From positions 1-32,994 of the forward strand of contig JADYYO010000183.1 of NCBI GenBank assembly GCA_020853615.1: a stretch of DNA of 32,994 nt. Reading direction: 5' to 3'. The translations under genes were made by a program, and so were the position numbers. This stretch comes from Thermomicrobiales bacterium. Its GTDB lineage: Bacteria; Chloroflexota; Chloroflexia; Thermomicrobiales; UBA6265. Shown here in pieces: positions 1 through 32,994 of this stretch. Below the pieces are notes generated by a model, which did not search any database, was not told where the DNA came from, and saw only the letters and a list, made by a program, of their open reading frames with translations. How positions within the stretch are numbered: the stretch's first letter is position 1; each line of letters begins with the position of its first letter.

Positions 1-382
1 CCCCGGAATGCTGCCGTTTCACCCACAACCTCCTCTTGCCGGCAGGAATGGACGCTCCTGCCGATCGCATGCGATCCGTTGCCGGGGGATGGTCTCTTCC
101 CACGCGCACGAACGGTACCCGCCGCTGGTGATTATGTCCGCGGTTCCCCGCGATGGCGCAGCTTGTGCCATCCGGGAACCATTGTGCACGCTCATCGACG
201 ACGGATACCGAACAAGACTGCCGACATCGGTCCCAGATTCTTTGAACGTTCCGTTATGCCAATCGGTTTCATTTTCGACATCCTGGTGACAGGGTCGCCA
301 CGCCCCCATCTCGCTCCGGCGGCATAATGGACCTGCTGAAAAACGGCGCGCGATGCGACGCACGAGAGAGAAAGGACGCTCG

Positions 383-1315
383 GTGCACCCGGAGCCGGAG
401 ATGACGCGGCCGCTCAAGATCGGCCTTCTGCTGCCCGACCACGAACGTCAGTTCGCGGGCAAGACGGCCCGTTGGGCCGACCTGCGCGAGATGGCCACCA
501 TCGGGGAGGCGATCGGTGCGGATTCGATCTGGGTCACCGACCATCTCCTCCATCGCACGCCTGGGGAGGAGCCGCGCGGGGCGTGGGAGTGTTGGTCGCA
601 CCTCTCGGCGCTGGCGGCGGTCACCGACCGGGTCGAACTGGGGACGCTCGTCATCTGCACCGGCTTTCGCAATCCGGCGCTGCTGGCGAAGATGGTCGCC
701 ACGACGGAGGAGATCAGCGACGGGCGGCTGATTCTCGGCATCGGCGCCGGCTGGAACGAGGCGGAGTACCGTGCTTTCGGCTACCCCTTCGACCACCGCG
801 TCTCCCGCTTCGAGGAGGCGCTGCACATCATCCATGGCCTGCTGCGCGAGGGCTCCATCGACTTCGCGGGCGAGTACTACCAGGCGCGCGATTGCGAACT
901 GCGCCCGCGAGGACCGCGCCCCGGGGGCCCGCCGATCATGATCGGCTCGCACGGGCCGCGCATGCTCGATCTGCTCGCCCGCTACGGCGACGCCTGGAAT
1001 ATCTGGTGGACGCACACCGGCAACTGCGCGGAGGGTGTGGGGCCGTATGCCGCGAACGTCGACGCCGCCTGCGTCACGGCCGGTCGCGATCCGGCGACGA
1101 TCGAAAAGACCGTCTCGGTTCTCGTCGCGCCGGGGAAAGAGCGGCCGACGCCGAAGGGGATCACGCCGCTGGCGGGGACGCCGGAGGAGATCGCCGCCGG
1201 GCTGCGCGCCTATGCCGATGTTGGCGCCGGCCATCTCCAGGTCCGCCTGCAGCCGAACGTCCCCGCCTCGTGGGAGGCCTTCGCCCCGGTGCTCGAGGCG
1301 CTCGACAAGGGGTAG
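383..1315 (+). CDS. LLM-class F420-dependent oxidoreductase (luciferase-like monooxygenase fold)
   Basis: ORF 353-1315; motifs IGEAIGADSIWVTDHLL, GTLVICTGFRNPALLAKM, GRLILGIGAGWNEAEYRAFGYPFDHRVSRFEEAL are typical of the LLM F420 family. GTG at 383 follows an AAAGGA Shine-Dalgarno-like sequence; ATG starts at 353 or 401 are alternatives. Confidence 0.9.
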   Translation: MHPEPEMTRPLKIGLLLPDHERQFAGKTARWADLREMATIGEAIGADSIWVTDHLLHRTPGEEPRGAWECWSHLSALAAVTDRVELGTLVICTGFRNPALLAKMVATTEEISDGRLILGIGAGWNEAEYRAFGYPFDHRVSRFEEALHIIHGLLREGSIDFAGEYYQARDCELRPRGPRPGGPPIMIGSHGPRMLDLLARYGDAWNIWWTHTGNCAEGVGPYAANVDAACVTAGRDPATIEKTVSVLVAPGKERPTPKGITPLAGTPEEIAAGLRAYADVGAGHLQVRLQPNVPASWEAFAPVLEALDKG

Positions 1316-1389
1316 GCGCGGCCCTGGACCGCCTGTGAATGATGCGCTCGAGTTTTGAGCAGGGGCGGCCGCGCCGGGCCCGCCGGAGG

Positions 1390-1687
1390 CTTTCAGCCTC
1401 TGGCTACAAAACGTGAAAGGACCCTAAAGGGCCCTGGACGCGGTAGCCGGGGTATTTCAGCAACAGCCATAAGGGTCTTGGCTACGGCGGCCGGATCCTG
1501 AAAACGCCAACGCCATGCATGGAGCTGATTGCAGGGTGCTGCTTCGTCACCAGCCCCATACCTGACAGTCGCCTTCTTGCCGCGGCCACCTGCCACCAGA
1601 ACCCTTGCGGCGGTTGCGTTCATTATCCCACGGCCGACTATCAGGGCCCTCTAGGGTCCTTCCGTTGCTTGTAGCCTGAGGCTAAAG
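1390..1687. repeat. ~300-bp element bounded by imperfect ~46-bp inverted repeats (MITE/IS-remnant-like)
   Basis: Left arm 1390-1437 ctttcagcctctggctacaaaacgtgaaaggaccctaaagggccctgg; reverse complement of right arm 1642-1687 is ctttagcctcaggctacaagcaacggaaggaccctagagggccctg. Confidence 0.65.
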
Positions 1688-1813
1688 ATCCTTTCGCCAC
1701 ATGGCCCGACGGACGTTGGGAATCACCCTCATGGGATATCCGTGATAGTGCCCATGGCCCATTCCCTCGATCCACACGGCCGCGTACGCCGATTCCTGGC
1801 GACGCCGGCGGCT

Positions 1814-2053
1814 TCAGACGTTCTCGGGCCGCTCGGGCCACGCGTCCGGCGCGGGCGCGCTCGTCGGCTGGCCAGACGTCGCGGTCATCTGCCGGAGGGC
1901 GGCGGGCGAGAGGGGCGATGGCTCCGGTAGCTCGGACTCGGGCCCCAGCGACCGCCTCGCTTGCCTGCCGAGCGAGCCGATGCCGAAGAAGCCGCCGACC
2001 AGGACGATGACGATGACGAGCATGATCAATTCCTGCCAGCCAAGACCAAGCAC
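1814..2053 (-). CDS. Small single-TM protein resembling TatA/Hcf106-type Tat translocase subunit (divergent)
   Basis: From GTG at 2053 (GGAG upstream): MLGLGWQELIMLVIVIVLVGGFFGIGSLGRQARRSLG... followed by a Pro/Ser-rich tail. Short N-terminus, TM helix, then amphipathic/basic segment; 79 aa. Confidence 0.5.
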   Translation of the reverse strand: MLGLGWQELIMLVIVIVLVGGFFGIGSLGRQARRSLGPESELPEPSPLSPAALRQMTATSGQPTSAPAPDAWPERPENV

Positions 2054-2240
2054 CAGCGCCTCCGCTTCTCCCGCCGCCAATGCCGGACCGGCGTGGAGCG
2101 GAGTATGCCCGATCAGCCGTGCGCGGGGCCGGTGATGGCATTGCGCGTCGTGTCGGCGCATGGCATGCGGCGGCGCGAGATGTGCGAGTGGAGAGGCATG
2201 GCATCGCCCGTATCTGGCGCATGGAAGAGAGGTTTTGAGC

Positions 2241-2936
2241 ATGGACGGCATCGTGAACGAGTATTTCGAGAGCGGCGAAGACACGTCGCGGGAGGCAACC
2301 GGCGCGGCCGAGCGCGACGGCTCGTGGGATCAGTCGGCGTATGACCGGAAACAGGGGCAGCTCGAGCTGCTCAAGAAGCGGGTGACCGACCGCGTGCGCG
2401 AGGAGCGGCGCTTCACCGTTACCGAGCAGTACAGGGTCGGCGATCTCTCCAAGGGCTTTACGTCCGAGGAGGCGTTGGAGTATCTCCAGGAGTTGCGCGA
2501 CGAGTTGAGCGCAGACCAGTTCCGGGCCGCGATGAAGCGGGCGCTCGACAATCTCCCGGCCGACCAGCGCGCCGAGGTCGCCGCCCTCATGCGGCGCATC
2601 CGTCGCGAGCGCGGCGCGGAGGCGGCCGCGGGTGGCGCCGGGGCGGCGCGGTCTGCGCCGCTCCCCGATCTCACGGAAGGGCGCGTTGGCGACGAAGCGG
2701 CCGGCGGAGAGGATGCCGGCGACATCGATATCGACGAGATCCTGGAGAGACTGCGTACGGGCGGGTTGATCGAGCCGGAGACGGGCAGCGGCGGGCATCC
2801 GAGCGTGGCCGCCTTCGGCGCGTGGATGGACAGCCCGCTCACCCGGGCGGTCCTCGGCGGCATCGCGGCCTATGCCACGCTGGCGGCGGCGGAGCTGAGC
2901 GAGGAAGAGGGAGCGCCTCCGGCATCGACCGCCTGA
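2241..2936 (+). CDS. Hypothetical acidic/coiled-coil-rich protein
   Basis: ORF open to 2936 with ATG 2241 (MDGIVNEYFESGEDTSREATG...); upstream AAGAGAGG-like SD; charged helical composition, no recognised domain. Confidence 0.6.
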   Translation: MDGIVNEYFESGEDTSREATGAAERDGSWDQSAYDRKQGQLELLKKRVTDRVREERRFTVTEQYRVGDLSKGFTSEEALEYLQELRDELSADQFRAAMKRALDNLPADQRAEVAALMRRIRRERGAEAAAGGAGAARSAPLPDLTEGRVGDEAAGGEDAGDIDIDEILERLRTGGLIEPETGSGGHPSVAAFGAWMDSPLTRAVLGGIAAYATLAAAELSEEEGAPPASTA

Positions 2937-3061
2937 TCGACCAGGGATTCTCGCGATCGTTTGGGGGCCGGGGCGAGGCTGTCCGTACCCCTTTTCGCGC
3001 GACTCAACGTCGTGCGACACTCGGCCCCGCCGGCCGGTCATTCGCGTCGCGGAGGCGAGGT

Positions 3062-5848
3062 ATGCCGGGGTTCCCCGCCGGAACGGTCACCTTCCTCTTT
3101 ACCGATATCGAGCAGAGCGCGGCGCTCTGGGAGCGAACCCCCGCCAGCGCGCGCGTGGTGGTGGAGCGGCAGTTCGCCCTCGTGCGCCAGGGCATCGCGG
3201 CCAACGGCGGCGTCCTCTACAAGCTCATCGGCGACGCTACCCAATCGGCATTCGCCACGGCAGCGCAAGGGATCGCGGCCGCGCTCGACGCGCAGCGCAC
3301 GCTCGCCGGGGAGCCATGGCCGAGCGCGGACGAGCGGCCGCGCGTCCGCATGGCGCTGCACGCCGGCGCGGCCGAACCCCGCGACGGCGACTACCTGGCG
3401 CCCTGCCTGAATCGCCTCTCTCGCCTCCTCGATGCCGCGCACGGGGAGCAGATCCTGGTCAGCGAGATCGTCGCCGACCTGGCCAGCGGTCTCCTGCCGC
3501 CCGATGCGTCGCTGCGGCGCCTGGGCGAGTTTCGCCTGCGCGACCTGCTACAGCCGGAGGAGGTCTTTCAGCTCTGCCACCCCGCCCTGCGCGCCGATTT
3601 CCCGCCCCTCGACACCGCAGGGCGGCTGTCGCACAACCTCCCGGCGCAGCCGACCCCCTTTCTCGGGCGGGAGCGCGAGGTGGAGGAGGTCGTCGCCCTC
3701 CTGCTGCAACCGGATGTCCGTCTGGTGACCCTCACTGGCGCCGGCGGCGTCGGCAAGACGCGGCTCGGGCTGCGCGTGGCCGCGGAGGCGCTCGAGTCGT
3801 TCCCCGACGGCGCATTCCTGATCGATCTCGCCCGGCAGACCGACCCGGATGCCGTGCCGACGGCGACGGCGGCGGCCTTGGGGTTGCGGGAGCAGCCGGG
3901 GCAGGGGCTCGCGGAGACGGTGGCCGCGTATCTCCGGGAGCGGCGCATGCTCCTCCTCTTCGACAACTTCGAGCACGTACTGCCGGCGGTCACCTTCGTG
4001 GCTGGTCTGCTGGCCGCCGCGCCCGGGATCTCGATCCTCGCCACCAGCCGGGCGCGCCTCGGGCTGCAGGCCGAGCACGAGTACCGTGTGGAGACGCTTC
4101 CACTGCCCGATCTCGCCGCGCTGCCGCCCCTCGAAGACCTGGCGCGCTATGACGCCATCGCCCTCTTCGTCGCGCGTGCCCGGGCATTGCGGCCCGAGTT
4201 CGCGCTGACGCCCCAGAATGCCGCCGCCGTCGCCGCCATCTGCGCGCGGGTCGATGGCCTGCCGCTGGCGATCGAGCTGGCCGCGGCGCGGGTGAAGCTC
4301 CTCACGCCCGACGCTCTCCTTGCCCGGCTCGACCGCCGCCTCTCGACCCTGGTCGGAGGTGCGCGTGATCTCCCCCAGCGCCAGCGGACCTTGCGCGACA
4401 CGATCGCCTGGAGCCACGATCTGCTCGCCCCGGACGAGGCGGCCCTCTTCCGCCGCCTGAGCGTCTTCGTGGGCGGCTGGACGCTGGAGGGGGCAGACGC
4501 GGTGAGCGTGGTCGATGACGGCGGCGATGACGCGCTCGCCGGGGTGGCGGCGCTCGTCGATCAGAGCCTGGTCGACCAGTGGCCGGGCGACGACGAGCCG
4601 CGCTACGGGATGCTGGAGAGCATCCGCGAGTTCGCCAGCGACCAGTTGGCCGGCAGCGGGGAAGCGGAGGCGGTGCAGCACGCCTTCGAGGCCTTCCTGA
4701 TCGCGCGCGCGGGCCAGGCGGAGGCGGGCTTGCTGGGGCCGGAGCAGCCGCGCTGGCTGGAGCGGCTCGCCGCGGAGCACGACAACCTGCGTGCCGCTTT
4801 AGCGAGCATCGTCGGGCGCGGGGACGGCGCGGCCGCGATGCGCCTGGCGCCCCGGCTCTGGCGCTTCTGGAAGCTGCGTGGCTTCCCGAGTGAGGGGCGG
4901 ACGTGGCTGGAGCGGGCGTTGGCGCTGGCGGATCGGGACGATGCGGCCGGCCGGGCTACCGCCGAGCTCGGCCTGGGCGAGCTGGCGATGGAGACGCCCG
5001 ATCTCGCCGCCGCGGAAGCCCACTACCGGGCGAGTCTGGCCCTCTGCGAGCAGCAGGGCGACCGGAGGGGGATCGCCTTTGCCCTCAGCGGCCTGCTGAT
5101 CGTCGCGGTCAACCGCTACGCCTACGGCGAGGCCAAGGCGTTCGGCGAGCGGGCGCTGCGCCTGCGGCGCGAGCTCGGCGATGAGCGGGGCGTGGCGATC
5201 TCCCTCTCGAACCTGGCCATGGTCGCCCGCGAGCAGGGGGACCTGGAGCGGGCGGCGGCGATGTACGAGGAGGCGCTGGCGCTCTGGCGGAAGCGGAAGG
5301 AGCCGAGCTGGCTGGCCGATACCGTGCAGGCGCTGGGCATCACCCGGCGCATGACGGGCGACCAGGCCGCGGCGCGCGCGCTGCTGACGGAGAGTCAGGA
5401 GCTGCAACGCCAGCTCGGGTACGACTTCGGGCTGGCGGTCTCCGCCATCGAGCTGGGGCATCTGGCGCGCGCGGAGGGCGATCTGGCAGCGGCGCTTGCC
5501 TCATACGTCTCGGCGCTGCGCCAGTTCACGGCGCTCGGGGCGAGCCTGGGGGCCGTCGAGGCGCTGGAGTGGCTGGCGGCGACCGCCGTTGACCAGCAGG
5601 CGCCGGAGCGGGCGCTGCGCCTCTTCGCCGCCGCCAGCGCGGCGCGGCAGGCCCTGACCCTGCCGCCGCCCGCGCCCAGCGATGCCGCGGTTCTGGAGCG
5701 CCAGCGACAACGCGCGGTCGAGGTGGCCGGGACGGCGGCGGCCCACGCGGCGAGCGAAGGACACAGGCTCACTCTCGGCGAGATCACCGAGGAGGCGCTC
5801 CGGTCGGAGGCTGGCCAGACGTTGGGTCAGGTTCGCGAGAGAGCCTGA
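3062..5848 (+). CDS. Class III adenylate/guanylate cyclase domain - NB-ARC/STAND-type ATPase - TPR regulator
   Basis: N-term GTVTFLFTDIEQSAALWE...YKLIGDATQSAF (cyclase catalytic domain), LVTLTGAGGVGKTRLGLRVA (P-loop), LLLFDNFEHV (Walker B), repeated TPR-like A..YR.SLALCEQQGD / AMYEEALALWRKR. No C-terminal LuxR HTH seen. Confidence 0.88.
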   Translation: MPGFPAGTVTFLFTDIEQSAALWERTPASARVVVERQFALVRQGIAANGGVLYKLIGDATQSAFATAAQGIAAALDAQRTLAGEPWPSADERPRVRMALHAGAAEPRDGDYLAPCLNRLSRLLDAAHGEQILVSEIVADLASGLLPPDASLRRLGEFRLRDLLQPEEVFQLCHPALRADFPPLDTAGRLSHNLPAQPTPFLGREREVEEVVALLLQPDVRLVTLTGAGGVGKTRLGLRVAAEALESFPDGAFLIDLARQTDPDAVPTATAAALGLREQPGQGLAETVAAYLRERRMLLLFDNFEHVLPAVTFVAGLLAAAPGISILATSRARLGLQAEHEYRVETLPLPDLAALPPLEDLARYDAIALFVARARALRPEFALTPQNAAAVAAICARVDGLPLAIELAAARVKLLTPDALLARLDRRLSTLVGGARDLPQRQRTLRDTIAWSHDLLAPDEAALFRRLSVFVGGWTLEGADAVSVVDDGGDDALAGVAALVDQSLVDQWPGDDEPRYGMLESIREFASDQLAGSGEAEAVQHAFEAFLIARAGQAEAGLLGPEQPRWLERLAAEHDNLRAALASIVGRGDGAAAMRLAPRLWRFWKLRGFPSEGRTWLERALALADRDDAAGRATAELGLGELAMETPDLAAAEAHYRASLALCEQQGDRRGIAFALSGLLIVAVNRYAYGEAKAFGERALRLRRELGDERGVAISLSNLAMVAREQGDLERAAAMYEEALALWRKRKEPSWLADTVQALGITRRMTGDQAAARALLTESQELQRQLGYDFGLAVSAIELGHLARAEGDLAAALASYVSALRQFTALGASLGAVEALEWLAATAVDQQAPERALRLFAAASAARQALTLPPPAPSDAAVLERQRQRAVEVAGTAAAHAASEGHRLTLGEITEEALRSEAGQTLGQVRERA

Positions 5849-6062
5849 AACGGGCCCCGGGTCATGACCGCCGCCTTGCCGCGTCCGGGGGTGAAGGTCG
5901 ACGCCGGCGAAGCGGTGGCGATGCCCCGGATTTCATGTGACGCGGTTCGAACGCGGGGCCAGCGACTCCGAACCTGGCGTCAGATGGAGGCGAAGCAGAC
6001 TCGCTCATGCCCTCGCGGGGTAGAGTTACATGGTCGTGGCCGATGTATGACGGAGAATCCTC

Positions 6063-7979
6063 GTGACGCACCCCCTCCTCGAACGCCTCGCCAGTGGACC
6101 CGTGCTCGCCGATGGCGCGATGGGCACGATGCTCTATGCCGGCGGTGCCTCCCTCGATGAGTCGTTCGACGCGCTCAACCTGAGCCAGCCAGAGCTGGTG
6201 CTCGGCGTCCACCGCGCCTATCTCGACGCGGGCGCCGACCTGATCGAGGCGAACACCTTCGGCGCTAACCGCTTCAAGCTGGAGGCGTTCGGGCTGGCCG
6301 ACCGGGTGCGGGAGATCAACCGCAAGGGCGTGCGACTGGCGCGGGAGGCGCGGGAGATCGCCGGCAGTTCCGCGCTCGTGGCGGGGGCAGTCGGCCCGAC
6401 CGGCCGCACGCTGGCGCCCTTCGGCACCGTGGCGCCCGAGGCGGCGCGCGCCGCCTTCCGGGAGCAGATCGAGGCGCTTCTGGAGGGGGGCGTCGATCTC
6501 CTCATCCTCGAGACGATGGGGAATCTCGACGAATCGGTCGAGGCGGTCCGCGCCGCGCGCGAGGTCTGCGATCTGCCGATCGTCGCCTCGATGACCTTCG
6601 CCGAGGATGGCCGCACCATCGGCGGCAGCTCGCCGGTGGAGGTCGCCGATCGCCTGCGCGAGCTGGGCGTCGCGGCCATCGGCGCGAATTGCTCCGTCGG
6701 GCCGCAGCGGCTACTGCCGGTGATCGAGACGATCGCGAGCCGGCTGTGCGACTTGCCCGGTCCTGTGCCCGTCGTCTCCTGCATGCCGAACGCCGGGTGG
6801 CCGGCGCAGATCGCGGGGCGGGTCATCTATCCCTCATCGCCCGAGTACTTCGCGGAGTTCGCGCATCGTGCCGTCGATGCGGGGGCGCGTATCATCGGCG
6901 GCTGCTGCGGCACGACGCCTCAGCACACGGCCGCGATGCGGGAGGCGCTCGCTCGTCAACTCCCGGGCGACGGCGGCATCTGCCGAGAGGACGAGCCGGA
7001 CGTGGCCACGGCCGAGGGGAAGGGCCGAACCCGGATCGTCGCCGTGCCGGAGATCGATCTGGTCGCCGGCGACGAGCCGACGCTGCTGCGGCAAAAGCTC
7101 GATCGCGGCGAGTTCGTCGTCAGCGTCGAGATCGACCCGCCGAAGGGGCTCAACCCGACCAAGGCGCTCGACGGGGCGCGGCTGTTGCAGGAGGCGGGCG
7201 TCGATCTGATCAACGTCGCCGATTCGCCGATGGCGCGGGTGCGCATGAGCGCGCTCACCCTCTGCTACCTGATCCAGCACCAGGTCGGCGTGGAGACGAT
7301 TCTCCACCTGACGACGCGCGACCGCTCGCTGATGGGGTTGCAGTCGGAGCTGCTCGGCGCGCATGCGGTCGGCGTGCGCAACATCATCGCGCTCACCGGC
7401 GACCCGCCGAGCCTCGGCGACTATCCCGACTCTTCGGCCGTCTACGATGTCGATTCGATCGGGCTGATCCGCGTGTTGCAGCGGCTCAATGCCGGCGCCG
7501 ATTCGGCCGGGGCCTCCATCGGCCGCCCGGCCGGCTTCACCATTGCCTGCGCCATCGATCCGACGCGAGCCGACCTGGAGCTCGAGGCAGAGCGGCTGCG
7601 GGCCAAGCTGGACGCGGGCGCCCACCTGGTCATGACGCAGCCGATCTACGACCCGGCGACGTGGCGGCGATTTCTGGAGATCTACGGCGTCGACCGCCTG
7701 CCGGTGCCGGTGCTGGCGGGCATCCTCCCCCTGCAGAGCAGCCGGCACGCGGAGTTCCTGCACAACGAGGTGCCGGGGATCACCCTGAGCGACGAGGCGC
7801 GGGAGCGGATGCGCCGGGCCGGCCCCGATGGTCGTCGGGAAGGGGTGAAGATGGCGCAGGAGTTGCTGCTCGAGCTGCAGCCGCTGGTGCAGGGGGTCTA
7901 CCTGATGCCCTCCTTCGGTCGCTATGAGGTTGCGGCCGAGGTGCTGGAGGTGGTGGCGTCTTCGCCCGCCGGCGTCTGA
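6063..7979 (+). CDS. Bifunctional homocysteine S-methyltransferase / methylenetetrahydrofolate reductase
   Basis: N-term VLADGAMGTMLYAGG...EANTFGAN...GGCCGT (S-methyltransferase, Zn-binding GGCCG) fused to C-term VVSVEIDPPKGLNP...NIIALTGDPP...GAHLVMTQPIYDP (MTHFR). Confidence 0.93.
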   Translation: MTHPLLERLASGPVLADGAMGTMLYAGGASLDESFDALNLSQPELVLGVHRAYLDAGADLIEANTFGANRFKLEAFGLADRVREINRKGVRLAREAREIAGSSALVAGAVGPTGRTLAPFGTVAPEAARAAFREQIEALLEGGVDLLILETMGNLDESVEAVRAAREVCDLPIVASMTFAEDGRTIGGSSPVEVADRLRELGVAAIGANCSVGPQRLLPVIETIASRLCDLPGPVPVVSCMPNAGWPAQIAGRVIYPSSPEYFAEFAHRAVDAGARIIGGCCGTTPQHTAAMREALARQLPGDGGICREDEPDVATAEGKGRTRIVAVPEIDLVAGDEPTLLRQKLDRGEFVVSVEIDPPKGLNPTKALDGARLLQEAGVDLINVADSPMARVRMSALTLCYLIQHQVGVETILHLTTRDRSLMGLQSELLGAHAVGVRNIIALTGDPPSLGDYPDSSAVYDVDSIGLIRVLQRLNAGADSAGASIGRPAGFTIACAIDPTRADLELEAERLRAKLDAGAHLVMTQPIYDPATWRRFLEIYGVDRLPVPVLAGILPLQSSRHAEFLHNEVPGITLSDEARERMRRAGPDGRREGVKMAQELLLELQPLVQGVYLMPSFGRYEVAAEVLEVVASSPAGV

Positions 7980-7992
7980 CGTCCTGAGAAAC

Positions 7993-8031
7993 AGGCCGCC
8001 CGCGCCGGAGGGAACCGAACGCGGGCGGCCT
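7993..8031. terminator. Perfect 12-bp hairpin between convergent genes
   Basis: aggccgcccgcg ... cgcgggcggcct; sits between the ends of the + gene (7979) and - gene (8080). No T-tract. Confidence 0.6.
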
Positions 8032-8079
8032 ACCGATCGCGGCCGAAGGGGATTGACCGCGCGGTCGATCTCGATCGCG

Positions 8080-8712
8080 CTATGACGCCAGGCGATGCTC
8101 CCGTACCAGCACGTCCTCGCCGCCATCCAACACGAATCCCGCGAGGTCGCGAGCGACCTGCCGGCGCTTTTCGATGGTGTCGCGCGGCACCATCAGGTGT
8201 CCTCCCTCATCGGGGATGGCGACGATCGCGCCGTCGTGTGCCCAGGCGGTAACGAGTGCCGGCGCGATCTCCAGCCGGTCGGCCGCCTCCTTCACGGAGA
8301 TGAGGCCATGCTCCCCGTAGCTGGAGCGGGCGGCGCGCGCGACCATGCGGCCGATCGCGGTGCTCCAGAACCAGGCCGGGACGACCATCCCCTCGGCGGC
8401 GAGCGGGCGCAGGAGGAGATCGGTGACGCGCGAGGCGGTCTCGCGCACGCGGAGCTGGTCGAAGTCGCTGTGGCTCGCGACGGCGAGCACGCGCAGGTCC
8501 TGGCCGAGCGGGCTCTGCCGCAACTCGGCGAGGGTCGGCGAGAAGGAGCGGCGGCCGATGGCCGCGCCGAGGGCGCGATGATGGTCGGCGACGAGGCGCA
8601 GAACCGTGTCGATGACTTCGTCGTCGTCCCACGGGCCATCCGGGCCGTGAACGACGGGTGCCTCGTCCGGGGCGAGGTCGTCTCTTCGGGTAATGGTCGT
8701 GAACTCGGGCAT
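8080..8712 (-). CDS. Hypothetical protein with C-terminal excisionase/MerR-like helix-turn-helix
   Basis: SVKEAADRLEIAPALVTAWAHDGAIVAIPDEGGHLMVPRDTIEKRR resembles an HTH_17/excisionase-type DNA-binding segment. Confidence 0.6.
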   Translation of the reverse strand: MPEFTTITRRDDLAPDEAPVVHGPDGPWDDDEVIDTVLRLVADHHRALGAAIGRRSFSPTLAELRQSPLGQDLRVLAVASHSDFDQLRVRETASRVTDLLLRPLAAEGMVVPAWFWSTAIGRMVARAARSSYGEHGLISVKEAADRLEIAPALVTAWAHDGAIVAIPDEGGHLMVPRDTIEKRRQVARDLAGFVLDGGEDVLVREHRLAS

Positions 8713-8883
8713 GATCGAACTCCTCGACGGTGCTTCGGTGTCCCGGCCGGGTGGCGGGGTTGGCCCTCCGGGAGGAGTGCCGGTGACTTTCCGTCACCGA
8801 TCTTACCTCATTGTACGTACAGTTCACATATTCGGTTTCACCGATGCGCACCGAATCCGGGAACGATCGTGCCGGGTGACGGG

Positions 8884-9013
8884 ATATCAGCTATCAGCTA
8901 TCAGCTTCTAGCTATTGGTCATTGTTTCATGACCTCCGACTTCCGTCTCACGACATTTGCGTCGTCTTGCAGACTGTTGCCAAGCTGATGGCTGATGGCT
9001 GATAGCCGATAGC
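8884..9013. repeat. Inverted pair of heptamer arrays (TATCAGC-type)
   Basis: Left atatcagctatcagctatcagctt (8884-8907); right aagctgatggctgatggctgatagccgatag (8982-9012), whose reverse complement reads ..TATCGGC TATCAGC CATCAGC CATCAGC TT. Confidence 0.75.
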
Positions 9014-9035
9014 CTCTCGCCTCGAATGCCGCGAC

Positions 9036-11366
9036 CTACATCTCCTCCGGCGCGTCGATGCCGAGGAGGGCGAGGCCGTTGGCCAGGGCGCGGCGGGTGG
9101 CGGCGGTGAGGGCCAGCCGCGCGGTGCGCGTCGGCTCTGGCGACTGCAGCACCGGACAGGCGTGGTAGAAGTCGTTGAAGCGCTTCGCCAGCTCGTAGAC
9201 GTACGAGGTGATCAACAGCGGGCGGTACTCGGCCGCCGCGCGCTGGATCTCGTCGGGCAGCGCCGCGATCCCCTGCAGCAGTCCCAGCTCTTCCGGCTGC
9301 AGCGCGCCGAAATCGAGTCCTTCCAGTTGCGCCAGCAGCGACTCGTCCGTCTCCCCGGCGTGCTCGAGAATGCGGCTGGCGCGCGCGTGGGCGTACTGGA
9401 TGTAGGGTGCGGCATGGCCGTCGAACGAGAGCGCCTCCTCCAGATCGAAGACGACGACCTTGCTCGTATCGCGCGCGAGCATGGCGTACTTGAGCGAGCC
9501 GAGCGCGACATCCCAGGCGACGTCCTCCTTCCGGGTCGCGTCGAGCTCGGGATTCTTCTCCTCAATGATCTCGCGCGCGCGCGCCACCACGGCGTCGCGG
9601 ATATCGACATAAAGCGGGGCGTTCCCCTTGCGCGAGGAGATGACCCCTTCGGGGAGCCGCACCATCTCGTAGTCGAGGTGCTGCGCCCGCCGCGCCTGCT
9701 CGAAGCCCCAAAGCTCGAGAATCTTGAAGATCTGCTGGAAGTAGAGCGACTGCCGGACATCGACGACCCAGATGGCGCGATCGACGCCGAACTCCTCGAA
9801 CTTGCGCCGCGTCAGCGCCAGATCCTTCGTCGAGTAGAGGGTCGAGCCATCGGAGCGGAGGATCGGCAGCGTGCGATAGGTCGGCTCGGAGAGGCCGAGC
9901 TTCTCGTCGATCTTGACGACTGGCAAGCCTTCAGAGATCTCGGCGATCCCCTGCTCGAGCAGGTCGCGGACGATCTGCCGGCCCTCCTCCTCGACCTCGC
10001 TCTCATAGAACCAGACGTCGAAGGTGGCGCCCAGCTCCTCGAAGATACGCCGGAAGCCGACCATGCTCCACTCGCGCGTCTCCTCCCAGAGGGCGACAAA
10101 CTCCGGCTCCTGCGCCTCCCAGCGGGCGAGGGTAGCGCGCACCTCGTCGCGCCAGCCGCGCGAGGGGCCCCACCACTCGTCCATGTGCTCGGCGAGCGCT
10201 TCCCACCGCTCCAGCCGCTCCTCCGGGGTCATCGTCGGCTCGGGTTCACCCTCGACCGGAACGTACGGCCTGGGCGCCGCCACTTCGGCCCGGAGCTGGT
10301 CGCCGACGATCGGCCAGAAGCGGGGGATGACCTCGTCGTCACGTAGCAGCTCGTCCTTGATCGGCTGCGCGTGCGTGATGCGCCCGAGAAGGTAAGCGAT
10401 GTCCTCCCCCTCGGCGCCCTTGCGCCAGAGGTACTTCAGCATCCGGTCGATGGTCGCCACGAACTGCTGGTCTTCGCGGGCGAGGAGCTGCAGGAAATCG
10501 AGGACATCCTTGCGGAAGTTCAGCCGCGCATCCGACTCGGCGTAGACTTCGCCGAGCCAGCGGCCCCGGTCCTCCAGCCGCGCCGGCTCTTCCCTCTTAT
10601 GGAAGCGTTCGTAGCACCAGAGGCACTTGATGACGTGCATGCCGATGTCGCCGATGTAGTTGGCGTCTTTCACCTCGTACCCGGCGGCGCGCAGGATGTT
10701 GCCGATGGCGACCCCGAGGACGGAGTTGCGCAGATGGCCGACGTGGAAGTCCTTGTGGGTGTTCGGCTGCGAGTGCTCGACCATCACCGACTCGGCGATC
10801 GGCGCGCCCTGCCCGTAGCGCGAGCCGCGCTCCAGCACCTCGCCGATCAGCGCAGCGGCGATGGCATTGGCGTCGAAGGCGATGTTGACATAGCCGTTGA
10901 CCGCTTCGACCGAGCCGAAGAGGGGATTGCCCGCGGCAGCGACCCGCTCCGCGATCTGCCGGGCCAGGACTGGCACGCGCTCCCGGACCGACGCGCCGGC
11001 GAGCGTCTTCGCCTCCTTCTTCGAGAGCCCCTCGAGTTGGCCGCGCTCCTCCAGTTCGCGCATGACTACCTCGTTGCCGAGCGCGTAGGCGGCTGAGGTA
11101 GCCAACCCCCAGGTTCCCTCGAACGGGATCGGGCGAAGGTCGACTGGCCGGGCGCTGAAACCGAGGTCGGCCAACGCCGCCGCGATCGCCTCGGCCGCCT
11201 GCTGCTCGCCGCGCGCCACGATCCCGCCCGCCGCGCGGCCATCTGCCGGGCGCGATGGGACGGGGGGTGTCGCATCGTTGGCGGCCGCCGCCCGGTCGGC
11301 AACGGCGGTTTCGGGGGCGTCGGTCATCGGTCTCCTCGGGGCCAGTGGCGCCGGCGCTCGCGTCAT
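9036..11366 (-). CDS. argS: Arginyl-tRNA synthetase
   Basis: HSQPNTHKDFHVGHLRNSVLGVAIGNILRAAGYEV (HIGH-region), VISSRKGNAPLYVDI, YAHARASRILEHAGE, C-terminal LLGIDAPEEM. ATG at 11324 is an alternative start. Confidence 0.95.
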   Translation of the reverse strand: MTRAPAPLAPRRPMTDAPETAVADRAAAANDATPPVPSRPADGRAAGGIVARGEQQAAEAIAAALADLGFSARPVDLRPIPFEGTWGLATSAAYALGNEVVMRELEERGQLEGLSKKEAKTLAGASVRERVPVLARQIAERVAAAGNPLFGSVEAVNGYVNIAFDANAIAAALIGEVLERGSRYGQGAPIAESVMVEHSQPNTHKDFHVGHLRNSVLGVAIGNILRAAGYEVKDANYIGDIGMHVIKCLWCYERFHKREEPARLEDRGRWLGEVYAESDARLNFRKDVLDFLQLLAREDQQFVATIDRMLKYLWRKGAEGEDIAYLLGRITHAQPIKDELLRDDEVIPRFWPIVGDQLRAEVAAPRPYVPVEGEPEPTMTPEERLERWEALAEHMDEWWGPSRGWRDEVRATLARWEAQEPEFVALWEETREWSMVGFRRIFEELGATFDVWFYESEVEEEGRQIVRDLLEQGIAEISEGLPVVKIDEKLGLSEPTYRTLPILRSDGSTLYSTKDLALTRRKFEEFGVDRAIWVVDVRQSLYFQQIFKILELWGFEQARRAQHLDYEMVRLPEGVISSRKGNAPLYVDIRDAVVARAREIIEEKNPELDATRKEDVAWDVALGSLKYAMLARDTSKVVVFDLEEALSFDGHAAPYIQYAHARASRILEHAGETDESLLAQLEGLDFGALQPEELGLLQGIAALPDEIQRAAAEYRPLLITSYVYELAKRFNDFYHACPVLQSPEPTRTARLALTAATRRALANGLALLGIDAPEEM

Positions 11367-11606
11367 CCTGCGAGTGGCGGGTTGGTCAAACGTCCCTCCG
11401 CGCGCTGGCGCGCCAGGAGGGCCATGACGCTAATGATAGGGAGCGGCGTGCATTCTCGGCCAACAGGTGCCCCCGCCGGCAGTCCTTCGCGCTCCATGCC
11501 GCGCGCCAGCCGGCTTGCCGGCTCCACCACTCAGGAAGCGGACATATACTGGCCGAGTTGATTGCTCTACTAGCCGGATTGCGGCGTATAGAGACGGGGA
11601 ACTCCC

Positions 11607-12575
11607 ATGCGGCCGTCGATGCCCGCATCGTTTGCGGTCGCCGTTCTGCTCGCGTTCGCCCTTCCGCTGGTTGCTGCTGCCAGCGCCACGCCGAGCGCTG
11701 GACACGGCGATTTTGCGGGTCTGGTCGATATCGGCAATGGGCGGCATGTCTATCTGGAGTGCCAGGGAAGCGGCGGCCCGACGGTGATTCTGGAAGCGGG
11801 CTTTCGCAATGACGCCGAGATCTGGCAGGTCACCGACCCAGAAGGGCAGACATCGGTGTTCGACGGAATCGCTCGCTTCACTCGGGTCTGTGCCTATGAT
11901 CGGCCCGGAACGCTCCTCGATCAGGACCATTTCAGTCGAAGCGATCCGGTGCCGATGCCACGTGACGCACAGGCGGTCGCCGCGGATCTCCACGCGCTCA
12001 TTGACGCGGCGGGAATCCAGGGTCCGATTGTCCTGGCCGCCCACTCGCTGGGTGGCCTGTTCGCCCGGCTCTACGCGGCGACCTATCCCGATGATGTCGC
12101 CGGAATCGTGCTCGTCGATGCCTGGCAAGAGGATCTCCCCGAGATCCTTGGCTCCGAGGAATGGGCCGCCTACGAAGCCCTCGCCGCGCCCGCGCCTCCT
12201 GGGCTTGACGGCTATGCCGATCTGGAGCAGATCGACTTCGGGACAGCGTCATCCATGTTGCGCGAGGCGGCCGACGCACGACCACTTTCGCCGATGCCGC
12301 TCGTCGTCATCTCCAGGGGGCGGCCGGTGCAGTTGCCGCCGGATGTACCAGCGGACTTTTCTCCAGAGGCCTTTGAACGAGGCTGGAGTGAGGGGCAAGA
12401 CCGCCTGGCGGCGCTCCTGCCCAACGCCCGCCACGAGATTGCTGCCAGGAGCGACCACTATGTCCAGATCGAGCAGCCCGATCTGGTAATCGCGGCGGTG
12501 AAGGCAGTCGTCGATGCGGTGCGCGATCCGGCGTCGTGGGAGCGCGTGACACCGGAACCCCCACCATCGACGTAA
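11607..12575 (+). CDS. Secreted alpha/beta hydrolase
   Basis: N-terminal signal peptide; ECQGSGGPTVILEAGF, VCAYDRPGT, LAAHSLGGLFARLYAATYPDDVAGIVLVDA (nucleophile elbow), late His in RSDHYVQIEQPDLV. Confidence 0.88.
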   Translation: MRPSMPASFAVAVLLAFALPLVAAASATPSAGHGDFAGLVDIGNGRHVYLECQGSGGPTVILEAGFRNDAEIWQVTDPEGQTSVFDGIARFTRVCAYDRPGTLLDQDHFSRSDPVPMPRDAQAVAADLHALIDAAGIQGPIVLAAHSLGGLFARLYAATYPDDVAGIVLVDAWQEDLPEILGSEEWAAYEALAAPAPPGLDGYADLEQIDFGTASSMLREAADARPLSPMPLVVISRGRPVQLPPDVPADFSPEAFERGWSEGQDRLAALLPNARHEIAARSDHYVQIEQPDLVIAAVKAVVDAVRDPASWERVTPEPPPST

Positions 12576-12615
12576 ACAACGAACGAGGGGTGGCCGAATG
12601 GCCGCATCCCACCAT

Positions 12616-12660
12616 TCGTCCTCCTCGGGCGGCCGGCGCGTGGCCGCCCGAGGAGGACGA
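12616..12660. terminator. Bidirectional terminator-like hairpin (19-bp perfect stem)
   Basis: tcgtcctcctcgggcggcc-ggcgcgt-ggccgcccgaggaggacga between convergent genes ending at 12575 and 12751. Confidence 0.75.
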
Positions 12661-12750
12661 TATGTTTGCTCCGAGGTGGGCAGCGGCAGGCGCGCGACGA
12701 GCCGGAGGTGGTTGCCCCCGGCTCGTCCGAGTGTCAGAAGGTGCCCAGGA

Positions 12751-13416
12751 TCAGGACGTGGGCGTTGCCTCCGGGGTCGCGGCCGCCTCGATGACATCGA
12801 CGATCTCGTCGATCAGCCAGGTGTCGCCCTCCTTCGCGTAGAAGAAGAGCGCCTTGTCTCCACCGAACGACCAGAGGGCGGCGACGCGGCCGTCAGGGAG
12901 GATGGTTGTCCGCCGCGGCCCGGCCAGGCCGGGAATGTGCGTCACCTCCGGCAGCGGGATGGGGGTGGCCGCGGACTGCGTCTCCAGGATCTGGCGGACC
13001 TTTTCGACGGTATCCTGCCCGGGGTTCGTCAGGTCGGGCCCGAACTGCGATGCCAGCTTGTCGGTCATCAGGTTGAAGGCGCGGACGTTCTGGCCGAGCA
13101 CCTGCCCGCACAGAATCCACTCCTGCGTCACTTTCGTGATCGCCTGCACCGTTGCGTCGTCGGCGCGCTCCCCGGCCGGGATCGCGACCGCCTCCTCGAC
13201 CGGCGCGCCGGCGGCCGGCGTGGCGACCGGGGTGCCGGAGGTGTTGAACCAGAGGGCGACCAGCTCATCGACATTGCGCGGCTCGGCGCTGCAGGAAATT
13301 GCCTCGGCGGTTGGGGTGCCGGCCGCCGGAGAGGCCTCCTGCGCGTGGGCCAGCGGCGCGAGCGGCAGCGCCGCGCAAACGACGGTCATCGCGAGAAGGG
13401 AACGTCGTCGGTTCAT
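12751..13416 (-). CDS. Secreted hypothetical protein with Thr/Pro/Ala-rich linkers
   Basis: MNRRRSLLAMTVVCAALPLAPLAHAQE signal peptide; GTPVATPAAGAPVEEA linker; remainder unrecognised. Confidence 0.75.
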   Translation of the reverse strand: MNRRRSLLAMTVVCAALPLAPLAHAQEASPAAGTPTAEAISCSAEPRNVDELVALWFNTSGTPVATPAAGAPVEEAVAIPAGERADDATVQAITKVTQEWILCGQVLGQNVRAFNLMTDKLASQFGPDLTNPGQDTVEKVRQILETQSAATPIPLPEVTHIPGLAGPRRTTILPDGRVAALWSFGGDKALFFYAKEGDTWLIDEIVDVIEAAATPEATPTS

Positions 13417-13598
13417 GAGCTCTCCATCTCCTGATTCCGGACACCAGCCACGCCCCGTGGAGGCGGGACACCGGCCGGGAAGTGTAGTTCGCCGCCGCCC
13501 TCGCCCGTGAACTCAGGCGACACTACGCTCTTATCGTCAAGAACGCCAAGGGATGCTCGCGCGATGCGTACCGCCCCGGGCGGCGGCGCGCCCTTCCC

Positions 13599-13994
13599 TC
13601 ACGGCTCGCGCCGCCGCAGCACCATGCCCGACGACGGCTTCATGCCGAACCGTTCGTAAAACGGGACGAGCTCCGGATCGCACATCAGCTCGATCGTCTG
13701 GATGTGGCCGAGGCGCTGCAGCATCTGCTCCATCAGCGCCTGCCCGATCCCCTGACCCTGATACTCCGGCAGCACCTCGAGCAGGGTGATGAAGGCTCCC
13801 TGCACGCCATCGGTCAAGGCGGCGACGAAGCCGACGACCCGGTTCGTCTCGTCGTCGATGGCGAGTTGAGCAAGGTCGCTCCCCGCGAGCATGCGCAGAT
13901 GCGTCTCCGGCGGGAAGGGGTGCCGCCAGCCGACGAAGAAGCCCTGCACCTGCTCGGGTGCGATCCCCTCGAGCGAATCGGCGTAACGAATCAC
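13599..13994 (-). CDS. GNAT-family N-acetyltransferase
   Basis: LLEVLPEYQGQGIGQALMEQMLQRL (acetyl-CoA loop), PFYERFGMKPSSGMVLRR. GTG at 13994 preceded by AGGAGCAGG; the longer ATG ORF extends to 14042. Confidence 0.85.
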   Translation of the reverse strand: MIRYADSLEGIAPEQVQGFFVGWRHPFPPETHLRMLAGSDLAQLAIDDETNRVVGFVAALTDGVQGAFITLLEVLPEYQGQGIGQALMEQMLQRLGHIQTIELMCDPELVPFYERFGMKPSSGMVLRRREP

Positions 13995-14113
13995 CCCTGC
14001 TCCTTCCTCATCCCGGTCATGTCCATGGCGGCGACGGCCCACTGGGGGGAGGATATCGCGCCGGCGTGCAATCGGGCCCGGACACGGGTCCGGTCGCGGC
14101 GAGCGGCGTTCGG

Positions 14114-14557
14114 CTACCCCTCCCGTTCGAGGAGCACGACCGGGATGCGGCGCGTCGTCTGCTTCTGATAGTCGGCGAATCCCGGCATTTGCGCGGCCAT
14201 CTGGGCGAAGAGCCGGTCTCGCTCCGCGCCCTCGGGAATCGAGGCGCGCGCCGGAAAGGTCTCGGTCCCGATCTCGACGGTGACCTCAGGGTTGGCGCGC
14301 AGGTTGTGGAACCAGTCGGGGTTGGTCGGCGCGCCCCCCTTCGAGGCGATGATGACGAAGCGCCCATTGTCGGTGGTGTAGATGACGGGATTCGTGCGCG
14401 GTTGCCCGGAGCGGCGCCCGGTCGTCGTCAAGAGCAGCATCGGCGCGCCGGCGAAGGGGCCGCCGACTCTCCCGCCGTTCTGGCGGAACTCCGCGATCAG
14501 GTTCTGGTTGAAATTGTCGAAGGCCACCGCGTTCGATGGCCGGTTGGATTCCGACAT
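14114..14557 (-). CDS. Nitroreductase family deazaflavin (F420)-dependent oxidoreductase (Ddn-like)
   Basis: MLLLTTTGRRSGQPRTNPVIYTTDNGRFVIIASKGGAPTNPDWFHNLRANPEVTVEIG is the Ddn/FDOR-A type signature; ATG 14557. Confidence 0.9.
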   Translation of the reverse strand: MSESNRPSNAVAFDNFNQNLIAEFRQNGGRVGGPFAGAPMLLLTTTGRRSGQPRTNPVIYTTDNGRFVIIASKGGAPTNPDWFHNLRANPEVTVEIGTETFPARASIPEGAERDRLFAQMAAQMPGFADYQKQTTRRIPVVLLEREG

Positions 14558-14624
14558 GTGCTCACCCGCGTTCGAATTGATCGCCTCGTGCAGCCCGGAT
14601 CCAGATCCGTGTCGCTGCCGAGCC

Positions 14625-14885
14625 TCACTCGATGAAGACTTGATCGACATAACACCACTTCCAGTCTTCGCCCGGCTCGAACGACTGGATGATTGGGTGG
14701 CCGGTGGCCTGGAAGTGCTTGGTGGCGTGCTTGTTGGGGGAGGAGTCGCAGCAGCCGACGTGGCCGCAGATGAGGCACTCCCGCAGATGGACCCAGCCGC
14801 TGCCGATCTTCAGGCACTCTTCGCAGCCCTGGGCGCTCGGGGTCACGTCGCGGATCATCCCGAGGTGCGTGCAGGTCGTTGCCAT
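14625..14885 (-). CDS. UBP-type zinc-finger protein
   Basis: MATTCTHLGMIRDVTPSAQGCEECLKIGSGWVHLRECLICGHVGCCDSSPNKHATKHFQATGHPIIQSFEPGEDWKWCYVDQVF: Cys/His spacing of ZnF-UBP. Confidence 0.88.
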   Translation of the reverse strand: MATTCTHLGMIRDVTPSAQGCEECLKIGSGWVHLRECLICGHVGCCDSSPNKHATKHFQATGHPIIQSFEPGEDWKWCYVDQVFIE

Positions 14886-15030
14886 GGCGATCCTCCATTG
14901 TGTATCGCGCCGTCCTGCGAGAGGTGTAGCAGCGGGCGAGGAGTGTGGCAACCGTCCATGCGGGCGCATCGCGCCTCCCTGGACTGGCAGGGTGTCGAGC
15001 AGCGCCGGCGGTCGCGGAGGGAGCGCCAGT

Positions 15031-15432
15031 CTATCCCCGCTCACGGACGTTGGCGCGCAGAAAGGCGTCGAAGTCGTCGATCGCGGCGGGATCGCCCGAG
15101 CGTTCGGCGAAACCCTCGAGTTGCTGAGCCAGATCGAGAGGTTCGGCTGTGATCTCCCAACCGTTGACCCACAGGAATGAATCGATGGCGGCGAAGGCTG
15201 TTCGTTTGTTGCCGTCGATGAACGCCTGCGCCTGCGAGATACCGGTGCCGAGGAGCGCGGCCTGTCGAATCAGGTCCGCGCCCTCGTACCAGGCAGCCAT
15301 CTGCGGCCGCATGACGGCCGACTCGAGTAGGCCTTCATCGCGCAATGGTCGAGGATCATCGCCCATCTTGCGCAGGACGTACTCGTGCATCGCAATGACT
15401 TCGCCAATGCTCGGGTATCTGATTGGCGACAT
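15031..15432 (-). CDS. Death-on-curing (Doc/Fic-fold) family toxin
   Basis: AALLGTGISQAQAFIDGNKRTAFAAIDSFLWVNGWEI; DGNKRTA Fic motif; 3-nt gap from upstream antitoxin gene. Confidence 0.87.
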   Translation of the reverse strand: MSPIRYPSIGEVIAMHEYVLRKMGDDPRPLRDEGLLESAVMRPQMAAWYEGADLIRQAALLGTGISQAQAFIDGNKRTAFAAIDSFLWVNGWEITAEPLDLAQQLEGFAERSGDPAAIDDFDAFLRANVRERG

Positions 15433-15435
15433 CGG

Positions 15436-15651
15436 TCAGCGCTCGGCGAGGTAGCGCAGCGCCTGCTCGTTCCGTTCCCAGCGTTCGTCGATTGCCTGAC
15501 GAAGATCGTCACCGAGAACCGGTCGAACCTCCAACTCGGTCACCTGAACGCCAAGAAGTTGCCCCTCCTGCCAGCCGCGGCGCTCGACCTCCTCCTTCGG
15601 AATCGTCACGACGTAGCTGTTGCCCGTCTTCCGCAACTGCTGGGTAAACAT
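15436..15651 (-). CDS. AbrB/MazE-like antitoxin
   Basis: MFTQQLRKTGNSYVVTIPKEEVERRGWQEGQLLGVQVTELEVRPV swapped-hairpin AbrB type; AAGGAG SD before ATG 15651. Confidence 0.87.
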   Translation of the reverse strand: MFTQQLRKTGNSYVVTIPKEEVERRGWQEGQLLGVQVTELEVRPVLGDDLRQAIDERWERNEQALRYLAER

Positions 15652-15691
15652 GGTCGCTCCTTTCATCACGGGATCGACGAGTAAACATGCC

Positions 15692-15731
15692 GAGACCCGT
15701 CTATACCGTATGCACAGTATAGACGAGTCTC
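15692..15731. promoter_or_regulatory. Palindromic operator candidate of the toxin-antitoxin operon
   Basis: gagacccgtctatac-cgtatgcaca-gtatagacgagtctc: 14/15 inverted repeat, ~40 bp upstream of the antitoxin start. Confidence 0.65.
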
Positions 15732-15761
15732 AGTGGCGATTGCAGACCGGCTGCCGCTGGA

Positions 15762-16036
15762 TCATACGGACTCCGGGAAATCACCGGCGTATTGCCACGG
15801 CCGGCCCTCACCCCCAACCCCTCTCCCACTCCGGTGGGAGAGGGGAGCATGTTCGCGCAATTTCGCGTCAGACCGGAACCATATATACCCAAGATGGTAA
15901 ATGATTTACATCTGTCATGATATCTTGCGAATATCCTCCCCTCTCCCAGCACACTGGGCCGGGTACCCTCTGGGTGGCGGCTGGGGGTGAGGGCCGGCCG
16001 CGGCGATACGACGGCCATGACCCGGATGTCGTATCA
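15762..16036. mobile_element. MITE-like palindromic element, copy A
   Basis: ~48-bp imperfect terminal inverted repeats (tacggactccgggaaatcaccggcgtattgccacggccggccctcaccccca / tacgacatccgggtcatggccgtcgtatcgccgcggccggccctcaccccca), subterminal cccctctcccac/gtgggagagggg hairpin, AT-rich centre, flanking TCA on both sides; homologous copy at 30901-31165. Confidence 0.72.
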
Positions 16037-17038
16037 GTCCGCGTTGACCAGCTCGATGATCCGGCCGAATTGCTCGAGGGTTTGCGGCGTGCAGGGGTCG
16101 AGCCCGGCGACGAAGTGCTGGATGCCGAGATCGCGGAAGCGCCGGATGGTGGCCGCGATCTCCTCGTCGCTCCCGCCCATCGGGTTGGGGCGCCGGCCGA
16201 GGTAGCCCGGCATCGCCACGTTCCCGCCGGCGGTCCGCACCAGCGTGGCTGGGTCGCGGCCGACCTCCTGGCAGGCCGCGTCGACCGCCGCCATCTGCGC
16301 GGCGACCGGCTCCGGCGAGCCGTGCCAGACGGTGTTCCAGGCGTCGGCGTAGCGCGCGATGATGCGCAGCATGCGATGGCCGTTGCTGCCGACGAGGATG
16401 GGAGCGCCGCCGGGGCGCGGCCCGCGCGGGCAGTTGACGGCGTCGTGCGCCTGGTAAAACTCGCCGTCGTAGTCGACCCGCTCCCCGCGCAGCAGCGGTG
16501 CGATGATCCGCATCGCGTCCTCGAAGCGGGAGACGCGGTGATCGTACGGGAAGCCGAAGGCCTCGTACTCCGGCTCGTGCCACCCCGCGCCGAGGCCGAG
16601 GATGACGCGGCCGCCGCTGATGTCGTCGATCGTCTCGGTCATCTTGGCGACCAGCCCCGGGTTGCGGAAGCCGGTGCAGGCGACGAGCGAACCGATCTGA
16701 ATCCGCTCGGTCGCGCTCGCCAGCCCGGCCATGGTCGTGAAGCACTCCCAGACGCCCCGCTCGTCTGGCGTCTCCGGCATCGGGAACTGGCCATCAGGGC
16801 GGTTGCGGAAGAGGAAGTGATCGATGATCCAGACCGCGTCGAACCCGACATCGTTCGCCGTGCGGGTCATCTCCAGCACGTCCGCGAAGTGAGGCGTCCG
16901 CTCGCCGAAGGCGGAATGCTCCGCCATCGGCAGAATGGCGCCGATGGTCATCCGCTCGGTGCTCAATGGCCAGCGGTTCCAGGCCCGCGAGGCAGGCCCC
17001 GCGCCATCGCCGCCCTCTCGTCCATCGTGCGCGCCCAT
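16034..17038 (-). CDS. LLM-class F420-dependent oxidoreductase (paralogue of the 383-1315 gene)
   Basis: MTIGAILPMAEHSAFGERTPHFADV...GSLVACTGFRNPGLVAKM...GRVILGLGAGWHEPEYEAFGFPYDHRVSRFEDAM. ORF opens at 17140 but a terminator at 17104-17135 makes 17038 or 16951 more likely starts. Confidence 0.9.
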   Translation of the reverse strand: MGAHDGREGGDGAGPASRAWNRWPLSTERMTIGAILPMAEHSAFGERTPHFADVLEMTRTANDVGFDAVWIIDHFLFRNRPDGQFPMPETPDERGVWECFTTMAGLASATERIQIGSLVACTGFRNPGLVAKMTETIDDISGGRVILGLGAGWHEPEYEAFGFPYDHRVSRFEDAMRIIAPLLRGERVDYDGEFYQAHDAVNCPRGPRPGGAPILVGSNGHRMLRIIARYADAWNTVWHGSPEPVAAQMAAVDAACQEVGRDPATLVRTAGGNVAMPGYLGRRPNPMGGSDEEIAATIRRFRDLGIQHFVAGLDPCTPQTLEQFGRIIELVNAD

Positions 17039-17103
17039 CGTCCGCTTCCCTCCATTGTGATGGCAGCCCGGCATCTCGCGGGCTCCGTGTCCAGCGTTTC
17101 TCA

Positions 17104-17135
17104 CAGAAAAGCGCGAAGCCCCGGTCGGGGCTTCG
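17104..17135 (-). terminator. Rho-independent terminator of the small membrane-protein gene
   Basis: On minus strand cgaagccccgaccggggcttcg followed by cgcttttctg; 30 nt after the stop at 17165. Confidence 0.75.
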
Positions 17136-17164
17136 TGCACGCCGCCTTCTGATCGTACCCGGAA

Positions 17165-17407
17165 TTACTCGAGCGAGCGGTCGCCGCCCCGCGATGCCGG
17201 CGGTTGCACCAGCCAGGCGCCGCCGAGGAGGGCCAGGACCAGGCCGACGATGAGCCCGATGAGCTGCTTCCAGCCAAGCCCGACGCCGCCGCCGGTCAGA
17301 TTGAGCTGATCGGCGAAGAGCGAGCCGATGGTCAGCAACGCGCCGATCACCAGCATGATGGCCGCGATGATGCGAATGGTCGGGTGCGATACGGCGTTCG
17401 GTTTCAC
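17165..17407 (-). CDS. Small two-TM membrane protein
   Basis: From GTG 17407: MKPNAVSHPTIRIIAAIMLVIGALLTIGSLFADQLNLTGGGVGLGWKQLIGLIVGLVLALLGGAWLVQPP; two hydrophobic helices, followed by a terminator. Confidence 0.65.
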   Translation of the reverse strand: MKPNAVSHPTIRIIAAIMLVIGALLTIGSLFADQLNLTGGGVGLGWKQLIGLIVGLVLALLGGAWLVQPPASRGGDRSLE

Positions 17408-17602
17408 GGGAAGCGCTCCATCTGCAGGTCCGGGAAAGGATCGATCCATTCGGCTCGCGCGTCCACGATGGGAAGGAAAACCGCGTGATCGTGCGCCGTC
17501 CGAGAGCGAAACTATATCACGACATCTGGCGCGAACGGCGATCGCGCTCCCGGCGACACTCATGAGTCCAGGCCGAAAACGGTTCGAGCCGCGAGATTGA
17601 TG

Positions 17603-17621
17603 CGAACATTTGTCCTATACT
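17603..17621 (+). promoter_or_regulatory. LexA/SOS-box-like site overlapping a promoter (-10 TATACT)
   Basis: CGAACATTTGTCC (one deviation from GAAC-N4-GTTC) immediately followed by TATACT, 34 bp before the SRAP start codon. Confidence 0.5.
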
Positions 17622-17654
17622 GAAGGATACCAGAGCGCCGAAAGGAGTCTATCC

Positions 17655-18341
17655 ATGTGCGGACGCTACGTCATCGAAGGCACAACCGAGTTGTCGGAGC
17701 GCTTTCAGCTTCGCCAGATCCCGGCCGATCTCTTCCCGACCTGGACAACCTACAACGCCGCCCCGAGTCAACTGCTGCCGGTCATCGTCGAGGACGCCGC
17801 GGGCGAGCGGACCGCGCTCCCGATGCAGTGGGGGCTGGTGCCGCGCTGGCGGCGCCCCGATGGCAAGCCGGGGGTGGCGCCGATCAACGCCCGCGCCGAG
17901 ACGCTGCAGGAGAAGCCGATGTTCCGCGGATTGACGAAGGCGAAGCGGTGCATCGTGCCGGTGAGCGGCTTCTACGAGTGGCGGAAGATCGATGGGCGCA
18001 AGCAGCCCTATTACCTGACGTCAGACGATGGCGAGGCGTGGGGCCTGGCCGGGCTCTACGACCTGACGCACGACGAGAAGAACGACGCGGCCGGCTCCTT
18101 CACCATCATTACCACCGGCGCCAACCCGCTCGTCGCCTCGCTCCACGATCGGATGCCCGCCATCCTGCGCCGGGAGGACGAGGAGGAGTGGCTCTCGCGC
18201 GACGTCACCGACCCGTTCGAGGTCGAGCAGCTCCTGCTGCCCTATCCCGCCGACGAGATGCGGATCTACCGCGTCAGCCCCGACGTCAACAGCCCCCGCA
18301 ACAACGGCCCGGACCTGATCGTGGCGGAGGACGAGGGGTGA
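17655..18341 (+). CDS. SOS response-associated peptidase (SRAP/YedK/HMCES family)
   Basis: MCGRYVIEG (catalytic Cys2), YNAAPSQ, INARAETLQEKPMFRGLTKAKRCIVPVSGFYEWRK, LHDRMPAIL; AAAGGAG SD. Confidence 0.95.
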   Translation: MCGRYVIEGTTELSERFQLRQIPADLFPTWTTYNAAPSQLLPVIVEDAAGERTALPMQWGLVPRWRRPDGKPGVAPINARAETLQEKPMFRGLTKAKRCIVPVSGFYEWRKIDGRKQPYYLTSDDGEAWGLAGLYDLTHDEKNDAAGSFTIITTGANPLVASLHDRMPAILRREDEEEWLSRDVTDPFEVEQLLLPYPADEMRIYRVSPDVNSPRNNGPDLIVAEDEG

Positions 18342-18456
18342 TGGGTGATGGGTGTTGGGGTCATAGGGTGATGGGGTGATGGGACGAACGGCGGGGGCGT
18401 TCGTCGTTCCTGACATCGGCCATCCGGATGACCCCAACACCCATCACCCATCACCC
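18336..18456. repeat. Heptamer-based 29-bp perfect inverted repeat between convergent genes
   Basis: gggtgatgggtgatgggtgttggggtcat (18336-18364) and its perfect reverse complement atgaccccaacacccatcacccatcaccc (18428-18456); further heptamer-like copies lie in the loop; starts over the SRAP stop codon. Confidence 0.85.
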
Positions 18457-18460
18457 ACCG

Positions 18461-19045
18461 TCACCCCCCGACCGTCTCTTCCACGCCGCTCGTGCAGTTC
18501 GCGCCGGGCTCCGGGCCATGGCCGGCGTAGCGGGCGATGAACTCCGCCAGGCGCGGGTCGTGGACATCGTCGACGCGCAGTTGCACGCCCCAGGCCGAGG
18601 CGACGGCCGGATGCTTCAGGCCCGGGTAGGGGCTGACGAGTACGTAGGGTTGATCCTTGGCCAGGTCTTCCAGCGCCTTCCGGTCGGTATCCGGCAGATC
18701 GGGCTGGTAGGTGATCCAGACCGCCCCGTGCTCCATCGAGTGGACGGCCATCTCCTTCTGCACTGGCGCGTTGTAAACCTCGCACTTCTGCCAGACCGGG
18801 TTGTGCGGCCCGCCGACTGGTGGATCCTGCGGGTAGTCGACCGGCTCGGTCGTGTGCTCCCGCGAGGTCACCTCGAAGGTCTCGACGCCGGGGATCGCCG
18901 GCGTCGCCTCGGGAACGGCCGGGTCGAACAGGTCGGCATTCGCCGCCGGCGTCGGCGTGTTCTGCCCGGAAACGTCGTGCCATCCGCTCGCCGCGCCAAT
19001 GGCGAGCATGGCGGCGACGAGCGAAATCATCGTGCGCCTGAACAT
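18461..19045 (-). CDS. DUF3105-domain secreted protein
   Basis: Signal peptide; YPQDPPVGGPHNPVWQKCEVYNAPVQKEMAVHSMEHGAVWITYQPDLP is the DUF3105 signature. Confidence 0.85.
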   Translation of the reverse strand: MFRRTMISLVAAMLAIGAASGWHDVSGQNTPTPAANADLFDPAVPEATPAIPGVETFEVTSREHTTEPVDYPQDPPVGGPHNPVWQKCEVYNAPVQKEMAVHSMEHGAVWITYQPDLPDTDRKALEDLAKDQPYVLVSPYPGLKHPAVASAWGVQLRVDDVHDPRLAEFIARYAGHGPEPGANCTSGVEETVGG

Positions 19046-19096
19046 GAGCGATGTCTCCTTCAGCGGATACGGAGCGCGGGGTAATCGGGCGGCGGC

Positions 19097-19957
19097 CTAC
19101 CCGCCGAACAGGTGTTGCGCGAGGGCGACCCAGACGACCAGTTGGGCCACGATCGCCGCGCCGAGTGCAAAGCGGGCGGCAAAGCGATCCATCGGGTGCA
19201 GAAACCAGGCGACCGCCAGAAACATGAGCGTGCTGAAGAAGGCCATCAGCGGCAGTCGCCACAGAACGCGCGGCGGTCCCCAGCGGTCGGGGTTCCCGGC
19301 CGGATCGAGCGACAGCACGAGCGGCGCGGGAAGCCCACCGATGCGGACGGCCAAGAGCAGCACCATGAGGAGGATGCTCACGGCGCTGATCGCCAGCAGC
19401 ATCAGGGCGCCGGGGTCGGCAACCAGCGACGAGCCGGCGACCGCGCGCGGCACGGTCAGCGAAATGCTGGACCGCGCCACGCGGCCTCGCCTCGGCGCGG
19501 CCGCCGCGCTCGTGCGGCGGGAGGTTCGCCGCAGGCCCGTGCCCGACGGTGCGCCACGTCCAACCCGTGTCGCAGGCGGTTGCCGGCGCGGCCGGCGGGG
19601 TGGCGGCGCTTCATCGAACTCGATATCGTGAATCGATTCGTCGAAAGGCTCATCGGCGTAGTCGACCTCATCGAGATCGAGTTGCCAGGCCTCGGCGTTC
19701 AGCGGGTCGTCATCCGGGAGAAAGGGGTCGCCGAATGACGACCTGGATGGTCGGCGGACTCGAGGGGCGAAGAGATCCTCGTCGCGATCCCGGTCGCGCC
19801 CGCGCGAGGCGCCGCCGGAGGCGGAACGGTAGGGATCGTACGGCGCTATCGGCTGCGACGACGCGAAGGGAGGCTCGGCGCCGCCGGGCTCCTGCCCGGG
19901 CTCCTCGTCCTCGGGGAAATCATCGAAGGGCCCGGAGCCGCGACCACGTTGGGACAT
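19097..19957 (-). CDS. Hypothetical multi-TM membrane protein with long charged N-terminal region
   Basis: MSQRGRGSGPFDDFPEDEEPG...; three hydrophobic segments near the C-terminus (LMLLAISAVSILLMVLLLAVRI etc.). Confidence 0.65.
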   Translation of the reverse strand: MSQRGRGSGPFDDFPEDEEPGQEPGGAEPPFASSQPIAPYDPYRSASGGASRGRDRDRDEDLFAPRVRRPSRSSFGDPFLPDDDPLNAEAWQLDLDEVDYADEPFDESIHDIEFDEAPPPRRPRRQPPATRVGRGAPSGTGLRRTSRRTSAAAAPRRGRVARSSISLTVPRAVAGSSLVADPGALMLLAISAVSILLMVLLLAVRIGGLPAPLVLSLDPAGNPDRWGPPRVLWRLPLMAFFSTLMFLAVAWFLHPMDRFAARFALGAAIVAQLVVWVALAQHLFGG

Positions 19958-20056
19958 CGCTCCCGTTCCTGGCTGACGCGCGGCGCGCGAATCGACGACC
20001 GACGACCTCGGCCCGGTTTTCAGGATAGCACGGGCGTTTCCAACGCTCCGCGCTCG

Positions 20057-21517
20057 CTACCCGGACGGCGTGCCGGGGATGGCGCCGTTTGCCGGCGCGG
20101 CGCCGGGCGTCGCGGGTGGTGACGGCGTCGGCGTTGGCGGCGGTGGGGCGTCGACCGGCGGCTGGAACGTCTGGGCGAAGGGGGTCGGCGTCGGCGGCAG
20201 CGACGAGGAGATGGCGAGCTTCGCCGTTTCGTCCTGCAGCCACTGGTCGACCGTCGCCTGCTTGACGCGGTTGATCTGCGCCTCCGTCATCGGCCGGTCG
20301 GGGTCCTTCTCCTCGACCTCGATGAGGTGCCAGCCGTATTGCGTCTGGACCGGCTCCGAGATCTCGCCCGGCGCGAGCGAGAAGGCGGCATCGGCGAACG
20401 CCGGCGCCATCTCCTCGTGGGTGAACCAGCCGAGTTCGCCGCCATTGCCAGCCGTCGCGCTATCGGTCGAGACTTCGCGGGCGACCGTGGCGAAGTCGTC
20501 GCCGGCCAGGATCCGCTGGCGGGCCGCCTCGGCGGCCTCCTGGGTCGGTGCCAGGATGTGCGCCGCGCGCACCTGCGGGGCGCTCTGGCCGATCTGGGCG
20601 GTGAGCGCGTCGGAGACCTTCTTGCGCGCCAGTGCCGGCGCGGCGATCAGGCGCTCGTAGTCCTGCTGGGAGAGATGCGCGGCCGGGAAAAGGGTGGTCG
20701 CGAAGCGATCGAAGCCCGCTTCGGCCGTCGCGCGGGCCTCGGCTGGGTCAGGGGTGGCCACGGGCGTCGCCCCGCCGGCCGCCGGGGTCGCCAGCGGCGT
20801 GCCCTGCTCAGAACCCGCGATGGGGGGCGCCGCGCCTGGCGTCGCCGCCACGGGCGAGGCGACGGGGGTCCCGAAGAGCGCTTGCGCGGTGCCGGTCGCC
20901 ATCGCGCTGCGTTCTGGTATCAGCGTCGGCGTTGGCGCCGCCGGGATCAGCGGCGTATCCGGCGGCGCGAAGCGGTTGAGGGCGAAGGTGTGCACCTCCT
21001 CGGGCGTCATCGACACGCCGAGGTCGCCGAGGCCCTGCAGGTAGACCTGGTTATCGATCATCTTCTGCAGCGACGTGGCGTCGACGTCGGTGCTGCCCCA
21101 GATCTGGGGCACCTGGCTCAGCGACTGCTGGGCCATCGCCAGGTACTGGTTCTGCTGCTCGGGGCCGACGAACTGCGCGAAGTCCTGGTATTGCTGCGCC
21201 TGCTCGAAGAGGTCGTAGGCGCGCGATTTCCAGTAATCCTGCCGGGAAATCGCGGCCGGCCCGACGCGGGCCAGCGTCTGGTTCGGTTTGATGACATTGT
21301 CGTAGAGGAAGCCAAAGGCGAGGATGGCGACGGTGACGACCGCGGCGATGCCGACGCCCCACCGCAACATGCGCTGCCGGCGCGCCTCGATTTCGCGCCG
21401 CGGCACGCGGCGCTTACGCGGCGGCGGCCCGACCTGAGCCACGGGAGGCTTTCCGGAAGCGCGCGCTCTCGCCCGCGCGATTCGGGCCCTGAGCGAGTCA
21501 TCGCGGCGTCGCTGCAT
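20057..21517 (-). CDS. Parvulin-type peptidyl-prolyl isomerase (SurA/PrsA-like), membrane anchored
   Basis: MQRRRDD..., TM GVGIAAVVTVAILAFGFLYDN, RAAHILAPTQEAAEAARQRILAGDDFATVAREVSTDSATAGNGGELGWFTHEEMAPAFADAAFSLAPGEISEPVQTQYGWHLIEV. Confidence 0.9.
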   Translation of the reverse strand: MQRRRDDSLRARIARARARASGKPPVAQVGPPPRKRRVPRREIEARRQRMLRWGVGIAAVVTVAILAFGFLYDNVIKPNQTLARVGPAAISRQDYWKSRAYDLFEQAQQYQDFAQFVGPEQQNQYLAMAQQSLSQVPQIWGSTDVDATSLQKMIDNQVYLQGLGDLGVSMTPEEVHTFALNRFAPPDTPLIPAAPTPTLIPERSAMATGTAQALFGTPVASPVAATPGAAPPIAGSEQGTPLATPAAGGATPVATPDPAEARATAEAGFDRFATTLFPAAHLSQQDYERLIAAPALARKKVSDALTAQIGQSAPQVRAAHILAPTQEAAEAARQRILAGDDFATVAREVSTDSATAGNGGELGWFTHEEMAPAFADAAFSLAPGEISEPVQTQYGWHLIEVEEKDPDRPMTEAQINRVKQATVDQWLQDETAKLAISSSLPPTPTPFAQTFQPPVDAPPPPTPTPSPPATPGAAPANGAIPGTPSG

Positions 21518-21583
21518 GCCTGACCTGCCCCCGATCGACCGGCGCATTGCCGGAACATCCGGCCCCGTGGCCGGGAAACGGCA

Positions 21584-21624
21584 CGCGCCGGCCCCCGAGG
21601 CGTCGCCTCGGCATCGCCGGCGCG
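21584..21624 (-). terminator. Nested hairpin downstream of rpsR
   Basis: cgcgccgg-ccc-ccgaggcg-t-cgcctcgg-cat-cgccggcgcg (minus strand reads similarly); lies in the rpsR-PPIase gap. Confidence 0.5.
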
Positions 21625-21656
21625 TGGAATCTGGCGGGCTCTGCCAAAGCCCTCGA

Positions 21657-22043
21657 CTACCGCGACGCGGTGGTGAAGGGGAGCAGCGCCACGTGGCGGG
21701 CGCGCTTGATGGCGACCGTCAGGGAGCGCTGGTGCTTGGCGCAGGTGCCGAGCTTGCGGCGCGGCTCGATCTTACCGCGCTCGGAGATGTAGCGGCGCAG
21801 CCGCGGCGTGTCCTTGTAGTCGACCTCGCCGATCTTGTCGACGCAGAAGCCGCACACCTTGCGCCGGCCGCCGAAGCGGCCGCCGCCGCCCCGTCGCGGG
21901 CCGCGGCCACCGCCCGGCCCCCGGCCGCCGCCCGGCCGCGGCCCGCCCGGGCCGGCCGGCCGCTCGCCCTGGGCGCCGGCGCCAAACCGGCCGCGGGGCG
22001 CTTCGCCCTCGTTGGGCGCCTCTGTTCGTTCGCGATCGCTCAT
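21657..22043 (-). CDS. rpsR: 30S ribosomal protein S18 with Gly/Arg-rich N-terminal extension
   Basis: [62 protein letters not shown]. Confidence 0.93.
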
Positions 22044-22108
22044 CTCATCCTCTCGCTGCTGTCAGCGGTGTGTCAAATGGCCCTGTCGAGTCGTTGCTGG
22101 GCCGATGG

Positions 22109-22603
22109 TTAGAAAGGCGGCTCGCCACTGTCGTCGTCCCACGGGACCTCTTCGAGCCTGCGCGGCTCGTCGTTCTGCTCGTAGCGGCCCTGCGGCCGGC
22201 TGCTGCTGGCCGCGGCGCCCGCGCCGTAGCCGCCCCCGAAGCCGCCTTCGCTGTCGGCTCGGGAACCGAGGAGCAGCAATTCCGTCGCATTGACATCCAG
22301 GGAGGTTCGCGTTTGGCCCTGCTGGTCCTGATATTCTCGCGCCTCGAATCGGCCTTCGACGAAGACCTGCTTGCCCTTGGTCAGATAACCATTCTGGGCC
22401 ATGCGGTCCATTGTCTCGGCCAAACGACCCCACGCCGTGACACGGAACCAGTTGGTCCGCTCCTGTTGCTGGCCGGACTGATCGGTGAAGCGCCAACTCA
22501 CCGCCATGGTGAACTGCACATTCATCCTGCCATTCGGCGTGTACCGGGTCTCGGGATCGCGGCCCAGGTTGCCGACGAGGGTGATCTTCGCGATGCCGGC
22601 CAT
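22109..22603 (-). CDS. ssb: Single-stranded DNA-binding protein
   Basis: MAGIAKITLVGNLGRDPETRYTPNGRMNVQFTMAVSWRF...WFRVTAWGRLAETM; acidic tail WDDDSGEPPF; AAGGAG SD before 22603. Confidence 0.95.
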   Translation of the reverse strand: MAGIAKITLVGNLGRDPETRYTPNGRMNVQFTMAVSWRFTDQSGQQQERTNWFRVTAWGRLAETMDRMAQNGYLTKGKQVFVEGRFEAREYQDQQGQTRTSLDVNATELLLLGSRADSEGGFGGGYGAGAAASSSRPQGRYEQNDEPRRLEEVPWDDDSGEPPF

Positions 22604-22641
22604 CGTGGTCTCCTTCGCTGCGCGAGCGCCGGGGCGGCGGG

Positions 22642-23652
22642 CTACTCGCCCTCCGCCTGCGCGGCTTCGTACTTGGTCGGGCTGAACCCGGCGGCTTCCG
22701 CCGCCTCGACCGAGGCGAAGCAGAATTCCGGGATCGTGCGGTTGTACGATGGTGAGCCGGGGCTGTGGTAGAGCCGCGAGCTGGCGTTCCCCTTGACCGG
22801 GTAGTCGGGGGGGCACTCGTTGGTACCCGTGCCGGCGATCGCGCCCTCGGGCACCTCGGCCGTCGTCTCCGTCGTGCCCGCGGTCCCTGCGGCCTGCGCG
22901 GTCTCACCGCTCGCCTCGGCCTGGGCCCTGGCCACGGCGATCGCCGCCGCCCCTTCCAGCTCGGAGCGGGCCTCGATCGCCGACACCGGCTCGATCGCGT
23001 CGCCCGCGCCCGCCGTGTCGAGCGTCTCGAGCGCGACGTCGGCGCCGCTCGCCTCGACGGCTTCCGCTTCCCGGGTCAGCGCTTCGGCCTCGCTCGGCCG
23101 AGCGGCGATCCCCATCGCCGCGCCAGCGCCTTCGCCCTGCGGCGCTTCGGCGGGTTGGGCCGCGCCGGCAGGTTCTGCCTGCACTTCGGCGCCCGCTGCC
23201 GCCGCTGCACCGCCCGCCTGTTGCGTGGCGGCAGCGGCCTCGGCCTGCGCGGCAGCATACGCTGCGGCTGCGGCGTCCTCGGCCGCGATTTCGGCCGCCT
23301 CGATCTCCTTCGGCGTGAGCGGCTTCGGCTCCCAGGTGACGACGAGGTAGCGGATCACCTGCGTGTTGAGCTTCAGCTCGCGCTCCACCTCGGTGATCAG
23401 GTGCGGCGCGAGGTTGAAGTGCCAGACGGTGTAGTAGCCGTCGCGCACGTCCTTACCGCCCGAGCGAATCGGGTAGGCGAGGCGGCGGCGGCCCCAGGGC
23501 GAGTCACGCAGCGACTCGATCAACTCACCGCCGATGGTCGTGATATACGATTGAATGCGGTCGAGCTCCGCCGGCAACGACTCATCGGCCACCTCCGGGT
23601 GGAGAATGGTCATCAACTCGTACTTGCGGGGCGCGCGTTCCTGCTCGCGCAA
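22642..23652 (-). CDS. rpsF: 30S ribosomal protein S6 with long Ala-rich C-terminal extension and terminal YPVKGN-type module
   Basis: RKYELMTILHPEVADESLPAELDRIQSYITTIGGELIESLRDSPWGRRRLAYPIRSGGKDVRDGYYTVWHFNLAP...VIRYLVVTWE is S6; TTG start with AGGAAGGAGG SD; order rpsF-ssb-rpsR. Confidence 0.93.
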   Translation of the reverse strand: MREQERAPRKYELMTILHPEVADESLPAELDRIQSYITTIGGELIESLRDSPWGRRRLAYPIRSGGKDVRDGYYTVWHFNLAPHLITEVERELKLNTQVIRYLVVTWEPKPLTPKEIEAAEIAAEDAAAAAYAAAQAEAAAATQQAGGAAAAAGAEVQAEPAGAAQPAEAPQGEGAGAAMGIAARPSEAEALTREAEAVEASGADVALETLDTAGAGDAIEPVSAIEARSELEGAAAIAVARAQAEASGETAQAAGTAGTTETTAEVPEGAIAGTGTNECPPDYPVKGNASSRLYHSPGSPSYNRTIPEFCFASVEAAEAAGFSPTKYEAAQAEGE

Positions 23653-23838
23653 CGAGGCCTCCTTCCTGTGGGCTTGCCCCGCTGGTACGGATGTGAGGTT
23701 GCGCGCTCACCCGCCTCGCGGAGCAGAAAGGCTCACATATCGACATGCCGGCTCATCGCCGGCCAACGTCCAATCGTACCATAACCTCCCTGCAGCCATC
23801 CCGATCGACAGCCGGCAGGGAGTCCAGGACGGTGTTCG

Positions 23839-25032
23839 CTATTGCAGCGTCAGGCCGAGGATGTCGGCCAGTTCGATCAAGGTCTGCTGCGCGCGGCGGG
23901 CATCCTCCTCCTCGGGCGACTCGAGGATCGCGGCCGCGATCTCGCGCAGCGCCTCGATCGCCGCTGGAGTGTTCAGGTCGTCGTCCATCGCGTCGAGGAA
24001 CCGCAGCCGCTCCGCGGTGACGTCGACCTCGCCTTCGATGCCGAACGCCGGGAACTCGGCCGCCTCGCGCAGCTCTTCGGCGACCCGCGCCCACTCATCG
24101 AGCGCATCGTCCTCGAAGCTCCAGGGCGCACGGTAGTGGTTCGAAAAGAGATAGAGGCGGACGGCGTCGGGCGAGTAGTTCTTCAGCACGTCGCGGACCA
24201 GCACGAGGTTGCCGAGCGACTTGCTCATCTTCTCGCCCTCGTAGCCGACCATCGCCACGTGCGCCCAGAAGCGCGCGAACGGCTCGACGCCGAACGCGTT
24301 CTCAGACTGCGCGATCTCGCACTCATGGTGCGGGAAGATCAGGTCGGCACCGCCGCCATGGATGTCGATGCTCGGCCCGAGATAGCGGCTTGCCATCGCC
24401 GAGCACTCGACATGCCATCCGGGCCGCCCAGGGCCGTACGGCGACCCCCACGCGGGCTCGCCCTCGGCCGACTTCTGCCAGAGGACGAAATCGAGCGGGT
24501 CGCGCTTGTGGGGATCGTCCGGGGTGTTGCCGCGCTCGTTGGCGATCGGCAGCATCTCGTCGCGTGGGATGTGGCTCAGCTTGCCGAACTCGGGATCGCT
24601 GTCGACCGAGAAGTAGACGTTGCCCGCCGCTTCGTAGGCGTTCCCCTTGGCAATCAGCGAGTTCGTGATCTCCAGCATCTCGGGGATGTGCTCGGTCGCC
24701 TTGACGTAGTGGTCGGGCCGGACCCAGTTGAGGGCATCCATGTCGGCGAGGTAGCGCGCTGTCTCCCGCTCGCCAAGCTCGTTCCAGGCGAGGCCGACCT
24801 CTTTTGCCTTGCGCAGGATGTCGTCGTCGATATCGGTGACGTTCTGGACGTAGGTGACGTCCCAGCCCTTGTGGCGCAGCCAGCGAACGAGGATGTCGAA
24901 GGTGAGAAAGGTGAACGCGTGGCCGATGTGCGTCGTGTCGTACGGAGTGACCCCGCAGACATAGAGCCGGACCTTGTCGTCGCGTGGCGTGAACTCCTCG
25001 ATCTGGCCAGTCTGCGTGTTGAAGAGCTGCAT
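23839..25032 (-). CDS. CysS-family ligase: cysteinyl-tRNA synthetase or MshC-type cysteine:GlcN-Ins ligase
   Basis: [95 protein letters not shown]; 397 aa from ATG 25032. Confidence 0.9.
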
Positions 25033-25302
25033 TCCCCCCTGCTCCGCTCGCACCGTGCTCGACACGTTATCTCCTGATCTCCGCTGCTGATGTCGACTCG
25101 CGCTGAGTATATCCGTATCGTTCCGGGGCAGGGCACGCGCAAACGAAGCGAACGAGAGGGGTGTGGTAGATTCCTGCCGAACCCCGGCTCCGGCCCTCCC
25201 GGCCGCGAGCATCGCCCGCGCCGACAGGCCACGCTTCCCGAGGATCGTCTCCGGGTGACGCAGGTGATTTCACCGCACAATCGTCGGCCGCCGCGTGGCG
25301 CC

Positions 25303-25959
25303 ATGCTGGTCGCATTCGCTTGCCTCCTCTGTCTGGCCGGGTGCAGCGGCATCTCCGCGCCGTCACCGCGGATCGCCGAAATGGAGCCGACTGTCGTCCC
25401 GACGCCGACGCCGGTTCCGCGCAACCGGCTTGAGTCGGCGCGCGAGCGCTGCGCGGGCGGGCGGTTGCGCGTCGGCGACCTCGCGCTCGCCGGGGACGAG
25501 TGGGCCGCCGGGGTCCAGGCGGCGACCGAGGCCGCGCTCGCCTGGCGGCCCGATGCGCGGCTGGTGATGGTCCGTGTTGGCTGCGCCACGCTGGAGACCG
25601 GCTTTCGCTGGCGGGGGACCTTCTTTTCGCAGGCCGCGCAGTCCTTCTTCTATAGCGATACCGGATCCAGCGAGCCGGCCGAGGTCGACCCGGCCGCGGT
25701 GCCGACGCTGCCGGTCGCGGACGTCGACTTCCGCGGGCTGCACCTCGCCCTGGCGCGCGCCGGCTACGGCGATGACGCCGAGCTGAGCCCGGCCTCCGGG
25801 GCGACGGTCCGCCTCAACGAGCCGGCCGACCCCTTCGGGCCGCCCGGAACGCCGGAGGGGCTGGTCTATCATGTGGCCATCGTCACGAAGGGGAACGTGC
25901 AGGACCTCTTCGTCAGCAGCCCGGACTGGACGATCCATTCCTACCAGGATCGGAGGTAG
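25303..25959 (+). CDS. Hypothetical lipoprotein
   Basis: MLVAFACLLCLAGCSG lipobox; VVPTPTPVPRN linker; ORF runs into the otsB-like gene 3 bp downstream. Confidence 0.75.
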   Translation: MLVAFACLLCLAGCSGISAPSPRIAEMEPTVVPTPTPVPRNRLESARERCAGGRLRVGDLALAGDEWAAGVQAATEAALAWRPDARLVMVRVGCATLETGFRWRGTFFSQAAQSFFYSDTGSSEPAEVDPAAVPTLPVADVDFRGLHLALARAGYGDDAELSPASGATVRLNEPADPFGPPGTPEGLVYHVAIVTKGNVQDLFVSSPDWTIHSYQDRR

Positions 25960-25962
25960 GCC

Positions 25963-26907
25963 GTGTCCGAGGAGACGACGCCGCTTCCGCTCGAAGAGAT
26001 TGCGCCGGTCGTCGAGGCGTGCGTCGCCGTTCTGAGCCAGATCCCCTCCGCGCTCATAACCGACATCGATGGCACGATCAGCGCCATCGCCGCGACCCCC
26101 TTCGAGGCGGTTGTCGATCGGATCGCGGCGCAGGCGCTCGCGCGCCTGGCTGGCCGGCTGGCGGCCGTCGCGGTCGTCTCCGGTCGCGCTCCAGCCGCCG
26201 GAGCGGAGATGGTCGGTCTGCCCGGCCTGATCTACGTCGGCAATCACGGCATGGAGCGGATCGTGCGCGGGACGCCCTGGACGCACCCCGCGGCCGAGGC
26301 GGCCCGCGCGGCGATCGCGGCAGCGCTCGCAGAGATCGAGGCGGAAGTGCGCGCGCAGGGCGAGGCGCCCTGGCTGCTGGTCGAGAACAAAGGAGTGACC
26401 GGGACGGTTCACTACCGGCTGGCGCCGGATCCTGCCGCCGCCGCCGCGATGCTGGAGCCGCTCGCCCGCGTCGCTGCCGAGCGGTACGGCCTGCGCGTCT
26501 CGCCGGGTCGGATGATCGTCGAGCTGCGCCCGGCGCTCGGCGTCAACAAGGGGACGGCCATTCGGGAGCTGGTCGACGAGCTGGGACTGCGAGGCGTCGT
26601 CTTCTTCGGCGACGACGTCACCGATGTCGACGGCTTCCGCGCGCTGCGCGCGCTGCGGGAGGAGCGCCCCGTCCTGACGCTCAACATCGCCGTGCTCGGG
26701 CCGGAGACGCCCGAGGTGGTGGCCGAGGCGGCCGATCTGGCGGTCGCGGGAGTGCCGGCATGCGCGGCGACCCTTGCCGACATCGCCGCGCGACTCGACC
26801 GGGCGGATGAGATGACGGAAGGGCCCGCCGAGGCGCACACTCTGCACGACAACGACGCGACGCCAGACGTGACGCGCGGCGGGAGAGACCAGGGAGAGAT
26901 CGGGTGA
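25963..26907 (+). CDS. otsB: Trehalose-6-phosphate phosphatase-like HAD hydrolase
   Basis: ALITDIDGTISAIAATP (HAD motif I), GNHGMERI, VENKGVTGTVHYR, VELRPALGVNKGTAIRELV, VVFFGDDVTDVDGFRAL. Confidence 0.85.
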   Translation: MSEETTPLPLEEIAPVVEACVAVLSQIPSALITDIDGTISAIAATPFEAVVDRIAAQALARLAGRLAAVAVVSGRAPAAGAEMVGLPGLIYVGNHGMERIVRGTPWTHPAAEAARAAIAAALAEIEAEVRAQGEAPWLLVENKGVTGTVHYRLAPDPAAAAAMLEPLARVAAERYGLRVSPGRMIVELRPALGVNKGTAIRELVDELGLRGVVFFGDDVTDVDGFRALRALREERPVLTLNIAVLGPETPEVVAEAADLAVAGVPACAATLADIAARLDRADEMTEGPAEAHTLHDNDATPDVTRGGRDQGEIG

Positions 26908-27407
26908 GAGCACTACTCCTCGCGCTGGTGGTGATGCTGGGGAGCTTCGGCGGCACGATGGCTCAGGTGGCGCCCCCCTGGCGGCATCAGGTCGCGCCGT
27001 TGCAGACCGCCGAGATCAGCGTCGGCGGCGTGCCCCTGACGGTCGAGCTTGCCTACCAGCCGGCCGACCTGGCGCGGGGCCTCGGCTATCGCGATGGGCT
27101 GGAGCCGGGGACCGGCATGCTCTTCCTCTTCCCCGAGCCTGGGCCGCGCTCCTTCTGGATGAAGGGGATGCGCTTCTGCCTCGACATGATCTGGATCGAG
27201 GGCGACACGATCCAGGGCGCCGCCGAGAACGTCTGCCCCGATCCTCCGGGGACCGCGGATGCCGACCGTCCGTCGCAACTGTCGCCGGTGCCGGTCTCCT
27301 ACGTCCTCGAGGTGCCCGCTGGCTGGATGCGCGCCAACGGGCTCGGCGTCGGCGCGCCGGTCACGGGGCTGCCGCGGCTCGTGCCCGCCCCAACCGCCAC
27401 ACCCTGA
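26904..27407 (+). CDS. DUF192 family secreted protein
   Basis: Signal peptide; VELAYQPADLARGLGYRDGLEPGTGMLFLFPEPGPRSFWMKGMRFCLDMIWIEGDTI; 4-bp overlap with preceding CDS. Confidence 0.88.
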   Translation: MRALLLALVVMLGSFGGTMAQVAPPWRHQVAPLQTAEISVGGVPLTVELAYQPADLARGLGYRDGLEPGTGMLFLFPEPGPRSFWMKGMRFCLDMIWIEGDTIQGAAENVCPDPPGTADADRPSQLSPVPVSYVLEVPAGWMRANGLGVGAPVTGLPRLVPAPTATP

Positions 27408-27436
27408 CTACAACGGCCCGGGCATGTCGTGTCCTG

Positions 27437-27507
27437 CTGACGAAGGAGCATCTCGGCTCGGGGGAGACGTGATTCCGGGGAGCCGAGATCCTTCGCAAGC
27501 TCAGGAT
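27437..27507. repeat. Interspersed REP-like inverted repeat
   Basis: cgaaggagcatctcggctc ... gagccgagatccttcg followed by caagctcaggatgac; non-coding, imperfectly palindromic. Confidence 0.45.
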
Positions 27508-27836
27508 GACGCCACTGCTACGTAATGCTGTTCCATAGTGCTGTGGGTGGGACGGCCGCGGCCGCGTTGTTCATGCTGCTCTCGGAGGTTGTGCAGCAAC
27601 GCCTCCCGATCGACGCCAGCGAGGGCATCACCGAGCGCGCGCAGGCCGGCGACGGCTTTCTCTGGATCGTAGCCAGCAAAGGGCTCGCCGTTGGCCTCCA
27701 ATCGGGTCACGCGGATGGCATAGCGGTCGTCGCCCGTGTCGATAACCACGGGTTCCCCGCTGGCCTCGGCAGCCTTCAGCACCTGGTCAAGGGGACTGTC
27801 CGGGAGAATCGTGACGGTCTTGTGGTTTGTGAGCAT
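27501..27836 (-). CDS. Orphan antitoxin-like hypothetical protein
   Basis: VTILPDSPLDQVLKAAEASGEPVVIDTGDDRYAIRVTRLE...GYDPEKAVAGLRALGDALAGVDREALLHNLREQHEQRGRGRP; layout of small antitoxins but no toxin ORF downstream. Confidence 0.5.
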   Translation of the reverse strand: MLTNHKTVTILPDSPLDQVLKAAEASGEPVVIDTGDDRYAIRVTRLEANGEPFAGYDPEKAVAGLRALGDALAGVDREALLHNLREQHEQRGRGRPTHSTMEQHYVAVASS

Positions 27837-28023
27837 GGTCTATCGCTTCTCCGTTCATCCAAAGATCCTGTCGAGACGAGCAGACTTCAGCAGGAGTCGA
27901 TCGGCGAGGCCAGCGCGTTTGAGTGCGACGCCTCGGCCACTTACCAGAGTCTTCGCGCGTACGGAATCCCGTGTATCGTGCCTCTTGCGGGGAATCGCCG
28001 AATGCGACGAGAGGGGGTTGGGG

Positions 28024-29088
28024 ATGGCGACGGTCAGCCGGGAGTTCGCGGGCGAGGTCGAGGGGCAGGCGGTCGATCGGTTCACGCTCGAGAGTGACGG
28101 AGGGCTGCGCGTCAAAATCCTCCCTTGGGGCGCGACGATCCAATCAGTCTGGGCGCCCGACCGGGCGGGGCGCCTCGCCAATGTCGCCCTCGGCTTCGCC
28201 GACCTGGCGAGCTACGTCGATCGGAATCTCCCCTTCTTCGGCTGCGTCGCCGGCCGGTTCGCCAACCGGATCGCCGGCGCGGCCTTCACCCTCGATGGCC
28301 AGACCTATCACCTGGCCGCCAATGCCGGCGACACAACCCTCCACGGCGGCCTGCGCGGGTTCGACAAGCGCCTCTGGGCGGTGGAACTCTTCAGGGAGGC
28401 GGGCGCCGTTGGCGTCCGGTTGCGCCGGGTGAGCCCGGATAGTGAGGAAGGCTTCCCGGGCACGCTGACCGCCGAGGTCCGCTACACCCTCGATGACGAG
28501 AACCGGCTGCGGATCGACTACCAGGCCGAGACCGACCGTCCGACCGTTGTCAACCTGACGAACCACAGCTACTGGAACCTGGCCGGCGAAGGGGAAGGCA
28601 CTGCCGACGATCACCTGCTGCAGGTCAACGCCAGCCACTACACCCCGCTCGACGCCAGCCAGATCCCGACCGGGGAGATCGCGCCGGTCGCGGGGACGCC
28701 GCTCGACTTCCGGCAGCCGGCCCCCTTCGGCGCGCGCGCCCGGCAGGATCACCCGCAGCTCCTGCTCGGCCTCGGGATCGATCACAACTTCGTCCTCGAC
28801 CGGGAGCCGGGCGACGCCTCCCTGCGGGAGACGGCCATCCTGCGCGATCCGGCCAGCGGCCGCACCTTGACGGTCCTGACGACCGAGCCGGGGATGCAGG
28901 TCTACGGCGGCAATTTCCTCACGGGCGACCTCGTCGGGACGAGCGGGCGCACCTACCGGCAGGGGGATGGCATCGCGCTGGAGACGCAGCGCTTCCCCAA
29001 CTCGCCCAACCAGCCGGAATTCCCCTCCAGCGTCCTCCGGCCGGGCGAGTTCTACCGCTCCACGACCATCTTCGCTTTTTCCGCCTGA
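28024..29088 (+). CDS. galM: Aldose 1-epimerase (galactose mutarotase)
   Basis: ILPWGATIQSVWAPD, GCVAGRFANRIAGAAFTLDGQTYHLAANAGDTTLHGGLRGFDKRLW, VVNLTNHSYWNLAG, IALETQRFPNSPNQPEFPS. Confidence 0.95.
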   Translation: MATVSREFAGEVEGQAVDRFTLESDGGLRVKILPWGATIQSVWAPDRAGRLANVALGFADLASYVDRNLPFFGCVAGRFANRIAGAAFTLDGQTYHLAANAGDTTLHGGLRGFDKRLWAVELFREAGAVGVRLRRVSPDSEEGFPGTLTAEVRYTLDDENRLRIDYQAETDRPTVVNLTNHSYWNLAGEGEGTADDHLLQVNASHYTPLDASQIPTGEIAPVAGTPLDFRQPAPFGARARQDHPQLLLGLGIDHNFVLDREPGDASLRETAILRDPASGRTLTVLTTEPGMQVYGGNFLTGDLVGTSGRTYRQGDGIALETQRFPNSPNQPEFPSSVLRPGEFYRSTTIFAFSA

Positions 29089-29217
29089 GGCCGCCCGACC
29101 TCGTCGTCTGATTCCATCGCCGGCTCCGGAGAGTGGTACGTTTTTAGCGGGACCGCGAGCGATTGACGGCCCGCTTCACGAGGAGTCTGGCCGGGACGCG
29201 CCGGAGAACGTGCCGAG

Positions 29218-30735
29218 ATGGAACGCCGAGCTACACGAAGACGCTTTGTCGCGGGGGCCATCGCCGGCGGCGCCGCGCTTACCGGCGCCATCCCATCAGC
29301 CGGCGCAGTCGCGAGGGGCGGGGAAGCCTCCCCGGCGGCCTCGCCACCCGGCAGCGGCGAGGCGTTCGCCATCGGCGGCGTCACGCTGATCGACGGCACT
29401 GACGCGCCTCCACGGCCGAACACGACCGTGGTGATCGAGGGGAAGCGGATCGCCGAGATTCGCACCGCCGACGGAGGAGCGCCGCAGGGGATGCGCATCG
29501 TCGATGGCGCGGACCGCTTCCTCATCCCCGGGCTCTGGGACTCCCACGTGCACGCCTTCGTCTTCCCCTGGCAGGCCGATCTCTACTTCCCCCTCCTCAT
29601 CGCCAACGGCGTCACCGGCATCCGGGACATGGGCGGCGCCTTCCCGATGCGCGCCATCGACGAGATCCGCGCGGCGATCGTGGCGGAAGCGCGCATCGGG
29701 CCGCGCATCGTCGCCGGCATCATGGTCGATGGTCCCATGCCCGTCTGGCCCTTCGCGTTGCGCGCCGGCACGGCCGAGGAGGGGCGCGAGGCCGTGGCCA
29801 CGATCGCCGAGGCGGGCGCTGACTTCGTCAAGGTCTACACCCTGTTGCCGCGCGTGGCGTTCGAGGCGATCGCGGAGGCCGCCAACGAGCGAGATCTCCC
29901 CTTCGCCGGGCACGTCCCGATCGCGGTGACGCCCGCCGAGGCGTCCGATGCGGGCCAGCGGAGCCTCGAGCACTACAGCGACTCGATCCTGCCGTTTGTC
30001 TCGAGCGCCGAGGAGGAGATCGTCGCCACCCTGCGCGCCGCGGCGAGCGGCCCGGACCCGGTGCAGGCCTACGCCGCCGCCTTCTTTGGCTCCGCCCCGC
30101 GCCTCGTGGAGACGTTCGACCCGGAGAAGGCCGCTTCCCTGGCGGCGCACCTTGCCGCGAATCAGACCTGGTTCACGCCGACGTTGATCATCGGCCAGAC
30201 GCTGGCGATGAGCGGCGATGCGTCGCAGACGGGCGACCCCCGGCTTCGCTATCTGCCGTCCGAGGTGACGGCCTCGTGGAACCCCGGCAGCGCGGTCTGG
30301 CCGCCGGAACTGCTGGCGGCCTTCCGACGGTCGGTCGAGCTCGGCGAGCAGATGAGCGAGACGATGCAGGGCGCCGGCGTCCCCCTCCTCGCCGGCAGCG
30401 ATCTCGGCCTGCCCAACATCTTCCCCGGCTTCAGCCTCCATGACGAGCTGGCGCTGCTGGTCGCGGCGGGACTGACGCCGCTGCAGGCGCTGCAAGCGGC
30501 GACGCGCAACCCGGCGCGCTGCTTCGGCCTCGAACAGGAGCTGGGGACGGTGGAGACGGGCAAGATCGCCGATCTCGTCCTCCTCGACGCCGACCCGCTC
30601 GCCGAAATCGCCAATGCCGGCCGCATCGCCGCCGTCGTCGCCAACGGCCGGTTGTTCGAACAGCGGGATATCCAGGAGATGATGCAGGCCGCCGAGCGCG
30701 CGGCCGCCACGCCGCGGGCCACGCTCCTTCCGTAG
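29218..30735 (+). CDS. Amidohydrolase-family protein with Tat-type signal peptide
   Basis: ATRRRFVAGAIAGGAALTGA (twin-arginine-like), DSHVHAF, DFVKVYT, FAGHVPIAV, LEHYSDS, LLAGSDLG, LEQELGTVETGKIADLVLLDADPL. Confidence 0.9.
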   Translation: MERRATRRRFVAGAIAGGAALTGAIPSAGAVARGGEASPAASPPGSGEAFAIGGVTLIDGTDAPPRPNTTVVIEGKRIAEIRTADGGAPQGMRIVDGADRFLIPGLWDSHVHAFVFPWQADLYFPLLIANGVTGIRDMGGAFPMRAIDEIRAAIVAEARIGPRIVAGIMVDGPMPVWPFALRAGTAEEGREAVATIAEAGADFVKVYTLLPRVAFEAIAEAANERDLPFAGHVPIAVTPAEASDAGQRSLEHYSDSILPFVSSAEEEIVATLRAAASGPDPVQAYAAAFFGSAPRLVETFDPEKAASLAAHLAANQTWFTPTLIIGQTLAMSGDASQTGDPRLRYLPSEVTASWNPGSAVWPPELLAAFRRSVELGEQMSETMQGAGVPLLAGSDLGLPNIFPGFSLHDELALLVAAGLTPLQALQAATRNPARCFGLEQELGTVETGKIADLVLLDADPLAEIANAGRIAAVVANGRLFEQRDIQEMMQAAERAAATPRATLLP

Positions 30736-30747
30736 CAGAATCCCGGC

Positions 30748-30870
30748 TGGAGGGGCGATGCCTGCATCGCCCGGGCTGAACCGCCGCGCGTGCCCGTTCG
30801 CGGGGAGCGTCGCCTTTTCTCTGGCCCGGCGTTCTGGCGGCCCGGGCAACGCAGGCGTTGCCCCTACAAG
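30748..30870. repeat. REPIN-like pair of inverted short palindromes
   Basis: aggggcgatgcctgcatcgcccgggc (30751-30776) and cccgggcaacgcaggcgttgcccctac (30841-30867); each arm is itself a hairpin and the two are related in inverted orientation. Confidence 0.7.
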
Positions 30871-30900
30871 AGATGACCCGGCGCTCGGGTACGCCTCGCA

Positions 30901-31165
30901 TCATGCGGAATCCGGGTTATCACCGCCACATTGCCGCCGCCGACCCTCACCCCCAACCTCTCCCCCTACCGCGGTGGGAGAGGGGGGGTGTTCGCGGGAT
31001 ATCGCGCCAGGACCATACTTCTTATTAGGAATCCAGAAAAATTCATTATATATATATGCCGAGATATCCTGCCAAAAACCTCCCCTCTCCCACCGGAGTG
31101 GGAGAGGGGCTGGGGGTGAGGGTCGGCGGCGGCAATGCGGCGGTGAATATCCGGGTTCCGCGTCA
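30901..31165. mobile_element. MITE-like palindromic element, copy B
   Basis: TIRs tgcggaatccgggttatcaccgccacattgccgccgccgaccctcaccccca / cgcggaacccggatattcaccgccgcattgccgccgccgaccctcaccccca; cccctctcccac-cgga-gtgggagagggg hairpin; AT-rich centre; homologous to 15762-16036. Confidence 0.75.
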
Positions 31166-32236
31166 CTCTGTGCCGTCCGCGAGCAGGTCGAGGGCGTGCT
31201 GGGCGACCCCGTCCACCGAGATATCCGCGACCATCGACGGCTCGTGGCCGCAGGGATGGTTGAGTTCGTCGGCGCCGCAGAGCGGGCAGGAGAGACGCCA
31301 CGAGACGACCGGGCGGTGGCGCGTCCGCGTCAGTGGACCGTAGGTGAACAGATTCCAGCACCAGTAGATGCCGACCGTTCGCGCGCCGACGGCGGCCGCC
31401 AGATGGAGCAGCCCGGTGTCGTTCGAGACGACGACCCGGCAACGCGAGAGGAGCCCGGCCGCGCCGCCGAGCGAGAGCCGGCCGCACGTGTCAATGCTCT
31501 CAGCGCACATCCCCGCGCGCACCGCGTCGGCCAACGCCTGTTCCGGCGCCGTGCCCGTCACCACCACGCGGGCGCCGGCGGCGACCAGGCGATCGCCGAC
31601 AGCGGCGAACTTCTCCGGGGGCCAGCGCCGCTGCTTCGCGGTCGCGCCGGGGTGCAGCACCGCAAGCGGCCGGCCATCGTCCGGCACGAGCGCCGCCGCC
31701 TCGTCCAGATCGGCCGGCAGGAGCGGGATGACCGGCTCGAGCATCACCGGCTGGGCGCCCGCGAGGGCGACGACTTCCAGATAGCGGATGATCTCCGGCT
31801 GGAGCGGCGTGTAGGGAACCCAGCGGTCGAGCGGGGCGGCATCCCTCGTCCGCAGCCCGATCGTATGCCGGGCGCCGAGGCAGAGGAGAAAGGGGTTGGA
31901 GTTGCGCCCGCCGCCATGCATCTGCACGGCGAGGTCGAACCGCTCGCGCCGGGCCTCGGCAAAGAAGGCGTCGAGCGCGGCCGGATCCTCCACGGTCGCC
32001 TCGTCGCCATTGACGCCCCGGCTCGGGGGGACGACGAGGACGCGATCGATCGGCCCCGGCCGGCCGCTGAGAAACGCCGCGTGCCAATCCTTGGCGAGCA
32101 GGACGATCTCGGCCAGGGGATAGGCGGCGCGCAGCGCCTCGAGGGCGGGCAGCGTCACGATGAAGTCGCCGAGCGCGTTGGCGCGCAGGACCGCGATCTT
32201 GCGCACGTCCGGGAATTGCGGGAAAGCCTCCTGCAT
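31163..32236 (-). CDS. Glycosyltransferase family 9 (heptosyltransferase-like) protein
   Basis: KIAVLRANALGDFIVTLPALEALRAAYP, LAVLHPGATAKQRRWPPEKFAAV, VVSNDTGLLHLAAAVGARTVGIYWCWNLFTYGP; Cys-rich C-terminus CPLCGADELNHPCGH. Confidence 0.9.
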   Translation of the reverse strand: MQEAFPQFPDVRKIAVLRANALGDFIVTLPALEALRAAYPLAEIVLLAKDWHAAFLSGRPGPIDRVLVVPPSRGVNGDEATVEDPAALDAFFAEARRERFDLAVQMHGGGRNSNPFLLCLGARHTIGLRTRDAAPLDRWVPYTPLQPEIIRYLEVVALAGAQPVMLEPVIPLLPADLDEAAALVPDDGRPLAVLHPGATAKQRRWPPEKFAAVGDRLVAAGARVVVTGTAPEQALADAVRAGMCAESIDTCGRLSLGGAAGLLSRCRVVVSNDTGLLHLAAAVGARTVGIYWCWNLFTYGPLTRTRHRPVVSWRLSCPLCGADELNHPCGHEPSMVADISVDGVAQHALDLLADGTE

Positions 32237-32239
32237 CGA

Positions 32240-32923
32240 CTAGCGCTCGTCCTCGTCGTCGGACGAGAGACCGCGATCCGAGAGCGAGAGGTCGGCGCCG
32301 AGCGTCTCGCGCAGCGCGCGCTCGACGCGCCCCTGCGTGGCGGCCATGGTGACATCGCCGCGCGTCCGCTCCAGGACCGCGCGCAGGGCGTCGGTCGTGC
32401 GGCGCAGGCCGCCGGTGATGGCGTCGGGGAAATCGACGGTGACGAGCGCGGCGTAGATGTCGTCCATCGCCCCGAGCAGATATTCGGCGCGGGGGAGATC
32501 GTTCTGGCGCAGCCGGTCGAGCGCCTGCCGCCGCAGCTCCGAGGCCGCTTCCGCCATGGCGTTGAGGTAGGCCGCGTCTTCGACGCCAAGCTCGGCCGGT
32601 TCCGGCAGCGGGCGGTCGGCCACGATCGCCAGCGTCATCGCTGCCTCGGCCGCCTCCTTCATCGCATCCTGCACGTAGCCAGCCCAGTAGATGCTCGGGT
32701 AGGGCGCGAGCTCGTTGGCGAGTGTCGTCATCCGCTCGTGCGCCTCGGCCAGGAGCCGTTCCGCCTCGTCCAGCTCGCCGCGGTGCGTGGCGCGCACGCT
32801 GTTGGCGGCGAGGCGGGTGATCTGCCGCCCCTCGCCGAGCGCGCGGTCGCGCATCGACGACAGACCCTCGAAACGGCGAACGATCTCCTCGGCGATGCGT
32901 CCAGCGGGCGAAGCGGTCGCCAT
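32240..32923 (-). CDS. Translin/TRAX-like protein
   Basis: All-helical; SVRATHRGELDEAERLLAEA, GYVQDAMKEAAEAAMTL, DAAYLNAMAEAASELRRQALDRLRQNDLPRAEYLLGAMDDIYAALVTVDFPDAITGGLRRTTDALRAVLERTRGDVTMA resembles archaeal translin-family proteins. Confidence 0.72.
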   Translation of the reverse strand: MATASPAGRIAEEIVRRFEGLSSMRDRALGEGRQITRLAANSVRATHRGELDEAERLLAEAHERMTTLANELAPYPSIYWAGYVQDAMKEAAEAAMTLAIVADRPLPEPAELGVEDAAYLNAMAEAASELRRQALDRLRQNDLPRAEYLLGAMDDIYAALVTVDFPDAITGGLRRTTDALRAVLERTRGDVTMAATQGRVERALRETLGADLSLSDRGLSSDDEDER

Positions 32924-32994
32924 GAAGCCTCCTGTCCTGCTGCGGCGCGCCGGTCCGCGCGTGCCGGAATCCTAGTCGAGAAGTCGAGAAGTCG

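Follow-up and report, generated by a model that had tools for sequence, protein, structure and literature searches.

We found that a ribosomal protein S6 ends in a sunset domain in the analyzed window (the whole 32,994-nucleotide stretch of contig JADYYO010000183.1 from a Thermomicrobiales bacterium of the Chloroflexota, genome G000). An uninterrupted open reading frame on the minus strand (23652-22642) encodes a 336-residue product of three parts, namely bS6, a 166-residue acidic Ala/Glu-rich linker and a C-terminal sunset domain (Table 1), an identity and architecture about which we have next to no doubt. The preliminary description, made from the letters alone, had read this frame as S6 fused through an Ala/Glu-rich linker to a C-terminal module that it named sunset, and it was right on the fusion, the linker and the name. 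The S6 models PF01250 (residues 10-105, E = 3.6e-22, 78.8 bits against a cut-off of 27) and TIGR00166 (2.8e-20, 72.3 bits against 42.9) match the protein, and its last 50 residues match the NCBIfam sunset model NF051437 (5.7e-19), covering positions 1-41 of the 42 in the model and scoring 67.9 bits where 27 is the cut-off; Pfam gave no family for the tail.

The frame opens with a TTG codon six bases downstream of the Shine-Dalgarno sequence AAGGAGG, which is also kept in a second genome of the genus (G003). The linker comprises 62 Ala and 24 Glu residues, and the tail holds two cysteines, Cys280 and Cys311. The GA-x-x-G-[DT]-G lead-in of the sunset cassette recurs ahead of other sunsets of the Cys-containing type. 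The genes rpsF, ssb and rpsR follow one another on one strand and are succeeded by a gene for a PPIC-type isomerase, with cysS lying upstream of rpsF. The N-terminal extension of the bS18 encoded by rpsR has a net charge of about +6, and similar extensions are found in relatives within the family; this basic extension and the strongly acidic S6 tail could pair electrostatically.

Table 1. Features of the rpsF-ssb-rpsR region, in coordinates of the window.
Feature	Position	Strand	Basis
bS6 domain, residues 1-112	23317..23652	-	PF01250, TIGR00166; Shine-Dalgarno sequence before TTG
Rapidly drifting Ala/Glu-rich linker (residues 113-278; net charge -23)	22819..23316	-	composition; dN/dS and gaps against G003
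Sunset cassette, residues 267-327 (VPEGAIAGTGTNECPPDYPVKGN...AGFSPTK)	22672..22854	-	NF051437; identity and dN/dS against G003
Curated sunset core, residues 286-326	22797-22675	-	NF051437
Nine-residue tail YEAAQAEGE and stop	22642..22671	-	translation
ssb, next gene after rpsF (ORF bounds; true start inside the ORF)	22109..22816	-	PF00436, 3.3e-31
rpsR, bS18 with Arg/Gly-rich N-terminal extension	21657..22043	-	PF01084, 3.8e-24; composition of the extension

The same fusion is present in G003 on an independently assembled contig, which excludes an assembly or frame artefact. In a pairwise comparison of this one genome pair, with the ratios taken from the dN and dS values, the S6 part is 75% identical (dN 0.16, dS 0.85, dN/dS ~0.19), the linker 53% identical with 32 gapped columns (dN 0.43, dS 1.00, dN/dS ~0.43) and the curated sunset core 78% identical (dN 0.125, dS 0.65), the sunset part giving a dN/dS of 0.16-0.19. 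Judged by these substitution rates, both the S6 and the sunset parts are under strong purifying selection, with the sunset constrained about as much as S6, while the linker between them drifts; the tail of the S6-sunset protein looks both translated and selected. The assemblies of the remaining two genomes of the genus yielded no S6 match.

Across the class, S6 is present in 150 of 160 genomes and the sunset domain in 60. When the class-wide lists of their positions were compared, G000, G003 and G159 were the only genomes to have S6 and sunset in one frame among the matches listed; a further sunset carrier whose S6 placement fell outside the listed matches (G058) bears its sunset on a different protein. 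Related genomes contain the proposed fusion in two cases, and among the matches listed S6 is unfused elsewhere in the class. G159 represents a different genus of the family; its frame was inspected directly, and ssb and the S18 gene come after it. S6 is unfused in the genus mates of G159 (G006, G024 and G158). Long acidic, Ala/Glu-rich C-terminal extensions are likewise present on most S6 proteins of the family but lack a sunset at their end, which suggests that the tether preceded the domain and that the sunset joined it later.

The preliminary description also held that the sunset module occurs on unrelated proteins; its hosts in the present analysis include translation proteins, membrane proteins, nucleases and PntA. 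Trigger factor carries a C-terminal sunset in seven genomes of the S6-sunset family (G004, G009, G010, G018, G024, G156 and G158; loci L009, L021, L033, L098, L099, L100 and L101) and is without one in other genomes of the same family. S1 of G023 and L15 of G010 also end in a sunset (L104 and L103), the trigger-factor, S1 and L15 cases all being in sister genera. PntA, a subunit of NAD(P) transhydrogenase, has a sunset tail in two genera (G001 and G158; L075 and L097), once with the cysteine pair and once without it. In family f7, six genomes that belong to a single genus (G084-G089; L085-L090) have an S16 with a sunset at its end; these genomes are 99-100% complete and the S16 copy is the sole sunset detected in them. 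G024, which is 98% complete, similarly has a single detected sunset, that on its trigger factor. Many further copies belong to proteins that are membrane-anchored or of low complexity, while other parts of the phylum have the domain on lipoprotein-like proteins and nucleases (SNase, Exo_endo_phos). A sunset-like domain also ends an Exo_endo_phos nuclease of a Pseudomonas conjugative plasmid (L083:2038-3144, plus strand), and a Tsukamurella plasmid record contains an L17-sunset case; phage records gave no sunset match at E 1e-3.

Several observations bear on how these copies arose. Over 263 bases the trigger-factor and L15 cassettes of G010 share 88% DNA identity, against ~74% between the trigger-factor cassettes of different species, which shows that the cassette moves within genomes. 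The S6 sunsets of G000 and G003 have both cysteines; that of G159 has neither and groups with the trigger-factor, S1 and PntA sunsets of its family. On an alignment of 31 hand-chosen rows and 50 columns, AU tests reject monophyly of the three S6 sunsets with p = 0.0004, of the two PntA sunsets with p = 0.006 and of the seven trigger-factor sunsets with p = 6e-7. This points to more than one sunset lineage behind each of S6, trigger factor and PntA in a single family, a signal that would equally come from gene conversion between copies. A larger tree, built from 84 sunset rows, has poor resolution. The additions to different ribosome-associated proteins are apparently independent. A mutual exclusion of S6-sunset and trigger-factor-sunset was considered and rejected: no genome has both, yet with 2 and 7 carriers among the ~24 genomes scored for both, a hypergeometric estimate gives this outcome about half of the time by chance.

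Profile comparison relates the sunset domain to the Ada zinc-binding domain, whose zinc cysteines it lacks. When the sunset profile is aligned by hhalign to a profile of 18 Ada domains taken from related genomes, the result is a probability of 96% and a score of 42.3 over 41 columns, against 8.9 for the reversed profile, 10.2 for an S6 control and at most 15.5 in 60 column shuffles. The Ada metal-binding domain (PF02805; 1adn, 1u8b, 1wpk, 1zgw) has the same F-x(n)-A-x-AGFR ending as the sunset, but the positions aligned with its four zinc cysteines, one of which is the methyl acceptor, are not Cys in the sunset. Direct matches to PF02805 are sub-threshold: a sunset borne by a nuclease matches at 4e-4, the best sunset score is 20.7 bits against a gathering cut-off of 23, and no PF02805 match was reported for the S6-sunset protein. 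In a profile search of the PDB, Ada chains rank shortly behind C. acnes uL4 and are interspersed with PHD finger protein 7, at non-significant E-values of 0.7-1.4. A fold model predicted from one sequence was of low quality (pLDDT 61) and gave no significant match in Foldseek. Sunsets on widely differing hosts all conserve residues such as the KGN motif, the H, the T and the AGF/AGY turn. Among 87 sunset domains, which are related rather than independent sequences, both cysteines are present in 61 and neither in 22, the other 4 being mixed; since the two are gained and lost together, this suggests a Cys-Cys contact, perhaps a disulfide, that is dispensable to the domain.

To our knowledge, ribosomal proteins rarely gain whole new domains, and the presence of one small domain on many ribosome-associated proteins points to a shared benefit at the ribosome surface. 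S6 pairs with S18. It sits on the 30S platform beside S18 and the 3′ end of the 16S rRNA, and in F. johnsoniae S6 and S18 adjoin the anti-Shine-Dalgarno pocket (PMC9976891). Because the location of S6 is known, its C-terminus can be predicted to present a folded sunset at the solvent side of the 30S platform by means of a long, acidic and flexible tether, which would keep the domain close to the mRNA exit side. We tentatively favor the view that the sunset is a small, position-independent docking or self-association module tethered at the ribosome surface. What would matter is placement on that surface at high copy number and not S6 itself, with different lineages hanging the domain on different ribosome-associated proteins; its occurrence at many ribosomal positions makes a role tied to S6 unlikely. 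We infer that it binds either itself or a partner, the latter being something other than another sunset protein: the S16-sunset genomes and G024 have one detected sunset each, and the partner therefore need not be a second sunset protein. A contact between two ribosomes through their sunsets is possible. It speaks against docking that the membrane, lipoprotein-like, nuclease and PntA hosts allow for a role that does not concern ribosomes, and that most S6 tails of the family are without a sunset, such that the tail alone is tolerated and the domain dispensable. A wider proposal, to which we lend slightly less credence, is that of a mobile ribosome-display module: a zinc-free Ada descendant that bacteria would have added, repeatedly and each time independently, to exposed ends of no fewer than nine translation proteins (S1, S2, S6, S16, L4, L15, L17, L20 and trigger factor), enabling ribosomes to bind a common partner or each other. 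The sunset is short and C-terminal, and it is missing in sister species.

The main rival to docking, unlikely in our estimation, is that the sunset merely caps the tail passively: needing no partner, its compact fold would seal a long low-complexity stretch and shield it against aggregation or C-terminal proteases. The wide variety of hosts would fit such a cap, as would the position of the last sunset, for 57 of 72 host frames have it no more than 20 residues from their C-terminus, usually behind a low-complexity linker; however, sister species retain long uncapped tails on the same proteins, and the shared conservation of KGN, H, T and AGF/AGY seems to exceed what a pure cap needs. We consider it improbable that the sunset is a nucleic-acid-binding module holding mRNA near the 30S mRNA exit. 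The kinship to Ada, the occurrence on SNase and Exo_endo_phos nucleases and on S1, and the proximity of S6/S18 to the anti-Shine-Dalgarno pocket noted above would all suit that role, but the zinc and methyl-acceptor cysteines of Ada are absent, and the neutral-to-acidic character of the domain (mean net charge -1.6 on the ribosome-associated and PntA hosts, next to the -23 of the linker) disfavors simple RNA binding. Less probable again is a tethering of ribosomes, through sunset-sunset contacts, to sunset proteins anchored in the membrane of the same cell: G000 and several relatives do have sunset proteins in which a membrane segment is apparent by eye, but given the genomes with a single detected sunset (the six S16-sunset genomes and G024) membrane tethering cannot be the general role, though ribosomes may yet contact one another homotypically. 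The metal-binding (C...H...C) site suggested in the preliminary description found no support and is very improbable, for although this S6-sunset copy has two Cys and one His, 22 of the 87 domains, including the S6 sunset of G159, have neither Cys, and the zinc ligands of Ada are not retained.

A sunset domain carried by a ribosomal protein is not peculiar to S6. The NCBIfam sunset variants of L4 (NF051449), L17 (NF051448), L20 (NF051450) and S2 (NF051451) combine a ribosomal domain, a low-complexity linker and a C-terminal sunset, as in the present protein. They differ from it in the host, which is S6 here, and no model for an S6 sunset variant is among the NCBIfam hits: the S6-sunset protein scores 61.5 bits with the L17 model, 56.5 with L20, 54.2 with L4 and 38.5 with S2, far below their cut-offs of 280, 375, 385 and 710, the tail alone being aligned. 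Literature searches returned no relevant paper using the words "sunset domain" and no report of an S6 fusion, and we know of no partner, phenotype or structure for sunset domains. A further counterpart is uL4 of C. acnes (PDB 8crx chain e), which also bears an extension on a ribosomal protein and whose last residues match the S6 sunset (phmmer, 2.3e-8); unlike the G000 domain, it belongs to the 50S instead of the 30S subunit and lacks both cysteines. In the relevant passages of its published account, this extension is described as solvent exposed, devoid of EM density and probably disordered, and the sunset domain is not named (PMC10085706). Such a lack of density is as expected for a tethered domain, and by analogy with uL4 the S6 sunset may likewise be exposed and flexible. 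To the sunset variants already known on L4, L17, L20 and S2, the present analysis adds those on S6, trigger factor, S1, L15 and S16.

Follow-up and report, generated by a model that had tools for sequence, protein, structure and literature searches.

Work on translin and TRAX has mostly concerned eukaryotes, where it has dealt with RNAi and tRNA processing, together with two archaeal structures. The catalytic residues of human TRAX are E126, E129, D193, and E197 (PMC9753400), and of these translin retains only the equivalent of E197 (PMC9246224). C3PO of Neurospora acts in the removal of pre-tRNA 5' fragments (PMC3834833), and an operon of TRAX with SepRS has been described in archaea (PMC5424206, PMC8762117). 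A survey of translin-superfamily proteins that included eubacteria, by Gupta et al. (2012, J Mol Evol), is cited in PMC5424206 and PMC8762117; our literature search found no biochemical report on any bacterial member.

Here we describe a TRAX-like gene from a Thermomicrobiales bacterium. It lies in the window, the whole 32,994-nucleotide stretch of DNA that was analyzed, which is one contig of a 4.23 Mb assembly that is ~86% complete. The features discussed below are the following:

32240..32923, minus strand: TRAX-like protein of the translin superfamily (227 aa), predicted to be an endoribonuclease subunit (ORF, AfTRAX phmmer, AlphaFold2 model, Foldseek)
32645..32656, minus strand: codons E90-A-A-E93; ExxE portion of the predicted metal site, corresponding to human TRAX E126/E129 (alignment, conservation)
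32537..32551, minus strand: codons E125-A-A-S-E129; other half of the predicted site, corresponding to human TRAX D193/E197 (alignment, conservation)
31163..32236, minus strand: GT9 (heptosyltransferase-type) glycosyltransferase, a neighbor outside any conserved unit (PF01075, E=1.2e-30)
31082..31109, minus strand: terminator-like hairpin with a T-rich tail, after GT9 (consensus scan only)

The TRAX-like ORF is intact, with an ATG start and no internal stops, and its product contains all the peptides quoted in an earlier, sequence-only reading of this DNA (SELRRQALDRLRQNDLPRAEYLLGAMDDIY, GLRRTTDALRAVLERTRGDVT, and KEAAEA). Only 71 nt separate the start of the gene from the end of the window, with the upstream neighbor falling outside it. 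The closest relatives of the protein, at 86% and 84% identity, come from Chloroflexota/Thermomicrobiales metagenome assemblies.

A single-sequence phmmer search matched the protein to AfTRAX of Archaeoglobus fulgidus (E=5.3e-23) and to NEQ131 of Nanoarchaeum (E=1.5e-6). A profile of the protein matched AfTRAX at E=9.4e-36 and also the solved TRAX chains 3riu_C, 3axj_B, and 3pja_J, while no translin chain was found among the profile matches. By these sequence comparisons, the similarity to solved members of the translin superfamily is far beyond chance. The Pfam Translin model PF01997 scored the protein at only 17.2 bits against a curated cut-off of 25.9, and a search of the whole genome (~86% complete) with this model returned zero matches. 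Since both fold and homology are clear, we read this miss as a limit of the model's sensitivity and its curation threshold rather than as a biological feature. With a score below the cut-off, routine Pfam annotation would overlook the gene.

The NCBIfam models of the PRK14562 group, NF011156 to NF011161, all match the protein, each below its curated cut-off. The best is NF011160 (PRK14562), a near full-length match with E=3.4e-72 and 242 bits against a curated cut-off of 291; in 14 control genomes it found only M. jannaschii, S. acidocaldarius, and M. acetivorans, the same three archaea that were found by PF01997. All six models carry the name "haloacid dehalogenase superfamily protein" yet match a translin/TRAX-type protein. 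Taken at their word, these names would make the protein a haloacid dehalogenase, a reading that we give next to no credence: the Pfam search of the protein found no HAD domain, and its all-helical model matches C3PO and has no Rossmann-like fold. This identity is refuted by the fold comparison, and the name, supported by neither fold nor Pfam, is probably a misannotation across archaea and Chloroflexota.

The AlphaFold2 model, built from an 18-sequence alignment, is all helical, with a mean pLDDT of 93.0 and a pTM of 0.83. A comparison with solved structures, proposed in the sequence-only reading as a check on the fold, was run with Foldseek against the PDB. The top 50 matches are all translin, TRAX, or C3PO, and AfC3PO ranks ahead of NeC3PO, which is followed by human TRAX (3pja_J/K/L) before any translin chain appears. 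The first match, AfC3PO, has an E of 2.7e-8, a TM of 0.76 by query and 0.90 by target, and an rmsd of 1.8 Å. Superpositions of the model on AfC3PO give 1.5-1.9 Å across ~190 residues, and rmsd values of 1.5-1.9 Å hold for every AfC3PO and NeC3PO chain listed except one. In both sequence and fold the protein resembles TRAX more closely than translin, and we therefore place it on the TRAX side; as judged from sequence and predicted structure, it is a real member of the translin superfamily and of the TRAX (catalytic) type. The claim that a bacterial genome here encodes a translin/TRAX-like protein is thus borne out by AfTRAX homology, profile match, and fold.

Among characterized systems, AfTRAX/AfC3PO (PDB 3zc0, 3zc1) is the most similar, with 33-36% identity in structural alignment. 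Apart from its bacterial host, the Thermomicrobiales protein differs from AfTRAX in a short acidic C-terminal tail and in conserved arginines at R44, R48, and R139, which AfTRAX lacks. NEQ131/NeC3PO (5jr9, 5jrc, 5jre) has the same fold (TM 0.89 by target) at only ~18% identity. The TRAX subunit of human and Drosophila C3PO (3pja, 3axj) likewise shares the fold but has ~12-16% identity, and eukaryotic TRAX pairs with translin, a partner for which we detected no separate gene here: the TRAX-like protein has no second homologue in this ~86% complete genome, and PF01997 has no match in it. A translin-like partner could be missing from an assembly of this completeness. The absence of a partner does not exclude a C3PO, because the archaeal type is homo-oligomeric.

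Homologues were found in 111 of the 201 Chloroflexota genomes sampled, nearly always in single copy; one further observation is a homologue (L017) from an assembly labeled Egibacteraceae. In a FastTree phylogeny of 114 sequences, comprising 112 of the Chloroflexota type and two from archaea, 8 of the 10 families with at least three members were monophyletic, which is consistent with mostly vertical inheritance of the gene within Chloroflexota. A mobile, phage, or plasmid origin was rejected, with zero matches in 50,697 phage records, 72,556 plasmids, and viral contigs, and the gene behaves as a chromosomal gene rather than a mobile or defense gene. The bacterial translin-superfamily protein is therefore real but not of a new kind, since such proteins are known in eubacteria, and it is widespread in Chloroflexota.

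The GT9 gene is on the minus strand like the TRAX-like gene and, as the sequence-only reading had it, begins 3 nt past its stop codon. This arrangement would allow the two proteins to be operon partners in cell-envelope synthesis or its regulation. The short gap on one strand and the hairpin past GT9, which would end a two-gene transcript, favor such a partnership, as does the lack of any promoter-like match in the region. We nevertheless consider it very improbable. A GT9 relative (E<=1e-10) is present in none of the 112 other TRAX loci, a few of which extend only a short way on one flank. What follows the TRAX gene in nine Thermomicrobiales-type relatives is a DUF192 gene in convergent orientation, and in eight of these nothing separates the two; the window has an epimerase, an amidohydrolase, and GT9 between TRAX and DUF192. 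Because it is not conserved in the 112 other loci, the GT9 adjacency is uninformative on function, and a functional link was rejected on the same ground. The GC-rich palindrome after GT9 (CCCCTCTCCCAC...GTGGGAGAGGGG, window positions 31075-31125) resembles both a terminator and a dispersed repeat.

In the Thermomicrobiales-type relatives, the gene order is TRAX, DUF192, trehalose-phosphatase, an uncharacterized ORF, and cysteinyl-tRNA synthetase (CysRS), with a divergent leucyl-tRNA synthetase and tRNA-Ala upstream. The window retains the block from DUF192 to CysRS. An ORF of 289 aa at window positions 25090-25959 has no Pfam match, and it adjoins trehalose-phosphatase in all Thermomicrobiales-type relatives whose loci extend that far. 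CysRS itself lies ~7 kb from TRAX in the window, against 2-3 kb in these relatives. The archaeal operon with SepRS had suggested a link between the two, but we deemed it incidental, as among the other loci only L072 has CysRS, ~3 kb off.

Elsewhere in the phylum, the surroundings of the gene vary. UbiA is found downstream of TRAX in families f23, f42, and f16. In family f14 and its relatives, TRAX has a thiamine gene on its upstream side and an H+-pyrophosphatase on its downstream side, and RNase HII and UPF0102 are close by; five loci (L044, L047, L095, L116, and L118) carry RNase HII and UPF0102 (YraN-like) on the TRAX strand, ~1-2 kb upstream. A genetic interaction between translin and RNase H2 is known from fission yeast (PMC9246224). 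An alanyl-tRNA synthetase-like gene is directly upstream of TRAX in L018, L064, L080, L088, and others, and in the four named loci it shares 4-11 nt with the start of TRAX. LeuRS, HisRS, or CysRS is found near TRAX in further lineages. Because there is no phylum-wide neighbor, the genomic context names no substrate. The recurrence of tRNA synthetases beside the gene is nonetheless suggestive of a link between TRAX and tRNA metabolism, which, going by these neighborhoods, the TRAX-SepRS operon of archaea, and the Neurospora precedent, we would offer as a guess.

A further type of context is a cluster of SSB, DUF3467, and TRAX with touching genes, found mainly in families f12 and f44. DUF3467 is directly upstream of TRAX in 18 loci; in ~15 loci of f12/f44, the three genes are consecutive on one strand and touching or nearly so, as in L043 (7190-8979), L070 (3365-4860), L104, and L112. 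Our search of open papers found no description of the function of DUF3467.

The sequence-only reading had aligned KEAAEA with the ExxE motif of catalytic TRAX, and this alignment held up: E90 and E93 align with the ExxE pair of both AfTRAX and NEQ131, equivalent to E126/E129 of human TRAX. The site is completed by E125 and E129, which correspond to D193 and E197. A profile alignment placed positions 111-158 on human TRAX 179-226 at equal length, putting 125 on 193 and 129 on 197, although this match is weak (E=0.078). All four mapped positions are thus acidic, as in human and Drosophila TRAX, and the E90-x2-E93 and E125-x3-E129 spacings are those of human TRAX. An acidic pair with x3 spacing also occurs at the same place in AfTRAX and NEQ131. 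Across 113 aligned homologues, E90 and E93 are present in all 112 that cover the site and E129 in all 113, while position 125 is Glu in 112 of 113 and Asp in one. R33, R131, R132, R174, D178, R181, E185, and T187 are also near-invariant.

The sole systematic change among the catalytic positions is therefore clade-wide replacement of Asp by Glu at the D193 site, where AfTRAX and NEQ131 both have Asp. In the RNA-bound AfC3PO entry 3zc0, Ala replaces Asp at the position equivalent to E125, which would fit a mutation introduced to trap RNA. Glu at 125, where characterized enzymes have Asp, might change or reduce activity. This substitution is the starting point for the main alternative, in which the protein would be a translin-fold binder of single-stranded DNA or RNA with catalysis lost or much reduced, perhaps working with SSB on single-stranded DNA. 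The SSB-DUF3467-TRAX cluster fits such a role, and translin binds both ssDNA and ssRNA (PMC3834833). However, all four positions are acidic and almost invariant, whereas translin keeps one of them (PMC9246224); the protein is nearer to TRAX than to translin in sequence and fold; and the SSB cluster is limited to a few families. We regard this alternative as unlikely, if the most serious of those considered.

With good confidence, we favor instead the reading that the protein is of the catalytic TRAX type and a bacterial counterpart of archaeal C3PO, that is, a homo-oligomeric, metal-dependent endoribonuclease. The translin fold, AfTRAX as nearest solved relative, and the retention of four acidic positions argue for it, while the barrel and the activity are what we infer from them. 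Because the genome yielded no separate translin partner, we propose a barrel made of one protein: it would form a homo-oligomer as in AfC3PO and NeC3PO, probably a closed octameric barrel, into whose cavity RNA would pass. In each active subunit, E90, E93, E125, and E129 would bind a divalent metal, and these metal-bound acids would cut the RNA endonucleolytically; their predicted position in the cavity is drawn from alignment to AfC3PO and human TRAX. Our best guess at the substrate would be small RNA that is structured or single-stranded, pre-tRNA leaders being one example.

More tentatively, and with somewhat less than even confidence, we suggest that Chloroflexota rely on the protein as a housekeeping RNase, a C3PO built from one gene, self-sufficient and with Glu substituted in its metal site, and that in certain lineages this enzyme is coupled either to SSB and DUF3467 or to genes for tRNA synthetases. 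If so, it would be an enzyme that processes RNA or R-loops in bacteria. The family also presents an annotation problem: it is overlooked by Pfam and labeled a dehalogenase by NCBIfam, which is misleading in Chloroflexota, a phylum much studied for dehalogenation. With an active site that is near-invariant across a bacterial phylum, the family offers a simple one-gene system for the ancestral role of C3PO.
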